Assembly (NCBI GenBank): GCA_020630975.1 | Contig: JAHDID010000013.1 | Coordinates: 1 to 64,000, forward strand | DNA length: 64,000 nt | Origin: Verrucomicrobiota bacterium | GTDB taxonomy: Bacteria; Verrucomicrobiota; Verrucomicrobiia; Verrucomicrobiales; DEV007 | Reading direction: 5' to 3' | Shown here: positions 1-64,000 of the stretch, in pieces | Position numbering within the stretch: position 1 is the stretch's first letter | Layout of the letters: every line of letters starts with the position of its first letter | The notes under the pieces: model-generated | Told to the model about the DNA's origin: nothing | The model's input: only the letters and a program-made list of their open reading frames with translations | Databases searched by the model: none | Translations under genes and position numbers: made by a program

Positions 1-190
1 CAGTCTTAGAAACAGCGCTTTTCCACCAGCTGGGCCGCTTGCCAGAGCCTGAATTCACCCACAGATTTTCCTAGAGAGCCAAAAAATTTAGGGCTAGTTT
101 TGTTGCGGAAAATGATGGTTCGACGCGTTTGTGTGTTAGCCTTGTCGACTTGGATAGTCTTCTATCATTGCTCATTTTTTGCACCCTTTC

Positions 191-1189
191 ATGATCCATA
201 TTTTTAGTATCCGGTTCTTGCTCATACTTAGTATATCACTCTTCCTCATGGGAGTCGGTCGCGCCGAACAACCTCCGATCACGCCTCCTGAATTGCGTTT
301 AAAAGCTACTGAGTATGTCCCAGTTGCGGATGATACAGCACTCCGGTGGCCGACCCATATTGCTTTTGGGCCGGAAGGTCAGGAGATCGTAACCGACCTG
401 AAGAACAACCGATTTGTCTTTCGCGATCGACCTGATGCGCCTTTACAGGTATCGCCGCTGGAGGTGCGGGGGCCGCACTCGGTGGCGTACAATCCTACAG
501 ACAAACTCTACTACGCTAATGACACCGAGAACCAGCGGATCATTGCTTTTGCTGATCTCGGCGAGAAAACCATCGTCGCCGAAACCAAGGAGATAGCAGG
601 GATACCGCTGGCTCGCCCTCACGATATCGTAGTCGATCCTGAGACAAACTGGATCTACGCGATCAATCCCAACTGCGGCCATGTGTTTCGGTTTTCCGCT
701 ATCGGTGAGAACGAAAGTGCCCTCAAAGTGCCGGTGCAAGGTTATGCGAGGTCGATTACCTTTGCCAATGGTAAGCTCTATGCGATCGGCTCAGCCAAGG
801 GCAGAGTCGTGGAGATCGTCGATTGGGATGCCGGGGAGTTTAAAATCTACGATAGCCACGATCCGTCGGGGCGAGGTGGAGCCGCTGGATCGTGGACTAG
901 AACCGGCTTGGTGCTAAACGACGCTGAGTTTTTCGACGGCTGGTGGTATGCGACCAGCTACTTTACCAAAGCGTATGCGGGCGGGCATGACCACGATGAG
1001 CATAAGTTGATTCGCTTTAAGACGCTCGATGATCTGACTACAGGCAACTGGAGCGATATCAGCAATCTAGTGCCCAGCGGGATGACGCCTTACTACCTGA
1101 CTGTGAATGGAGGGAAGCTCTATCTGGCGATATTTAATCACGAATCTCCTGGGAATGGTGATGGGATTCTTCAGATCGAATCTCACTAG
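191..1189 (+). CDS. Secreted NHL/SMP-30-like beta-propeller protein
   Basis: A protein of about 332 residues with a strong signal peptide: a short N-region, a Leu/Ile-rich core and a cleavage-like site near VGRAEQ. I chose the ATG at 191 over an in-frame TTG at 179 because it gives the more normal signal peptide. The body shows repeated blade-like segments such as WPTHIAFGPEG, GPHSVAYNPTD, RPHDIVVDPETNWIY and ARSITFANGKLY, typical of NHL/SMP-30 six-bladed propellers. No lactonase metal-ligand set is evident, so the role may be binding rather than catalysis. It converges on the pectate lyase gene, with a half-palindrome repeat between the stops. Fold assignment is fairly safe; substrate unknown. 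Confidence 0.7.
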   Translation: MIHIFSIRFLLILSISLFLMGVGRAEQPPITPPELRLKATEYVPVADDTALRWPTHIAFGPEGQEIVTDLKNNRFVFRDRPDAPLQVSPLEVRGPHSVAYNPTDKLYYANDTENQRIIAFADLGEKTIVAETKEIAGIPLARPHDIVVDPETNWIYAINPNCGHVFRFSAIGENESALKVPVQGYARSITFANGKLYAIGSAKGRVVEIVDWDAGEFKIYDSHDPSGRGGAAGSWTRTGLVLNDAEFFDGWWYATSYFTKAYAGGHDHDEHKLIRFKTLDDLTTGNWSDISNLVPSGMTPYYLTVNGGKLYLAIFNHESPGNGDGILQIESH

Positions 1190-1216
1190 CTAACCAATGA
1201 TTTAGGCTGAATTCTT

Positions 1217-1256
1217 CGGCTGGGGTTGCCGGGCAGCTGAAGGCAGCCCCTCCTTG
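1217..1256. repeat. Half copy of palindromic CAAGGAGGGGCTGCC-type repeat
   Basis: This is the right arm (GCCGGGCAGCTGAAGGCAGC, then CCCCTCCTTG) of the palindromic element found complete at 2265-2348 and 6834-6920. The left arm is missing. It sits between two convergent stops, where it may serve as a terminator or be a degenerate REP/MITE-like copy. Confidence 0.7.
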
Positions 1257-1270
1257 AGCTTGAGTCTGTG

Positions 1271-2233
1271 TTATGGAGTAGCGGGACGAGTTTGAGGCCC
1301 TGATTGGTGCTGTAGTAGGCTTTTGAGCTTTTCGACTGGGGTGAGTTGATAGTCGTATCCCACATCTAGATGCCCAGGCTGACCATGCTGGTCTCCTGTG
1401 CAATCTTTGAAAATATTCCCCCTGCCCACCAAGGTGGCACTTGGGTCTCGGCGTAGCGGATTTCGGACATCTTCGAAAAGACAATTCTCTACTAGGAGTC
1501 TGGCCCTGCCTCGAGCATGAGGCCCACAGGCTGTGATCGATTGGAACCAGTTGTTATATAGATGACACACGCCGTTGTCGAATCCTGGGTTGCGTTGATT
1601 GGTGTGGTGTATCCAGTTGTGATGCATCGTCACTCGAAAATCGGTGGCGTCGGTCCAGCCGACTCCGATCGCTTTGTTGTGATCGGTAAAGACGCACCAC
1701 GAAATGGTCACACAGTCGCAGCCTTTGCGTAGGTCGATCAGACCATCGTTGGTTTTCCGGAAACAACAATGATCGATCCACAGGTGATGACAGCCGTCTG
1801 CCTGTATACCATCATAGTCTGGGCCTTTGCCATTTTCGTAGGTCGCCGCATCATACGAATCACCGATTGTGAGATTGGCGATGATGATGTTGGAGACATC
1901 GATCAGGTGCAACTCGGGTCCGAGTATCGCCGCGTCGCTACCGATACCTACGATTGTTTTGTTGGAAGATAGACGAATCCTTTCTCCTGGCGGGCCTTTG
2001 ATCTGGCCATAGATCTGGAGAATGGCGGGAGCTTTAGCAGTCGCATGCTGCTTCAATTCAGCTAGTGACCGTATAGCGTGAACCGCGCCGTCTCTGCCGC
2101 CAGTTGTCCCGTCTAGCCCTTGGGCAGATAGTGAAGCATAGCCCTCTGGAGTTGCCGTGCTGTAGTCCTTCCCACCAACAGCGCCAGTAAAACAAAGGCA
2201 AACAGCCAAGATCGGAGTGAAACGGCAATCCAT
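1271..2233 (-). CDS. Secreted pectate lyase, polysaccharide lyase family 1
   Basis: A 320-residue protein with an N-terminal signal peptide (hydrophobic residues 5-20). The parallel beta-helix PL1 motifs are clear. The LWIDH motif is at about residues 151-155. The Ca-binding region DGLIDLRKGCD is at about 163-173. HHNWIHHTNQRNPGF carries the likely catalytic Arg at about 214. PL1 enzymes cleave polygalacturonate by Ca-dependent beta-elimination, here presumably outside the cytoplasm. The protein is shorter than many plant-pathogen pectate lyases (~350-400 residues) but covers the core. ATG start at 2233. It follows ThuA and phosphoesterase genes on the same strand and is separated from them by a palindromic repeat. 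Family call confident; exact pectic substrate not certain. Confidence 0.9.
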   Translation of the reverse strand: MDCRFTPILAVCLCFTGAVGGKDYSTATPEGYASLSAQGLDGTTGGRDGAVHAIRSLAELKQHATAKAPAILQIYGQIKGPPGERIRLSSNKTIVGIGSDAAILGPELHLIDVSNIIIANLTIGDSYDAATYENGKGPDYDGIQADGCHHLWIDHCCFRKTNDGLIDLRKGCDCVTISWCVFTDHNKAIGVGWTDATDFRVTMHHNWIHHTNQRNPGFDNGVCHLYNNWFQSITACGPHARGRARLLVENCLFEDVRNPLRRDPSATLVGRGNIFKDCTGDQHGQPGHLDVGYDYQLTPVEKLKSLLQHQSGPQTRPATP

Positions 2234-2264
2234 GATTAGAATAACCGACCGACTCCACTAAAAT

Positions 2265-2348
2265 CAAGGAGAGGCTGCCTTTAGCCCGACAGGCTGAGCC
2301 AGATGCTTTGGCCGAGGTTGCCGGGCAGCTGAAGGCAGCCCCTCCTTG
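2265..2348. repeat. Palindromic intergenic element, 84 bp (type II)
   Basis: The element starts CAAGGAGAGGCTGCC and ends GGCAGCCCCTCCTTG, so the two ends are near-perfect inverted repeats. The centre reads GGCTGAGCC, then ATGCTTTGGCC. The same structure occurs at 6834-6920, repeatedly in 26691-27427 and at 35716-35892. It lies between the ThuA stop and the pectate lyase start. It could fold into a long hairpin in RNA and act as an intercistronic attenuator. It resembles REP/MITE-type sequences; no transposase is nearby. Confidence 0.8.
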
Positions 2349-2359
2349 AGCTCTAAATA

Positions 2360-3247
2360 CTATTTCTTTGGCTTAGTAATGGCCGGGATCTCCTCGACGG
2401 TATTCTCGCCTGTGTAGGGCTGTCGGTAGCCAGGGTCGTCCAGCTTTCCACAGGCCCATAGCGCACCACGGGTGATCAGTTCTAGGTATTTCGGATCTTC
2501 TACGGTGTGATTGAAATGCCCCAATGTGGTAGAGAAAGAAGGCGCATCGTATTTGGTATTGGTCCAGATGACGATCGCTGTGTCGGTGACTTTTTCTACG
2601 CCTTTTTGATAGGTTTGAGTCCCCAAGGCTAGGGCATCGACATCGAAGACTTCGACGTTATTGTAGAGTTCTTCCTTATCCGTGGTCCAGTTTTCGAATC
2701 CCTCCATGATCGGGTGATCAGGGTTGGTTATATTCACATCGATCGGTACATGAGGACCGTGTTTGGTCGAGCGTATACCGAGATGCTTTGCCCAGTTGGC
2801 ATCGACATCGCGCACTACCTGATTGCCCTGGTAAGAAAGGCGGAAGGAATGCATCGCGCAGTGTAGATGGACCGCTGGCACTGTCTTGTGCGCATCCAGT
2901 ATGTTCTGCAGCTCAGTCTCGTCTTTCTTCAGCGCGGCACACTCATTATGGATGACAACATCGTAGTCGGCTGCCCAGTCGGGATTTTTGAAGAGGTGAA
3001 ACGGTGGATCGTGAGACTTGTCCTTGGTCCACACCACATCGACCCGCATATTTGCCCGCTGCTGGATACCCTCATAGAGCAGCTTGTGCTGCACCTCGTA
3101 GTCATGGCAACAGCCACCTGCGATGAGTAGTGCTCGCAGTGGAGCCTTCTTGGTAGTGCTTTCTTCCTCCGATTGAGCCGAAAAGAAAAAGAAAGCCGCT
3201 AATGCCAGTAAAAGAGCGGCAGGTAGTAAGATCAGTCTAGGGCGCAT
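2360..3247 (-). CDS. ThuA-domain protein, membrane-anchored or secreted
   Basis: A protein of 295 residues with an N-terminal hydrophobic signal or anchor (about residues 4-22). A ThuA (trehalose-utilisation-like) domain follows and fills the rest. The pattern ALLIAGGCCHDYE at the start of the domain, DVVIHNECAA in the middle and AVHLHCAMHSFR is typical of this glutamine-amidotransferase-fold family in PVC bacteria. The biochemical role of these ThuA proteins is largely unsettled; they usually neighbour oxidoreductases and sulfatases of polysaccharide catabolism. Its ATG lies 1 nt after the stop of the upstream phosphoesterase gene, so the two are very likely co-transcribed and translationally coupled. 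Confidence 0.85.
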   Translation of the reverse strand: MRPRLILLPAALLLALAAFFFFSAQSEEESTTKKAPLRALLIAGGCCHDYEVQHKLLYEGIQQRANMRVDVVWTKDKSHDPPFHLFKNPDWAADYDVVIHNECAALKKDETELQNILDAHKTVPAVHLHCAMHSFRLSYQGNQVVRDVDANWAKHLGIRSTKHGPHVPIDVNITNPDHPIMEGFENWTTDKEELYNNVEVFDVDALALGTQTYQKGVEKVTDTAIVIWTNTKYDAPSFSTTLGHFNHTVEDPKYLELITRGALWACGKLDDPGYRQPYTGENTVEEIPAITKPKK

Positions 3248-3248
3248 G

Positions 3249-4220
3249 TTATTTGATAGTGGGTAAAGTTAATGTGTATCTCGGTGTCTCAAGGTCTTCC
3301 GCTTGGTAGACATTGATCTCGGTGGGTGAAAATTCGATCTGATACCAATGATCGGCGCCTTCTTGCATCCCCTTCAGGGTCAGGTGATGGCGCTCTCCGA
3401 CTTTGGTGTAATTGCCCGCGTGGTGATGACCGTTGAGCCAGAGGGCTATATTGGGGTACTGATCGAGCAGAGACAGCACCTCATCGCCATTGAGTAGTGA
3501 ATGCCCGTCGAATGGCTTTTGTGTGGGGTAGTGGCACATGATGACGACTCTCTCCTTGGCTGCCTGAGCTTTGTCTAATGTGTCGCGCAGCCAGGCTAGC
3601 TGTGTCTCTGAGATCCCTGCATTCCACCACCTTTTCTGTGGCCCCTGGCAGGCATCGTAGTATTTCTTAGCGGCTTTGTATTCAGCTGAGTCGGGCGCGT
3701 AGTTATACGGGCTGAGATCTCCGTCCAGCACGATGAAGCGAAAGCCTTTGTGAGCGAAGTCGTAGTAGGCCTTCTCGGAGAGGCCAAAAGCGCGGTAGAC
3801 ACTGGCAGGCTTGGTCAGACCATCCGCATCGGCATAGGGCACATAGTAGTCGTGATTACCTAGGACGATGTAGCGTTTGTGCTTCAGTTGCTCCCATTGC
3901 GATAGTACGGCTCGAGTGTGTTTCCAGCTAGGCTGATCAGAGGTGGCTGCGGTTTGTTTGGGGAACTTGCCGTAGTCGATATCATCCCAGTCTATGACGT
4001 CGCCGAGCATGACCGCCCAGTCGAGTTCGCGTTGATTCCACTGCTCGACTGCATGAGCGAGTCGCTTCACGCCTTCGCTAGGTTGGCGATTACCGCGATT
4101 CGGCGTGTCGGCGTACTGCACATCGGCTACCGCTGCTATGGAGAAGGTCGAGACATCTTCGGCCTGGAGCATCGGAACCATCGTCCAGGCGATAACAAAT
4201 AAGGTAGGTATGGCTTTCAT
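3249..4220 (-). CDS. Secreted calcineurin-like metallophosphoesterase
   Basis: I place the start at the ATG at 4220, which gives a signal peptide (MKAIPTLFVIAW, cleavage near LQAED); an in-frame upstream start at 4274 would bury it. The dinuclear metallophosphoesterase motifs appear in order: ADVQYAD, VMLGDVIDWDD, VLGNHDYY, MCHYPTQ and WLNGHHHAGNY. The layout and the ADVQYAD opening resemble Mn-dependent ADP-ribose/CDP-alcohol diphosphatases, so a nucleotide or phosphodiester substrate outside the cytoplasm is plausible but not proven. The stop is 1 nt before the ThuA start. Family certain, substrate tentative. Confidence 0.88.
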   Translation of the reverse strand: MKAIPTLFVIAWTMVPMLQAEDVSTFSIAAVADVQYADTPNRGNRQPSEGVKRLAHAVEQWNQRELDWAVMLGDVIDWDDIDYGKFPKQTAATSDQPSWKHTRAVLSQWEQLKHKRYIVLGNHDYYVPYADADGLTKPASVYRAFGLSEKAYYDFAHKGFRFIVLDGDLSPYNYAPDSAEYKAAKKYYDACQGPQKRWWNAGISETQLAWLRDTLDKAQAAKERVVIMCHYPTQKPFDGHSLLNGDEVLSLLDQYPNIALWLNGHHHAGNYTKVGERHHLTLKGMQEGADHWYQIEFSPTEINVYQAEDLETPRYTLTLPTIK

Positions 4221-4276
4221 TGGGTTAGCTAAAAATGGTAGAGACTGTTTTCCAGTCCCCTCTGGCGTATGCATTT

Positions 4277-4298
4277 GAGGCGGCTAGAAAGCCACCTC
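4277..4298. repeat. Short imperfect hairpin between genes
   Basis: GAGGCGGCT and AGCCACCTC form a nine-position stem with one C-A mismatch around an AGAA loop. It lies in the 99-bp gap between the DUF1592-type gene and the phosphoesterase gene. There is no T-tract in the direction of the genes, so it is more likely a small repeat-like hairpin than a classical terminator. Confidence 0.35.
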
Positions 4299-4319
4299 TA
4301 CGTTTTATTAGTGATACAC

Positions 4320-6950
4320 TCACTTCTTCTTCATCAGATCCGATAGGGCGATCTCTTTTACTAGGTCACGCATCGGGTAGTCTTTTTCTTTTAGCGCATT
4401 CAGGATAGCATCGATATCGTCCTGATCGGCAAAGGAGGCGGTGCGACCTAGAGCGTAGGTGAGCATGGAGGTGGCGAGCTCTTTGGCCAAGGCATCTTGC
4501 CGGTTGAGCAGAGCCTGCTTGAGGCTGCTCACATCGGAAAACTCGGTACCATCAGGCAAGGTGCCACCAGGCTGGATCGGCACATCCTGATCGCCGACTC
4601 GCTCGTGGGTGCGCCAGGCACCGGTCTGATCAAAGTTCTCCAGACCAAAGCCGATCACATCGATCTTTTTGTGGCAGGTAGCGCAGGAGGCTCGCTCCTG
4701 GTGCAGCAGGACCATCTCGCGATTGGTGTGTGGCGTCTCCGATGCTTCGTCGAGCTCGGGCACATTGGGCGGTGGTGGTGGCGGCTTATCGTGCAGCAGC
4801 TTATCGAGCACCATGGCTCCGCGAATGACGGGGGAGGAGCGCTCGCCATTGGAGCCAGATACTAGAAAGTGCGCCTGCGTCATCATACCGCCGCGCGGTG
4901 AATCGGGTGGTAGCTGCATTTTGATGAAATCGGCATTGGTCGAGTCAAAGCCATCGAGCCCGTAGTGATCAGCGAGGATGCCATTGACCACGACGAAGTC
5001 GGAGTCGATCAAATTATTAGCAGGTAGATTCTCTTTGATCAGGGTATGGAAAAACTCGCGCGCCTCTTGCTTGGCAGCTAGACGGAGCTTGCCATTGAAC
5101 TTTGGGTATACCTTTTCGTCGATCGAGATCGCATCGAATCGATCGAACTCTGCCCACTGCGAGATAAATCCATCGCTGAGGGTGCGTGCCTTTTTATCGG
5201 CGAGCATTCGGTCGATCTGTTGAGACAAGATCTTGGGGTCGGATAGCTGGCCTGCATCGGCAGCAGCATATAGCGCCTCATCGGGCGGGCAGCTCCATAG
5301 GTAGTAGGCGAGTCGTATCGCTAGCTCCCGATCTGTCAGTACATCGCTCTCTGGATCGACATACTCAGTCAGGTAAAGAAATTTCGGCGAAGATAGGATG
5401 ATTGCCAAAGGCTCAACGAGAGCCGTTACCACTTTTTTGCCTTCGGCTAGATGGTTTTGATAAACCTCATAGACGGCATCGATGTATTCTGGCTCCGGAG
5501 CTTGGCGGCGAAATACCTCAGTAGCGAATTTTTCCAAAAAGGCTTTCACCTCAGTCCCATCGGTGATCATCGCTGGGCGCTCTTTGGTGATCACCCCATC
5601 TGGGTAAAGTAGCTGTGTGATCTTGGGCGGAGTCTCGGGGTAGTGCGGGCCCTCCATCTTCATCCAGTCGATCCATAGTGCTGCCCAGGCTGGCTCCATC
5701 TTTAGCGGGTCTTCACTTTGGATCGCCTTGCGGTGGAAATCATTACTACCTAGCGGGTAATGCTCTCGAAAATGTAGTTTCTGCGCATCCTTGCCCATCC
5801 GGCCTACTTGAAATCTCACCTCTACCGTCTCTGGCTTTTCTACCGTACCACGCATGCGCACGGTGATCGGTGGGTTGCCCCGATCGTTGATGGCTAGGTG
5901 CTGGCGAGTCAGATCAGGCTGGCCGACCACACCGCCGTGAAATCGAAAGATATACTCACCTCGCGGGTCGAGCATATTCCAGTAGTTTGACCCGCCGTAG
6001 GCTAAACCAGTGAAGTAGGCCCCCTGCTCTAGTTTAGGCAGGGTTAGGTATTTCTTCGGACCACCTAGGTAGATCCACGACTGTTGGCTGTATTGTTTGG
6101 CCGATCCTTTATCGGAAAAGCCCAGCTCCTCGAGTGGCTTGCCTTCTCTCAGGCCTTTGAGTCGTTCTTCATACTTAGCCACGACTTCTTTCGTCCGCCG
6201 GAGAGTGCCAGCGCCGTAGTCTTTGTGCTGAGTTTTGACCCGCCAGTGAGGTGTGGTGCTCCATTTCAGCGCATTGGGGAGAAACTGCCGGGCAAAAGCC
6301 AAGTATTCTTTGAGATCGACGGAGGTGAAGTACTGCTCCTCGCCGACGGTATCGAAACTACTGCTTTCGGCATCTTCAGGGAGTAGAGATTCGGTGATCT
6401 TCAGACCGAATAGGTCATACATAGTGGCCGCGTATTCTCGACGATTGAGACGACGCATCTTGATCTCGCCTCCGTGATCAGTCAGCGCCTGGCGAGCCGA
6501 TAGAAGAGAGTCGGATAGCGTCTCCTGTATCGCTGCTAGCTCGGCATCGCTAGGCTGGGCTTCATCCTCAGGCGGCATGTCGCCTCCGTTTAGCTGATCG
6601 AGCACATCCTGCCAGCGCTGTGCCTGATCAGGATCGGTGATCGTCCAGCTATACTCATCAAATCTCACTTGGCCCTTTTGCTTTTTCGGGCCGTGGCATT
6701 TGACGCAGTATGTCTGTAGGAAGGGCTGTAGATCGCCCTCCGGTAGGGTGACGGTGTGGGCGGGCTCGTTGGCGCTGGCGATACTGCCGAGTATTAGCAG
6801 CACTAGGTATACACTAGCTCGGAGACTCACGCCCAAGGAGGGGCTGCTTTTAGCTGCCCGGCAGGCTGAGCCATTTGCTTCGGCCAAGGTAGCCGGGCAG
6901 CTAAAGGCAGCCCCTCCTTGTGCCTTAGAGTTATGAAACTTTTTCCCCAT
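4320..6950 (-). CDS. DUF1587/DUF1592/DUF1588/DUF1585 planctomycete-type cytochrome protein
   Basis: From the ATG at 6950 the product is about 876 residues. A CVKCH heme motif follows the signal region, then KKQKGQVRFDEY (cytochrome-like PSCyt/DUF1587 start), the conserved MRRLNRREYAATMYDLFG, and a long DUF1592 core. The C-terminal DUF1588/DUF1585 part has a second motif, CATCHKKIDVIGFGLENFD, and ends ALGRTASFADQDDI. Such proteins occur beside DUF1552 proteins in Planctomycetes and Verrucomicrobia and are thought to act in periplasmic oxidation. The ATG lies 5 nt after the DUF1552 stop, so the pair forms an operon. Oddity: residues of about 10-40 are encoded by an in-frame palindromic repeat placed before the hydrophobic signal core (SLRASVYLVLLILGS). 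A GTG at 6830 just after the repeat is an alternative start. Confidence 0.88.
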   Translation of the reverse strand: MGKKFHNSKAQGGAAFSCPATLAEANGSACRAAKSSPSLGVSLRASVYLVLLILGSIASANEPAHTVTLPEGDLQPFLQTYCVKCHGPKKQKGQVRFDEYSWTITDPDQAQRWQDVLDQLNGGDMPPEDEAQPSDAELAAIQETLSDSLLSARQALTDHGGEIKMRRLNRREYAATMYDLFGLKITESLLPEDAESSSFDTVGEEQYFTSVDLKEYLAFARQFLPNALKWSTTPHWRVKTQHKDYGAGTLRRTKEVVAKYEERLKGLREGKPLEELGFSDKGSAKQYSQQSWIYLGGPKKYLTLPKLEQGAYFTGLAYGGSNYWNMLDPRGEYIFRFHGGVVGQPDLTRQHLAINDRGNPPITVRMRGTVEKPETVEVRFQVGRMGKDAQKLHFREHYPLGSNDFHRKAIQSEDPLKMEPAWAALWIDWMKMEGPHYPETPPKITQLLYPDGVITKERPAMITDGTEVKAFLEKFATEVFRRQAPEPEYIDAVYEVYQNHLAEGKKVVTALVEPLAIILSSPKFLYLTEYVDPESDVLTDRELAIRLAYYLWSCPPDEALYAAADAGQLSDPKILSQQIDRMLADKKARTLSDGFISQWAEFDRFDAISIDEKVYPKFNGKLRLAAKQEAREFFHTLIKENLPANNLIDSDFVVVNGILADHYGLDGFDSTNADFIKMQLPPDSPRGGMMTQAHFLVSGSNGERSSPVIRGAMVLDKLLHDKPPPPPPNVPELDEASETPHTNREMVLLHQERASCATCHKKIDVIGFGLENFDQTGAWRTHERVGDQDVPIQPGGTLPDGTEFSDVSSLKQALLNRQDALAKELATSMLTYALGRTASFADQDDIDAILNALKEKDYPMRDLVKEIALSDLMKKK
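6834..6920. repeat. Palindromic element (type II), 87 bp, inside a reading frame
   Basis: This is a full copy with ends CAAGGAGGGGCTGC and GCAGCCCCTCCTTG and a central GGCTGAGCC. Its 87 bp equal 29 codons. It lies between the ATG at 6950 and the hydrophobic core of the signal peptide of the DUF1592-type protein, and the frame stays open through it. It is the same family as 2265-2348. Confidence 0.8.
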
Positions 6951-6955
6951 CGTCT

Positions 6956-8242
6956 CTACCCTTTTACCAGCTGAGGAATATTCCCTGTCGAATGCCCAAA
7001 GGAATCGATATCCATACCCGACTGCTGCATGATGGTTAGCCAATAGTTGGCCAGTGGCGTGTCTTCCTCTGGCAGCACGATGTGTCTACCATGTTTGATA
7101 TCCGGCGCGCCGCCTCCTGATAGGATAGCTGGTAGATTCTTTAGTTCGTGCCCGGAGCGGAGGTTGGTACCATAGCTGACGATGCAGTTGTCGAATAGTC
7201 GGCTGCCATCGGAGTCTTTGGCTTCCTTTAGCCGATCGAGAAAGTGGGCAAACAAACTGGAGCACTTCTGATCGCGTAGCTTCGACGCCGCGATCCTTTC
7301 CTTGGAAAAGCCGTAGTGGCTCAGCGAGTGAGCTCCGAGGCTCATCCCCATACCGGTGAGCAGGTCGCACACTGGCTGGCGGTAGGTGACAAAGCGTGTC
7401 GCATCTGTCTGCAGGGCGACGATGATCATATCGTACATGGCGCGGATGGCTTGCTCGCCTGTGAGCGCCTCGCCTGGGGCGGGGATGTTCGCTTTCGGCT
7501 TGGGCACATCTGCCCACTTTGCCTCGCGCTCTAGGCTTTTCTCGATCTGGCGGACACCGGTGAAATATTCGTCGAGTTTCTCCACGTCGCCCTGGCTGAG
7601 CCGGCGCTTCACTGAGGTGCCATTGATCCGCACCGCATCTAGGATCGAGCGCTGCTCGGCGAGTCGCTTATTGAGTGAGTCTTTGGAGTCGGTGGCATTG
7701 GCGAAAAGGCTATTGAAAAGATCTAGAGGGCGATCGATGCCAGGGATGGGATTTCCCGACTCGTCCCACGAGAGCGATAGCCCTGCTCCGTGGCCGGAGT
7801 TTTGCCCGCCATCCTTCTCCTTGGCAGAGAGGATCAGCGACTGGTAGCGAGTCTCTTTGCCCAGTGCATCGGCCAGCACCTGATCGCAGGAGATGGTATT
7901 GAGCGATTGTTTGGCTGCGCAGGTCAGGTAGGAGACACTGCCGCCATGGGGATCGGTGGCACCGATGTTGGTCAGATTCGACACCATGGTCATATCATCC
8001 AGATGGCGCTGCAGCGGGGCCAATCCCTCGGTCCTGCCGACGTCTGCCAATCGTCCCTCTCCATCGGGGTAGAAAGACTTACTGGTGAAGCCGAAGCCTC
8101 CACCCAAAAAGATCGTGCGCCGTGCTGGAGCCGCAGCAGCAGCCGAAGCACTAGCAAATGACTCCAAAAACGGCACCGCCATCAATGATCCTGTAGCGGT
8201 GCGGAAAAAGGAACGCCGGGAGTGTGAAAGTGTCGTGAACAT
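6956..8242 (-). CDS. DUF1552 family protein, Tat-exported
   Basis: The start at the ATG at 8242 gives about 428 residues beginning MFTTLSHSRRSFFRTATG, a twin-arginine type signal. The mature part shows the DUF1552 hallmarks: RTIFLGGGFGF near the start, NLTNIGATDPHGGS, CDQVLAD, SLSWDESGNPIPGI, QTDATRFVTYRQP and SYGTNLRSGHELKNLPAILSGGG near the end. The family has an alkaline-phosphatase/sulfatase-like flavour but its reaction is unknown. It is nearly always paired with a DUF1592-type cytochrome, as here, where the next gene begins 5 nt downstream. The promoter is probably in the 131-bp divergent gap, which holds a dyad motif at 8301-8318. Confidence 0.88.
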   Translation of the reverse strand: MFTTLSHSRRSFFRTATGSLMAVPFLESFASASAAAAAPARRTIFLGGGFGFTSKSFYPDGEGRLADVGRTEGLAPLQRHLDDMTMVSNLTNIGATDPHGGSVSYLTCAAKQSLNTISCDQVLADALGKETRYQSLILSAKEKDGGQNSGHGAGLSLSWDESGNPIPGIDRPLDLFNSLFANATDSKDSLNKRLAEQRSILDAVRINGTSVKRRLSQGDVEKLDEYFTGVRQIEKSLEREAKWADVPKPKANIPAPGEALTGEQAIRAMYDMIIVALQTDATRFVTYRQPVCDLLTGMGMSLGAHSLSHYGFSKERIAASKLRDQKCSSLFAHFLDRLKEAKDSDGSRLFDNCIVSYGTNLRSGHELKNLPAILSGGGAPDIKHGRHIVLPEEDTPLANYWLTIMQQSGMDIDSFGHSTGNIPQLVKG

Positions 8243-8300
8243 CGTGTCGAAAGAGAGCCGGAAATCTAGATTCACTAGGCGGCATTGCCAATGGCGAAGC

Positions 8301-8318
8301 ATCCTAGAAAATGAGGAT
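8301..8318. promoter_or_regulatory. Dyad motif ATCCT-N8-AGGAT in a divergent promoter
   Basis: ATCCTAGAAAATGAGGAT forms a 5+5 bp inverted repeat with an 8-bp spacer. The 18-mer TCCTAGAAAATGAGGATA (8302-8319) recurs exactly at 12039-12056. The site is about 60 bp upstream of the DUF1552 ATG and about 55 bp upstream of the esterase ATG, a position suited to an operator or core promoter element. Confidence 0.5.
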
Positions 8319-8373
8319 ACGTCGAGCCTACCTTCAGCGGCCATCCAGCCGTGTTATATGCGGTTCGACTAAT

Positions 8374-9294
8374 ATGAAAATTCTCACTCTCATCACCGCT
8401 ACCTTTAGCTTCTATCTAGCCACTGTAGCAGCCAAAGACCAGCCTAAAACCAGCCCCACTGAGCCACATCTACCGACCCAAGAAGATGTGAGCTATGGCC
8501 CTCACCAAAAACAATTGATGAACTTCTGGCGCTACGACTCAGATGAGCCAGTAGGAGTACTACTCGATATCCATGGCGGCGGCTGGATGGGAGGTAAAAA
8601 GATGTCGGGCAAGCGTCCCGGACACTTGCGTGGGCGATACCATCTCGCATCGATCAGCTACCCTTTGGTCAATGAAGGAGCCGTGCAGCCTGCCATGCTA
8701 GACTCAGCCCTGAGGGCCGTGCAATTCCTGCGCTATCAAGCCAAGGAATGGAATATCGATACCAGCCGCATCGTGGTCTCTGGAGGCTCCGCCGGTGGAT
8801 GCTCCAGCCTACTAGTGGCTCTACATGACGATGTGGCCGATCCGGACCATACCGATCCCGTACTACGCCTCTCGTCTCGTGTGGCTGGGGCTCAGGTAGC
8901 GGGCGCACAGACCACTATGAATCCTTTCACCATCAAAGAACGCATCGGTGAGAAGACTTTTGACAACCCTATGCCCTACAAACCATTTGGTGCTGAAACG
9001 ATCCAAGAACTAATGGATAACTGGGAGCAATACCAAGCACTCACCCTCAAATGCTCCCCTATCACCCACCTCAGTGCAGACGATCCTCCACTACACCTTT
9101 TCTACAATGTGAATCGCGAATACCCGACCACCTCTGGAGCCAATGGTATCCACAGTCCGATCTTTGGCGAGATTCTACTAGAGGCTTGTGAAAAAATAGG
9201 CGTGGAGTGCCACCTGCAGTACTGGGAAGACGATCGCCCAAAGCCAAAAGTCGACCGCCAGAGCTTTCTCAAACAACTACTGGAAGGGGAATAG
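8374..9294 (+). CDS. Secreted alpha/beta-hydrolase (esterase, HSL/BD-FAE-like)
   Basis: The start at the ATG at 8374 gives about 306 residues with a clean signal peptide (MKILTLITATFSFYLATVAA). The fold is marked by the oxyanion-hole motif DIHGGGWMGG and the nucleophile elbow VVSGGSAGGCSS (GxSxG), as in acetyl-xylan and carbohydrate esterases of this group. A candidate acid residue is in LSADDPPLHLFYN. The usual C-terminal catalytic His (often in an HGF or HxF context) is not evident, the end reading WEDDRPKPKVDRQ, so activity is uncertain. It is divergent from DUF1552 and convergent with the response regulator gene. Role inferred: deacylation of polysaccharides or small esters outside the cytoplasm. 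Confidence 0.78.
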   Translation: MKILTLITATFSFYLATVAAKDQPKTSPTEPHLPTQEDVSYGPHQKQLMNFWRYDSDEPVGVLLDIHGGGWMGGKKMSGKRPGHLRGRYHLASISYPLVNEGAVQPAMLDSALRAVQFLRYQAKEWNIDTSRIVVSGGSAGGCSSLLVALHDDVADPDHTDPVLRLSSRVAGAQVAGAQTTMNPFTIKERIGEKTFDNPMPYKPFGAETIQELMDNWEQYQALTLKCSPITHLSADDPPLHLFYNVNREYPTTSGANGIHSPIFGEILLEACEKIGVECHLQYWEDDRPKPKVDRQSFLKQLLEGE

Positions 9295-9296
9295 CG

Positions 9297-9330
9297 ATTG
9301 TACCCTATTCAATAAATATTGTACCCTATT
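9297..9330. repeat. Tandem motif ATTGTACCCTATT, two copies 21 bp apart (locus A)
   Basis: ATTGTACCCTATT occurs at 9297-9309 and 9318-9330, a 21-bp period. The pair exactly fills the gap between the convergent stops of the esterase and response regulator genes. Equivalent pairs with the same spacing are at 26602-26635 and, reversed, at 54579-54612. Confidence 0.75.
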
Positions 9331-9995
9331 TAATCTCGCTGCTTTGGCAGTATACCTATACCAAACGCTTTAGCCACGGCGGCTGGAGCGTTTTTAGCAT
9401 CGAGCTTTTCATACACGTGACTGACGTGGGTAATGACAGTCGTCGGGCTGATCCCTAGAGTCTGCGCTATCTCCTTCTGCACTTTCCCCTCGGCTAGCAG
9501 CTCGAGGACCTCCATTTCTCTCGGGGATAATACTTCCGACCTTTCCTTGGGCGATAGCTTGGTACGTAGCGTATCGACTAGGTAGCGAGCCACAGCCGGA
9601 TCGAGCGGCATCCCCCCAGATACCGCAGAGCGAATCGCATCCGATATCTGGCGCACCGTAGACGACTTGAGCAGATAGCCACTCGCACCTGCAGCGATAG
9701 CTCGGATCACATCTGCCTCACTATCGGACTGAGTGAGGATGACGATGCGGGTATCCGGCAGTCTCTCGCGGAATACCCCCAGCGCATCGAGTCCGCTGAT
9801 ACCCGGCAGAGCCAAGTCCAACAACAACACATCGGGACGAGCATCGGCACTCGCCTCAAAACACTCATGCGCCCTCTCAGCCGTGCCAAAGGAACCTAGC
9901 AACTCAAACCCATCATTGCGGCGCAGCGCCAGCTTGATCGTCTCTCGGTACTCGGGGTGATCTTCGACTAGGGTAATTCGAATCTTGGGTTCCAT
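9330..9995 (-). CDS. NarL/FixJ-family response regulator (REC-LuxR HTH)
   Basis: A regulator of about 221 residues. The receiver domain opens IRITLVEDHPEYR, with phospho-acceptor Asp at about residue 60 (DVLLLDLALPGISG) and a conserved Lys region (GYLLKSS). The C-terminal LuxR-type helix-turn-helix is LSPREMEVLELLAEGKVQKE, then IAQTLGISPTTVITHVSHVY. I take the ATG at 9995; an in-frame TTG at 10001 adds two residues. It is 20 nt downstream of the cognate histidine kinase stop on the same strand, so the two form an operon. Possible targets are the divergent promoters on both sides, which share a dyad motif. The last codon overlaps the 21-bp tandem motif. Confidence 0.92.
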   Translation of the reverse strand: MEPKIRITLVEDHPEYRETIKLALRRNDGFELLGSFGTAERAHECFEASADARPDVLLLDLALPGISGLDALGVFRERLPDTRIVILTQSDSEADVIRAIAAGASGYLLKSSTVRQISDAIRSAVSGGMPLDPAVARYLVDTLRTKLSPKERSEVLSPREMEVLELLAEGKVQKEIAQTLGISPTTVITHVSHVYEKLDAKNAPAAVAKAFGIGILPKQRD

Positions 9996-10015
9996 GATCA
10001 ATTGTGATTTCAGTA

Positions 10016-11992
10016 TTAAACAGCCTTTGTCAGGGAGATACAGGCACCTCCAGCCTCACTAGTCTGCGCACAGATCTTTGCCTTCAAAATTTTGGCACGG
10101 CGCTTCAGAGAGGTAGGTACGCGATTGGCCGACGGCAGGCCTTTACCATTGTCACATACCGTCAGGCATAGGTGGCGTCCATCACAAGCCACTGTCGTCT
10201 CAAAGCTGGTCGCTTGGGAATGGCGACTGATATTGACTAGGCATTCTTTATAAAAAAGAAACAGATCGTAACCCACTCTCGAATCGATCCGGTCGATATA
10301 CTCTCCTCCTGTAATCGTATAATCGTGCTCCAGCTCTCCCAGGATACGACGAGCTACCCTGGGAATATCTGTACGCAGCTCAGCATACCCCGCCTGTGCC
10401 TCGAGCATATCGGTACAGCGGCGTACCGCCCGCCCAGAGCGCTCCGTCTCTGAACGAATGCGAGTGTGTAGCTCACTCAGCTCCTCTGTCGAGCGCGCAT
10501 CCTCTGCCAGATCTGTGAGTAGACCTATAGTATGCAAATTTGCCCCCAGCTCATCGTGCAAATCCGCAGCCAGACGCTCTTTGACCTCGGCCATCTGGCG
10601 CAGACGAACAATCCGCTCGACCAATATAGTAATGATGACAACACCGCCCAAAACGACCGCCAACCAGCGCAAACGAGTCAGCGCTATCTTCTGCCGAGCA
10701 TAGCGTACCCCGAGCTCGGCGACGACCAGAGGCCTCTCTGCCTCTAGATCATGCCTCAGAGCCAACTGGCCCAACCACTCTCTATCACTGAGTATATCTC
10801 CGTAAAAGTTTCGCCCATCGGTGAGCGAAGCTAAAGATCGATCCGGATTGTGATGCCCCTCAAAGCTCGCAGTCGCAGCGCTGCCTAGTGATACATTTTT
10901 ACCTACTGAGAATATCTCGACCTCGGAGAAGCCAAAATTTGCCACCATCTGTGACTCTGGCCGACTAAACGGATCCACCGCCGTGAGACGCACGTAGCGG
11001 CAATCAGCCTGCTGAAAGCGTCTCTTAATCACTGGCCCGACTTCAAATATCGAAGTCTTCTCAAAACGATCCAATGTCACCGCATCGGAGAAATCAGCCT
11101 GATTTGCCCCCTCTATCTCAATGACTCGAGGGATAGCAAAGTCAAACCTCACCGCCTGAGGGATACTATCATTCATATCCACACGGTGAAGATGGATAGA
11201 GTCGATAGGCTGGCTTTTGCCTAGATCTAGAGTGATCGCCAAATCCTGATCCGTAACGACATCGCCAATAAAAGCCAAACTGCGGCGACCCGTGGCAGCA
11301 TCCATTTCATAAGGCACAAACCCATCAACCACATTTTCCGGTGCAGTCGTGATCGGATAACTTTCGAGCGGGTCCGCTACCTTCACCTGCGCGCGCAGAG
11401 CCACATTCTCCCCCTGATCAAAGACAAGCACCTCTGAAAGCTTCAGCCGATACCAAGCAGGATTCCATACCGACTGCGATAGCCCGCTGACCTCCAGGCG
11501 CAACCACGAGGCCTGAGTCGGGTCGATATCCAATACCACTGGAGCGATACGAGGCAGCAAGCCATCAGCCTCTGTCGCAGTCGCCACGATCCGTCCATCC
11601 TCATCACCCGCGGTACCCAGACGGATCTGCCAAGCCACAGGAAAACCATCTGCCACCAACCCGAGCTCGGACTCGCGCCAGATCACTGGGACTAGGATGA
11701 TCTGGTCGACCATCCGCTGCTCACCCCAGTTTATCTCCAGCCAATGGGATTGATCAGCAGCCGAGTAGGCCGGTGAGCGATAACCGATCCGCCCCACCCC
11801 ATTGCGCATCGTAAAAGCGGCCAACTGAGCCACATCCTTATCGATCTGCGACTGACGGCGCTCTAGATCAGCAGTGGTTTGCTCGGCGAGAGTAGCTGAA
11901 AGCTCGCCAAGCCCTAAGGTCTGCCTACCCCAAAGAATACCCACGGCGATAGCCGCCACAGCAAAAACCGCTCCTGCCAGTGCTAACTTCAA
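10016..11992 (-). CDS. Membrane histidine kinase, NarX/HisKA_3 type with discoidin-like sensor
   Basis: A 658-residue kinase starting with TTG at 11992; no suitable ATG precedes the N-terminal membrane anchor (residues 4-22). A large extracytoplasmic region of about 415 residues contains at least two carbohydrate-binding-like (F5/8 type C, discoidin-like) segments, judged from W-rich beta patterns such as WLEINWGEQRMVDQI and LAITLDLGKSQPIDSIHLHR. A second membrane segment is at about 441-460. The HisKA_3 motif AADLHDELGANLHTIG has the phospho-His at about 479. The HATPase part shows YKECLVNISRHS and CDNGKGLP. The partner is the LuxR-type regulator directly downstream. A sensor for glycans or surface ligands is a reasonable inference. 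Confidence 0.88.
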   Translation of the reverse strand: MKLALAGAVFAVAAIAVGILWGRQTLGLGELSATLAEQTTADLERRQSQIDKDVAQLAAFTMRNGVGRIGYRSPAYSAADQSHWLEINWGEQRMVDQIILVPVIWRESELGLVADGFPVAWQIRLGTAGDEDGRIVATATEADGLLPRIAPVVLDIDPTQASWLRLEVSGLSQSVWNPAWYRLKLSEVLVFDQGENVALRAQVKVADPLESYPITTAPENVVDGFVPYEMDAATGRRSLAFIGDVVTDQDLAITLDLGKSQPIDSIHLHRVDMNDSIPQAVRFDFAIPRVIEIEGANQADFSDAVTLDRFEKTSIFEVGPVIKRRFQQADCRYVRLTAVDPFSRPESQMVANFGFSEVEIFSVGKNVSLGSAATASFEGHHNPDRSLASLTDGRNFYGDILSDREWLGQLALRHDLEAERPLVVAELGVRYARQKIALTRLRWLAVVLGGVVIITILVERIVRLRQMAEVKERLAADLHDELGANLHTIGLLTDLAEDARSTEELSELHTRIRSETERSGRAVRRCTDMLEAQAGYAELRTDIPRVARRILGELEHDYTITGGEYIDRIDSRVGYDLFLFYKECLVNISRHSQATSFETTVACDGRHLCLTVCDNGKGLPSANRVPTSLKRRAKILKAKICAQTSEAGGACISLTKAV

Positions 11993-12038
11993 CCGGAGAA
12001 AGTAACCGCTTTCTCACTTTTCGCCAACTCGGCTCACC

Positions 12039-12056
12039 TCCTAGAAAATGAGGATA
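12039..12056. promoter_or_regulatory. Second copy of the TCCTAGAAAATGAGGATA motif
   Basis: This 18-bp sequence is identical to 8302-8319 and keeps the TCCT-N8-AGGA dyad. It lies in the divergent gap between the histidine kinase start (47 bp away) and the giant surface protein start (about 144 bp away). It is a candidate shared operator, possibly for the neighbouring response regulator. Confidence 0.5.
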
Positions 12057-12199
12057 TTCCCTCACTTTCCTCAGCGTATTGAGCGAACCACCTTGCCTAG
12101 GGCTTTCCTGCTCCCAGCTCTTTTACCTCCAGCCAGGTGGAAAAGATGCCCTCTACTCCACCTTATTCATTCCAACACCCAGCGACCTAACCAACACAC

Positions 12200-15100
12200 A
12201 TGAAACGCCTTCTGAAAAAGCACTCCGACTCGGAAGAGTCCAGCGGCAGCCAAAACACCACCGATCGCGACTACCTCGCCGAGGCACTGGAGCAACGAGT
12301 ACTATACTCAGCAGCGCCTGTGGAGATCCCCACCCAGACTGAAGATGTCACCACGGCTATCGAAAACCCTGGCTTTGAGGGACTTGAAGGTTTTTCCAGC
12401 ACCGACCCATCTGGGATTCAGACTGATTTCGGCATCGTGCCAGGTCAGGCGACCTATCGCACCGATCTCTCGGCCGACGCACTCATGCCGATCGTCGAGG
12501 TGGCCATGGCCGACTGGCAAGAGAGCGGGCTCAGCGCTCAGCAGCTAGCTGCACTGGATGAGGTAAACATCGAGATAGCCGATCTCGAGGGTGGCATACT
12601 CGGCTATGCCGAGGGCACCCGCATCGTGCTGGATCTCGATGCGGCTGGCGAGGGCTGGTTTGTCGATGCCACGCCTATGGATGATTCGGAGTTCACTGGC
12701 TCGACCTTGGGCGAGGTAGAGGGTATCGATCTACTCAGCGTGATGCGCCACGAGCTGGGCCACGTACTTGGTCTGCAGGATGTCTATGACTCGGTCGAGC
12801 AGACCGATGTGATGTATGGTGTGTTCACCGAGGGCGAGCGACGCTGGATCGACGCTGGCCAGGCCGAGGGTGCCGTGGCTGGGAGTCTGGAGGGGGTGCA
12901 CTATGCGACCTACTACTGGGATAGCAATAATGCCACTGCAGGCTTTGGAACAGCGAGCGGCACCTGGGGAAATCCTACGCTCAATCAATTCACTAGTGAT
13001 AGCACCGGCAGCTCAACTACTGAGGCGAGTCTCGTCACGACCAATGATGACAACATCTTTTTCGGTACAGTGACCACTGGGCTCGCAACCGGCACGGTGA
13101 CAGTGGCCGCTGGCGGAGTCGATGCTAGCAGCCTATACTTTGGTAATAACTCAGGAGATATCACCATCACGGGTGGACCGATCAATCTCAATACAGGCAC
13201 AGCTAATATTCGCGCCGAGGATGGGACAACGGTCTCCAATACCCACACTATCAATAGTGATATCTCCAAGACCGATGGTGGAACTCTACGCTTTGGCACC
13301 CAAGTCACCCCCAACGAGACTTACATCATAAATGGAGTGATCAGTGGCAATTTTAGCCTCGATGGGCGGATGAGAAATGGTGACGGTGTACTCACTCTAA
13401 ATGGCCTGAACACCTTCACCGGCAATGTTGGCCTCGTCACAGGCCAGTATAATGTAAACACACTCGCAGATACCGGCTCGGCATCGTCGCTAGGTGCGGG
13501 CAGTACGATCAGCATGGGCGGTGGTGGTGGCCAGCAGCCACGTCTGGTCTACATAGGCACGGGTGAAAGCTCGACTGATCGGACCATCCGATTCAATGCC
13601 ACCACTAGCGGCATCATCGCTCAGGATGGAGCAGTCGACTTCTCTGGTACACTAGAGGCCGCTAGCGGCAGCCGTAATATCGCCCTCTCAGGCACCGCCG
13701 AAACAGGCACCAACACAGTGTCAGGCAGTCTAGTAGATGGCGGCGGCACTCTCAGGGTCGAGGTGCAAAATTTCGGAGCGTCCGGAGTCACAGGAGAGGC
13801 TGCGTACTGGATCTTTTCAGGAGCAAATACCTACACGGGTAGCACCAGGATTTTCGATAGTAGCACATTACAGCTAGGCGATGGCGGCACCACTGGCTCG
13901 CTATCGACTAGCAGCAGTATCGATATCGCAGCGGGATCGTTTTTCATCATCAACCAGAGCGATACCGTATCGCAGGGCACCGACTTTAGCGAGACCATCA
14001 CTGGCGATGGCGACATCGTCATGAATGGCTCCGGAACGCTGGAGCTACGCATCGGATCCGGCCATGCGGGAGAAACTGTGGTCAATAGCGGCACATTGAG
14101 ACTGGTCAATACCAGCGATCTCGCCGGTATGACTAGCGATGATTTCTTTATCAACAATGGCTCGACACTCGAAATCGAATCATCAGTAGGTGGAGCTAAC
14201 CGCTCGACTCTGCTAAATGATTCGATCTTCACCTTCGGTAATAGCGGAGGCGGGACGATCAACTTCCTCAGCGGCAATCACCTCGCCCAGACAGGTGCCT
14301 CTGAGACGGCTCGGTTTATCACCACAGGAGGTTCCCAAAACACCATCACTAACTCAGGCGGATTCATCAATCCTCAGGGTGGAGCCAATGTCGTTACCTT
14401 TGAAGTGGCAGACGGCAGTGACGATGTCGATCTACAGGTCGACGTGACCATCACGAATGGCACCTACCACAAAGAAGGCGATGGTACGCTATCGATCACC
14501 AGTAATAGTTCGATAGGTAATACAGGCTCTATCGACATCGATGGCGGCACATTCGAGATAGGCGGATCTGCATCGCTACGGTCGACCGATCAGGCAGGCG
14601 GATCTGGTATCATCTCCACAGCGATCACTAATGACGGTGCATTCAAACACAATAGCACAGCTAATCAGACCGTAACGGGTGTCATAAGTGGCACTGGCGA
14701 CTTGATTAAAGCCAACACTGGCACACTTATTTTAACAGCCAACAATAGTTTTTCTGGCGATGTTGAAATCACAGGTGGCACGATACAGATGGACCACCAA
14801 AATGCTTTGGGTCCATTGAACGGTAGCCGCTCAATCACCCTGACAGGTGACAGTGTCCTAGACGTGACTGCCACCGCGGGAGTCATTCGCCTAGGCGGGG
14901 CTACTGTCAATGTGGGTGCAGACTCCGAACTGACCGGGCGTTTTTGGGATCTAAACAACGCAACCCTAAACTTCGAAGATGGTGCTAAGGCGACCATGAA
15001 CAACTGGGAGCACAAGGGAACGAACGAATTTAATTTCACACTTGGTGCCTCTGGTTTCACCCCTCTGACTCCAGCTAATCTGAATTCTAATGGCGCGGTA

Positions 15101-18100
15101 TCTACGACTTACAATGTCGATATGGCAAACTACACTGGCGGTGCGCAGACTATTACGCTGGTTGACTTTGGGGCTGACAGTACGGGGCTGACCAATGCTA
15201 CGTTTACAGGCGGCGGTCAGTTCGATCTCAATGTGAATAACATCCCTTCAGGGTTCGCCGGCGAACTGCAGTGGAACGAAACGACTAAAGCCATAGAATT
15301 GGTCGTGACAGTGGCTGTAAACCAGCACCCTGTGATCACTAGTGGAGCCCAAACCGGTGCCATCACTGAATCCGCTGACGCAGCTCCGGCGGCGGATAGC
15401 GATCCAACGGACGCCACAGGCACGATCACCTTCACCGATAGCGACTCTACGACCCACTCTGCTACTGTCATCAGCTCTAGCGTGACCAATAGTTCGATTT
15501 CGCTCACTGCAGATCAGTCAGCTACACTATTGGACAATTTAGCTGTCACCACAGGCGCCAACCAAACGGATTGGACCTATAGCGCTACTAATGCAGCAAT
15601 CGATTTCCTATCACAGGGAGATACAGTCGAAGTGACTCACACAGTTGCGATTTTTGACACACCAGCGACTGTCGGCACTGGCAGCTCGCTAGCGGGTGCC
15701 ACCATTTCCGATGGTGCAGGCGAGAGGCTCAATATTGATCGGGTAAACTCGATGGAACTCGGGGCGGGCACATATGTCGTGCCTAGCATTTCCTTTAATG
15801 CAGAGAGCAATGGCGCAGGCACGATCCGCCCTTTTCTCGTTCAAGATATAGGTGGCGGAAATTATCAAACTATTTGGGTCGGTGATGCCATTGATGCGGT
15901 CGAAGGCCCACAAACCTACAATTACCCTGACCAAGTGTTCACTCTCACTTCCGCAGCCACTGTGTATTCGGGTGTGTACCAGGACGGCGTCGATAAAATC
16001 AGGTTAGCCAATGGGGTCGGGACATCGGCTCACGATGCCAGCTCGGTGACACAGCCGACCGCAGCAGGGCAAACCATTTCCGGTATCAGTCATAGCGGCC
16101 TCTCGCGGACCTATGCATTTGGTGTCGAAGTCGCGGCGGCAGCACTGGACGATGTGGTCGTCTCGATAACGGGTACTAACGACGCACCCGAAATCACTAC
16201 CAGCGGCTCTGACACTAGCGGAGCCATCACAGAAGACGCCGCCGATCCCACTTTGACCGATAGCGGCACTATCGCCTTCAGCGATGTCGATACTGGCGAC
16301 AGCCATACTGCCTCGGTAGCCTTTACCTCATCGACGCACGGTGGTGGCCAACTCGGTAGCATGACCACATCGATCGTGGTCGACACTACTACCGATCTCA
16401 TCACCAATGGTAGCTTCGAGAGTAACAACGCAACACTAGGCAGCGGCTGGACTGGTAATACCAATGAACTCGGAGCCAACCCAGAAGACGCAAGCTCAGC
16501 CACCGTGGATAACTGGTTGAGAACATCGCGCGCTTGGCTGTATGGCAATCGTGGTGGCGCTAATGAGGCGAACTTTTCTGATGGTGATTGGGCCGTGTCC
16601 GTAGATGCGAGATCTGATGTCAGTGGTATCGATGTGCTCGCACAGACCGGCATCTCTCTCGAGGCAGGCACCACCTATACATTGAGCTTTGATATGTGGG
16701 GACTAGGAGCGCCTGCTACCTCGGGACTAGACGTTCGCTTGACTAGAGACTTCGGTGCCGATAGCAACGCCCTCGACCCTACAGCAGGATCGGGCATTAC
16801 TTTGATCGATGAGAAATCCACCGTGGGGAATGATGGGAACTTCGAAACGGTCACCTTCACCTTCACCGCAGGGACCACGGATGCCAACTACGCGCTACAG
16901 TTCTTCATGGATGACACGCTGGTGAATAACAATCACGCGTACATCGACAACGTAAGGCTAAATCCCGCCTCGGTGGAGTGGAACTACCAGGTAAACAATT
17001 CGGCCGTCCAGTTCCTAGCCGAAAATGAGACAATCGTCGAGACCTACACCGTGACCTTATCCGACGATGCGGCCCCAGCCGGGCAAACCACTCAGAATGT
17101 GACGGTAACGATTACCGGGCAAAACGATGCTCCAGAATTCATACCCACTGTCACCCTGAGCAATCCGGTTTTAGAGTCGGGTGGGCAATTTGGCTCCGGT
17201 GGCGTTGGTTCTACATTGAATGATCCATTCGACTATGATCCGACCAACCCAACAGCTACTAGCCCTGACCAGGCATTTGACGCCAGCGGCCAAACCAATG
17301 GACACGCGGCTAGCAGCGCTAGTGGTGATGATTTAGTGATCCTGTATGATGTATCGCCAGTCGCCGTTACCGCTACGAATGAGTTTGTCGTCGATCTCTG
17401 GGGTCGCGACGATGTTCGGCTAAACGAGGACAACGACATCGATATTCAATTCCTAGATGGTGATGGAAATGTTCTAGGCCAAGTGGTTGGCGCGGCGATA
17501 CCAGATAGTTCTCAATATCTGAGGGTTTCCAGTAATGGAGTCGTCCCAGTGGGCTCTGTTATCGAGGGGTTACGTTTCATCGGTCACGAAACAGGTGGCA
17601 GAGCCAACAATGATATGACTCTAATCGAGATCCGTGCCGCCGTGATCAATGGCCCGGCTGCGATTGCCCTGACAGAGAGCACTGACACCAGTGTGATCAG
17701 CGATTCTCTATCACTCAATTTCTATGATGTCGATCTATCCGATACCGGCCACACCAGCACCGTGACAGCGGCTTCCACTAGTGGCACCACCACCGGACTA
17801 GCCCTAGACAGCACCGCTCTCATCGGCCTAGTCACAGTCGACTCCACTAGCAAGGCCAGCGGGTCCGATAGTGGCTCCACGGCGGTCACGTTCTCGGCAG
17901 CTTCTACAGCATTTGATTACCTCGCTGCTGGAGAGACGATCACCATCACCTACACCCTACAGGTGGACGATGGCGATGGCGGCACCGATACGACCACCTT
18001 CGATGTGGTCATCACTGGTACTAACGATGACCCGACTATCACTTCCGGATCGACCACAGCCACAGGCGCCATCACTGAGGATGCGACCACACCAAATCTG

Positions 18101-20587
18101 TCCGCCACTGGCACCATCGCATTCAATGATGTCGACCTGACTGATGTCCACCTAGCGACTAGTGTGCCCGCGATCGGCAATACCCTAGGCGGCACCCTAT
18201 CTCTAGGTGCCGTGAGCGATAGTGCTACTACTGCACCTGGCACCGTGGGCTGGACCTACACCGTGCCTAATAGTGCTGTGCAATATCTAGCTGCTGGCCA
18301 GACAGTAACCGAGACTTTCACCGTGACGATAGACGACCAGAATGGCGGCACGGTCGATCAGGTCGTAACCATCACCATCACCGGGTCTAACGATGCACCG
18401 ACCATCGTCACCACTACAGATGTGGCAGGAGCCGTGACCGAAAATACTTCAGCCGGTGGCACCCAAACCGACTCAGGTTCTTTCACCATAGCAGATGTCG
18501 ACCTGACGGATATTCAGACAGTAGCGATAACAGGCACACCGACCACCACTCGCGATGGCGGTAGCGGAGCCCTGCTCGGCTCTCTAGTGCCGACAGTGTC
18601 GAACAATACAACCAGCGACGGTGCAGGTCAGATTGATTGGACTTTCTCAGTAGCCAATGCCGATATCGAGTTCCTCAGCGCAGGGCAGATCATCACCCAG
18701 ACCTATACCGTACGAGTCGACGATCAGCAGGGTGGCACAGTCGACCAAGTCGTGACTATCACCATCACCGGCACAGTCGACGCACCGACCATCGTCACCA
18801 CCACAGATGTGGCCGGTGCTGTCACCGAGATAGCTGAGGGCGCTGCAGGCGAAGGTACCACTACCCATACCGATACAGGCTCCTTCACCATTGCCGATGT
18901 CGACCTAGCCGATGTACAGACCGTAGCTGTAGTAGGCACACCTACGACCACACGGAGCGGTGGTAGTGGCGCACTAGTCGGTAGCCTGGTGCCAACGGTA
19001 TCCAATAACACCACCGGCGACGGCGCAGGTCAGATCGATTGGACCTTTTCCGTATCCGATGCGGCGATCGAGTTTCTCAATGCCGGCGAGACCATCACTC
19101 AGACCTACACCGTGCGGGTAGACGATGGCCAGGGTGGCACAGTCGACCAAGTCGTGACTATCACCCTGACAGGCACCAATGATGCCCCCACCATCACCGG
19201 CGACCTCGCCTCTTCTATTACAGGGCAAGGTTCTTCAGTCACCATCGCCGCAGCTGATCTCGGCTATAGCGATCTCGACGCTAGCGATGTGGTGACATTC
19301 CAGGTGACCAACCTAGTCAACGGTAGCGTGCAAGTGAATGGCGTAGATGCCACTAGCTTCACCCCAGCCGATCTCGCGGGCGGGCTAGTTACCTTCCTGC
19401 ACGATGGGTCAAATACCCTATCTGCTGCATTCGACATCGCAGTCGAGGATGGCGATGAAGATGGCTCCACTCCTACTAGCCAGACTTTCACACTGAGCGT
19501 GCTGGATGCAGCCGATCCCAATGTGACCTCCATCACCCGCAGCGCACCTACCCCAGAATTGACCGATAGTGACAGCCTAGTCTTCCAAGTCAGCTTCGAC
19601 GAGCCGGTGACCAATGTGACCGCCGACGATTTTGTGATCTCAGGCGGCACCACAGCTACCATTACTGATATCACTGAGACTTCGCCTGGCTCAGGCATCT
19701 ACCTAGTCACCGTGAGTGGTGGCGATCTTGCAGACTTCGAGGGTACAGTCGGCCTGAGTATCGCAGCGACCAATGACATCGCAGATCTATCGAGTCGCAG
19801 CCTGTCGGCCACACCTCCAGCTACGATAGAAAGCTACACCCTAGACAATGTCGGCCCCGCTCCGACTATCTCTGGCCCAGCGACTGGCTCTACCGAGGAG
19901 GCACTCACTCTCACGATTTCCTTTAGCGAGCCAGTCACCGGCTTTGGTATCGATGACTTGGTAGTGACCAATGGCACCGCCAGCGCCTTAGTCGACAATG
20001 GCGACGGCACCTACACCGTATTGGTTCTACCTACAGACGAAGGTCCATTGACTGTCGACATCGCCACTGGTGCTGCCAATTCGGCTTTGGGCCTACAGCA
20101 GGCTACACTCGCCGCATCTAGCTACACTGCAGAGATCACAGCTGACAATGCCGACGGTATATCCGGTATTTTCGACAGCATCAATTTCCAGATCGCTGGC
20201 ATCGAGTTTGGCATGCGCCCTGAGCCACCTGCAGAGGAAGACGCGAGCCCAGTCTCGTTTCAGCCATTCCTAGTCGGGCGCGATGTCGCGGAGAATACAC
20301 CCGCACATTTCGCCGTATCGTTTGGCCAAGAGCGCAGCTCCTTCATCATCCCTACGGATCGAGACGGCAGTTGGCGTCTCACAGTAGAGGAGATCTTCGC
20401 TCATTCTGACCTGCGAGTGGCAGATGATCTAACCTACTACGATGGCCTATCTATCATCATCGATTGGCTTGATGCCAAAGGCGTCGGTAGGTCCGTGCTT
20501 ATCGAGATCAATATGGACTTCACCGACGGAGCCAGCTCTCCAGCTAGCGCACCTCAAATCATCGCTCGAGTACTGGGCGCCGTCTAA
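12200..20587 (+). CDS. Giant LEPR-XLL surface protein with matrixin-like and adhesin repeats
   Basis: A 2795-residue protein. The N-terminus carries a LEPR-XLL-type motif ([15 protein letters not shown], ~26-40), known in PVC surface proteins. A metzincin-like site [11 protein letters not shown] (~184-194) is followed by a Met-turn-like DVMYGVF; the third ligand would be Asp instead of His. Residues ~230-1080 are Gly/Thr/Ser/Asn-rich beta-solenoid repeats of the autotransporter-associated type ([20 protein letters not shown]). From ~1090 to ~2400 there are many VCBS/cadherin-like repeats with endings such as [15 protein letters not shown]. Two adjacent ~130-residue units share [11 protein letters not shown] and are also close at DNA level. 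Near the end are Ig-like segments ([19 protein letters not shown]). No PEP-CTERM or LPXTG sorting signal was seen. Likely a secreted adhesin or matrix protein. GC-rich hairpin follows the stop. Confidence 0.85.
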
Positions 20588-20631
20588 CTTTCCGCAAGAA
20601 CCGCGCTCTCACGCGCGAGCCCATCCCCTCT

Positions 20632-20674
20632 ACTAGCCGCTTCGCGAGAAAATCGGCCTCGCGAAGTGGCTAGT
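20632..20674 (+). terminator. 17-bp stem hairpin after the giant surface protein gene
   Basis: ACTAGCCGCTTCGCGAG pairs with CTCGCGAAGTGGCTAGT, 17 positions with one G-U wobble and a 9-nt loop. Only a weak T-run (TTT) follows. It probably terminates the 8.4-kb transcript 45 bp after the stop and separates it from the VWA gene. Confidence 0.65.
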
Positions 20675-20694
20675 TTCATGGCACGGTGCCTGCC

Positions 20695-22746
20695 GTGAGT
20701 TTCCTCTTTCCACTGTATCTGCTGGGGGCGTTGGCAGTCGCTCTCCCTATCCTGCTGCACCTACGGAAAAAGCCGCCGAAGGAGAAGATCCCATTCGGCT
20801 CGCTGATGTTTCTGGAAAAGTCCCCAGAAAAGCTCACCCGCCGCACTCGGCTGGAAAAATGGCTGCTGCTGGCACTGCGCTGCCTAGCCCTACTGGCACT
20901 GGCACTCGTCTTCGGCAGACCGTATCTGAAATCTTCCATGTTCGGCGATCAGCTTAGCGAGGGTGCTGTAGTCGCCATCGTAGTCGATCGCAGCGCATCG
21001 ATGCAGCGCGAGGACCTAGCCGAGCGAGCCATAGCGGCCGCCGAGGCGGAGATCCGCGAGTATGAGCCCGAGGATGATTTGGCGCTGATCTTCTTCGATC
21101 GCGAGCCGGTAGTGATCGCAGACTTCGCTGAGTGGCAGGGCCTAGATGCCCGCTCACGCATCGGCGCCTTAAAGAAAACCATCCCCGATCATCCCCTATC
21201 TTGGGACATCGCGGCTACCGGCCAAGCCATGGTAGAGGCGATCGATCAGATCTCCACTCATGCGGGAGATGCCGAGCATTTCTCAAAACTCCAGGTAGTC
21301 CTGATCAGCGATTTTCAGGAGGGTGCCGATTTCTCCGCGATCAACGATGTCGCTTGGCCGGAGAGCGTGTCGGTAAAACCCATCGCCCTAGCCCCCAAAG
21401 AAACCGGCAATCTCTCGCTAGCACTCGCCGCTACCACTACCGAGGCCAGCACCTCAGCCGAGATGATCCATCGAGTGCGCATCTCAAACACCAAAGATGC
21501 CGAAAACGACAAATTCCAACTAGCCTGGAAAGGCGATCCTGCGACGGCTATCGAGGGAGTCGTGCCGCCTGGCTCTAGCCGAGTCATCCGCGCTCCGCAG
21601 CCATCTCAGCCCAGCGAGTCCGGCCAGCTGGTGCTGACCGGCGATGCCCACGAGTTTGATAATACCGTCTACATCGCCCCGCCACAGGCCCTGCCTCTCG
21701 ATGTGGCCTTTGCCTCCAGTCTGCCTGGCGACAAAATCGACGATGTCGGCTCTCCCTACTTTTACCTAAAGCGAGCCCTACATGCGACCGCATCCCTAGC
21801 CCCTCAGGTATCGTCCATCGGTTTGGATAGCCTGGCCGACACCGATGCCGCAGCCGTCGTGCTGCATGGCGACTGGACCACAGCTCACGCGGAGACCGCA
21901 CGCGCACTGGCAGCCGATGGCCGCCTAGTCATCGCCATGCCCAGCGCCACTACATCCAGCCAAAGCCTGAGCACACTCCTCGGCCACACCACCGAGCTAG
22001 CCGAGTATGAAGGCGAGCGCTATGCCATGCTAGCCGAGCTAGACTTCGAGCATCCCGTGCTGGTCCCATTCGCCCGCGCGCAGATCCGCGATTTCACCAA
22101 AGTCAGATTTTGGAAATACCGGCAGCTCAGTTTTCACGACTACCCCGACGCTCTGCCCGAGGGCATCCAGTCGATAGCCAGATTCGACCAGGGCTCACCT
22201 GCCTGGCTACTACAGGAGGTCGACTCCGGCTCCATTTTCACCATCCTATCCGGCTGGCAGCCATCTGAGAGTCAGTTTGCGCTTTCGTCCAAATTTGTAC
22301 CAGTGCTGTACTCGATCTTGGAGAATGCCGGCTATAGCGCCAAAGCAGCCCCCACCTACTACGTGGGCGAGGCTCAGATACTAGTCGCAGGCCAGGAGCA
22401 GACCGCGACTCGCCCCGGTCTATTCACCCGGCTAGATGCCAATCAAGCCGAAGTACCGATCGCCATCAATCTACACCCCTCGCAGGGGCGAGTCAGCCCT
22501 GTCGAGCCAGCCCTGCTGCTGACCGAGTTCAATGTGCCTCTGGATAGCGCCGATCCCGATAGTGGTAGTTCCCTAGCCACAGACTCCGGCAAATCTCAGC
22601 AACGCCTCGACATCGAGGAAAAGGAAGCCCATCAGAAACTGTGGAAATGGCTGGTAGCCGCGGTGTTACTCTTTGTACTCGCAGAGACCTGGCTCTCTGG
22701 CCGCCGCCCCAGCTCTACCCCATCACCTAGCCCAGCTACCTCATGA
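20695..22746 (+). CDS. BatA/VWA-domain membrane protein
   Basis: I place the start at the GTG at 20695, giving MSFLFPLYLLGALAVALPIL, which matches the usual start of BatA-type proteins; an in-frame GTG lies at 20686. There are two N-terminal membrane segments around a LRKKPPKEKIPFGSLMFLEK linker typical of the family. A von Willebrand A domain follows with a metal-site-like VVDRSASMQRED (DxSxS). The C-terminus has another membrane helix (WLVAAVLLFVLAETWLSG) and a short Ser/Pro tail. About 683 residues. In PVC genomes this gene stands upstream of a large DUF4175-like protein and belongs to MoxR-VWA-type modules, but no MoxR ATPase lies in this window. The stop overlaps the next ATG by 4 nt (ATGA), so the two genes are coupled. 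Confidence 0.85.
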   Translation: MSFLFPLYLLGALAVALPILLHLRKKPPKEKIPFGSLMFLEKSPEKLTRRTRLEKWLLLALRCLALLALALVFGRPYLKSSMFGDQLSEGAVVAIVVDRSASMQREDLAERAIAAAEAEIREYEPEDDLALIFFDREPVVIADFAEWQGLDARSRIGALKKTIPDHPLSWDIAATGQAMVEAIDQISTHAGDAEHFSKLQVVLISDFQEGADFSAINDVAWPESVSVKPIALAPKETGNLSLALAATTTEASTSAEMIHRVRISNTKDAENDKFQLAWKGDPATAIEGVVPPGSSRVIRAPQPSQPSESGQLVLTGDAHEFDNTVYIAPPQALPLDVAFASSLPGDKIDDVGSPYFYLKRALHATASLAPQVSSIGLDSLADTDAAAVVLHGDWTTAHAETARALAADGRLVIAMPSATTSSQSLSTLLGHTTELAEYEGERYAMLAELDFEHPVLVPFARAQIRDFTKVRFWKYRQLSFHDYPDALPEGIQSIARFDQGSPAWLLQEVDSGSIFTILSGWQPSESQFALSSKFVPVLYSILENAGYSAKAAPTYYVGEAQILVAGQEQTATRPGLFTRLDANQAEVPIAINLHPSQGRVSPVEPALLLTEFNVPLDSADPDSGSSLATDSGKSQQRLDIEEKEAHQKLWKWLVAAVLLFVLAETWLSGRRPSSTPSPSPATS

Positions 22747-25700
22747 CCGACAAAGTCCTCAGCAATTGCCTGCGCCCGATCATTCGAGCCGAGTCGAGCC
22801 TGCGCCAGCGTCGCTGGATATCCTTCATCATCGCCATCGGTGGCCTCGCCTTACTGATCCTTCTGCTGCTGTCTACTGCAGGCATCTACCGATCTGTCAC
22901 CACGACCATCGTCATAGTCGCTGCTACCTTTCTCATCCTCGTGATCGGTATGGCCATCATCACTTTGCAGCGGCCTAGCTTGAAGTCTCTCGCTGTGGAA
23001 GTAGAGGACAAGCACCCCGATCTGAACAGCCTGCTACTCACGGCGATGGACATGCAGCCCGGTCCCGACGGCCAGCTCACCTACCTGCAGACTCAGGTGC
23101 TAGAGCAGGTCACCGAGCACGCTATCCGCAACCGTTGGGTCAAACAGGTGTCTGAGAAAAAATTGGTCCGAGCCGGCTGGATCCAGATCGCGAGTTTAGC
23201 GGCATTTGCCTTCGTCCTTTGGTTTTGTCTAGGTGCTTCCTTCGACCGAGAGGCCACAGTCACCCCATCCGTGACCATGCCTACCAATGAGGCTGGCGAT
23301 GCCCTAGTGAGCGTGATCGTGCAGCCAGGCGATATGGAGGTGGAAAAAGGCAGCCGCGTGGTGGTAGAAGCCACATTCCACGGCGGTATCCCCAGCAGCG
23401 CCATGGTCGTGATGCACGACATCGCTGACGATCTCGAGATCGGCCGACTGACGATGCGCCCCAAAGTCGAGGACACCGTCTTCTCCACCATCATCGCTCG
23501 TGTCGATCGACCCACCCGCTACACCGTGCACTACGACCAGGCCCAGAGCCAGAGCTACACCATCCAGACCTATCAGCACCCCGAGCTCCACCAGGCCGAT
23601 GCCACCGTCACTCCACCAGCCTACACCGAGCTCCCAGCCCGCACCGTGCAGGACACTCGCAAGCTATCCGTGCTAGAGGGATCGCAGGTCGATTGGTCGA
23701 TCCAGGTCAGTCAGCCGATCGCTGCAGGCGAGCTATTTGGCGAGGACGATACCATCATCCCCCTGACACCCAGTCCCGACGACGCCACCGTACTCGTGGC
23801 CTCGCAGACACCGGAGAAAAGCCAAAAATACCGCCTCCACCTCGTCGACACTCACGACCGCACCAACAAACGCCCACCCTGGATCGAGGTAAACGTGAAG
23901 CGTAATCAACCGCCCAAGCTCGAATTCGCCTTCCCCAAACGCGACGTCAATGTGACCACCGTCGAGGAGCTGGCTATCGAAGCCAAAGTCTGGGACGATC
24001 TCGGCATCAAACAAGCCGGTATCGTCTTTCAGCATGGCGCGGAGAAAGAAGAAGTCCTGCTGAGCGATGAGGAGCTAGAGGGCAATGAACACCACCAGCT
24101 CACTACCATGCTCGCCATCGAGAAGCTCGGTGCCCAGCCTCGCGACCTCATCACCTACCACCTATGGGCTGAGGACCTCGATCGCGAGGGGCAGCTACGC
24201 CGCACGCAGAGCGACATGTTTTTGGCCGAGGTCCGCCACTTCGATGCCACCTTTCGGCAGGGCCAGCCCGGTCAAGGTGGCGAAGGCGAGAGCGGTAGCG
24301 GAGTCGGCAATCTACTGAAAATCCAAAAGGACATCCTAAATGCGACGTGGAAAGTCCTACGCCGCGCTCATCTCGGCAAGACTCGCGACGAGCTGCAGAG
24401 CGACATCAGCGTCCTGACCGAATCGCAGATGGTCGCCATCAAGACATCGGCCACCGTCGAGCAAGAGATCGACGATCCCGAGATGAAAGCCTACATCCAG
24501 GAGGCTCGCAAACACATGGAGCAAGCGGTCGATTACTTCACCTCGCAGCTGTCCGATCACATCGAGGAGCTGGAGCTGGCCAATGTCTCGGTGCGCGCCG
24601 CCTACCAGGAGCTGATCAAAGCCCGCGCCCGCGAGCACACCGTAACCCAGAGCGAGAGCCCCTCTCAGGGTCAGCCGCAGGATCCCGAGCAGCAGATGCT
24701 GATGAACCTAGAGCTGAAACAAAAGGATCTACGCTACAAAGAAAACACCAAAGCCACAGACCCTGAAGAAGAAGCCCAAAAGCAGGCCAACCTCGAAGTG
24801 CTCAACAAGCTAAAAGAACTCGCCCGCCGTCAGGAGGCGATCGCCGAAAAGATCAAAGAACTCGAAAACCAGCTCGCCGAAGCCAAGACCCAAGAGGAGA
24901 AGGACAAAATCGAACGCCAGCTGAAACGCCTGCAGGAGGAGCAGGAACAGCTGCTACGCGATCTCGACGATCTCTCCCAGACCATGGACAGCGAGCAAAA
25001 CCGCGCCGAGATGGCCGAGGAGCGCCAGCGCCTAGAGGAGATCCGCCAGGATGTGCGTGAGACCGCCGAGGACCTCGAGGCCCAAGACCTGGCCGATGCC
25101 GCCAACTCTGCCACCCGCGCCCAGCGCGAGCTAGAGCAGGTGGAGGACGAGTTTCGCCAGCGCACCGCACGCCAGTTTTCCACCGAGATGAAAGACATCC
25201 GCGAGGCCGCTCGCGAGCTGGCCGAGAGGCAGGAGGAGATCAGCAAAAAGCTCGATGAGAAAGCCCCTCCCGGCTCCAACACCGGCAACCCATTCCGCTC
25301 CCCCGAGGAGAATCGCGAACTGGCCAACCAACTCTCCCAGCAGCAGCAGGACATGGAGGACCTTCTCGAGCAGATCAAAGACGTGAGCGAGCAGGCCGAG
25401 GAAAGCGAGCCCCTGCTCTCCGATGCCCTCTACGATGCCGTGCGCGAGACCACCGTGAATGGCGTGACCGAATCCCTCTTTGAGGCCAATCGCATGCTCC
25501 GCTACAATCGCCGCACCCAAGCCCGCGAGCCTGAGCAAAATGCCGCCCAAGGCATAGCCGACCTCAAAGAACGAGTCGAAAAAGCCGCCGAAAAGATCCT
25601 CGGTAGCGAGGCCGACTCGCTACGCCTAGCCCGCAGCGAGATCGATCGCCTGATCGAGCAGACTCAAAAAGAAACCGATCGCCTGCGCTCCGCAGCGAGC

Positions 25701-26573
25701 GGACAACAGCCAGATCCCGAGGCCAAAGAACCCGCTGCCGCCGGCGACCTACCCGATCCCAAAGAGGGTAAAGGCGGCAAGGGCAAAGGCGAGAAAGGTA
25801 AGGGCGAAAGTGACGGCCAGCTAGCCAAAGGTGGCGAGAAGGGCAAAGGCCAAGCCGAGGAAAACGGCAAAGGCCAAGCCGATGGCAAAGGAAAGGGTAA
25901 AGGTAAAGGAAAGGGCGATCCCACCGAGCTAGCGCAGGCTGGCGAAGGCGAGGGTGAAGAAGGCCAAGGCCAGGCCGGTGAGAATGGCAAAGGTAAAGGC
26001 AAAGCCGACAGCAAAGGAAAAGGCAAGGGACAAGGCAAAGGCACCGGCTCTGGCCGAGAGCGCGGCCGTAGTCTCCTCAGCCAGGGTCGCTCATCCAGCA
26101 GTCGCTCCAGCGGCGGCATGGCATCGAATTTCGGTGGTGACGGTAGCGATACCAGCCAGACACCCACAGGTTTAGCCCAACAGAGGCCACTATTTTTCGA
26201 CAGTGCCTCAGAGGCCCAGGGCCCCCAAGAGCGTGGCCCCATCACCGGCGAGGACTACAAAGATTTCGCCAACGCCCTCGGCAACATCGAAGAGATGCTA
26301 AACGCCGAGAACCTGCGCAACGATGCCGCCCGCGTGCTCGACAATGCCCGCGCCATGCGCATCGACTTCAAGCGCGACAACGCACCTCCCGGCGCCGCCA
26401 CCATCGATATGGAGATTCTCATGCCCCTAGTCGAGCTCCGCAGCCGAGTCTCCGAAGAGCTAGCCCGCCTCAACAAGGACAACCCCATCGCCCCCATCGA
26501 TCGCGATGCAGTGCCCGCCGAGTTCAGCGAGCTAGTGCGGAAATACTACGAAGAGCTAGGTGCCGGCGAGTGA
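22743..26573 (+). CDS. DUF4175-like membrane/coiled-coil protein with Gly-Lys-rich region
   Basis: A 1276-residue protein. It has two membrane helices at about 25-80 (ISFIIAIGGLALLILLLL and TTIVIVAATFLILVIG) and a third near 140-165. A large beta-rich extracytoplasmic part comes next. From about 500 to 970 there is an extended, highly charged Glu/Arg/Gln coiled coil. A low-complexity Gly-Lys stretch (KGKGKGKGKG type, about 1000-1110) follows, then a conserved C-terminal domain. The architecture matches DUF4175-type proteins that partner BatA/VWA proteins. Function unknown; a cell-envelope or complex-assembly role is inferred from the partner. The start overlaps the upstream stop by ATGA. A 21-bp-spaced tandem motif lies 29 bp after the stop. 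Confidence 0.8.
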   Translation: MTDKVLSNCLRPIIRAESSLRQRRWISFIIAIGGLALLILLLLSTAGIYRSVTTTIVIVAATFLILVIGMAIITLQRPSLKSLAVEVEDKHPDLNSLLLTAMDMQPGPDGQLTYLQTQVLEQVTEHAIRNRWVKQVSEKKLVRAGWIQIASLAAFAFVLWFCLGASFDREATVTPSVTMPTNEAGDALVSVIVQPGDMEVEKGSRVVVEATFHGGIPSSAMVVMHDIADDLEIGRLTMRPKVEDTVFSTIIARVDRPTRYTVHYDQAQSQSYTIQTYQHPELHQADATVTPPAYTELPARTVQDTRKLSVLEGSQVDWSIQVSQPIAAGELFGEDDTIIPLTPSPDDATVLVASQTPEKSQKYRLHLVDTHDRTNKRPPWIEVNVKRNQPPKLEFAFPKRDVNVTTVEELAIEAKVWDDLGIKQAGIVFQHGAEKEEVLLSDEELEGNEHHQLTTMLAIEKLGAQPRDLITYHLWAEDLDREGQLRRTQSDMFLAEVRHFDATFRQGQPGQGGEGESGSGVGNLLKIQKDILNATWKVLRRAHLGKTRDELQSDISVLTESQMVAIKTSATVEQEIDDPEMKAYIQEARKHMEQAVDYFTSQLSDHIEELELANVSVRAAYQELIKARAREHTVTQSESPSQGQPQDPEQQMLMNLELKQKDLRYKENTKATDPEEEAQKQANLEVLNKLKELARRQEAIAEKIKELENQLAEAKTQEEKDKIERQLKRLQEEQEQLLRDLDDLSQTMDSEQNRAEMAEERQRLEEIRQDVRETAEDLEAQDLADAANSATRAQRELEQVEDEFRQRTARQFSTEMKDIREAARELAERQEEISKKLDEKAPPGSNTGNPFRSPEENRELANQLSQQQQDMEDLLEQIKDVSEQAEESEPLLSDALYDAVRETTVNGVTESLFEANRMLRYNRRTQAREPEQNAAQGIADLKERVEKAAEKILGSEADSLRLARSEIDRLIEQTQKETDRLRSAASGQQPDPEAKEPAAAGDLPDPKEGKGGKGKGEKGKGESDGQLAKGGEKGKGQAEENGKGQADGKGKGKGKGKGDPTELAQAGEGEGEEGQGQAGENGKGKGKADSKGKGKGQGKGTGSGRERGRSLLSQGRSSSSRSSGGMASNFGGDGSDTSQTPTGLAQQRPLFFDSASEAQGPQERGPITGEDYKDFANALGNIEEMLNAENLRNDAARVLDNARAMRIDFKRDNAPPGAATIDMEILMPLVELRSRVSEELARLNKDNPIAPIDRDAVPAEFSELVRKYYEELGAGE

Positions 26574-26601
26574 CCGAGGTGTGAAAGTACTAGAGATCGG
26601 C

Positions 26602-26635
26602 ATTGTACCCTATTGAGTGAAAATTGTACCCTATT
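26602..26635. repeat. Tandem motif ATTGTACCCTATT, two copies 21 bp apart (locus B)
   Basis: Copies are at 26602-26614 and 26623-26635, the same 21-bp period as loci A and C, followed by GAATC as in locus C. It lies just downstream of the DUF4175-like stop and before the palindrome array. Confidence 0.75.
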
Positions 26636-26690
26636 GAATCGGCCGTTTTCACAGATTCCATTCACCCAACGCGACTTGCAACTTTAAGCC

Positions 26691-27427
26691 CAAGGAGGGG
26701 CGACGTCTCGTCGCCCAGCAGGCTGCGCCGAAGCATATGGCACGACTAGATGGCTCAGGTAGCCGGGCGACGAGACGTCGCCCCTCCTTGACGCAAGCGG
26801 CTAGCTACTCTCTTTGGATGGGGAACTCACCTTGTCACGCCGTCGTTAAGCCCAAGGAGAGGCTGCTTTTAGCTGCCTGGCTACCTCGACCGAAGCATAC
26901 GGCTCAGCCTGCCAGGCAGCTGAAGGCAGCCTCTCCTTGACGCTCGAAATTTGAAACCTTGGGTAGTCGGCTCAGGTAGCCGGGCGACGGGACGTCGCCC
27001 CTCCTTGACGCAAGCGGCTAGCTACTCTCTTTGGATAGGGAACTCACCTTGTCACGCCGTCGTTAGGCCCAAGGAGAGGCTGCTTTTAGCTGCCTGGCTA
27101 CCTTGGCCGAAGCATATGGCTCAGCCTGCCGGGCAGCTGAAGGCAGCCCCTCCTTGAGGCTCGAAATTTGAAACCTTGGTAGTTGGCTCAGGTAGCCGGG
27201 CGACGGGACGTCGCCCCTCCTTGGCGCAAGCGGCTAGCTACTCTCTTGGGCTGTCGAACTCACCCTGCCGCGCCGTCGTCAGGCCCAAGGAGAGGCTGCT
27301 TTTAGCTGCCTGGCTACCCCGGCCGAAGCATATGGCTCAGCCTGCCAGGCAGCTGAAGGCAGCCTCTCCTTGAGGCTCGAAATTTGAAACCTTGATAAGT
27401 TGGCTCAGATAGCCAGCCGAAGCATCC
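26691..27427. repeat. Array of composite palindromic repeats, period ~216 bp
   Basis: This fills most of an 865-bp gene-free stretch. Two palindromes alternate. Type I has arms CAAGGAGGGGCGACGTC / GACGTCGCCCCTCCTTG. Type II has arms CAAGGAGAGGCTGC / GCAGCCTCTCCTTG. The segment GGCTCAGGTAGCCGGGCGAC recurs at 26752, 26969 and 27185, a period of 216-217 bp. Between palindromes a conserved spacer reads GCAAGCGGCTAGCTAC, and after type II comes CTCGAAATTTGAAACC. Short open frames here are only translations of the repeats. The same composite unit recurs once at 35716-35892. Confidence 0.85.
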
Positions 27428-27438
27428 GGTACAACACC

Positions 27439-29286
27439 CTACGCCCGCAGCTCCCACAGATGCTGCGCCACTTCCGAGATCTGGCTTCGCTTTTGACTAG
27501 TGGGAGGCAAATTATCCCACATCATCTGGCTCATATCCTGCAGCAATGGCCGAGCATCGGCATAGTAACCATGCCCGAGCAAGCCTAGCCCCTTTTTCAT
27601 ATGAGTGGCTCTGATCGTATCGAATACACTGGGTATCACGACTGTCGGCTCATAGTATCCGGCTCGATCACTGTCATTTAGGAACTCAGAGGCTTTCAGG
27701 GCTCTATCCTTACTACTGATATACATCGTCGTCCGGTTCGCCACCTTGCTATAGGCCTGACACTCATTACGGAACTTTTCTAGATCGACATCCGCTGCCG
27801 CGAGAAAGATCTGATCAAACACAGGAGCATCATAGTCATGCTGTAGTTTGTTCACCGCATCCAGCAATAGACGGTTTCCCATGCTATGAGCGATCAGATG
27901 GATTTTATCGACTTCACCAGACACTTCGGCGACAAACTTGCGCAAATATTGGGTCAACGTTCCCGCGCTGCCGAGAGCCGTGTTACTATCGACGAAGTAA
28001 TCCTTGAGCATGCCTTTCGATGGCCACGAGTAAAATGCCATTGGTCCCGGGACTTGTAGATCGAACCCGATTTGAGCCGCGCGCAGCGCCGCACTCTCGA
28101 AGTCAACATTGAACCCGTGGACAAACACCAATGCCATTTTCTGCTCCTGATCATCAAACACATTGACTTGCTCGATCATTGACTGCCAATAGGCCGCATC
28201 GAGCAATCGCTGGATCGAGTCGAAGTGCAGCTTCAAACGATCATCCCCCTTGAACAAGCGCGTCAAAAATTTCGAGCCAATACTCCCCACCTTATGCCCC
28301 TTCGGTATCGACACCTCGCACTTTCCAGTAAACAGCTCCATCGCTCGCTCACCGGTGAAACCCTTGGTCAGATCAGCGCGATCCACGGGCTCGCGATCGG
28401 TGCCAAACCACAGCGGGTACAACCTAGCATCATCATCGCGGTCACTATCAGGAGCGCTGCGGTGGGCCATGGCTTCGGGTGGTTCGAGCCCCACCATTTG
28501 GATCTCGGCGATCGGGCTAGTTTTTCGGGAGAGCTTCGCAGTCACCAGTTTCATCACGTCGGCTGGTAGCTCATGTAGCTCCAGCCTGCCGATCGCCCAC
28601 TCAAAGGCATCTGGCACCGATTCCCCTTTCATCGCGTAGGCACGGTAAAATCCATCGGCAAAGGCTATCGCCACAGGGTCGCCGACCTTTTCGCGCATAC
28701 CTATCACGTAGTTGGCGACTTCTGTGAAGGGATTGGCAGCCGCTTCACTCCAGCAGGCATTGAGCACCACGGCATCCAGCTGCCAATCCTGCAGATGCAT
28801 GAGCTTCGCGATAGCAGCCGCACTGGCTTTGGCCGCTGTGCCATCGTCTTTCTCCAGCAGCAGCTCTCCCCACTCGTCTCCATGCCCGCAGAAATGCACG
28901 ACCCGCGGACGATACAGCAGCAGCCACTTGTCGAGCTGATCCAGCCCGGCGAAGCGTACCTTCACCGTGTGGCCGCCCTCTTGTGCATGGCGCTCGATTG
29001 CCTGGATCTCTTTGTCGAGTTCTAGCTTCTCGGTATCGATCGGGTTGGCCCGTAGCACTAGGATGTCGATCACCTCCACCTTGGGCGGCTGCGGTGGCAG
29101 GTCTCCGGCTTGGATAGCGGCTATGTCGTCGCTCGATAGCAGCGCCTCCAGTCGATCCAGCTGACTTTTGCAGCCGATCAGTTGCATGCGATTGGCCTCA
29201 CCGAGGGCGAGTTTTCGATTTAGCTCATCGTATTCTTCTTTTTTTGCCAGGTAGTTTGCGATACGCTCGCCGCTAGAGTCACTCAT
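27439..29286 (-). CDS. CHAT-like caspase-fold protease fused to DUF900-type alpha/beta hydrolase
   Basis: A 615-residue protein of two domains. Residues ~70-240 resemble a CHAT protease: VIDILVLRANP starts the domain, VVHFCGHGDEWGELLL carries the His (about 135) and AVVLNACWSEAAA the Cys (about 178) of the caspase-like dyad. Residues ~290-600 are a DUF900/COG4782-like hydrolase with LVFVHGFNVDFESAA, FYSWPSKG, the nucleophile elbow LIAHSMGNRLL (Ser about 468) and AAADVD. A short N-terminal helical segment may mediate partner contact. It is divergent from the first NACHT gene with a 60-bp shared promoter region. CHAT proteases are known effectors in bacterial conflict systems; a dual protease-lipase suicide effector is an inference. 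Confidence 0.85.
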   Translation of the reverse strand: MSDSSGERIANYLAKKEEYDELNRKLALGEANRMQLIGCKSQLDRLEALLSSDDIAAIQAGDLPPQPPKVEVIDILVLRANPIDTEKLELDKEIQAIERHAQEGGHTVKVRFAGLDQLDKWLLLYRPRVVHFCGHGDEWGELLLEKDDGTAAKASAAAIAKLMHLQDWQLDAVVLNACWSEAAANPFTEVANYVIGMREKVGDPVAIAFADGFYRAYAMKGESVPDAFEWAIGRLELHELPADVMKLVTAKLSRKTSPIAEIQMVGLEPPEAMAHRSAPDSDRDDDARLYPLWFGTDREPVDRADLTKGFTGERAMELFTGKCEVSIPKGHKVGSIGSKFLTRLFKGDDRLKLHFDSIQRLLDAAYWQSMIEQVNVFDDQEQKMALVFVHGFNVDFESAALRAAQIGFDLQVPGPMAFYSWPSKGMLKDYFVDSNTALGSAGTLTQYLRKFVAEVSGEVDKIHLIAHSMGNRLLLDAVNKLQHDYDAPVFDQIFLAAADVDLEKFRNECQAYSKVANRTTMYISSKDRALKASEFLNDSDRAGYYEPTVVIPSVFDTIRATHMKKGLGLLGHGYYADARPLLQDMSQMMWDNLPPTSQKRSQISEVAQHLWELRA

Positions 29287-29346
29287 GTTACTCAGATCCT
29301 ACGGTGCCCGACCTGAGAGATCGACTCCATTCCGCCATTTTTTACC

Positions 29347-31929
29347 ATGCCTGCAAAAAACGAGCCCACCGATTACGCCAACCTCAGCCGCGAGGAACTC
29401 ATCGCCATGCTTCAGCAGAATAAGTCAGAGGCCGCACCAGCCGAGCCGAGCCCCTCACAGGAAAAAACTCCCGAGCACGAGCAACTATGGCGAACAGCGG
29501 CAGTCGCTTACCTCCAGTCAATCACCGCAGAGCCCAATGATTACGAGCTAATTATTCCCTACCTAGAGAATCTTCGGCGGGAGCGGCTCAAAGTCGCGCT
29601 CGCTCAGCTCGATACCTGGCAAGCTGTAGCCGACGACGCTACGCGGCTGGAGCTACCGTCCATTTATACAGAGCTACGAGTCAGCTACCAGGAGCGAGAT
29701 GATCGGGAACTTTATTCAGGAGGTATTGGCACTGGTTCTGAAGGGGAGCAGGAAGAAAAGCAAGATATCACAGCTACCGCCTTCGCCTCTCGATTCCATC
29801 GGGCTGTCATCCTAGGCAAGCCCGGTTCCGGCAAGTCGACTTTCACCAACATGCTCGCCTATGCCCTCGCTGGCTCAGCGCTCTGTATGGAAGAGGGGCA
29901 GATAGACGATCTGCTACCCACTTGGTACGAACCACCAGGCAATGTCACCGCGCCTCCTACCACGCAACTCCCGCTATACATCGTACTTCGCGAGTATGCG
30001 GGCAGCGGCCTATCACTCTGGGACTACCTCTCGGAGCAGATCGATAGCGAGCTAAATCCAGGGACCGCCAAAGCTATCGAAAATCTGATTTTCAAAGAAG
30101 GTGGGATCTTATTTCTCGATGGCCTCGATGAAGTGCCCGATGCCAAAGACGCTCGCGATGGCATTCTCACCGCCGTGCAGGGCTTTGCCAAGCGCTTCCC
30201 CAAAGTGCGTCTGGTGGTCACTTCGCGTCCCTACGCCTACGAGGAAAACGATTGGCGACTGGAAGGCGACTTCACCACCACCAAGTTAAAGCCATTCGAT
30301 GAAGGCCAGAGACGAGAGTTCACCACCAAGTGGTTTGCCCATGCCGCCCCGAAAAAAGGCCTCTCCACTAGCGAGGCCGAGACACGTCGCGACAAGCTAA
30401 TCCAGCAGATCGAGAGCCTGCGCCACATCCGCGAGCTAGCAGACGTTCCCCTCATGCTCACGATGATCTGCCTGCTTGATCTGGGCAAGGGAGGCGGCGT
30501 GCCTGAGAATCGCCAGGAGCTCTACTCCAACTGTGTCGATCTACTCCTAGAGATCTGGCAAAAACCCAAGCAGGATGGCCAGAGCCTGCAGCAGTTCATC
30601 GGCGTCACCAAAGATGAGCTGCTGCGCGTCATCGAGAAAGTCGCTTACGACTTCCACTGCAAGCAGGGCGACAATCCAGGGGTAGCCGATATCGACGAGG
30701 CATCGCTCATCCACGCCTTGTATGGTTTAGCAAAGAGCTCAAATAGCGAGGCTAAGTCCGACGATCTCCTCGCCTATCTGCGCGACCGTGCCGGTCTGCT
30801 AAATGACCATGGTGAGCTATACCGCTTTCCCCACCGCACCTTTCAGGAGTATCTAGCAGGCCGATTTCTTTCAGATCAAGACGCCAACACCATCTTCGAC
30901 AAAGTCACCGAAGATGCCAAGGTGAAGTGGCGCGAGCCATTCCTACTCGCTTGCGCCAAGCTGCGCAAAGGTAGCGAGGCAGCCCTCTTCGAGTTGTTTC
31001 AAAATCTCCGCATCCGCTCCCACGAGCAGCATGGCTGTGGCACAGTCCACTGGCGCATCATCGGCCTGATGGTGGAGCTAGTCGACGAGCTAAATCTCAC
31101 CAATATCTGCGTCGGCAATGCCACCCGCGAATCCATTCTTAAAGATCTGCTCAATGATGCCGCAGCCCTGATTGAAGCCAAAGACAATGCACTGACCAAT
31201 GAAGAGCGCTACACCGTAGCCATGGCCCTAGGCCGCATTGGCGATACTCGCCCTGGCGTCGGCTGTGTCGAAGGGGTTCCTGATATCGAATGGGTGCCAG
31301 TAGATGGCGAGTCTTTCGCTATCGCCAAGCACTTGGTGACTCGGCAGCAGTATCGAGCTTTTGTCGAATCCGCCGAGTACCAGAATGCGAGCTGGTGGCG
31401 GGGGCACGATATCGATCCTGATTGGGCAGAAAAAGGCTGGTCAAAAGACTATTGGTCGATCGGCAGTTTACCCATGGCAGATGTCTCGTGGTTTCAGGCC
31501 CATGCATTTTGTCTCTGGCTCGGCGAGAGGCTTGCGCTGCCCATCCAGCTGCCAACTGAGACACAATGGATGAGAACTGCTGCAGGAGAGTGCGGCGATA
31601 CTTATCCTTGGGGTAGTGACGATAATGACATCGATCAGAGGTGTAACATCCGCGGCAGTCTCGATAGTCGAGTGGCTCCAGTCGGCATGTTTCAGCGAGG
31701 TAACCGGATCTATTCGGAAAAAGAAGTCTGTGATTTAGCGGGTAATCTATGGGAGTGGAGTGCCGATTGGAGTGATAGTGATAAAGATGCAAAAGCCCTC
31801 CGTGGCGGGGCTTTCTTCCCCGATACTAGGACTGCCCGGGCCTCGGCGCGCGACTGGTATCTTCCTGACTTCCGTAACTTCAACATCGGTTTTCGTGTAT
31901 TGTCGTCCCCATTCGAAACCAACACCTGA
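29347..31929 (+). CDS. NACHT (STAND) ATPase with C-terminal FGE/C-type-lectin sensor, DGR target
   Basis: An 860-residue protein. The N-terminal ~120 residues are helical and may be an effector-associated domain. NACHT motifs follow: Walker A GKPGSGKST (157-165), Walker B ILFLDGLDE (254-262), RLVVTSRPY, and the winged-helix signature FPHRTFQEYLAG (~494-505). A helical linker leads to an FGE-sulfatase-like C-type-lectin fold from ~640 (VPDIEWVPVDGE, WPTETQW-like LPTETQWMRTAAG, DLAGNLWEWSADW). The usual FGE catalytic Cys is replaced (TARASAR), so it is a binding rather than formylglycine-forming domain. Residues ~818-860 are the variable tail encoded by VR1. Divergent from the CHAT gene, convergent with the second NACHT gene. 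Inferred role: intracellular sensor that activates an effector on ligand binding. Confidence 0.88.
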   Translation: MPAKNEPTDYANLSREELIAMLQQNKSEAAPAEPSPSQEKTPEHEQLWRTAAVAYLQSITAEPNDYELIIPYLENLRRERLKVALAQLDTWQAVADDATRLELPSIYTELRVSYQERDDRELYSGGIGTGSEGEQEEKQDITATAFASRFHRAVILGKPGSGKSTFTNMLAYALAGSALCMEEGQIDDLLPTWYEPPGNVTAPPTTQLPLYIVLREYAGSGLSLWDYLSEQIDSELNPGTAKAIENLIFKEGGILFLDGLDEVPDAKDARDGILTAVQGFAKRFPKVRLVVTSRPYAYEENDWRLEGDFTTTKLKPFDEGQRREFTTKWFAHAAPKKGLSTSEAETRRDKLIQQIESLRHIRELADVPLMLTMICLLDLGKGGGVPENRQELYSNCVDLLLEIWQKPKQDGQSLQQFIGVTKDELLRVIEKVAYDFHCKQGDNPGVADIDEASLIHALYGLAKSSNSEAKSDDLLAYLRDRAGLLNDHGELYRFPHRTFQEYLAGRFLSDQDANTIFDKVTEDAKVKWREPFLLACAKLRKGSEAALFELFQNLRIRSHEQHGCGTVHWRIIGLMVELVDELNLTNICVGNATRESILKDLLNDAAALIEAKDNALTNEERYTVAMALGRIGDTRPGVGCVEGVPDIEWVPVDGESFAIAKHLVTRQQYRAFVESAEYQNASWWRGHDIDPDWAEKGWSKDYWSIGSLPMADVSWFQAHAFCLWLGERLALPIQLPTETQWMRTAAGECGDTYPWGSDDNDIDQRCNIRGSLDSRVAPVGMFQRGNRIYSEKEVCDLAGNLWEWSADWSDSDKDAKALRGGAFFPDTRTARASARDWYLPDFRNFNIGFRVLSSPFETNT

Positions 31930-31967
31930 ATCCTCTGAACTCTAGGGCGAAGCCCTCGAAATTTTTT
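31796..31967 (+). repeat. DGR-type variable repeat VR1 plus 3' homing region
   Basis: This 172-bp stretch covers the last ~44 codons of the first NACHT gene and 38 bp beyond its stop. It is almost identical to 32668-32838 (reverse strand), whereas the genes diverge immediately upstream of CCCTCCGTGGCGGGG. By eye there are about 21 substitutions in about 40 codons. Seven codons differ only in positions 1-2 and keep a third-base C (e.g. TTC/TAC, GAC/ACC, TTC/GTC), as expected for AAC codons in a template. A-free blocks such as GCCCGGGCCTCGGCGCGC are invariant. After the stop a hairpin AGGGC-GAA-GCCCT (31944-31956) and a T-tract follow, like the hairpin of DGR targets. The T-tract may also terminate transcription. 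Confidence 0.85.
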
Positions 31968-31983
31968 TGCCATTTCGGGTGCT

Positions 31984-32220
31984 TCAATTCTCTTCATCTT
32001 TTTCATCTTTCGAAAGGCGGACCACCTCTGAAAAAATCGCTTCACGTAGACGCCATGTATCCCCATGGCTAGCGTGAGCAGCCCAGCTGACCGCCGACTC
32101 ACGCAAATCATCTAGTGACAACTCCCCTGCTTCGACTTGTCGGATCATTCGGCGATATTTCCTATGAAAGTGCCTTGCTTTTCGATTTTTGATACGGCGA
32201 TGAGTGTTTCTGTGCCATAT
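31984..32220 (-). pseudogene. C-terminal remnant of a DGR-type reverse transcriptase
   Basis: This frame is open from just after a TGA at 32223-32221 to the TGA at 31986-31984: 78 codons. It reads THRRIKNRKARHFHRKYRR, then QVEAGELSLDDLRESAVSW and AAHASHGDTWRLREAIF. This matches the pattern I know from the end of DGR and related group-II-like RTs (THRxL+xxN...F.RR.R......G.......S..SW.GHA.HGDTWRLR..IF). The palm motifs (YADD box) and everything upstream are missing. An ATG at 32148 overlaps the stop of another small frame, so a 54-residue peptide could still be made. It lies on the same strand as the second NACHT gene and downstream of its VR, the usual place for an RT in a DGR cassette. Confidence 0.75.
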
Positions 32221-32408
32221 TCATATCGCCGTTGATCGATCCACTCCCGCCTCCGCGCTAGATGGAAATATAAGCGAATACTAGCTACATAGCCCCCTTC
32301 CGCACGTTTGGTAACTCGCAGATTTTTAATGTCATTTTTCGGTTCGACTTGTCCGACATTGGAGCGCCATAGGGTAACAAAAGTTTCTAGCACCCCGCTG
32401 GGGTGCAT
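32145..32408 (-). CDS. Doubtful small ORF, unknown product
   Basis: An 87-residue frame starts at the ATG at 32408 (a longer 101-residue version starts at 32450 inside a hairpin cluster). It reads VTLWRSNVGQVEPKND, then KRAEGGYVASIRLYFHLAR and EWIDQRRYEYGTETLIAV. I do not recognise it. The stop overlaps the ATG of the RT remnant frame (ATGA). The N-terminal codons derive from the hairpin GCACCCC-GCT-GGGGTGC, so it may be a chance frame through decayed retroelement DNA. It is not an obvious Avd accessory protein. Confidence 0.2.
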   Translation of the reverse strand: MHPSGVLETFVTLWRSNVGQVEPKNDIKNLRVTKRAEGGYVASIRLYFHLARRREWIDQRRYEYGTETLIAVSKIEKQGTFIGNIAE

Positions 32409-32535
32409 TTTCACTTCTGCTCCATCCGGTGGCTGCGCTATGCTTGCCACCGGCTACTATCTTGGAGTCCCTCCGGGACGTGATAGAGCCCTGGAGGGGC
32501 TAAGAGCTGGTAGCCTGGGGTGAAACCCCAGGTCA
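32386..32535. repeat. Cluster of five consecutive hairpins
   Basis: Within 150 bp there are five stems: GCACCCC/GGGGTGC (32390-32406), CCGGTGGC/GCCACCGG (32426-32453), GTCCC/GGGAC (32467-32479), AGCCC/GGGCT (32487-32501) and CCTGGGG/CCCCAGG (32514-32532). No other copy was found in the window. It looks like a structured mobile-type repeat inserted where the body of the RT would be expected. The rest of the 760-bp gap between the two NACHT stops (31930-32689) holds the RT remnant, the doubtful ORF and an unremarkable stretch at 32536-32667. Confidence 0.6.
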
Positions 32536-32667
32536 AATACCTATCTGTAAGACCCCACACTGGAAGGGTGGTAAAAACGTTTGCCCCCTATTTAAGCTCA
32601 AAGGTTCGGGTAAATATCACCATCTCTTTGCGACTATCTGACATGAGGAAAAGATGCCCCCAAATTG

Positions 32668-32838
32668 AAAAAATTTCGAGGGCTTCGCCCTAGAGTTCAG
32701 AGGATTCAGGTATTTTAGCGAATAGGAACGACAATACACGAAAACCGATGCTGATGTTACGGACGTCAGGCGGTTCCCAGGTGCGCGCCGAGGCCCGGGC
32801 AAGCCCAGTAATGTAGTAGAACCCCCCGCCACGGAGGG
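32668..32838 (-). repeat. DGR-type variable repeat VR2 plus 3' homing region
   Basis: This is the reverse-strand counterpart of 31796-31967: 171 bp covering the end of the second NACHT gene and its 3' flank. It contains the same CCCTCCGTGGCGGGG start, the same GCCCGGGCCTCGGCGCGC block, the same GGTTTTCGTGTATTGTCG block and the same hairpin (32679-32691) and T-tract. Variable codons differ from VR1 mainly at first and second positions. A 1-nt indel near the end shifts the frame, so this gene reads through to a TAG inside the hairpin while VR1 stops earlier at a TGA. Confidence 0.85.
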
Positions 32839-35590
32839 TCCGATTTTCCGAGCCTGAGCCCTCTCTCAGCACGGGATACTGCCCCTGTGCCGATGCTGTC
32901 CACTCCCACACATTTCCAGACAGATCCTCAATATTGTGCCCATATTGCCTTCCCAAATCCCCAAAAAGGCCAACAGCAGAAAGGTGATAAATTCCTTGAT
33001 CTATAGTATGACTTCTAGCATTAAGATCGTCTTCATCACCCCATGGATACAATGTGCTCGTCTCGCCCCTAGCGGCGTACTCCCACTCCTCTTCCAGTGG
33101 CAAGCGTATCGAGTGCCCTAGATTCTCCGATAGCCATGCGCAGTATGCATACGCCTCGTGATAGGATATGCCAGTAGCAGGTACATTGCCGACTTGAAAA
33201 AAGCGATCATAGCTGTGATAGCTTGGACCTGAGATTGCCTCCTCATCTCTCCACGCCAGCCCTTCGTCGCTCCACCACTTCGACTTCTCATAGTAACCAC
33301 CAGCTTCTACAAAACACTCATACTGAGCAACGGTGATCGGGTGCACCGACAGATGATATGCGGTCTGAATCGTATCACAGACAAATGCCGGTTTTTCACC
33401 TACATAAGCCAGCGCATCGCTCTCGTCAGCCCCCATCCTAAAACCACCGACTGGCGGAGGAATCACCTCTGACCACTGGATATCTGGTAGCCCATCGATC
33501 GTCACGCCCACTCCGGGGCGATCATCGCCCATCAGGCCCAAGCTGATACCGCAATAAATCCGCTCAGGTACCGTTGGCTGCTGCGCCAACATCAGCTCCT
33601 CCAAACGATCTTTGCATCGATCCCACAGATCGGGATCCAGATCACGATCACCAAACTCGGCCAACATCTCGCCAGCGATCTGCAGGGACAGCGTCGTGTC
33701 TTCGTCGGCCAACTTTCGCACCAGCAGGATAAGCTTTGCCCGATCATCCTCACACCACAGCCAACTGACACCGAACAACACCGCTTCGCGCCAAATCTCG
33801 GTCCACTGCTGATAATCCATACAAACTCCTGTGATCGAAAAGCCAGGCTGAGCACACTGATGCTGCACCAGATACCACCCAGCGAGAAACTCGCTATACT
33901 GGCGGTGCGGAAACACAAAGGGCGACCCCTCGCCCTCCATCTGATCGAGCAGTCCTCCCTGCTCCTTGATGAAGACGATCATATTCTCGATCCAGATCTT
34001 TACCGCACTATCGATATCTGGCTGCTCGGCGTAAATCTCAGTCGGCCGACAGAGAACCGCTAAAAACGCCCGCAACTCCTCCTCAGCGATGGCTATGCCT
34101 GTCTCGCTACTCCCTGCGCCAGCAAAACCTCTGGTCAGTCGAAAGACTAAGGAGCCAAGCTCGCGGCGAATGGTATCCAAGTCCAGCACTCCGCGCCCAG
34201 TGATATAACCTCGCTCCCGACACAGCTGCTCAAAGCGGTCGATACCACCCTCTGCGCCACGCGTGCGGCGCTCCTCCCATTTGCCCAGTAGCAGATCGAG
34301 CAACTGACTGAACAAATCGGCCCGCCCACGCGGCAGTCTGCGCTCGGTCGCATGGATGCGGCACATCATGGTCAGCATGAGAGGCGTGGGTGCCAAATCG
34401 GCCAGCGCCGAAATCTGGCCTTCGCTCAAGGCTTTGCGAAAAACGGCTACCAATTCCTCGCCCTCTGTCGGCGTGAGCCAGCGTCGGCTGACTAGCTCGG
34501 TGAACCAACTGTCGATGAATTCATCGATCTCCGCTGGGTCGAAGGGCAGTATCTCGTGTGTCGGCCACCGCGTCTGCTCGCCATCGGCATCGCGCACTGC
34601 CCAAGGGCACTCACCACTGGGGTAAGAGCGCACTCGCGAAGTGACATAGATCGGTAGCCGAGGGTAGCGATCCGCCAACACGGAAATCATCCGGCTAATA
34701 TGCTGGCGGTCGGACCCCGCGATGGGTACCTCGTCGAGACCATCGAACAAAAACACCCCATTGACCTGACCATGCACAATCGGCGCGGCCAGCCATTCTT
34801 TGAATCCCTGAACTAAGCCCGAGTACTTTGGCTCCCACTGCTCCTCTAGGAATTCCCAAAAACACTGATGCAGACTGCTATCGGTAATCTCCGTGGGTCG
34901 ATGCTCTCGAAACCACGGAGCAAAGCGGCGTAGGTAGATGAGCACCGGCACCCCGGGATGAAACGGGCTGCCCTCCTCTGGCGATAGATGCCGGTGGCAC
35001 AGGTAGCGCAGCAGAAAAGTCTTGCCAATGCCTGGCCCGGCAGTGATCACCTGCCGATGCTGCTGACCGAGCAACTCTAACAAGGCACCCGTCTGCTCGC
35101 CAGCGGCCTCGCCTCGCGAAAACTCGGTACCGAGCACACGCCGCCCACGCCGCTGAACGTAGACATTCTCCAAGCGAGGCGGCAGGCTAGTGGAGCAGCT
35201 ATCGCCGCTGCCGAGATTGTGCTCTTTTAGGTAGCGCTCGCGCTCCTGCAAATCGCAGAGATATTCTTTCAGCGTGGCACGGCTGAGCGAATCGGGGAAA
35301 GCAGCCTGACTCTGTAGCTGCTCCAGTAGCGCGACTACGGTATCGATGCCTGGCTCGGCTGAATCGTCCGCTGCGGGCGTGGCGGAGCCGAGTAGGGCTC
35401 CGATGGCTGCGCGAAACATTTGCTCTGCCATCGGCTGGTCGTTTGCAGCATTGTCCACATAGAACTGTGCTTGGGCGAGGATCCGCTCGTCTGCTACGGA
35501 AACTCGCAACCAGGTGATCGCCTCGGTGGAGCCTACTTGGTTTACTTTTTCGATGAAATCGTCAACTAGGCTGGGGTGGTATAGGCTCAT
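32690..35590 (-). CDS. Second NACHT (STAND) ATPase with C-terminal FGE/C-type-lectin sensor, DGR target
   Basis: I prefer the ATG at 35590 (MSLYHPSLVDDFIEKV, about 966 residues); a longer frame starts at 35656. An N-terminal helical region of ~150 residues, unlike that of the first NACHT protein, may be a different effector-associated domain. Walker A AGPGIGKTF is at about 184-192, Walker B VFLFDGLDE at about 279-287 and the winged-helix motif FPHRQYSEFLAG further on. The C-terminal FGE-like lectin domain includes FRMGADESDA, VGNVPATGISYHEAYAYC, LPLEEEWEYAARGE and LSGNVWEWTA; the FGE catalytic Cys is absent (GLARASAR). The last ~48 residues are the variable tail of VR2. Alone on its strand, tail-to-tail with the first NACHT gene. 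It shares the NACHT-lectin layout but is clearly diverged in sequence. Confidence 0.87.
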   Translation of the reverse strand: MSLYHPSLVDDFIEKVNQVGSTEAITWLRVSVADERILAQAQFYVDNAANDQPMAEQMFRAAIGALLGSATPAADDSAEPGIDTVVALLEQLQSQAAFPDSLSRATLKEYLCDLQERERYLKEHNLGSGDSCSTSLPPRLENVYVQRRGRRVLGTEFSRGEAAGEQTGALLELLGQQHRQVITAGPGIGKTFLLRYLCHRHLSPEEGSPFHPGVPVLIYLRRFAPWFREHRPTEITDSSLHQCFWEFLEEQWEPKYSGLVQGFKEWLAAPIVHGQVNGVFLFDGLDEVPIAGSDRQHISRMISVLADRYPRLPIYVTSRVRSYPSGECPWAVRDADGEQTRWPTHEILPFDPAEIDEFIDSWFTELVSRRWLTPTEGEELVAVFRKALSEGQISALADLAPTPLMLTMMCRIHATERRLPRGRADLFSQLLDLLLGKWEERRTRGAEGGIDRFEQLCRERGYITGRGVLDLDTIRRELGSLVFRLTRGFAGAGSSETGIAIAEEELRAFLAVLCRPTEIYAEQPDIDSAVKIWIENMIVFIKEQGGLLDQMEGEGSPFVFPHRQYSEFLAGWYLVQHQCAQPGFSITGVCMDYQQWTEIWREAVLFGVSWLWCEDDRAKLILLVRKLADEDTTLSLQIAGEMLAEFGDRDLDPDLWDRCKDRLEELMLAQQPTVPERIYCGISLGLMGDDRPGVGVTIDGLPDIQWSEVIPPPVGGFRMGADESDALAYVGEKPAFVCDTIQTAYHLSVHPITVAQYECFVEAGGYYEKSKWWSDEGLAWRDEEAISGPSYHSYDRFFQVGNVPATGISYHEAYAYCAWLSENLGHSIRLPLEEEWEYAARGETSTLYPWGDEDDLNARSHTIDQGIYHLSAVGLFGDLGRQYGHNIEDLSGNVWEWTASAQGQYPVLREGSGSENRTLRGGGFYYITGLARASARTWEPPDVRNISIGFRVLSFLFAKIPESSEL

Positions 35591-35715
35591 GGGTAGATAA
35601 ATGCGTCGAGTGCTGGCTAGGTATACACTGCGATCGCGGGACTGACCAGTCAGCAAGTCTGGCTTTTGGTGGGTTGGGGGGCTTGGTGCGAGAGGGGAGG
35701 TTTACTGGGGTTGAT

Positions 35716-35892
35716 GGCTCAGGTAGCTGGGCGACGGGACGTCGCCCCTCCTTGGCGCAAGCGGCTAGCTACGGGGAACTCACCCTGCCGCGCCGTCGTT
35801 AGGCCCAAGGAGAGGCTGCTTTTAGCTGCCTGGCTACCTCGGCCGAAGCATACGGCTCAGCCTGCCGGGCAGCTGAAAGCAGCCCCTCCTTG
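35716..35892. repeat. Single composite palindromic repeat unit at the far side of the island
   Basis: This copy carries the type I half (GGCTCAGGTAGCTGGGCGAC, then GGGACGTCGCCCCTCCTTGG), the spacer GCAAGCGGCTAGCTAC and a complete type II palindrome ending GCAGCCCCTCCTTGAGGC. It has the same orientation as the units at 26752-27372. It lies between the second NACHT gene and the sulfatase-xylanase stop, so the CHAT-NACHT island is bracketed by direct copies. Confidence 0.85.
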
Positions 35893-35915
35893 AGGCTTGA
35901 AATTTGAAACCCTAC

Positions 35916-38459
35916 TTAGCCTTTCGAGAGGGTTTCGACTACGGAGAATAGGGCGGGCTTGGCTAGGCCCTGGCGGTCGAAGAAGAGGGGGTGGTTGGTG
36001 CGTTGCCAGGGCCAGTAGTTGAGCCAGCTGTGGCCGTCGTGGAGATTCCAGAAGGAGACGCGGGCGATGGTGTCGCTGTGGGTGTCCATGATCTGGAATA
36101 GCTTGGCATACTCTGCGGCCTGCTGATCGAGGACGTTGGCTGGCACGGTAGGATAGGGATTCCAGCTCTTCATCTCCTCGCGGTGTTTGCCGCCGTCGTA
36201 GTACCAGCGGGCGCGGGTGACGACATCCATATCGAGCTCGGAGAAGACAACTTTCACCCCCAGCTCGTCCATGGCTTTGAGCGCGCGCTCGATGCCCTCG
36301 TAGGGAATCATGCCGTACTCGTAGTGAGCCTGTAGGCCGAGCGCCTCGATGGGACCGCCCTGCTCGCGGACGGATTTGATCAAGCGCACGAGTTTCTCGA
36401 GCTTACCGGGATGATCGCAGCGGTAGTCATTGTAGACCAGCAGTGCATCGGGGTCGGCCTCTTTGGCGTATTGAAAGGCTTTCACGAGAAACTCTTCGCC
36501 GAGTATATTATTCCACTCGATATCGCGGAGGTATTCTTTGTCGCTATCGGCGAGGGCTTCATTCACCACATCCCACATCTTGACCCGACCTTTGTAGCGA
36601 CCGGCTACGGTGTGGATGTGGGTGCGCAGGCGCTCGAGGAGCTTCTCTTTGCTCACGGTCTCTTCGCCATCTTTGAAAAACCAGGCGGGGGTGGTACCGG
36701 GGCGTGCCCAGATCAAGCAATGGCCGACGACATCTAGACCCTCGCGCTCGCAGATCTCTACGAAGCGATCGGCTTTTTCGAAAGTGAACTCACCCTCTAC
36801 CTTCTGCACTTTGGTGGACTTCATGCAGTTCTCCGGAGTGACGATGGTGAAATGCTTTTTCAGCAGCGCCAGATCCTCCGTCGACTCGAGGGTCTTCAGG
36901 CTGGTGCCAACGCCGATGTGAAAGCGATCGCCCACGGCGGCTTTGAGCGCTGGGGTCTCTTCGGGGGTGGGCTTCTTTACGGCGGCTTCTTGCTGCTGCT
37001 TTTGTTGTTTCGGCTTCATGGCATGGTCGATAGCGCTCTTGATGTAGGTCTTCCCCTTTTCGAGAACCTCACTGTACTTCGGATCGTCGATCGAGTTGGT
37101 CTGCTCGCCGGGGTCGACTTTCAGATTGGTGAGCACGCCTGCTGATTGACTGCCATCTTCGCGATGCCACTCGGTGTAGCGGAAGTTTCCAAAGCGCACA
37201 CTGTGGCCCATCTCCTTTCGCGCTGGGTAGGAGGAGTAGGCGTAGTTGCGATGACCCGCCTCGGGATCGGAGAACAGCTTTTTGAAGCTGCGCCCTTGGC
37301 AGTGCTCAGGCGTGGCGATGCCGGTGAGATCGCAGAGTGTCGGGTAGAGATCGATCAGCTCGACGAGACGCTGAGTCTTGGCACCCGATACGCCGCCGGG
37401 CACACGCATGAGCAGCGGCACGCGGGTGTCGACCTCGAGATTGGTGTGCTTGCACCAGCTGGAGTGATCGCCCAGCTTCCAGCCGTGATCGCCCCAGAGG
37501 ACGACGATGGTGTTGTCAGCCAGACCATGTTTGTCGAGCGCATCGAGGAGTTTGCCCAGATTGGCATCGGTGTAGCTGCAGCAGGCGGCGTAGCCGTGGA
37601 GTAAACGCTTGTTGAGCTCGTCGGAGTACTCGAGCGGCTTTTTCGGAAAGATATCGGAGTATTTGGCGATCTCGCCGGGATTCTGGTTGGCCGCGTAGAC
37701 GGGGTAGCCAGGAGGGATGCCTTTGTTGGCCGGCATGGCGAAGTCGTCCCGCTGGTAGAGATCCCAATATTTCTGCGGAGCCACAAAGGGTAAGTGCGGC
37801 TTGGTGAAACCGACCCCAAAGAAGAAAGGCTTGCCCCCCTCCTGCCCCGCCAGCTCGCCGAGCACCTGGGCAGCGCGCTGGGCACGCAGACCATCGGAGT
37901 AGGCAGTATCGGCCACATCCGCACTCTCGGTAGTAGGGCCATTCAGCTTCTCCATCTTCGGATCCGACTTGGCTTTTTCTTTGGCCTCCTTGGCAGCGGC
38001 GATGTTTTCGGGATCTTTGTAGGTGGGAGCACCCTGGTAAAGCCACTGCTGCCAGTTCGACTTATCGACGGCCACGCCATTGGTGCCGTGGTAGATTTTG
38101 CCGAGACCGATGGTCTGGTAGCCCTGAGCACCGAAGTGCTGATTCATGGTGATCAGATCGGGGTGCCGCTCGCGCCAGCCCTCGATGTGGTAGGTCTGCT
38201 CACCAGTCAGAGTCGGGTAGAGACCACCCATGATCGATAAGCGCGAGGCTCCACACACCGCCTGCTGGCAGTAGGCTCGCTGAAACTGCACCCCAGTCTC
38301 GGCCAGGCGATCGAAATTGGGCGTGTGGATATCGACCCCGTAGCTAGCCAACTCGGGGCGCAGATCGTCGACGGCGATGAATAGGACATTGGGGCGATCT
38401 CCAGCAGCAGACACAGCAGCTGCCAAAAACGAGGCAAACAGAATAACCAGTAATCTCAT
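35916..38459 (-). CDS. Secreted sulfatase fused to GH10 endo-beta-1,4-xylanase
   Basis: An 847-residue protein with a signal peptide (LLVILFASFLAAAVSAAG). Residues ~20-480 are an iduronate-2-sulfatase-like arylsulfatase: PNVLFIAVDDLRPE, the formylglycine site CGASR (69-73), VVLWGDHGWKLGDHSSWCKH. A Lys/Gln/Pro linker (~490-505) leads to a GH10 domain (~511-847). The acid/base Glu is in WDVVNEAL (about 634), the nucleophile Glu in VVFSELDMD (about 741), and HCLIWARPGTTPAWF and SFWNLHDGHSW complete the family pattern. GH10 enzymes cleave xylan-type beta-1,4 chains; the sulfatase would remove sulfate esters. Together they fit degradation of a sulfated xylan-like algal polysaccharide, an inference. 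No frameshift joins the domains: one continuous frame. Confidence 0.9.
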   Translation of the reverse strand: MRLLVILFASFLAAAVSAAGDRPNVLFIAVDDLRPELASYGVDIHTPNFDRLAETGVQFQRAYCQQAVCGASRLSIMGGLYPTLTGEQTYHIEGWRERHPDLITMNQHFGAQGYQTIGLGKIYHGTNGVAVDKSNWQQWLYQGAPTYKDPENIAAAKEAKEKAKSDPKMEKLNGPTTESADVADTAYSDGLRAQRAAQVLGELAGQEGGKPFFFGVGFTKPHLPFVAPQKYWDLYQRDDFAMPANKGIPPGYPVYAANQNPGEIAKYSDIFPKKPLEYSDELNKRLLHGYAACCSYTDANLGKLLDALDKHGLADNTIVVLWGDHGWKLGDHSSWCKHTNLEVDTRVPLLMRVPGGVSGAKTQRLVELIDLYPTLCDLTGIATPEHCQGRSFKKLFSDPEAGHRNYAYSSYPARKEMGHSVRFGNFRYTEWHREDGSQSAGVLTNLKVDPGEQTNSIDDPKYSEVLEKGKTYIKSAIDHAMKPKQQKQQQEAAVKKPTPEETPALKAAVGDRFHIGVGTSLKTLESTEDLALLKKHFTIVTPENCMKSTKVQKVEGEFTFEKADRFVEICEREGLDVVGHCLIWARPGTTPAWFFKDGEETVSKEKLLERLRTHIHTVAGRYKGRVKMWDVVNEALADSDKEYLRDIEWNNILGEEFLVKAFQYAKEADPDALLVYNDYRCDHPGKLEKLVRLIKSVREQGGPIEALGLQAHYEYGMIPYEGIERALKAMDELGVKVVFSELDMDVVTRARWYYDGGKHREEMKSWNPYPTVPANVLDQQAAEYAKLFQIMDTHSDTIARVSFWNLHDGHSWLNYWPWQRTNHPLFFDRQGLAKPALFSVVETLSKG

Positions 38460-38646
38460 GATTTGAGCCCTAGATGAAACAGAACAGCGCGCCTAAAAGC
38501 GAGTCCAAATACCGACCTGAATCAGCTAGCACTAAGAAATGGAATAAAAATATCCTATTTTTTAAAAATTATTGTATTTTTAAAAATATTAACTAAATTT
38601 AAAAAGTTTAGCGAGGGGCCAATCCACACCCCTCTATTGTTTCCAG

Positions 38647-40959
38647 ATGATTCGCCGTAACCTAGCTAAATTTAGGATGCTTCACCTACGCAGCCAAGTG
38701 CTCGTGGTGGCGAATATCTTGCTGATCTTCAACTTCGCTTGGGTGGGCTTCATCATCCTCTCCTACGAGATCGATCGACTAGAAGATTTCGTCGAACAAC
38801 AGGTCTGGGAGAAAACCGAGATCGTCGCTGGCCTAGCCAAAAATGCCATGGCAGACGACCAGGTGGAGCCCTTCGTCGAGCGCATTAAAAAAGCGAGTGA
38901 GCTAAGCCGTGGCCTCGTACAGATGCAGCTAAAAGACAACTTCGGCGGGATGGTCTACGAACTCGATTCGCCGAATCTCGCCGAGAATCCGCGCACGATC
39001 GAGCAGCTCATCCAGCTGCACCACGAAGGCACCTACCTCGGCTCTTGCCAGATCCAGTGGAGCTACTGGGAATTCGCCATCCCTCAGGTGAAACGCATGA
39101 TGCGCAACCTCTCGGGCATCTTCCTATTCGGCTGCCTAGTGATGGGTGGCTTCGTCTACTTTATCCAAAAATTTGTCACCTCTCCGCTGGAGTTTCTGGA
39201 CAAAAAGATTCACTCCATCACAGATGATCCCACAGACATCCTGCAGCACGGCGACCTACCGAACCGCGAGGTGCAGAATATCGAAGACAGCCTAGACCAG
39301 ATGGCCGAGGTGATGCAGGAGCGCGCCGAGAAGGACGCCCAGATCAAAGCTGCAGAGGACACCGCCAAGGCTAAGATGGCATTCCTCTCGATGATGAGCC
39401 ACGAGATCCGCACTCCGCTCGGTGCTATGCTAGGCTATGGTCAGCTACTCGCTCAGGGCGAGCATACCGAGGAGCAGCGCGAGCATCTCAACCACATCCT
39501 AAGCAGTGGCGAATTCCTCCTACAGATCATCAACGATATCCTCGACCTCTCTCGTATCGAGACGGAGGGTATCGAGCTGGAGCCACGCCCATTCCTGCCC
39601 AAGCAGATGATCACCGAGCTGATCAATATGGTCCGCCCGATCGCCGATAGTAAAGGGCTGGACCTGGTCCTCGATATCCAGCTCGACGAAAAACAGGCCT
39701 TCATAGGCGATGCTCACCGACTCAAGCAGGTGATGATGAATATCGTCGGCAACGCGATCAAATTCACCGAAACCGGATCGGTAGAGATCGAGCTACAGCT
39801 CATCGATATCGATCCTGCGGCCACTGAGCTACGCTTTGCCATCACCGATACCGGTGTGGGTATGTCCGAAGAGCAGATGGGCCACATTTTCGATCCTTTC
39901 TCGCAGGCGGATAACTCGGTGTCGCGCAAATTCGGCGGCAGTGGCCTAGGCTTGGCTATCTGTAAAAATCTAGTCAATAAAATGGGCGGCGAGATCGAAG
40001 TCGCCAGCGAGCCGGCAGTGGGCTCTACCTTTTCATTCTCGGTAGACGCTCCGACCACAGATGAAGCCCCAGAGTCCTCCTCTCCGCTGAAAACAGGCAC
40101 AGCGCTGTGCAAAGGCGATCCCGAGCCACCGAAAGAGTCGAAAAAGTCTAATCCAGATCTACAGATACTCGTGGCCGAGGACCAGCTGGTGAACCGCCGG
40201 CTGATCAGCAAGGTCTTGACCAATCTAGGCTATGCCGAGCCCATTTTTGCGAAAGATGGTCGCGAATGCGATCACATGCTAAATGACCGTGTCGAGTGCG
40301 ATGTGATCTTTCTCGATGTCCATATGCCTGGTCTAGATGGCACAGACATCGCGCGCAAGATCGTAGCTGGCGACTATGGCAAACGCATCAAGAAAACACC
40401 TGTCGCTATGATGTCTGCCGACCTGATGGCGAAGAAAGAGACTGAAGAAATCGGCATCTCCGACTTTATCAGCAAGCCAGTCGACTTTGAGTGTCTCAAA
40501 GAGTACCTCGACGATATCACTCCAAAAATCCGCAATCTCCATCCACGGAAACCGGAGAAAAAGAATCTACGCATCCTAGTGGTCGATGACCAGCCGGTGA
40601 TTCGAAATCTGATGGACAAATTCCTCTCCAGCTTGGGCTACCAGGCCGACTTCGCTGAGGATGGCGTAGACTGTATCGAAAAACTATCGACCGCTGCACC
40701 GTACGATCTGATGTTCCTCGACCTACGTATGCCGCGCATGGATGGCTTTGCCGTGGCCAAAGAAATTCGCTCTGGTGGCGTCACTGGAGTCCGCGACGAT
40801 CTACCGATCGCGGTGGTATCGGCAGAGATCGTCCCCGAAGAAGATCGAGAGGATCTCGGCGCGGACGACTTCATCCAAAAGCCATTCAGCCTGCATGAGC
40901 TGCGCAGCTTCATCAATAGCATCGAGGCCCCAGACGATTCGCTGGCTCTACCATCCTAG
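38647..40959 (+). CDS. Hybrid histidine kinase, two membrane helices and two receiver domains
   Basis: A 770-residue protein. Membrane helices at about 18-40 and 155-175 flank a ~110-residue extracytoplasmic sensor without a family I recognise. A HAMP-like segment and short coiled coil precede HisKA ([15 protein letters not shown], phospho-His about 252). HATPase_c shows NIVGNAIKFTE, DTGVGMSEEQ and GSGLGLAICKNLV. Two C-terminal receiver domains follow with Asp sites in VIFLDVHMPGLDG and LMFLDLRMPRMDG. No HPt domain is present; the REC-HPt protein at 57452 could serve as partner. Its promoter is in the AT-rich 187-bp gap shared with the divergent sulfatase-xylanase. Confidence 0.92.
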   Translation: MIRRNLAKFRMLHLRSQVLVVANILLIFNFAWVGFIILSYEIDRLEDFVEQQVWEKTEIVAGLAKNAMADDQVEPFVERIKKASELSRGLVQMQLKDNFGGMVYELDSPNLAENPRTIEQLIQLHHEGTYLGSCQIQWSYWEFAIPQVKRMMRNLSGIFLFGCLVMGGFVYFIQKFVTSPLEFLDKKIHSITDDPTDILQHGDLPNREVQNIEDSLDQMAEVMQERAEKDAQIKAAEDTAKAKMAFLSMMSHEIRTPLGAMLGYGQLLAQGEHTEEQREHLNHILSSGEFLLQIINDILDLSRIETEGIELEPRPFLPKQMITELINMVRPIADSKGLDLVLDIQLDEKQAFIGDAHRLKQVMMNIVGNAIKFTETGSVEIELQLIDIDPAATELRFAITDTGVGMSEEQMGHIFDPFSQADNSVSRKFGGSGLGLAICKNLVNKMGGEIEVASEPAVGSTFSFSVDAPTTDEAPESSSPLKTGTALCKGDPEPPKESKKSNPDLQILVAEDQLVNRRLISKVLTNLGYAEPIFAKDGRECDHMLNDRVECDVIFLDVHMPGLDGTDIARKIVAGDYGKRIKKTPVAMMSADLMAKKETEEIGISDFISKPVDFECLKEYLDDITPKIRNLHPRKPEKKNLRILVVDDQPVIRNLMDKFLSSLGYQADFAEDGVDCIEKLSTAAPYDLMFLDLRMPRMDGFAVAKEIRSGGVTGVRDDLPIAVVSAEIVPEEDREDLGADDFIQKPFSLHELRSFINSIEAPDDSLALPS

Positions 40960-40964
40960 CCCGA

Positions 40965-42965
40965 CTACGCTGTCGCCAGCGGCGCCGAACGCACAAAAGG
41001 CGGCACCGAACAACCGATCGCATCAGCGATGGCCCGGATCAGCTCCGCCTCGTGACTCGAGATGATACCATCGGACAGCACCGCTTTACTACAGGCTAGG
41101 AGAAACTCCTTTTTCACAATAGGCGTCGCCGCCTCAAATTTCTCGATCGCCTCGCGGATCGCCACCAGCCCGCAGCTCTCAGGGCCCTGTAGCGATACCG
41201 AGATGCCCCCATCTACCTCACTCAGATGAGCCGCAGCACTAGCAAACGAAGCCTCCATATCTGACTGGCTATCTGGATTGCTAAAAGCGGCTAACGTACT
41301 GACCAGCACACTGGTCTCCTGCTGCAGGTCGGAAATACGCCGGTAGCGGATACGAGTCGGCTTGCGCACGCGGAAGTAAGTATCCAAATGACGGCCAACC
41401 ACTTTCTGCAGGGTAAACTCGAACAAATCTACCATCTCATCGCTGACGATCAGCCCCTCCATGACCTGGCGAAAGCGATGATACTCAGCTGGCGATAGAC
41501 GGCGCAGCGCAGGGATCGAGATATCGACCATAGCCAGCTTCACCGAGGAGTGCAGATGGGCCAGCTCGCCATAGAGCTGCACGACATGCTGATAGGTGTA
41601 GACATCGAGAGCCTGCTCTAGCTGCTGGAGCTCCTGGTCACGCAGTCTCTCATCCTGCGCCAGTAGCAGCGCAAAGATCACAGCCTGGGCTCCTGGCTCA
41701 CTATGCGCCGCCTCCAGCCAGTGCTCGGGCATGTGCTCCAGTATATCGTGACTCAGAGCGATCTGCTCGGCATGGACAGAGCTCATGCTCTCTGCCGCCT
41801 CACTCTCGGAGAGCTGTACAGCCACCTGATCGCCAGCCAGCATCATGCCAGGTATCGGTACGCCGGGGACACCGACTGGTGGGCGATTGGGATTTTCCCT
41901 CTGACCAGCACTTGAGCTATCGGTCTCCGCCGTGATCGGCGGCAGGCTGACTGAGCCATAGTCGCCCCCCCAGTTAGGCAGCAGTCGCTTGATGCGATCT
42001 TTCAGCGGCGGATGCGTCGCAAAAGCATTGCCCGATAGAGCGGTGCCAAAGAACAGGTGACTCGCATCGCGCGCCATCGGGTGCTGGATCTGCGAGCCCT
42101 CGCTCAGAGCACCTATCTTTTTCAGCGCTCCGGCAATGCCATCGGGATTTCTAGTAAACTGGACAGCCGAGGCATCGGCCAAGTACTCACGCTGACGCGA
42201 GATCGACGCCTTGATCAGATTGGCGAAAAACATACCGACATAGCCGATGATGATCAGCCCTATCCCCCCAGCAAAGATAGCCAGCACAGCGCCCCCACCC
42301 TCTCGACTACGACTCCCTCTCGCGTACCAGGTACTGCGCAGGAGCATCTCACCGATCAGTGTGAGAAAGAGGATGCCAAATAGCAGTCCTATGAGGCGCA
42401 TATTCAGCCGCATGTCACCATTCAAGATGTGGGCAAACTCATGAGCGATCACGCCCTGCAGCTCATCGCGAGTCAGCAGTTTCATGCAGCCGCGGGTGAC
42501 CCCGATCACCGCATCGCTCGTCGACCTGCCAGCAGCAAAAGCATTGATCGAGTCCTCGCTATCCATCACATAGACCTCAGGCACAGGGACGCCAGAGGCG
42601 ATCGCCATCTCCTCGACGATATTCAGCAGCCGACTCTCGTGGAAATCGGTCGTATGCACATCCACATGGCGACCACCCAGCTCGTGAGCCACGACTCGAC
42701 CACCGCCCATGAGCTGCATCGACTTGTAGGAAGAAGCCAAGAAAATAGAGCCTCCAGTGAGCCCAGAGGTGATCAACAGTAGCTCAGGCTGCCACAAGTC
42801 GAGCGCGCCGACACTTCCCGGAGATGTCTTCTGCCCGAGAAAGAAGAGTACACCCGTAGCGAGAGCATACACCGCCAAGATGATGCCGATCACCGCGAGG
42901 ATGAAGTAAAACACTAGGACGTGAGAATTCTTCCTAGCTTTCTCCTGATGATCGAAAAAATCCAT
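40965..42965 (-). CDS. M48-family (HtpX-like) membrane metalloprotease with C-terminal extension
   Basis: A 666-residue protein. Two N-terminal membrane helices (about 17-43 and 60-78) precede the M48 catalytic domain. It has the zinc motif VIAHEFAHILNGD (HEFAH at about 175-179), two further helices and REYLADASAVQF supplying the third ligand. Residues ~340-666 form an unusual cytoplasmic extension, Gln/Leu-rich and helical. Its final ~60 residues (KEFLLACSKAVLSDGIISSH, then EAELIRAIADAIGC) resemble a TerB/tellurite-resistance-like helical domain. HtpX-type enzymes degrade damaged membrane proteins. The gene converges on the hybrid kinase gene (5 nt between stops) and follows the hypothetical gene at 42988 by 22 nt, probably in one operon. 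Confidence 0.88.
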   Translation of the reverse strand: MDFFDHQEKARKNSHVLVFYFILAVIGIILAVYALATGVLFFLGQKTSPGSVGALDLWQPELLLITSGLTGGSIFLASSYKSMQLMGGGRVVAHELGGRHVDVHTTDFHESRLLNIVEEMAIASGVPVPEVYVMDSEDSINAFAAGRSTSDAVIGVTRGCMKLLTRDELQGVIAHEFAHILNGDMRLNMRLIGLLFGILFLTLIGEMLLRSTWYARGSRSREGGGAVLAIFAGGIGLIIIGYVGMFFANLIKASISRQREYLADASAVQFTRNPDGIAGALKKIGALSEGSQIQHPMARDASHLFFGTALSGNAFATHPPLKDRIKRLLPNWGGDYGSVSLPPITAETDSSSAGQRENPNRPPVGVPGVPIPGMMLAGDQVAVQLSESEAAESMSSVHAEQIALSHDILEHMPEHWLEAAHSEPGAQAVIFALLLAQDERLRDQELQQLEQALDVYTYQHVVQLYGELAHLHSSVKLAMVDISIPALRRLSPAEYHRFRQVMEGLIVSDEMVDLFEFTLQKVVGRHLDTYFRVRKPTRIRYRRISDLQQETSVLVSTLAAFSNPDSQSDMEASFASAAAHLSEVDGGISVSLQGPESCGLVAIREAIEKFEAATPIVKKEFLLACSKAVLSDGIISSHEAELIRAIADAIGCSVPPFVRSAPLATA

Positions 42966-42987
42966 CGAGACAGATAGCGATAAAAGA

Positions 42988-43962
42988 TTAGCGCATCACA
43001 CGACGAGGATTTTTCAGCAGCCACAGCTCCTCATCCTCGATGACGTGGACCGATGTCTCGTCCTTGATGTTCTTCACCCGCTTACGGATATTTTTCCAGA
43101 TCGTGCGGTGGTAGCCGATACTAGCAGAAAAAAGCGTCAGTAGATCGATGAACTTTTTGTCCTCAGCCAGAGATGGCTCATCCACATGGATGCGCGAATC
43201 GGTGCCTAGGGCGATCAGCTTGCCATCGATCTTGCCGATACGACGCCCCTGCACCTCGATGTGGTAGTCGATCCCCAGAGAGAACCAATATTTCTTCACA
43301 TCGATGTACCACATCTCATCAGTCTTATCATTCAGGTAGGCGAAAGAGAAAACCGCTGGGCGGAAAAAGCGACGGCACTGCTGCACCTGCACCATGTAGT
43401 CGTAACCAGGCAGATTGATCCCAAAGGTGATCAAAGCCTTTCTCGAGCCGATCGACTGATGCACCTCGCGCACCGTCATCTCCTCGAGCGAGCCTTTCCA
43501 GCTGATGTTTTTTCCAGTCGAGCGAAACAGCTTTAGCACCAGGCGAGCCTTATCGACATCCTTATTATCCATGGCCATCATCGAGTCCTCGTCGAGTTTG
43601 GCATTTAGCTCCTCGGTCTGCTCTTTGTTCAGGCGGCCCTTCGCCTTGATACCGGCCTTCAGGTCCTGGCGGCGCTTCTTCTTGATCGCATTCAGAGAGC
43701 GCTCGCGCTCTTCCTTGCTAGGTTTCCAAACATCGGTACGGATACCGATGATGTGCGTCTCATCATTGGTCCCCGCCTCTTTGTCCTTATCATAGATCTG
43801 CCCAGTCAGTTCCATATTCTTGGAAAACTGGCGATCCTCTGCGGACTTTAGCTTAGTGAGTACCTCGATATTGGTGGGGTGCAGCCCGGGAGCCGCCCAC
43901 ATATCGACGAGTCGACTGTAGTTCTTCTGGGTTTCACCTGTCAGTTTGCCTTCGGTAGCCAT
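42988..43962 (-). CDS. Conserved hypothetical protein, possibly LURP-one-like beta-barrel domain
   Basis: A 324-residue soluble protein I do not firmly recognise. The N-terminal half is charged and helical, including KKKRRQDLKAGIKAKGR. The C-terminal half (~150-300) is beta-rich: ALITFGINLPGYDYMVQVQQ, FFRPAVFSFAYLND, then YHIEVQGRRIGKIDGKLIAL. That pattern recalls LURP-one/phospholipid-scramblase-like domains, but this is a weak resemblance. No signal peptide or membrane helix. It lies 22 nt upstream of the M48 protease on the same strand and probably shares its transcript, so a link with membrane quality control is possible. Confidence 0.45.
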   Translation of the reverse strand: MATEGKLTGETQKNYSRLVDMWAAPGLHPTNIEVLTKLKSAEDRQFSKNMELTGQIYDKDKEAGTNDETHIIGIRTDVWKPSKEERERSLNAIKKKRRQDLKAGIKAKGRLNKEQTEELNAKLDEDSMMAMDNKDVDKARLVLKLFRSTGKNISWKGSLEEMTVREVHQSIGSRKALITFGINLPGYDYMVQVQQCRRFFRPAVFSFAYLNDKTDEMWYIDVKKYWFSLGIDYHIEVQGRRIGKIDGKLIALGTDSRIHVDEPSLAEDKKFIDLLTLFSASIGYHRTIWKNIRKRVKNIKDETSVHVIEDEELWLLKNPRRVMR

Positions 43963-44026
43963 AAGCTTAGGAGAGACAAGCTTTTAGCTTTAGTCAAATG
44001 GTTAAGCGATGAGCTGTACTGATGAA

Positions 44027-44395
44027 TCAAGGTTCGAAATAAAGCAGGAATGAGGCTGATGCTCGAACAATGACAAAGAGAAGAGTCAAACCAGACGCCA
44101 GCACTCCAAGCCCGATCATCCCCCAAAAGGAACTGAATGGTCGGACATTAAAGCAACCTAGACATGTGGAAAAAAGGACCATCAAATACAAAACACTGAC
44201 CACAAGACCGAAGACCTTACCAGCACGATACGTCATCCTCCCACCATCGATCCCATTCTCAAAACTCATCTCGGTCCCGATATAGACCATCAGAAACTGG
44301 GCAAGAAACACAATCCCACCCAGACAAAGGGCAATGATTAAGTTTCTAATTTTTTTCGGCTCGGCAAGCCTGTCTCTCTCTAAATGCGGAGGCAT
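44027..44395 (-). CDS. Small three-helix membrane protein, unknown function
   Basis: A protein of 122 residues with three predicted membrane helices (LIIALCLGGIVFLAQFLMVY, VFGLVVSVLYLMVLFSTCLG and MIGLGVLASGLTLLFVIVRA) and a short charged N-terminus. I recognise no family. It lies between the LURP-like hypothetical gene and the nuclease-like gene on the same strand. The gap to its neighbours is short (33 and 64 bp). Confidence 0.5.
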   Translation of the reverse strand: MPPHLERDRLAEPKKIRNLIIALCLGGIVFLAQFLMVYIGTEMSFENGIDGGRMTYRAGKVFGLVVSVLYLMVLFSTCLGCFNVRPFSSFWGMIGLGVLASGLTLLFVIVRASASFLLYFEP

Positions 44396-44428
44396 TGGCG
44401 GATAGGCTTTGTAGCCACAGGCGTTAGA

Positions 44429-44989
44429 TCAGTAAACTCTGGGCGAAAAATCGCCGATACTTTCTAGGCGGAAGATCTCGTCTGCGACATTGGCGAGATA
44501 CCAGCCGTTTTTGATGATCGCCTTCTTGGTATCGGCATCGCCATCGACATAGCAGATCATGCCGTAGATCTTTTTGTCAGCATGCTCAGGGAGGAAGCCT
44601 TTCACACCTGCCATCTTATTCTGCATCTGCTCGATATCGCGAGTGCGGAGTTTGCTTTTGATCTCGACTACTACGGCCTCGTTTTGTGAGTCATTGGTGT
44701 AGCCAAACATATCCAGTTCTTGCTCGTCGCCATTGCGGCGGGTGCGCTGACGAGAGACCACAGTCGTCATGCCGAATTCTTCTTTGAGCACTCGAGCGAT
44801 GGAATTGGCTGCAAAACCTTCGGTAAAACTGCCAAATTTTTCACCAATGCCGCCTAGCTGCTGACCGAGAGCCTTTAGTTTACGATCGGTCTCTTTCATT
44901 TGCCGATCAGTCTCTTTCATTTGCCGATCAGTCTCTTTTTGACTGACAGCTATGCTAGCAACTAGCTCTTTTAGCTCTGTTAATTCCAT
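44429..44989 (-). CDS. DUF3782-like protein with PD-(D/E)XK nuclease fold
   Basis: The ATG at 44989 (MELTELKELVASIAVSQ) is preferred over a TTG at 45001; about 186 residues. The N-terminal third is a coiled coil with the heptad ETDRQMK repeated exactly, then ETDRKLK. The C-terminal part has a PD-(D/E)XK pattern: an Asp in QELDMFGYTND, then AVVVEIKSKL (ExK). Proteins of this layout (DUF3782 family) are common in cyanobacteria and other environmental bacteria, with an unknown or presumed endonuclease role. The repeat is also perfect at DNA level (21 nt at 44900-44940), suggesting recent duplication. Confidence 0.7.
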   Translation of the reverse strand: MELTELKELVASIAVSQKETDRQMKETDRQMKETDRKLKALGQQLGGIGEKFGSFTEGFAANSIARVLKEEFGMTTVVSRQRTRRNGDEQELDMFGYTNDSQNEAVVVEIKSKLRTRDIEQMQNKMAGVKGFLPEHADKKIYGMICYVDGDADTKKAIIKNGWYLANVADEIFRLESIGDFSPRVY

Positions 44990-45076
44990 AACCGTGATCA
45001 AATTAACACGTTATTCCCCCATGGGTCAACTGTTCTGATTGGGCCATTAAGCCATACTATGGTAGCATGTGGCAAA

Positions 45077-46420
45077 TCAACTCCCTAATAAGATCAGCAC
45101 GATAATCACGATCATTCCGTTATTCAGCGCATGGGCTGTCATCGATGCGACCAGCGAATCTCGCCACTCGCGCAGCAGGGCAAACCCAATACCCATGGAA
45201 CATAGGGCCGGCACAGCAAACCAACCCTGCGGATGAATGACGGCAAAGATAAAGCCGCCGACTATAGAACTGATAATAAGCCCCCAACCATGGCGCAGGT
45301 AGCGAAACAAGGAACCTCTGAACATGGTCTCCTCCAAAAACGGGGCAATCGCTGCCGCAAAAAATAACAACACCAAACGTTCTATCCAACCACCGGAACC
45401 AGTGAGCATACCGACAATCGGATGACTGGAGTCCGCCATATCAGCACTACCTGAATCGGGGCCGAGTAAATTGTACACCCCCATCAAGATCATCGCCAAA
45501 ATCAAACCAGCCACAGCAAACACCAGCAGCCCCAAGTACCCCAAGATACCAGCCCATACCTCGCGCAGCCAGCCGCGCCCTCGAGTCCACCCCATCAGTC
45601 TGCAAGTCTCTCTCCAGCCACACCCACGAATGCAGGGCCAAAAGAGAGCTAGCAGAAATGAGATCGCATACGCAGCCATCGAAAGCTCAGGGACGAACTC
45701 GCTTGCCCAGCTCCCCAGAGCCATCACGGATAGGTAGACAGCGAAAGCCTCGAGGAATAAATGCTTTCGCTCAGCCCCCTGCTCACGGTCATAACGAAAC
45801 ACCACCTGCCCACTGGATCGCTTGACGAAAAGCAGAATCAACAAAACCAATCCAGTCACTAGCGCCAGACAGAGCCCGAAAAACACTAGCATAATCACCA
45901 CCATCGACACCGCAGCTTGGGAGCGGATCGCATCGCCAAATGCATCATCCGGAGTCGAGGGCGGCACCAACTGCGCGAACCATCCCAACTCAGACTCGAG
46001 CGACTCTCGCTGGACCTCATCGACACCCTGCGTTAGACCAGAGCGCACTTGCCCGACTAGCTCAGCCTCCTCCGCAGCTATCCCATCCAGTATCTCCGCT
46101 GCCGCATCGGCACCGTCTGCACTATCGACAAAGCTATAGACTATAGCAGCTGCGATGCGGCCATGATCGCTCAGCGCCATATCCTCGAGCTGCTGCAAGG
46201 TGGCGGCAGCCTCTTGAGGACTAAACTGCGAGATACCGATAACCATCCGGCTCTGCAGCTCTAGCAGGGCCAGATCGGACCGGACATCGGCCCAGGTCGC
46301 CGCACTATCCGGCTCAGCCTCGGTCTCTGCCTCGGCGGGATAGTTCGCTGTCCATGCCAGATAAGCAACGCTAGCGGCTATCGCCGCCCAAGCGATCCAT
46401 ACTGATAGTCTACTATTCAC
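45077..46420 (-). CDS. CPBP-family intramembrane metalloprotease
   Basis: A 447-residue protein beginning with GTG at 46420. An N-terminal membrane helix is followed by a ~130-residue Glu/Ala-rich helical domain outside the membrane, then about seven helices. The CPBP (ABI/CAAX protease) motifs are clear: EETMFRGSLFR (EExxxR, about 363-368) and GGFIFAVIHPQGW (FxxxH), with a final helix near ALNNGMIVIIVLILLG. These proteases act inside the membrane on prenylated or small peptide substrates; the target is unknown. The start is 9 nt after the stop of the PQQ-propeller gene, so they probably share a transcript. Confidence 0.87.
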   Translation of the reverse strand: MNSRLSVWIAWAAIAASVAYLAWTANYPAEAETEAEPDSAATWADVRSDLALLELQSRMVIGISQFSPQEAAATLQQLEDMALSDHGRIAAAIVYSFVDSADGADAAAEILDGIAAEEAELVGQVRSGLTQGVDEVQRESLESELGWFAQLVPPSTPDDAFGDAIRSQAAVSMVVIMLVFFGLCLALVTGLVLLILLFVKRSSGQVVFRYDREQGAERKHLFLEAFAVYLSVMALGSWASEFVPELSMAAYAISFLLALFWPCIRGCGWRETCRLMGWTRGRGWLREVWAGILGYLGLLVFAVAGLILAMILMGVYNLLGPDSGSADMADSSHPIVGMLTGSGGWIERLVLLFFAAAIAPFLEETMFRGSLFRYLRHGWGLIISSIVGGFIFAVIHPQGWFAVPALCSMGIGFALLREWRDSLVASMTAHALNNGMIVIIVLILLGS

Positions 46421-46429
46421 GATAGGGGA

Positions 46430-47887
46430 TTAGTCTTTCACATCGTAGCAGTGGAGCAGCTCCTGATCGCGCAGGTATAGCTGACCACCGATCACCACGG
46501 GGTGAGTCCACACTTTGCCCTGCGGATTGCGCTGGCTGCTCTGTGGCTCCAGCACGAAGCGACCTTTTTCCTTGTAGCCATCTGGAGTCGCCTCGACCAG
46601 CGTGACGGCACCATTCTGCTCATTGAGCGCATAGATCATACCATCGGCGATGTGCACAGCGCCCTTTGCCAGATGCTGGCCGTCTTTTTCCTGCCAGACC
46701 ATCTCCCCAGACTTCCAGTCCTGACAGACCAGTCCTGGGCCATCGCTGAATCCATACAAATGATCACCAAACTTGATCACTCCGCCATGGTGATTTTTCA
46801 TCACCTTATTCTCCCAAAGAGTGGTCACCTCATTACTCGAGCTCACCTCGAAAGCCTTACAACCCACTCCGTAACCTGCTGCCACATAAACCTGATTTCC
46901 CTCGACGATTGGAGTCGGGATCACGGCCGTCCTTCCATCGAAGTCCCCCTGCCAGAGCAGCTTACCTGAGTCTGCTGCGACTCCGACGACGACCTTTTCG
47001 AAAAACTTCACATACTGCCGCACGCCATTCATCTCGACTACGAGGATACTAGCGTACTCGGCCTTACCAGGACGTACCTCGTCGGCCTTCCAGATCACTT
47101 TGCCCGTTGCCTTATCGAGAGCTACGATACCTGCCTCGTTTCCACCTGGTGCGACGATCAGTTTATCTCCATCGACCAGTGGTGACTCGGAGTAGCCCCA
47201 GCCGCCGGCTTTACCTTTGAAATCGTCAATCATGTGGACTTTCCAGTCGATATTGCCCGACTCGGCATCGACACAGGCCAAAGTCCCTTTAGGGCCGAGG
47301 CCGTAGAGTTTGCCATCGCTATAGGTAGGCGTACCACGTGGCCCGTGCCCCCAGCCTGCGCTGTAGCCTTTTTGATCGTCCTCTGAAAAAGACTTGGACC
47401 AGACCTTGCTACCATCAGCAGTATTGATACAGACCATATGCACATCGGAGCCCTTTGTTCCCATAGTATACAGATTGCCACCTACGATGGAAAAGCCCGA
47501 GTAGCCCATACCCGCATCATCGAATACCCACTTCTGCTGTGGCCCATCAGCAGGCCACTCCTTTAGCAGGCCCGTATCTGGAGAGATATCGGTGCTGCCG
47601 GGACCGCGAAAAGTCGTCCAACTGCCGCCACCGGTGCTACTCACACTAGCCAGCGCTTCTTTGATGTAAGCCTGATCTGCCTCCGACAGCGAGTTCAGTG
47701 GTACCGGCACCGTCTGCCCAGAAGCGAGCTTCAGTAGGACATTGCTGCCCTCCACCTTTACCATCTCCGCCTCGATCGTCCGCCCCGTAGCAGCTTGAGT
47801 CCACGTGCGAGCCTTGAGATTAGCAGTCGCCAAGACAGCGACCACAGCACAAATCACCAAAAGAGATCTCGTAATCATAACACTCAT
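46430..47887 (-). CDS. Secreted PQQ-like beta-propeller protein with SHD1-like domain
   Basis: I use the ATG at 47887 (another ATG at 47878), giving about 485 residues with a signal peptide (SLLVICAVVAVLATANL). A short SHD1/SLA1-homology-like domain comes first: RTWTQAATGRTIEAEMVKVE, then LNSLSEADQAYIKEA. It is followed by an eight-bladed PQQ-type propeller with repeated Gly-Asp-Lys-Leu and KVIWKAD-, KLLWQGD- and EMVWQEK-like blade ends. This pairing is characteristic of PVC secreted proteins. Without clear PQQ or metal ligands it may be a binding protein rather than a dehydrogenase. Promoter in the AT-rich divergent gap with the L,D-transpeptidase gene. Confidence 0.82.
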   Translation of the reverse strand: MSVMITRSLLVICAVVAVLATANLKARTWTQAATGRTIEAEMVKVEGSNVLLKLASGQTVPVPLNSLSEADQAYIKEALASVSSTGGGSWTTFRGPGSTDISPDTGLLKEWPADGPQQKWVFDDAGMGYSGFSIVGGNLYTMGTKGSDVHMVCINTADGSKVWSKSFSEDDQKGYSAGWGHGPRGTPTYSDGKLYGLGPKGTLACVDAESGNIDWKVHMIDDFKGKAGGWGYSESPLVDGDKLIVAPGGNEAGIVALDKATGKVIWKADEVRPGKAEYASILVVEMNGVRQYVKFFEKVVVGVAADSGKLLWQGDFDGRTAVIPTPIVEGNQVYVAAGYGVGCKAFEVSSSNEVTTLWENKVMKNHHGGVIKFGDHLYGFSDGPGLVCQDWKSGEMVWQEKDGQHLAKGAVHIADGMIYALNEQNGAVTLVEATPDGYKEKGRFVLEPQSSQRNPQGKVWTHPVVIGGQLYLRDQELLHCYDVKD

Positions 47888-48059
47888 TATGGTGAACACC
47901 CCACCCTGCACATGCAAGCGAGGATTCCGTGTGTATCCGTAGTCATTTTAATAATTTTTAAAATAAACACGTCTAATTGGTTAATTTATTTGAAATATTT
48001 AAAAAAACAGATTACCTTCAAAACGAAACCAAACACTTACAGACAGAAACCAAACACAC

Positions 48060-48608
48060 ATGAGTAACCGAAGCATTTTTCGGGTATGCGGCACTCTGCT
48101 CGTGCTAGCATCCCTGATCGGCTGCCAAAGCAGCTCCCAACAGGCCTCACGCTATCCTGCGATGGGCCAAGCGACTGAGACCGTGACGTCTAGCCCGGCA
48201 CCTCCAGTCTACACTGCCAATATCAACCACTCTGTACTCTCCAGAGCGACGACATCCAACACCAGCGTGGTGATCAGTATCGGCAGCCAGCAGGGCTACC
48301 TGCTAGTAGATGGCGATGTCGCAGCCTCCAGCCAAGTCTCCACCGCCCGCACAGGGAAGTACACTCCCCGTGGCACTTTCTCGATGACTGAGCGAGTCCG
48401 CTCAGGAAAGATCTCCAACATCTACAATGTCGCCATGCCATTCTGGATGCGACTCGATGGCTCGCCTATCGGTGTGCACGCTGGCTACATCCCAGGCTAT
48501 CCTGCCTCGGCTGGCTGTATCCGTCTACCATACGATATGGCCAAAGTGGTCTACGAGAACACACGCAGCGGCACCAAAGTGCGTGTGGTCGACCACTGGT
48601 CCCGCTAG
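48060..48608 (+). CDS. L,D-transpeptidase (YkuD domain) lipoprotein
   Basis: A protein of 182 residues. The signal is a lipoprotein type with lipobox LIGC (Cys 22). The YkuD domain spans about 68-180 with the catalytic pattern GVHAGYIP, then YPASAGCIRLP: His at about 140, Ser 150, Cys 153 and Arg 155 (HX..SXGCXR). These enzymes make 3-3 crosslinks in peptidoglycan or attach proteins to it, in the periplasm. The gene is monocistronic, followed by a good intrinsic terminator at 48671-48713. ATG at 48060. Confidence 0.9.
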   Translation: MSNRSIFRVCGTLLVLASLIGCQSSSQQASRYPAMGQATETVTSSPAPPVYTANINHSVLSRATTSNTSVVISIGSQQGYLLVDGDVAASSQVSTARTGKYTPRGTFSMTERVRSGKISNIYNVAMPFWMRLDGSPIGVHAGYIPGYPASAGCIRLPYDMAKVVYENTRSGTKVRVVDHWSR

Positions 48609-48670
48609 TGGACTGACACTCATTTTTATATTTCCCTACAAACACACACATCCATCAACACAGAACGAAA

Positions 48671-48713
48671 TGCGGGGACTCCGGCGACTTAGCTGGGTCC
48701 CCGCTTTTATTTT
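48671..48713 (+). terminator. Intrinsic terminator after the L,D-transpeptidase gene
   Basis: GCGGGGAC (48672-48679) pairs with GTCCCCGC (48697-48704) around a 17-nt loop, and TTTTATTTT follows. It lies 63 bp after the stop codon. Confidence 0.8.
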
Positions 48714-48840
48714 ATAAAATTCCCCGCTAAAATCAGGTCTCCAGCCAGAGCGTCTCACCGATTGACGAAGGTTACTTTTTTTGAGACCCTAGTCGATCGA
48801 CTCACACCTACAGCCCCACCCATGGAGACGTCGACTCGCC

Positions 48841-50301
48841 GTGCTATCACTATCGCTCGGCGCAGTAGCCGCTATCGCTTTGCCTAGGCCGAGTGCCGCT
48901 CAGGAGGCGACTAGCGAATCGGAAGTGATCGGCAGGAGCGCTACAGAGGCCCAGCTCTATGTCTGGGCCGAGCACCTACCACTGAAGATGCGATTTGCGG
49001 TATATATCCGCACTCTTCAGACTGACTTTCGGCATGCCTTGGGGCTCTACGACAGCGATGACTGGGAGGTAAAACTGAAAGTCCATCTCCATGGAGATGG
49101 CAGAGCGGTGCACTCTGGCGATGATGTCATGATCGGTGGCGAGGCACACGCCGATCAACGATTCTCCCTGCAAATGGATGTGAAGATCCACGACCGCTTC
49201 GAGATGAGCGACTTTCGCGCCCAGATCCTCCGACTACTACTGATAGAGCAGATGCTGCAGGCCTACCTCGAGCAGCCTGAAAATTTCAAAACCTCCAAAT
49301 TTGAGCCACCGGCCTGGCTGATCCATGGCTTTGACCAGTATCTACACCATCGCCGTCTAGGTAAGCCCAGCTATTTCTACGATGGCTTCATCGAGAGTAA
49401 TCAACTGCTAAAAGTCGATGAAATCCTGCAGCTGGAAAATGTCGACCAGCTCACACCCACCTCTTTAGCTCTGTTTCGCGCCTCTTCGGCAGTACTAGTG
49501 GGTGCCCTGTGTGAGCAGCGCGACGGGGGCGCCTCTCTGCGAGCACTGCTCCAGGAGCTGGCTATCGCACCCGACTCCAATTGCTCGGTACTTTTCCGCA
49601 AACACTTCCCTGCTCTGCGCGAGACAGGCGGTGGCATCGAGAAATGGTGGGCTCTACAGCTCGCCTCCGTCAGCCAGCAGCAAAGCTTCGAGTACCTATC
49701 CCCTGAAGAGACCGAGAAGATGATCGATCAGGCGATGACGGTACGCTTCTCTGCCCAAGAGTCTCGCTCTGCAGAAGACAATGAACCCGAGCTGCCCCAA
49801 TCCCACAAAGCAGGGCGCCAGTTGCTCGACCGGTTCAAAGCCAAAAGACAGGAGCGAAAGCAAAATCGTATCCCCGAGCGGGAGGCTGTCGACTTTCAGG
49901 GGCATGTGAGCGAATACCGCAAATATACCGGCCTACCCAACTGGCAGAAGAAAGTCCAAGGCTGCGCGACCAATGCATCACTACTCGAGATCAAGGCTTT
50001 TCCCCTCTACCGAAAGCTACTGCGCCGCTACTCTGCAGTCTGCAATAAGATAGCCGCGGGCGATCTTGCCACGGTCGATGCGGAACTGGCGCAGCTACAC
50101 CAGAGACGCCAGCAGATCTCAGCCAGCCTGAGCTCGACACGGGACTATCTGAATCACTTCGAAGCCACTCGTAGCCCAAAACTAAGCGACGCGTTCGATA
50201 GCTATTTCCGCTTTATCGAAACGCCATCGGTAAATCCATCGCAGCCTGGCGATGCGATACACCGCGCCATGGATCGAGTCGAAAAACAAATAGCTCAGTG
50301 A
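48841..50301 (+). CDS. Secreted protein of unknown function, possibly a degenerate gluzincin-like protein
   Basis: Starts with GTG at 48841 (486 residues), though the frame is open upstream and encodes PWRRRLAVLSLSLG, so a non-ATG upstream start giving a Tat-like signal is possible. The signal ends near PSAAQEAT. I recognise no family with confidence. The segment PPAWLIHGFDQYLHHRR resembles the PxWLxEGLAxY element of gluzincin (peptidase-MA-like) proteins, but no HExxH precedes it, so it would be inactive. The C-terminal third is basic and helical (RFKAKRQERKQNRIPERE). Ends before a strong bidirectional terminator. Confidence 0.5.
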   Translation: MLSLSLGAVAAIALPRPSAAQEATSESEVIGRSATEAQLYVWAEHLPLKMRFAVYIRTLQTDFRHALGLYDSDDWEVKLKVHLHGDGRAVHSGDDVMIGGEAHADQRFSLQMDVKIHDRFEMSDFRAQILRLLLIEQMLQAYLEQPENFKTSKFEPPAWLIHGFDQYLHHRRLGKPSYFYDGFIESNQLLKVDEILQLENVDQLTPTSLALFRASSAVLVGALCEQRDGGASLRALLQELAIAPDSNCSVLFRKHFPALRETGGGIEKWWALQLASVSQQQSFEYLSPEETEKMIDQAMTVRFSAQESRSAEDNEPELPQSHKAGRQLLDRFKAKRQERKQNRIPEREAVDFQGHVSEYRKYTGLPNWQKKVQGCATNASLLEIKAFPLYRKLLRRYSAVCNKIAAGDLATVDAELAQLHQRRQQISASLSSTRDYLNHFEATRSPKLSDAFDSYFRFIETPSVNPSQPGDAIHRAMDRVEKQIAQ

Positions 50302-50371
50302 TCTTGTTTTTCGAGAAGTGGGCTATTTTTGGGGAAGCGTAAGCCCGACACCCCTTTGCATTTAGGACACC

Positions 50372-50407
50372 AAAAACACCTCTGGAGGGCAACCCAGAGG
50401 TGTTTTT
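50372..50407. terminator. Bidirectional intrinsic terminator
   Basis: AAAAACACCTCTGG pairs with CCAGAGGTGTTTTT, a 14-bp stem with an 8-nt loop. It has T-runs in both directions and lies between the convergent genes ending at 50301 and 50484. Confidence 0.9.
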
Positions 50408-50483
50408 TGAGTGTATGAATCGCATTGGTTGAATCCCCTGCTCCCACAAATATCCTTGGGACAGAGATTCAAAATTTAGTTAA

Positions 50484-50945
50484 TTATCGAGCGTCGAAGA
50501 AGTCGCGCAGCTGTGAGTAAATAGGCTGCACTTCGCTTTCGCGACCTTCAGCTTGTGCTGTCATTACCGCCTCAATGTTTTGAGCGATAGTGTCGCGCAG
50601 AGCTGCTACGAGATCGATACCTTTGCGAGTGATCTGGACCATCACCTTGCGGCGATCGTCAGCTGCGTGTAGACGCTGGACATAACCGAGCTTCTCGAGT
50701 CGGTCTACCAGGCCGGTAGCTGCAGCAGTGGAATGCCCCATCTTCTTAGAGATATCAGTCATGGTGAGGTAGTCCTCACTAGAAAGATAACCGAGCAAGA
50801 AGAACTGAGCGTAAGAGATGTTGCCCTTGTTGAGTTCCTTTGAAAGGTCCAAGAGGAACGAACGCTGAGCGAACATGAACAAGTCTGCCATGCGGTCCGC
50901 GTTGAGTTCCACGAGTCTGTTGTTTGTGTCGTTTACTATTGCCAT
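50484..50945 (-). CDS. MarR-family transcriptional regulator
   Basis: A protein of 153 residues with a MarR winged helix: NISYAQFFLLGYLSSEDYLT (helix 2), MTDISKKMGHSTAAATGLVD (recognition helix region), RLEKLGYVQRLHAADDRRKV (wing, with the DDRR signature) and a dimerisation helix at the C-terminus. The start is supported by a perfect Shine-Dalgarno GGAGG 9 nt before the ATG (50955-50959), rare in this window. It is divergent from the gene at 51266 across a long AT-rich region. MarR proteins usually repress a neighbouring or their own promoter; the ligand is unknown. Confidence 0.92.
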   Translation of the reverse strand: MAIVNDTNNRLVELNADRMADLFMFAQRSFLLDLSKELNKGNISYAQFFLLGYLSSEDYLTMTDISKKMGHSTAAATGLVDRLEKLGYVQRLHAADDRRKVMVQITRKGIDLVAALRDTIAQNIEAVMTAQAEGRESEVQPIYSQLRDFFDAR

Positions 50946-51265
50946 TGGATTAATCCTCCGTAATGCGATTCGTGTTTTAATTTAACGTGATTCTAAAATT
51001 AACTTCCTTTTCGAACCTATATCAAGTCGATTTTTTATAATTATTAGATTTAAGCCCGCTTTTAAGGAAATTATTTTATAATTTATTATCGTTTGTTTTC
51101 CAAGTTTCGCAATCTTAAATATCAGATTTGGTTGGTCTTTTGAGATTTGAAGAAGCAAAGCCTTGTTTTCCTTGAACGGGCGGTAACCATTTTTCTGAGA
51201 AATTTTTGGTTTTCCTGAAAAGAAAACCTAGGGTGACTATTTGCCCTCGGCGCCCTTTTTAGTTC
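50946..51265. other. AT-rich 320-bp divergent intergenic region
   Basis: This gene-free stretch is markedly AT-rich (for example ATTATTTTATAATTTATTAT near 51070) against the GC-rich surroundings. It holds the MarR gene's Shine-Dalgarno at 50955-50959 and presumably promoters in both directions. I see no tRNA, small-RNA hairpin or repeat that I could name. Confidence 0.5.
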
Positions 51266-51841
51266 ATGAGATTCACACTTAGGCAGAGCGAATGGTCTCT
51301 AGATTTCCTGAGCACAGCAGAATGGTACTTCGTCTACGAATTACCCAATCTCGCTGCTGGCAAAGGATTCTCCGACCAGACCCGCGCCAACATCATACCT
51401 CCTCCTATCGTCGACGCCGATGGAGAAGCCGTCGAGAACGAGGATGTCGACGATTGGAATGAATTCGTCCGTCCAGACATCGACGATATTTTTGACCAAA
51501 GCCTAGCGATCGTCAGTCGCGATATCGAGGCTGCGCAGAAGTCCGAAAACCCGATGGAGTGGTTCGATGAGGACGAAGATGTGCCCGAAACCCCGCTCGA
51601 AGGCCCCATGTGGCGGGTGCCTGTCACCATGGACCATGCCGAGGCGTGGTATGGTGTGCTCAATCGTGCCCGCCTGCTGATGAATGAAGAACATGGCCTG
51701 GCGGAGGATGATTCTCGATTCATCGCCTCGCTATTTGGTGCTGAGAGCGGCGAGATCCCTCAGGATAAAGCTCTGATGCTGGCGCAGTATGAATTCTACT
51801 GCGTGATACAAAACATCCTGATCGAAAACGTGATCCAGTAG
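51266..51841 (+). CDS. Hypothetical acidic protein, weakly DUF2017-like
   Basis: A 191-residue, strongly acidic soluble protein. AWYGVLNRARLLMNEEHGL near residues 128-146 recalls the LNDARLVLGTRLG segment of DUF2017 proteins, which neighbour ClpS or Mov34-like genes in actinobacteria, but the match is partial. The middle is rich in Asp/Glu (EDEDVPETPLEG). It lies 20 nt upstream of the cytidine deaminase on the same strand and may share its transcript. Confidence 0.4.
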   Translation: MRFTLRQSEWSLDFLSTAEWYFVYELPNLAAGKGFSDQTRANIIPPPIVDADGEAVENEDVDDWNEFVRPDIDDIFDQSLAIVSRDIEAAQKSENPMEWFDEDEDVPETPLEGPMWRVPVTMDHAEAWYGVLNRARLLMNEEHGLAEDDSRFIASLFGAESGEIPQDKALMLAQYEFYCVIQNILIENVIQ

Positions 51842-51861
51842 GAACCGCGCCCACCCCAATC

Positions 51862-52344
51862 ATGGATCTACTCTGCACTCCACACGGCGTATCCACCGAG
51901 CGCTGCGAGCTAGTGCAGGCCAGCGTGGGCGAGCTACTCCAGCTAGCTAGGGGCTCTGCCGAGCGAGCCTATGCCCCGTACTCGAAATTCCACGTCGGTG
52001 CAGCGGTCCTGGCACAGAATGATCTAGGCGAGACCGATAGCTTCATCGGCTGCAATGTGGAGAATGCCAGCTACGGCGCTACCATGTGCGCCGAGCGCAG
52101 TGCGATCTTTTCCGCAGTCTCTGCAGGCTACCGCCAGATCCAGATCCTAGCCCTATCTACCACTGCCACTGCCGACCACCCAGAGCTGAGCATGCGCTCC
52201 CCCTGCGGGCTCTGTCGACAGGTGATCAGTGAATTCGCCTCGGAAAAAACGCTAATTGCTATCGATGGTGGCACGAAAAATGGTAAGCAAAACGTCGATT
52301 TAGCGACAATTGACACTCTACTACCGTGGAGATTTCAGTTATAG
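51862..52344 (+). CDS. cdd: Cytidine deaminase
   Basis: A protein of 160 residues. It converts (deoxy)cytidine to (deoxy)uridine in pyrimidine salvage in the cytoplasm. The zinc site is complete: CAERSAIF (Cys 76, catalytic Glu 78) and SPCGLCRQ (Cys 115, Cys 118), with NVENASYGAT and AYAPYSKFHVGAAV forming the nucleoside pocket. This three-Cys arrangement and length fit the homotetrameric class. The N-terminus is ~20 residues longer than usual. The Ser/Thr kinase gene starts 31 nt downstream. Confidence 0.95.
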   Translation: MDLLCTPHGVSTERCELVQASVGELLQLARGSAERAYAPYSKFHVGAAVLAQNDLGETDSFIGCNVENASYGATMCAERSAIFSAVSAGYRQIQILALSTTATADHPELSMRSPCGLCRQVISEFASEKTLIAIDGGTKNGKQNVDLATIDTLLPWRFQL

Positions 52345-52375
52345 TATGCTGGAGCCGTTTTTGCCCTGATAAGCC

Positions 52376-54562
52376 TTGTCTGAATCTAACCAACTCAAGA
52401 TTAATGACTACCAGATCCACCTTCCGGCTCTGGGTGAGGGCACTTATGGAAAGGTGTATCGTGCGACCTACCGCAGCCTGTCCGATCGCGCGTTGAAAGT
52501 CTTTCGCCCGGGTGCGGTAGACATCGTCACCATGGCGCGCGAGCTAGAAAAGCTCTCCAAAGTCGCCGAGCACAGCGGCATCGTGACGCTGCACGATTTC
52601 GACCTGCTCAATGAGCCGCCCTACTACGCCATGGGGCTGCACGCCGATACGGCTCCAGACGGCAGCTGGGAGACCCGTACACTCGAGAGACTGTGTGGCC
52701 ACGTCGATTACAAAGAAGCCTGGCGCCTGATCCGCGATATCGCCGATGCTGTCGCCTACCTGCACCGGCACCAGATCGTGCACTGCGACCTGAAGCCCTC
52801 CAATATCCTGCTGACCGACGAGACCCCGCACAATATCAAGATCTGCGACTTTGGGCAGAGCCGCGGTCTGGCAGCCGAGACCTTTGAGCCAGTCGGCACA
52901 CCGCTCTATGCCAGCCCCGAGCAGCTGCGCAGCCCCAGCGACTCGTCCGATGGCCGTGGCTACCGCTGGGATGTATATTCCTTTGGCGTGGTCGCCTACA
53001 AGCTGCTGACCGGTGATCTGCCGCGCCTACAGCAGCTAGCCGATGCCGAAAAGACCAGCCTCGATATGGAGGCCACCATCAATGAAGCCTCGCTCGAGGC
53101 CACTCTGGCCGACACTGGCCAAAAGCTAGACGGCCAAAATCTCGCCAATATGGTGGAGGCCGTAGATGAGATCACCTGGCCGGACAATTACTACATCCCC
53201 ACCTCGCGAAAGCTACTCATCGAGGAATGCCTGTCGCTAGACCCTGCCCAGCGCCCAGCCGACATGCGCGAGGTGCGCCGCCGCATACAGGAGCGCGATC
53301 ACATGCGAGCCGTGCGCCGAGCCCGCCGGGTCAATATCGTCTTTGCCGTACTGCTGGTAGCGGCTCTGTGGGCCGGCACCTTCGCCTTCATCCAGGCGGG
53401 CCGAGCCCAAAAAGCCACCGAAGAGGCCATGGTATCCAGCAAGCAGGCCCAGGATCTGGCCCTGATCATCGTAGATGAGATCAGCTCCATGACCAAAGGC
53501 GAGCTATCTGGCCAGGGTGCGACCAAGCTGTACTCCATCGTCGCGGAAAATTCCGAGACCTTTCTCGACAACCTGCCAAAGACCAATCAGTCAGAGACCA
53601 CCCTACGGCTATCGGCACAGACCGCATCGATGCGTGGCCGCCAGGCCTACAATCTAGCTGCCAACACCAAACAACAGGACGAAGCCCTGCCCTACTACCA
53701 GGAGGCGCTAAATAAATTCACCAACGCCTACGAGATCCGCTCAGAGCTGGGTGGCGATCAGCTCGACCGCCTGGCCACCAAAGATCTCATGCAGATCGGC
53801 CTGATCCAGGAGCGCCTCGGCCGTATCCAAGATGCCGTCGATAGCTTTGACCAAGTGCGAGAGCGCCGCCTCGCACACTTCGCCGATACAGACAACGCCT
53901 CCCGCCAACAGATACGTGAGATCACCACCGTCTACCAGGCACTGGCAGATCTCTATGCCAAAACCGATCAGGGGAAACTAGCCATCTCGACACTCGACGA
54001 GATAGCCAACCTACTCACCGACGCCATCAAAGACGCAAGCTCAGATCAGCTCAGAGCCTACCAACAGGCGCTCATGCCTATGCTAGCTCGGATGGGAGAG
54101 GTGCAGATCGCCGAAAAAGAACCTCGCGGAGCCTACGTCACCTACGAAGATTTAGCCTCCATAGCAGATCAGGTCCGCTCTGGCTCGCCGACAGACAACG
54201 ACGAAGCGCGAAACTACTTTCTGACCGCGACTCACCAGCTGGGGCTCATCCAGCTAGACCGCGGCGATACCGAGGCCGCCGAGCAGCTATTTCGCGAAGA
54301 GATCCGTATCCGGCAAAAGACCGCCCGCCTGCGGCCCTACGACCCCGATCTGAAGATAGGCCTCGCAGCCGCTTACCAAAAAGCATCGGCCTGTCTGGAT
54401 CTATCCGATCTCACTTCGCGCAATCTCGGCGAATACTACCTAGAACAGGCCCTAGCTCTACTCTCCAGTCTCCCGCCCGACCTGAGAAATACCGATACCA
54501 ATACCACCCAAGCTGCTCTGTATCAGGCGCAGCTAGACGCCCTGCGCGAGATGGAAGAGTGA
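52376..54562 (+). CDS. Membrane Ser/Thr protein kinase with C-terminal TPR region
   Basis: A 728-residue protein starting with TTG. The kinase domain (about 12-300) has the glycine loop GEGTYGKV (20-28), ATP Lys in RALKVF (41), catalytic loop VHCDLKPSN (HCD variant of HRD, Asp 138), KICDFGQSRG (DFG) and TPLYASPEQL. A single membrane helix follows at about 320-342 (NIVFAVLLVAALWAGTFAFI). The extracytoplasmic half, ~380 residues, is all-helical with TPR-like repeats. PVC bacteria have many such kinases; target unknown. Its stop is 16 nt from the 21-bp tandem motif and it converges on the gene at 54614. Confidence 0.9.
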   Translation: MSESNQLKINDYQIHLPALGEGTYGKVYRATYRSLSDRALKVFRPGAVDIVTMARELEKLSKVAEHSGIVTLHDFDLLNEPPYYAMGLHADTAPDGSWETRTLERLCGHVDYKEAWRLIRDIADAVAYLHRHQIVHCDLKPSNILLTDETPHNIKICDFGQSRGLAAETFEPVGTPLYASPEQLRSPSDSSDGRGYRWDVYSFGVVAYKLLTGDLPRLQQLADAEKTSLDMEATINEASLEATLADTGQKLDGQNLANMVEAVDEITWPDNYYIPTSRKLLIEECLSLDPAQRPADMREVRRRIQERDHMRAVRRARRVNIVFAVLLVAALWAGTFAFIQAGRAQKATEEAMVSSKQAQDLALIIVDEISSMTKGELSGQGATKLYSIVAENSETFLDNLPKTNQSETTLRLSAQTASMRGRQAYNLAANTKQQDEALPYYQEALNKFTNAYEIRSELGGDQLDRLATKDLMQIGLIQERLGRIQDAVDSFDQVRERRLAHFADTDNASRQQIREITTVYQALADLYAKTDQGKLAISTLDEIANLLTDAIKDASSDQLRAYQQALMPMLARMGEVQIAEKEPRGAYVTYEDLASIADQVRSGSPTDNDEARNYFLTATHQLGLIQLDRGDTEAAEQLFREEIRIRQKTARLRPYDPDLKIGLAAAYQKASACLDLSDLTSRNLGEYYLEQALALLSSLPPDLRNTDTNTTQAALYQAQLDALREMEE

Positions 54563-54578
54563 CCCTACTGGTAGATTC

Positions 54579-54612
54579 AATAGGGTACAATTTTCATTCA
54601 ATAGGGTACAAT
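54579..54612. repeat. Tandem motif ATTGTACCCTATT (reverse), two copies 21 bp apart (locus C)
   Basis: AATAGGGTACAAT occurs at 54579-54591 and 54600-54612, again with a 21-bp period. Read on the reverse strand it matches locus B closely (…GAATGAAA spacer, GAATC flank). It lies exactly between the convergent stops at 54562 and 54614. Confidence 0.75.
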
Positions 54613-54613
54613 C

Positions 54614-55117
54614 TCACTCCGAGCCGATTGTTCGCCTATCCATCAGCTCGAACTTCAGCAAATGATTGCGATGCAGCACGAGCTCTTCAGTCGTCGTCTC
54701 AGTCTTGGCATTGGCACCATACTCCACTCGTGCAGTCACCTTCATCGGCGAGACATCTAGTCTAGCGATGCGAAAGACCGGCTCGTGACGCATCCGGATA
54801 AAGCAGTGCAGTGGCATTTGTTTGTGGCTCGCATTCCACAGCAGATGAGCGGGGGGAAATGCGGGTATCTCTCCCAGAGCCGAAAGGACTTCGCGCAGTA
54901 GAGAGCCGCCATATTTTCGGCTCAGCTTCTTCGCTGTCATGATATTGCGTACCCGCTCTAGATAGGCCGCTAGAGGATTGGTACGCTCCTCGACCATCTC
55001 TTCAATCAGGTCACGAGCATGCATAGCCATGGTAGCCTGCAGCTCCTCCCGCGAGATGTCTCCAGCCTCAAATTGGCGGAATAACTCCGGTGGCGTGGGT
55101 AGCGAGCTAAACTTCAC
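54614..55117 (-). CDS. Hypothetical protein
   Basis: A 167-residue protein beginning with GTG at 55117. The N-terminal half is helical (ELFRQFEAGDISREELQATM, then ARDLIEEMVEERTNP). The C-terminal half is beta-rich (HCFIRMRHEPVFRIARLDVS). I recognise no family and see no signal peptide or membrane segment. It lies 36 nt downstream of the stop-to-start boundary of the hybrid kinase gene... that is, the kinase gene at 55154-57244 precedes it on the same strand, so it may be co-transcribed. Confidence 0.45.
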   Translation of the reverse strand: MKFSSLPTPPELFRQFEAGDISREELQATMAMHARDLIEEMVEERTNPLAAYLERVRNIMTAKKLSRKYGGSLLREVLSALGEIPAFPPAHLLWNASHKQMPLHCFIRMRHEPVFRIARLDVSPMKVTARVEYGANAKTETTTEELVLHRNHLLKFELMDRRTIGSE

Positions 55118-55153
55118 AATAACACCGAGACTAGCGGCTCGGCGCTCTGGCGT

Positions 55154-57244
55154 CTAGCCTATTTCCTCCTCCAGCACACGGTCGATCACTTCCTTGAGTT
55201 TATCTTTGCGCACAGGCTTGCTGATGTAGTCATCCATACCCGCATCGATGAAACGCTCGCGATCGCCTTTGATCGCATTGGCCGTCAGCGCTACGATCTT
55301 GGGCCGAAATTTTGGGTTCGGAAAGAGCTCGCGGATCTTAGCAGTGGCCTCCACGCCATCCATCTCGGGCATCTCGACATCCATCAGGATCACATCATAG
55401 GTTTCGCCATTTTGCAGTCGATTCACCACCTGCAGACCAGTCGTCGCGACTTCTTGCTCATGGCCTAGCTGATTGAGCATCTTGCCCGCTACACGGAGAT
55501 TGATCGGATTGTCCTCCGCGAGTAGCACTCGTAGACCTACCTCGGTGCTAGGCATATGGTGACTCTGGACACTGCGCTTTTGGATCTGCTCGCGAGAGGC
55601 AGATTGTATCGCCTTCTTCAGAGGCCCCAGCATCACGGGCTTTGATACAAACTCATCGAATGTGCGTTCGCCAGAGGCATCGCTAGGCAAGTGGCCCAGA
55701 GAGCTGGCCAATATCATCGGAGTCTTGCTAAACGACTCCATTTTTCGAAATTCTCGAATCAGAGCTAACCCCGAAAGCCGGGGCATCATCATATCGATCA
55801 AAGCCAGGTCGAACTGCTGCGGGTGCGCCTTTAGCGTATCTAGGGCATCCATCGCACAGTCAAAGACGACCACATCCATACCGAGATATTCGCACTGCGA
55901 GCTGAGCACAGCCAGGTTGGTATGATTATCCTCGACTAGCAGGACCTTATAGCCTGAGAAGTCGGCATCGTCCAGATAAGGGGCTGCCTCTTTATCGATC
56001 GGCAATTGTAGATCGATATGAAATACGGTGCCTTCGCCCAGCTCACTTTCTACCTCTATACTGCCACCCATCTCCTCGACGATGTGCTTGGTGATCGATA
56101 GGCCTAAGCCAGTGCCACCATAAATCCGCGTGGTCGAGGTATCGACTTGAGTGAACTTATCGAAAATATCTTGTGTCTGATCAGCCGGTATACCGATACC
56201 TGTATCCCTCACCGACAATCGCAAACCTGCATAACCCTCTGCAGTCGACTCACGAGATGTGATGCAGAGCTCCACCTCCCCTTTGTCAGTAAATTTCACG
56301 GCATTCCCCAGCAGATTGATGATCACCTGCCGCAGCCTCACGATATCACCGTAGTAGCCATCCCAGATAGCGGGATCGATGTAGCCGATCAGCTCTAGCT
56401 CTTTAGCCGAAGCCAAGCCACGGACACCCGCTAGAGCCGACTCAACGCAGTCCGATAGCGAGAAAGGCATAGCCTCTAGCTCCATGCTACCAGACTCGAT
56501 TTTTGAGAAATCTAGGATCTGATTAATGATCTCCAGCAGCGACTCGCCACTGATCAGTATGGTACTGGCCAGTTCGCGTTGCTCGCTAGTGAGCTCTGTC
56601 TCGCGCAAGAGATCCGCCACACCTATGATGCCATTCATCGGTGTCCGGATCTCATGGCTCATGTTTGCTAGGAATCGACTTTTCGCCAGATTCGAGCGCT
56701 CGGCCTCATTCTTGGCCTCCTTCAGGCTCTCGATCATCTTGTTGCGACGAGAGACATCGCGCACAAATCCCTGCACCACATTCCTGCCTCCGATCTCGAT
56801 GAGCGAACATGATATCTCCACAGGAAACTCCTGCGCATCGATCCTGCGCATCAATGTCTCGAAACGACATGCGCCGAAATCAGTCAGATCGGTCAAAAAG
56901 TTCTCAAAGCGCCGAGCCTCGAATGGGCAGAAAAACTCGCGAATGTTCAGCCCTTTCAGCCGCTTACGACTCTGACCAATCAGATTGCTGAACTCAGGGT
57001 TTGTCTCTAGTATCTCGCCATCCAGCTCATGGATCACGATGCCGTCTAGAGTGAAATCGAACAGAGAGCGATACTGTTTCTGTCGTCGTTTCAGCTCGTT
57101 ATTCGCCTGCTCGCCGATCTTCTTATTAGCACGATGTAACGCTAGCGTCTTTTCCTTGAGCATTCGCTCGGCGGCTTTCCTCGCTTGCCGCTCGCGCTCG
57201 ATACTGCGCTGCCACTTGGCATTTTCTGGTGTTTCGGGGTTCAT
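55154..57244 (-). CDS. Cytoplasmic PAS hybrid histidine kinase with two receiver domains
   Basis: A 696-residue protein with no membrane segment. An N-terminal coiled coil (about 1-55) leads to a PAS domain (~55-170; [20 protein letters not shown]). HisKA is [15 protein letters not shown] with phospho-His at about 197, followed by HATPase_c ([36 protein letters not shown]). Two receivers follow: [11 protein letters not shown] with Asp in [13 protein letters not shown], and [10 protein letters not shown] with Asp in [13 protein letters not shown]. It lacks an HPt domain; the divergently encoded REC-HPt protein at 57452 is the natural phosphotransfer partner. The shared 207-bp gap is AT-rich. 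Confidence 0.92.
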
Positions 57245-57451
57245 GTGTCGGGGCCTCCGACTGAGCGAGGGGGATCAGTCAAAGTTTTTGGGACCATAGT
57301 GTAGACTTGAAATAATTTTATATCTACTATAATTTTAATAAGTTTTCGCAAGATAATCAGCTTATAATTATCAACACTTGCTACTAATCTCGAATCCACG
57401 ACCCCTCACTTTGACATAATTTATAATCTTTCACTAGACCTGCTGTAAATT

Positions 57452-58252
57452 ATGGTAAATATTGTGACACCCACCACTGTCAGGATGCATTTATTAATCG
57501 CCGAAGATAACCCGACCAACGCCGCTGTGCTCCAAAGGCTCCTGAAACGCTTGGAACACACCTCGGATCACGTAGAAAACGGATTCGATGCCGTGGTGAA
57601 GATGCGTGGGCACCATCAGTACGATGCGATCCTCATGGATCTGCAGATGCCTGTGATGGACGGTTTGGAGGCCACCCGTACGATCATCGCCGAGCAGAGC
57701 ACTACGCCACCGATTATTGCCTGTACAGCAAACACTTTCGACTCCGATCGCAGAGAAGCCCGCGATGCTGGTATGTGTGACTTCATCTGCAAGCCAGTGA
57801 AAATGGATGCTCTGAGCGAGGCTCTGGCCAACATTCCCATCGCTGCCAGCCCAGAACCAGACGCTGCCGTCGAGGCAGCAGCCCCCGCCCCTGCAGCACC
57901 ACCTGTAGACGTCGGTGTGGATTGGGAGCATTTCGACCTGATGATGGGCGATGGAGATGCTGATATGCTCCAGATCTTCGAAGAATTTTGCGTCACTGTT
58001 CCATCAGAGTTTAGTACCCTTTGCGGCTTATCTCTGTCACAAGATTGGATTTCTCTAGGAAAACTAGCGCATCGTATGAAAGGCAGTTTTGCCACATTTG
58101 GCGCAACCCGACTGGCCAACGAAATGAGCCAAATTGAACAAGCTACCAAGGCTGGCTACACCGTGAATCTCACTGCTGATTGGCAGAATGAAGCCCAGAG
58201 ACATTTCAATACGGCAATAGCCGCTATGCGATCGAAGCTACCCTATCAATAG
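57452..58252 (+). CDS. REC-HPt phosphorelay protein
   Basis: A 266-residue protein. The receiver domain (about 12-130) opens HLLIAEDNPTNAAVL, with Asp 63 in AILMDLQMPVMDG and Lys in FICKPVKM. An Ala/Pro linker (~131-153) leads to an HPt helical bundle whose LGKLAHRMKGSFATFG carries the phospho-His at about 207. ATG at 57452; an internal ATG at 57485 is possible. This intermediate would shuttle phosphate between hybrid kinase receivers and a final receiver, such as that fused to the glycosyltransferase downstream. Confidence 0.93.
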   Translation: MVNIVTPTTVRMHLLIAEDNPTNAAVLQRLLKRLEHTSDHVENGFDAVVKMRGHHQYDAILMDLQMPVMDGLEATRTIIAEQSTTPPIIACTANTFDSDRREARDAGMCDFICKPVKMDALSEALANIPIAASPEPDAAVEAAAPAPAAPPVDVGVDWEHFDLMMGDGDADMLQIFEEFCVTVPSEFSTLCGLSLSQDWISLGKLAHRMKGSFATFGATRLANEMSQIEQATKAGYTVNLTADWQNEAQRHFNTAIAAMRSKLPYQ

Positions 58253-58355
58253 ATGAGATTATAATTATTATAAATACTGTAATTATTGATTGTATTTTAT
58301 AGAATATAAGATTAGTGTGCCCCCTCAACACGAACACAACAAAAAACTCTCCCAC

Positions 58356-59744
58356 ATGAGCACACCCCGCAAACCCACGTTGTCGTTCATCGTACCCGCG
58401 ATGAATGAAGCCCCTACTATCCGTACACTATTTGATGGTATCCAGGCACACGCCACGCCCGTCTGCCGTTCTTTCGAGATTATATTCATCGATGACGGTA
58501 GCTCCGATGGCACTTGGGATGAGATGGTGAAGTTGGCCGACGAATACCCTGATATCATCAAAGCTATTCGGCATCGCAGAAATTTCTCAAAAGCAAACGC
58601 TCTCGCCGAAGGATACAAAGAAGCTGTCGGCGAACTTGTCTTCACTATGGATGCCGATCTACAGGATGACCCTGCTGAGATCCCGAACTTCATCGAGAAG
58701 CTGCAGACTGACAATTTAGACATCGTCTCCGGCTACAAGGAAACTCGCCACGATCCGTGGCACAAGGTACTACCTAGCCGCGTTTTTAACAAGATCATCA
58801 GCCGAGTCAGCGGTGTGAAACTCCACGACCACAACTGTGGCTTCAAATGCTACCGCAACGAAGTGGTCAAGACACTGCCTATGTATGGAGGAATGCACCG
58901 CATGGTGCCATCGATCGCGGGGATCTTTGGCTACCGTAGCGGCGAAATCGTTGTGAAACACCATCCTCGAGAGTTTGGAGTCAGTAAATACGGTACCAGA
59001 CGTATTCTACATGGTATCGCAGACATCGTGACGATCGCTTTCATCAAAAACTATCGCGATCAACCGAATCATATCCTAGGCATTGTAGCGCTACTATTAG
59101 CAAACATCGCTTTAGCGATATCTACGGCAATGAGTTTTTTCTCAACTCCTGAAATTGTCAGCCAATTTGCCAACCTCCTGAGCACTGCCAGTCTCACCAG
59201 CGCCCTAGTACTATTTTTCCTCGGTATGCTCGCCGAAATCGAAGTATGGCGCTCTCTACTTCCGTCTGGCGATCATCAAATCGCCGAGCAGCGTGGCCGC
59301 CATAACAATGGTAACCAGCTACAACAGTCTCGTGCAACAACACCTCGCCAGAAGCGTGCTCTGGTAGCAGACGACGATCCCATCATCTCTAGAGTCCTCA
59401 GCAATATCCTAAATAAAGATGGCTGGGATATCGAGACAGCTACCAACTTCGAAGAGGCTGTCACTAAAATCGACTCCAGCATCTCAGTCGCATTCGTAGA
59501 TGTCCATATGCCTGGCCCTAAGCACAAAGAAGCCGTGCGCCAGATGCTAGAGAAAGCACCCGACACACGCATCGTGACCGTATCCTCTGATGATTGCGAT
59601 CTCGTGTCGAATGCCGCGATGCACGCAGGAGCGACGACTTTCCTACAAAAGCCCATCAATCCTACCGATGTGCTCTCCGAAGCAGCCCTCGCTCTCAAAT
59701 CCGAGGCCGAGGCGCAGGAAGAGGATATCCCTCTAGCCAGATAA
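58356..59744 (+). CDS. Family 2 glycosyltransferase (GtrB/DPM1-like) fused to a receiver domain
   Basis: With the ATG at 58356 the product is 462 residues. The GT2 domain (about 7-230) has FIVPAMNEAPTIRTLFDG, FIDDGSSDGTW, FTMDADLQDDPAEIP (DxD region) and HHPREFGVSKYG, typical of polyprenyl-phosphate mannosyl/glucosyltransferases. Two membrane helices follow at about 240-262 and 282-300. A Gln/Arg-rich linker joins a C-terminal receiver (about 334-450): RALVADDDPIISRVL, Asp 382 in AFVDVHMPG and FLQKPI with the conserved Lys (about 432). The receiver retains its phosphorylation residues, so transferase activity may be controlled by phosphorelay. One continuous frame, no sign of frameshift. Confidence 0.9.
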   Translation: MSTPRKPTLSFIVPAMNEAPTIRTLFDGIQAHATPVCRSFEIIFIDDGSSDGTWDEMVKLADEYPDIIKAIRHRRNFSKANALAEGYKEAVGELVFTMDADLQDDPAEIPNFIEKLQTDNLDIVSGYKETRHDPWHKVLPSRVFNKIISRVSGVKLHDHNCGFKCYRNEVVKTLPMYGGMHRMVPSIAGIFGYRSGEIVVKHHPREFGVSKYGTRRILHGIADIVTIAFIKNYRDQPNHILGIVALLLANIALAISTAMSFFSTPEIVSQFANLLSTASLTSALVLFFLGMLAEIEVWRSLLPSGDHQIAEQRGRHNNGNQLQQSRATTPRQKRALVADDDPIISRVLSNILNKDGWDIETATNFEEAVTKIDSSISVAFVDVHMPGPKHKEAVRQMLEKAPDTRIVTVSSDDCDLVSNAAMHAGATTFLQKPINPTDVLSEAALALKSEAEAQEEDIPLAR

Positions 59745-59891
59745 GAAAATTTAAGTTCTCCCCCGAGGATGACAAGCCAGTAGCTCGAGCAGAGCTGCTG
59801 GCTTCTCTTTTTTACACAGGTAGCAATAAAAGCCATGGCTATGGCGTCTATCCAGCCTCTCGACTAGGCGGAGATATGCTATGCTCTGGCC

Positions 59892-61760
59892 ATGTGGCGA
59901 GTTATTGCACTTCTTCTGTTTTCTGCCCCTCTAGTTTGGGCAGCTCCCGACCGGCCAAATATCCTCTGGCTATCCGCCGAGGATATCAGCCCCCACCTAG
60001 GCTGCTATGGCGATCCCCATGCCATCACCCCGCATCTCGACCAGCTAGCTAGCGAGGGTACCCGCTACACCCACGCATTCACCACGGCAGGTGTGTGCGC
60101 CCCCTGTCGGTCAGGCATCATCACCGGCATGTATCAAAACTCGGTCGGCAGCCACCACATGCGCTGTAGCGCCAAGCTACCCGAGTGGCTGCGCCCATTC
60201 CCCCTCTATCTGCGCGATGCGGGCTACTACTGTACCAACAAGACCAAGACCGACTACCAATTCACCAAGCCCTCTCCCAAAGAAATCTGGGACCACCCCA
60301 AAGGCGATTGGAAAAAGCGCCCCGACAAGGACACGCCATTCTTTGCCGTGTACAACTTCACCGGCTGCCACGAGAGCGGTATCGCTAGCGAGGGGAAATA
60401 CAAATCCATCTCCGCTGTGCTGACAGACGAACAACGCCAGGATCCGGCAGCCTTCACCAACCTACCACCCTACTACCCCGATACCCCAGTGGTGCGTGAG
60501 GACTGGAAGCGAAACTACGAAAACATCACCGCCATGGACCACTGGGCTGGCGAGAAAATCCAAGAACTGAAGGACGCCGGCGAGTACGAAAACACCATCA
60601 TCTTCTTTTGGTCCGACCACGGTGTCGGCCTACCTCGTGCCAAACGCTGGCTGTACGACTCCGGCACCCACATCCCGCTAATCGTACGCATCCCAGAGAA
60701 ATACCGCACGGCTGGCCAAGGCGTCCCCGGTACGGTCTCAGACGAGCTGGTCAATTCAGTCGATTTCGCCCCCACGGTGCTCAATCTCGCTGGCATCGAG
60801 CTGCCCGATTTCTTTCACGGGCGCGCCTTTCTCGGAGCTGGGCTGACAGCCCCTCGCGACTACGTCTACGGTGCGCGCGATCGCATGGACGAGCGCTACG
60901 ACATCATCCGAGCCATCCGCGACAAACGCTACCGCTACGTGCGCAACTTCGAGCCGCTAAAGCCCTACTACCAGTATATGAATACCCCGGAGAAAGGCGC
61001 CACCATGCAGGAGATCCGCCGCCTCGAGACGGCTGGAGAGCTACAGCGAGCCATGGGCCAATTCTCCGCCGCCCGCAAACCTGTGGAAGAACTCTACGAT
61101 CTCGAAACCGATCCTCACGAGATCCACAACCTCGCTGCCGATCCCGGCCATGCCGAAAAACTGGCCGAGATGCGCAAAGAGCTCTCCGCCTGGCAATATC
61201 AAGTAGGCGACATAGGCCTGATGCCAGAGTCCGAGATCGAACGCCGCGAGGACGCAGTCGACTCCACCTATGCTATCCTCCGCCAGGATGGTGATGGCAG
61301 TACATTCATCGGCCAGCTCGTGGATGTGGCCACCCGTGCCTCCGAAGGCGAGTCGGCTTTCCCCAAACTAATCGCCGCCCTCACCCACAGCGATCCTGCC
61401 ATCCGCTACTGGGGTGCCACAGGGCTGGGAAATTTCGCCCAAGCAGCGCAGCCACACGCCGATGCGCTGCAGCCGCTACTAGCCGACTCCTCAGCAGCCG
61501 TGCGTATCGCAGCAGGTCGTGCCCTATGCCGCATGGGCCAGACCGAGCAGGCACTACCACTTCTGGCTGCCGAGCTATCTGGCGATCTGCAGTGGGCCCG
61601 ACTAGAGGCTGCGATCGCCCTGGACTATCTCGACGAGACCGCTCGCCCCGTGCTGGCAGCCATCAAAGGCGGCCTCGTCAAACAGCCAAACAAATACATC
61701 GTGCGCGTCTGCAACCGCGCGGCAAACGACCTGGAGGGCACCACCAATGTCGTCCCCTAG
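59892..61760 (+). CDS. Secreted sulfatase with C-terminal HEAT-like repeats
   Basis: A 622-residue protein with a signal peptide (VIALLLFSAPLVWAA). The sulfatase domain (~20-480) has RPNILWLSAEDISPHLGCYG, formylglycine site CAPCR (69-73), FFWSDHGVGLPRAKRWLYD and NSVDFAPTVLNLAGIELP. The last ~120 residues are HEAT-like helical repeats (RYWGATGLGNFAQAAQPHAD, AAVRIAAGRALCRMG, then ARLEAAIALDYLDETA). This architecture is common in Planctomycetes and Verrucomicrobia and fits desulfation of algal polysaccharides. Its end overlaps the MobA-FdhD start by 14 nt, which suggests translational coupling. Confidence 0.92.
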   Translation: MWRVIALLLFSAPLVWAAPDRPNILWLSAEDISPHLGCYGDPHAITPHLDQLASEGTRYTHAFTTAGVCAPCRSGIITGMYQNSVGSHHMRCSAKLPEWLRPFPLYLRDAGYYCTNKTKTDYQFTKPSPKEIWDHPKGDWKKRPDKDTPFFAVYNFTGCHESGIASEGKYKSISAVLTDEQRQDPAAFTNLPPYYPDTPVVREDWKRNYENITAMDHWAGEKIQELKDAGEYENTIIFFWSDHGVGLPRAKRWLYDSGTHIPLIVRIPEKYRTAGQGVPGTVSDELVNSVDFAPTVLNLAGIELPDFFHGRAFLGAGLTAPRDYVYGARDRMDERYDIIRAIRDKRYRYVRNFEPLKPYYQYMNTPEKGATMQEIRRLETAGELQRAMGQFSAARKPVEELYDLETDPHEIHNLAADPGHAEKLAEMRKELSAWQYQVGDIGLMPESEIERREDAVDSTYAILRQDGDGSTFIGQLVDVATRASEGESAFPKLIAALTHSDPAIRYWGATGLGNFAQAAQPHADALQPLLADSSAAVRIAAGRALCRMGQTEQALPLLAAELSGDLQWARLEAAIALDYLDETARPVLAAIKGGLVKQPNKYIVRVCNRAANDLEGTTNVVP

Positions 61761-63138
61761 CATGCTAGATGCAGCACTCATCGCTGGCGGCCGGTCCCGC
61801 AGATTTGGCTCGGACAAAGCTTTCGCCACCTACGAGGGCGCTCCTCTCTATGCCCACCAGCTGCGCAAGCTGGCTCGCCTAGATGTCGCTCAAATCTACC
61901 TATCTACGCATGCCGATCAGCCCTACCCCGAGCACATCGAGGGTGTCACTCGTCTCAACGATCCCGGCGAATCCATAGGCCCCATCGGTGCACTGCATCA
62001 GGTATTTTCCACCAGTCAGGCAGAGCAGATCTATGTGCTAGCAGTCGATATGCCTCTGCTCGAGCCAGACCTAGCCCTTCCAGGCGTCCCGAGCATCAAT
62101 GGCCGCTGGGAGCCACTCGCCGCCGTATACCCTCGAGCAGCTATGCTCCCCCTGCTAGAGAGCCAGATCGCCGCTGGCGAATACTCCCTACAGCGCCTCC
62201 TAGACCTAGCCAAGCAGCAGGGCATCCTCTCTCGCCACACCGTCTCCCGCACCCAGGAGCGCTCCTACGCTAATCTCAACACCATCCAAGACCTCGCCGA
62301 TATCACCGATGAAGGCCCCGGCACCACCACCCTAGTCCGCTACCGACTAGGCTCAGGCTACAGCGAGCCCGCACCCGACCACCTCGCCGTGGAGGAGCCG
62401 CTCGAGATCCGTGTCAATGGCACCAGCATCGCAGTGATGATGCGTACTCCCGGGCACGATGCCGAGCTCGCCACTGGTTTTCTCTACACCGAGGGCCAGA
62501 TCCGCTCCGCCTCCGAGATCCTCGATATCGAGCACTGCCCCGATGTCGATCCCGAGCAGCGTGGCAATACTCTGAATGTCCGCCTAACTGCAGGCGATGC
62601 CGATCTGTCCTCTCTCACCCGACACGTCTTTACCTCTTCGAGCTGCGGTGTGTGTGGCAAAGCTACGATCGACTCTGTCTTCCAAGATTTTCCCGCTATC
62701 CAGTGCGACGCCCCTGCTCCGATCGATCCCGAGATTATCCTATCTCTCCCAGCCAAACTCCGCGCCCAGCAGGAGACATTCGACAAGACCGGCGGCCTGC
62801 ACGCCTCCGCCCTATTCGACCAAACGGGCGAGCTACTACTCCTGCGAGAGGATGTCGGTCGGCACAATGCACTCGACAAAGTCATCGGCCATGCCCTGCG
62901 TGAGCAGCTGGATCTGCAGTCCGCTATACTGCTAGTCAGTGGGCGCATCTCATTCGAGCTCATGCAAAAGGCCCTGGCTGCCAGGGTGCCAGTCGTAGCC
63001 GGTATCTCAGCGCCCAGCAGTCTAGCTGTGGATCTGGCCCATCGAGCGGGGGTGACGCTAGTCGGCTTCCTCCGCGAGCGGGGTTTCAATCTCTACCGCC
63101 CAGAGATAGAGGGAGTGGCGGGGGGAGAAAACTCTTAG
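61747..63138 (+). CDS. MobA-FdhD fusion (molybdenum cofactor maturation)
   Basis: A 463-residue protein. Residues ~1-187 are MobA-like (molybdenum cofactor guanylyltransferase), with ALIAGGRSRRFGSDKAF and VLAVDMPLLEPDL. Residues ~196-463 are FdhD-like (sulfurtransferase for formate dehydrogenase), with VEEPLEIRVNG, ELATGFLYTEGQI, the paired Cys SSCGVCGK (300, 303), KTGGLHASALFD, LLREDVGRHNALDKVIG and SGRISFELMQKA. Both serve bis-MGD cofactor insertion in formate dehydrogenases. The start at 61747 overlaps the sulfatase gene; an ATG at 61762 is a second choice. No molybdoenzyme gene is in the window. Confidence 0.9.
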   Translation: MSSPSMLDAALIAGGRSRRFGSDKAFATYEGAPLYAHQLRKLARLDVAQIYLSTHADQPYPEHIEGVTRLNDPGESIGPIGALHQVFSTSQAEQIYVLAVDMPLLEPDLALPGVPSINGRWEPLAAVYPRAAMLPLLESQIAAGEYSLQRLLDLAKQQGILSRHTVSRTQERSYANLNTIQDLADITDEGPGTTTLVRYRLGSGYSEPAPDHLAVEEPLEIRVNGTSIAVMMRTPGHDAELATGFLYTEGQIRSASEILDIEHCPDVDPEQRGNTLNVRLTAGDADLSSLTRHVFTSSSCGVCGKATIDSVFQDFPAIQCDAPAPIDPEIILSLPAKLRAQQETFDKTGGLHASALFDQTGELLLLREDVGRHNALDKVIGHALREQLDLQSAILLVSGRISFELMQKALAARVPVVAGISAPSSLAVDLAHRAGVTLVGFLRERGFNLYRPEIEGVAGGENS

Positions 63139-63140
63139 GA

Positions 63141-63163
63141 GCCCTGTGCTATTCACACAGGGC
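63141..63163 (+). terminator. Hairpin after the MobA-FdhD gene
   Basis: GCCCTGTG pairs with CACAGGGC around a 7-nt loop, immediately after the stop. No T-run follows, so it is a weaker terminator candidate, though its position between convergent genes supports that role. Confidence 0.45.
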
Positions 63164-63238
63164 CCCCAGAGACTTTGCAAGGTCTAACGGAACGCTCGTT
63201 AAACAATACAAACACACACACCTATGGAACGCAGGGCG

Positions 63239-63943
63239 CTAAGATTCCGTAGATTTAAATTGAGATAAAATGAATCGGGCCACATGCGGGAACACCGCGA
63301 TGCCGATAAAAGCGACTGCCAGCCCCGGTGTCAGGACGCTGCGCAGCCCCTCTTCAGACAGCTCGCGCAGGCTAGGCAGCTGCGAACCCGTGTAGACGTA
63401 GAGCACGCCTCCAGGTAGCATACTCAGCTGGCTCACCCACCAGTAAGTCCGCAGCCGGATCGGCGTGAGCCCCATCAGGATATTCGTCAGGAAAAAGGGC
63501 ATCCATGGGATAAGCCGCATGGAGAATAGATAAAATGGCCCCTCGCGCTCCAGAGCTCGATCCACCTCTGCGAGGCGATCGCCATAGCGCTCTCGGACAA
63601 AGGCCCCAAAGACAAACCGACTCATCAAAAAGGCCAAAGTCGCCCCCATAGTCGCCGCCACATTGGCCATCGGTAGGCCCAGCGCCAAGCCAAAGAGCTT
63701 GCCAGCTACCAGCGACAGCAGCCCCGCGCCCGGCATCATCATACCAGTGTGCAGAGCGTAATAGACGACGAACCCCAAGCCAAGCAGAAGCGGCCACTGT
63801 GACTTCACAGATAATAGCCGATCCTCGTATGCAACAAAGGCATCGAGAGTCAGCTGGCCACGAAAGAAATAAGCTACGGCTCCGATAGCGACGATAAGAA
63901 ATATCGTCGGCAGCAGCCTAAGCCACGAAGTCGATCGCGACAT
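63239..63943 (-). CDS. TVP38/TMEM64-family (VTT domain) membrane protein
   Basis: A 234-residue integral membrane protein with about six hydrophobic segments. The VTT (SNARE-associated, DedA-related) domain is marked by GMMMPGAGLLSLVAGKLFG, LAFLMSRFVFG and FYLFSMRLIPWMPFFLTNIL. The Arg-Leu-Pro-like motif and the reentrant loop are typical. Members are implicated in lipid or undecaprenyl-phosphate transport, by analogy with the DedA group; the actual substrate here is unknown. It converges on the MobA-FdhD gene. ATG at 63943; nothing recognisable in the last 57 bp. Confidence 0.88.
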   Translation of the reverse strand: MSRSTSWLRLLPTIFLIVAIGAVAYFFRGQLTLDAFVAYEDRLLSVKSQWPLLLGLGFVVYYALHTGMMMPGAGLLSLVAGKLFGLALGLPMANVAATMGATLAFLMSRFVFGAFVRERYGDRLAEVDRALEREGPFYLFSMRLIPWMPFFLTNILMGLTPIRLRTYWWVSQLSMLPGGVLYVYTGSQLPSLRELSEEGLRSVLTPGLAVAFIGIAVFPHVARFILSQFKSTES

Positions 63944-64000
63944 ATGCTACCTCGATCACTCGAGTGCTCCCTCACTCACAATCGCCATCACGATGGCAAA

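Follow-up and report, generated by a model that had tools for sequence, protein, structure and literature searches.

A probable decayed DGR with two open FGE-type target genes in the draft genome of a Verrucomicrobiota bacterium

The locus described here lies in a draft genome of 158 contigs that is 95.8% complete, i.e., about 4% of the genome is missing. The term "window" is used below for the whole analysed stretch of 64,000 nucleotides, bases 1–64000 of contig C88 (128,986 bp). Near the middle of the window, two target genes on opposite strands are separated by remains of a reverse transcriptase (RT) and of the accessory gene avd. The following features were annotated:

29347–31929, plus strand: target gene 1, NACHT and C-terminal FGE-sulfatase domains, 860 aa (Pfam: FGE-sulfatase 9e-32, NACHT 1.2e-12)
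31798–31905, plus strand: core of the variable repeat VR1, 36 codons (alignment with VR2)
31944–31968, plus strand: hairpin AGGGC-GAA-GCCCT (31944–31956, 5-bp stem) and then a T-run, after VR1 (sequence and hairpin scan)
31984–32220, minus strand: C-terminal RT remnant including the stop codon (phrog_1423, E = 1.7e-11)
32202–32288, minus strand: C-terminal avd remnant, last helices (profile positions 71–99 of 113)
32287–32581, strand not assigned: MITE-like dispersed repeat, copy cut on one side (at least eight other copies in the genome)
32591–32644, minus strand: probable avd N-terminus, MSDSRKEMVIFTRTFELK (profile positions 3–17; weak alone)
32679–32691, minus strand: hairpin AGGGC-GAA-GCCCT and then a T-run, after VR2 (hairpin scan)
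32729–32836, minus strand (read 32836–32729): core of the variable repeat VR2, 36 codons (alignment with VR1)
32690–35656, minus strand: target gene 2, NACHT-like and C-terminal FGE-sulfatase domains, 988 aa (Pfam: FGE-sulfatase 3.4e-40)

Both target frames are open, and the Pfam FGE-sulfatase matches in both genes predict the FGE or C-type-lectin-type end of a DGR target. The NACHT match of target gene 2 (Pfam, 5.8e-4) reaches 20.2 bits, which is below the Pfam cut-off of 26.7. STAND proteins with FGE domains have been described as DGR targets (PMC10907252 and probably also PMC7159879).

The two genes carry variable repeats (VRs) that proved to be real. VR1 and VR2 are inverted repeats with 83% complementarity over 120 nt and 98% over 47 nt. 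Their cores differ by 19 nucleotides, with 8, 8 and 3 differences at codon positions 1, 2 and 3; 12 of the 36 codons are changed, none of them synonymously. Since the template repeat (TR) of this locus is missing, the differences were compared with the TRs of relatives, and in this indirect comparison they display the pattern of mutagenic retrohoming. In the TR of L065, an intact DGR of the same genus, 14 codons encode Asn, and 11 of the 12 changed codons coincide with these (P = 6.5e-6). The corresponding overlap with the Asn codons of the TRs of L064, L066 and L067 has P = 1.4e-6, 1.0e-4 and 3.7e-4, respectively. One of the 12 changed codons lies off the Asn positions of the L065 TR, and three of the 19 differences occupy third positions. 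The substitutions would be of adenine origin, and the most likely source of the pattern is mutagenic retrohoming with a TR since lost.

The same hairpin, AGGGC-GAA-GCCCT, stands 3′ of both VR1 and VR2 and is followed by CGAAATTTTTT. L064 and L065 have hairpins of this plan (3-nt loop, T-run) after their VRs, and in L066 and L067 such hairpins occur further downstream. Among 31 VRs hand-picked from our set of 87 loci, 22 are followed within 120 nt by a GC-rich hairpin of 6 bp or more, versus 11% of 1550 random stretches, and nine have none (including those of L088, L115, L124, L125 and L143). A hairpin together with a T-run was found in 6 of the 31 cases versus 0.6% of random stretches. Hairpins of phage DGRs have stems of 7–10 bp and a consensus 4-nt loop GRNA (PMC3240598), and the 5-bp stem in the window is shorter. 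The 47-nt hairpin regions of the window show no excess of folding over shuffled sequences, with 35 of 200 and 33 of 200 shuffles folding equally well. Loops of 3 nt, such as GAA, GGA or GCA, are frequent in the hairpins that follow cellular VRs (L091–L094, L118, L120, L126, L136, L144 and the window).

The frame between the VRs is on the minus strand (32220–31987 with the stop codon at 31984–31986; its end reads ...NTHRRIKNRKARHFHRKYRRMIRQVEAGELSLDDLRESAVSWAAHASHGDTWRLREAIFSEVVRLSKDEKDEEN*) and lies 3′ of VR2 in the same direction, as had been stated. This 78-residue frame had been proposed to be the C-terminal remnant of an RT. The PHROGs match, RTs of phages and plasmids, and homologues in the order agree with this identity. 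The profile search suggested as a check assigned the frame to "Reverse transcriptase" phrog_1423 (E = 1.7e-11, profile positions 378–446 of 1040); the Pfam search matched no family, and the NCBIfam search gave a chance-level match at most (E = 0.16). By tblastn the remnant matches six phage records, three of which are annotated as RT or RNA-directed DNA polymerase, and 11 plasmid records, nine of them with such an annotation (best E = 2e-7 in both sets). A scan of viral contigs confirmed nothing with the single remnant as a query and gave eight loci with the alignment as a query.

A profile of DGR-type RTs was additionally compared with 2582 frames of the window. The remnant has E = 2.8e-14, the next window frame 6.8, and the best reversed frame 2.8. 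This profile is composed of 79 RTs, largely from loci retrieved with the remnant's own alignment; the independent support for the identity of the remnant is the PHROGs match and the phage and plasmid tblastn searches. The matched profile positions 285–343 of 343 map to 32032–32208, and the remnant corresponds to the C-terminal 60–75 residues or so of a DGR RT. Positions 1–284 are absent. The palm and YxDD motifs are gone from the frame, in line with the earlier reading, and the SQ motif is absent too, so the locus has no complete DGR-type RT (SQ in motif 4, YxDD). The remnant is about 32 kb from the contig end and is not cut by the contig edge.

Among the 385 other genomes of the order, nine contain homologues of the remnant (10 of 386 if its own genome is counted). 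Seven of the nine are full-length RT frames with GLPIGNLTSQ and YVDD; of the other two, L043 (the same locus as L111) is without the middle of the RT and L044 (the same locus as L107) is a tail alone, close to a contig end. The SQ motif marks DGR RTs (PMC3521204). At least four of the seven full-length relatives have a TR beside them. The remnant belongs to the DGR RT family rather than to group II. Thus the DGR part of the former label "DGR/group-II-like" stands and the group II part falls, given that the full-length relatives carry GLPIGNLTSQ.

It had also been suggested to inspect related genomes for an intact counterpart of the locus. In homologous loci the frame forms the last part of a complete DGR RT that has avd and a TR in its vicinity; a strictly orthologous intact locus was not found among them, the closest RT tails being 45–46% identical. 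The search for orthologous DNA in the genus matched 4 of 33 genomes, namely the own genome and three that match solely inside the MITE-like dispersed repeat. The intact same-genus DGRs L064 (G031, record CAJXQE010000118.1) and L065 (G028) resemble the window in the order of VR, hairpin plus T-run, avd and RT, and their VRs likewise read LRGG...IGFRV. They differ from the window in having a complete RT (363-aa frame) and a TR after it, and their RT tails are just 30–32% identical to the remnant.

The accessory gene avd, which was missed in the original prediction, is also present and broken. Its C-terminal piece is the best of the 2582 window frames against a profile of 85 avd sequences (E = 0.018; second frame 1.6; best reversed frame 5.1). 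None of 2000 shuffled peptides reaches its score, and a search of the local region gives E = 4.7e-4. In L064 and L065, avd occupies the stretch just upstream of the RT, matching the position of this piece. The tblastn matches of the piece are weak (E = 0.003 against L065 and 0.10 against L064); avd of the remaining tested loci was not matched, and neither the Pfam nor the PHROGs search gave a match. The MSDSRKEMVIFTRTFELK piece is not significant alone (E = 58 among the window frames, with 1 of 2000 shuffles scoring equally high); it has the right place, order and strand for the start of avd, and 32591–32644 is probably that start. About positions 18–70 and 100–113 of the profile are missing, so avd is not intact.

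A copy of a dispersed repeat sits between the two avd pieces. This 295-bp sequence, adjoining the C-terminal piece, has at least eight further copies in the genome with 81–88% identity (9 of 71 candidates were scored). Five copies (among L051–L058) measure about 565 bp, with ends that nearly match in inverted orientation, a feature that makes such repeats MITE-like; three share mainly the inner core. At its other end, at about 32205, the C-terminal avd piece adjoins the remains of the RT. Fusion of avd and RT into one micro-protein was considered and ruled out, because the two pieces are in different frames.

We searched the own genome for a TR and for an RT that could serve the locus. In the 95.8% complete assembly, a 371-bp query over VR1 finds VR1 and VR2 only, and a pattern search for the 3′ end of the VRs, allowing three mismatches at most, finds the same two places and no TR; no second copy of the window DGR was found there either. 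At E ≤ 10 the remnant matches, within its genome, only itself and the RT of a DGR on contig C142 (38% identity over 53 residues, E = 0.055). There are six RVT_1 matches in the genome, and by motif just the one on C142 (340 aa, GLPIGSLCSQ) is a DGR RT. RT frames that we take, by motif, to be group II-like exist in the genome too. One of them, the fragment C70:29918–30205, was tried as the missing half of the window RT and rejected, since its frame is presumably group II-like by the same motifs.

The DGR on C142 (L019, 5839–11303) is of another type. It has an HRDC-domain gene upstream of the RT, two target genes that are FGE-like in look, and its own TR after the RT, with 16 of 20 and 9 of 17 mismatches to its two VRs at TR adenines. 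This TR shows no similarity to the window VRs. For this reason, and in view of the RT match of E = 0.055, the C142 DGR was rejected as a trans driver of the window targets.

We are fairly confident that the locus is a decayed DGR, with avd and the RT broken, the TR missing and the two targets intact. It is filed as a degenerate DGR, not a functional one. The proposal that the RT core was deleted after homing is supported. Neither of its two refuting conditions came true, as the frame has an RT profile match and its homologues belong to full DGR RTs; the catalytic core is absent, and no TR was found in the assembly. The ancestor would have had target gene 2 with VR2, a hairpin, avd and the RT on the minus strand, as well as an inverted second target with VR1, and a TR. 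Error-prone copying of the TR by the RT would have altered its adenines, and replacement of the VRs by the cDNA would have left the pattern seen in VR1 and VR2. Later a MITE-like repeat may have come into avd, with about 50 avd codons being lost; a deletion would have brought the end of avd next to the final 60 or so RT codons, and the TR may have been lost in the same event or in another. The order of these events is our reconstruction.

The position of the TR varies among DGRs. Across the 87 loci, 73 have avd, 61 have an adenine-biased TR near the RT, and 57 have both; the gene order in these 57 is avd-RT-TR in 29, RT-avd-TR in 13, avd-TR-RT in 11 and TR-RT-avd in four. If the ancestor had the order avd-TR-RT, one deletion would account for the loss of both the TR and the RT core. 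If it had the order avd-RT-TR, as in L064 and L065, target gene 1 would now lie inverted at the former TR site.

The targets had been predicted to be either frozen or dependent on a trans-acting RT. As the locus lacks machinery of its own and the assembly shows no TR that fits, both targets are most likely fixed variants in this genome. Dependence on a trans-acting RT is unlikely within the assembly, where neither a matching TR nor a paralogous RT was found; the missing 4% or so of the genome or other cells of the population could differ. An intact copy outside the assembly acting in trans, or an intact locus in other cells, would mean that the targets are still being diversified. The 95.8% completeness in 158 contigs leaves room for such a copy, both target genes have open frames and retain their hairpins, and two other genomes pair deleted cores with intact homologous copies. 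Coexisting intact variants and trans diversification are described for Thiohalocapsa PB-PSB1 (PMC10907252). We nevertheless regard ongoing diversification as unlikely: the assembly yields neither the TR nor the paralogous RT, and the sole other DGR has a TR of no similarity to the window VRs.

The preferred reading of a decayed DGR has two further competitors. The assembly could be wrong, an intact DGR having been collapsed, or joined wrongly, at the near-identical VR/TR repeats or within the dispersed one. The genome is a draft in which VR1 and VR2 form inverted near-repeats and eight or more other copies of the dispersed repeat occur. However, the avd pieces flank this repeat in the correct order and strand, the avd-RT junction is outside all repeats found, and similar internal deletions are seen in further assemblies, including a record with the title of a chromosome (OX638294.1); such an artefact is very unlikely. 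We judge it extremely unlikely that the remnant is the tail of a group II intron or retron RT and that the VR similarity reflects ordinary duplication or gene conversion. Pfam and NCBIfam give the remnant no name, and RT frames that we assume from motifs to be group II-like do exist in the genome, but none of these is matched by the remnant at E ≤ 10. Moreover, all seven full-length relatives in the order have the DGR-type SQ motif, with TRs beside at least four, nor would gene conversion direct the changes to TR-Asn positions with zero synonymous change.

Degenerate, MITE-invaded DGR loci with surviving targets have been published, so the decayed DGR of the window is of a kind already known (PMC10907252). 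In Thiohalocapsa PB-PSB1, degenerate loci have MITE-like arrays in place of the RT or TR; DGRs 3, 4, 5 and 7 have surviving STAND/C-type-lectin targets like the window, and DGR 7, also like the window, has no TR match elsewhere in the genome (PMC10907252). In the PB-PSB1 loci the RT or TR is replaced or interrupted by MITE-like repeats or transposons, and read data show diversity and coexisting intact variants (PMC10907252). In the window, analysed as an assembly, the RT core is deleted and the repeat sits in avd. The DiGReF survey includes DGRs that resemble the window in having a broken RT, there by insertion, nonsense or frameshift mutation; these keep intact VR/TR repeats, whereas no TR was found for the window (PMC3521204). 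A literature search found no published account tied to this locus. Here a hypermutation system over immune-like NACHT-FGE proteins appears to have been switched off and the proteins kept. The locus is a concrete place to ask whether targets become fixed once a good variant has arisen, as has been suggested for cyanobacteria (PMC7517822).

Deleted cores were also found at other loci. Of the 87 loci, we examined the 12 with short or motif-less RT frames, leaving out L089, L095 and L153, where the frame starts at a contig edge; the query was the RT tail, and loci that lost the tail cannot appear. Five of the 12 (L111, L119, L121, L142 and L143) keep pieces from both sides of the missing avd/RT middle, and seven keep the 3′ part only. 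Two genomes contain an intact homologous copy as well: L143 (deleted core at 7893–8096) is accompanied by L124, and L119 (7365–8168) by L098, the latter two on one chromosome record. The flanks of L124 and L143 are 94–95% identical, and each TR fits the other's VR, with adenines of the TR at 21 of 23 and 20 of 22 mismatches. The five loci without the avd/RT middle are possibly non-autonomous DGRs. It is doubtful, but conceivable, that avd-RT core deletion is a recurrent route to non-autonomous DGRs that keep their targets, and often the TR, and depend on an intact homologous copy as MITEs depend on transposases; the window would then be an end stage that is also without the TR, in which selection maintains the two targets as a fixed pair of receptors. 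If cores with deletions that have an intact copy beside them do work in trans, DGRs would have non-autonomous forms; if they are not used in trans, the window is an ordinary decayed cassette.

The gene beside target gene 1 (27439–29286, minus strand) has CHAT (1.2e-8) and DUF900 hydrolase (9.5e-40) domains and may act as an effector for the NACHT-FGE pair. A second dispersed repeat flanks the cassette of this gene and the two targets, in the same orientation on both sides (26747–27420 and 35705–35911). Shorter copies of it are present in the window at 6834–6925 and 2265–2351, and also in L021 at 19611–19698.
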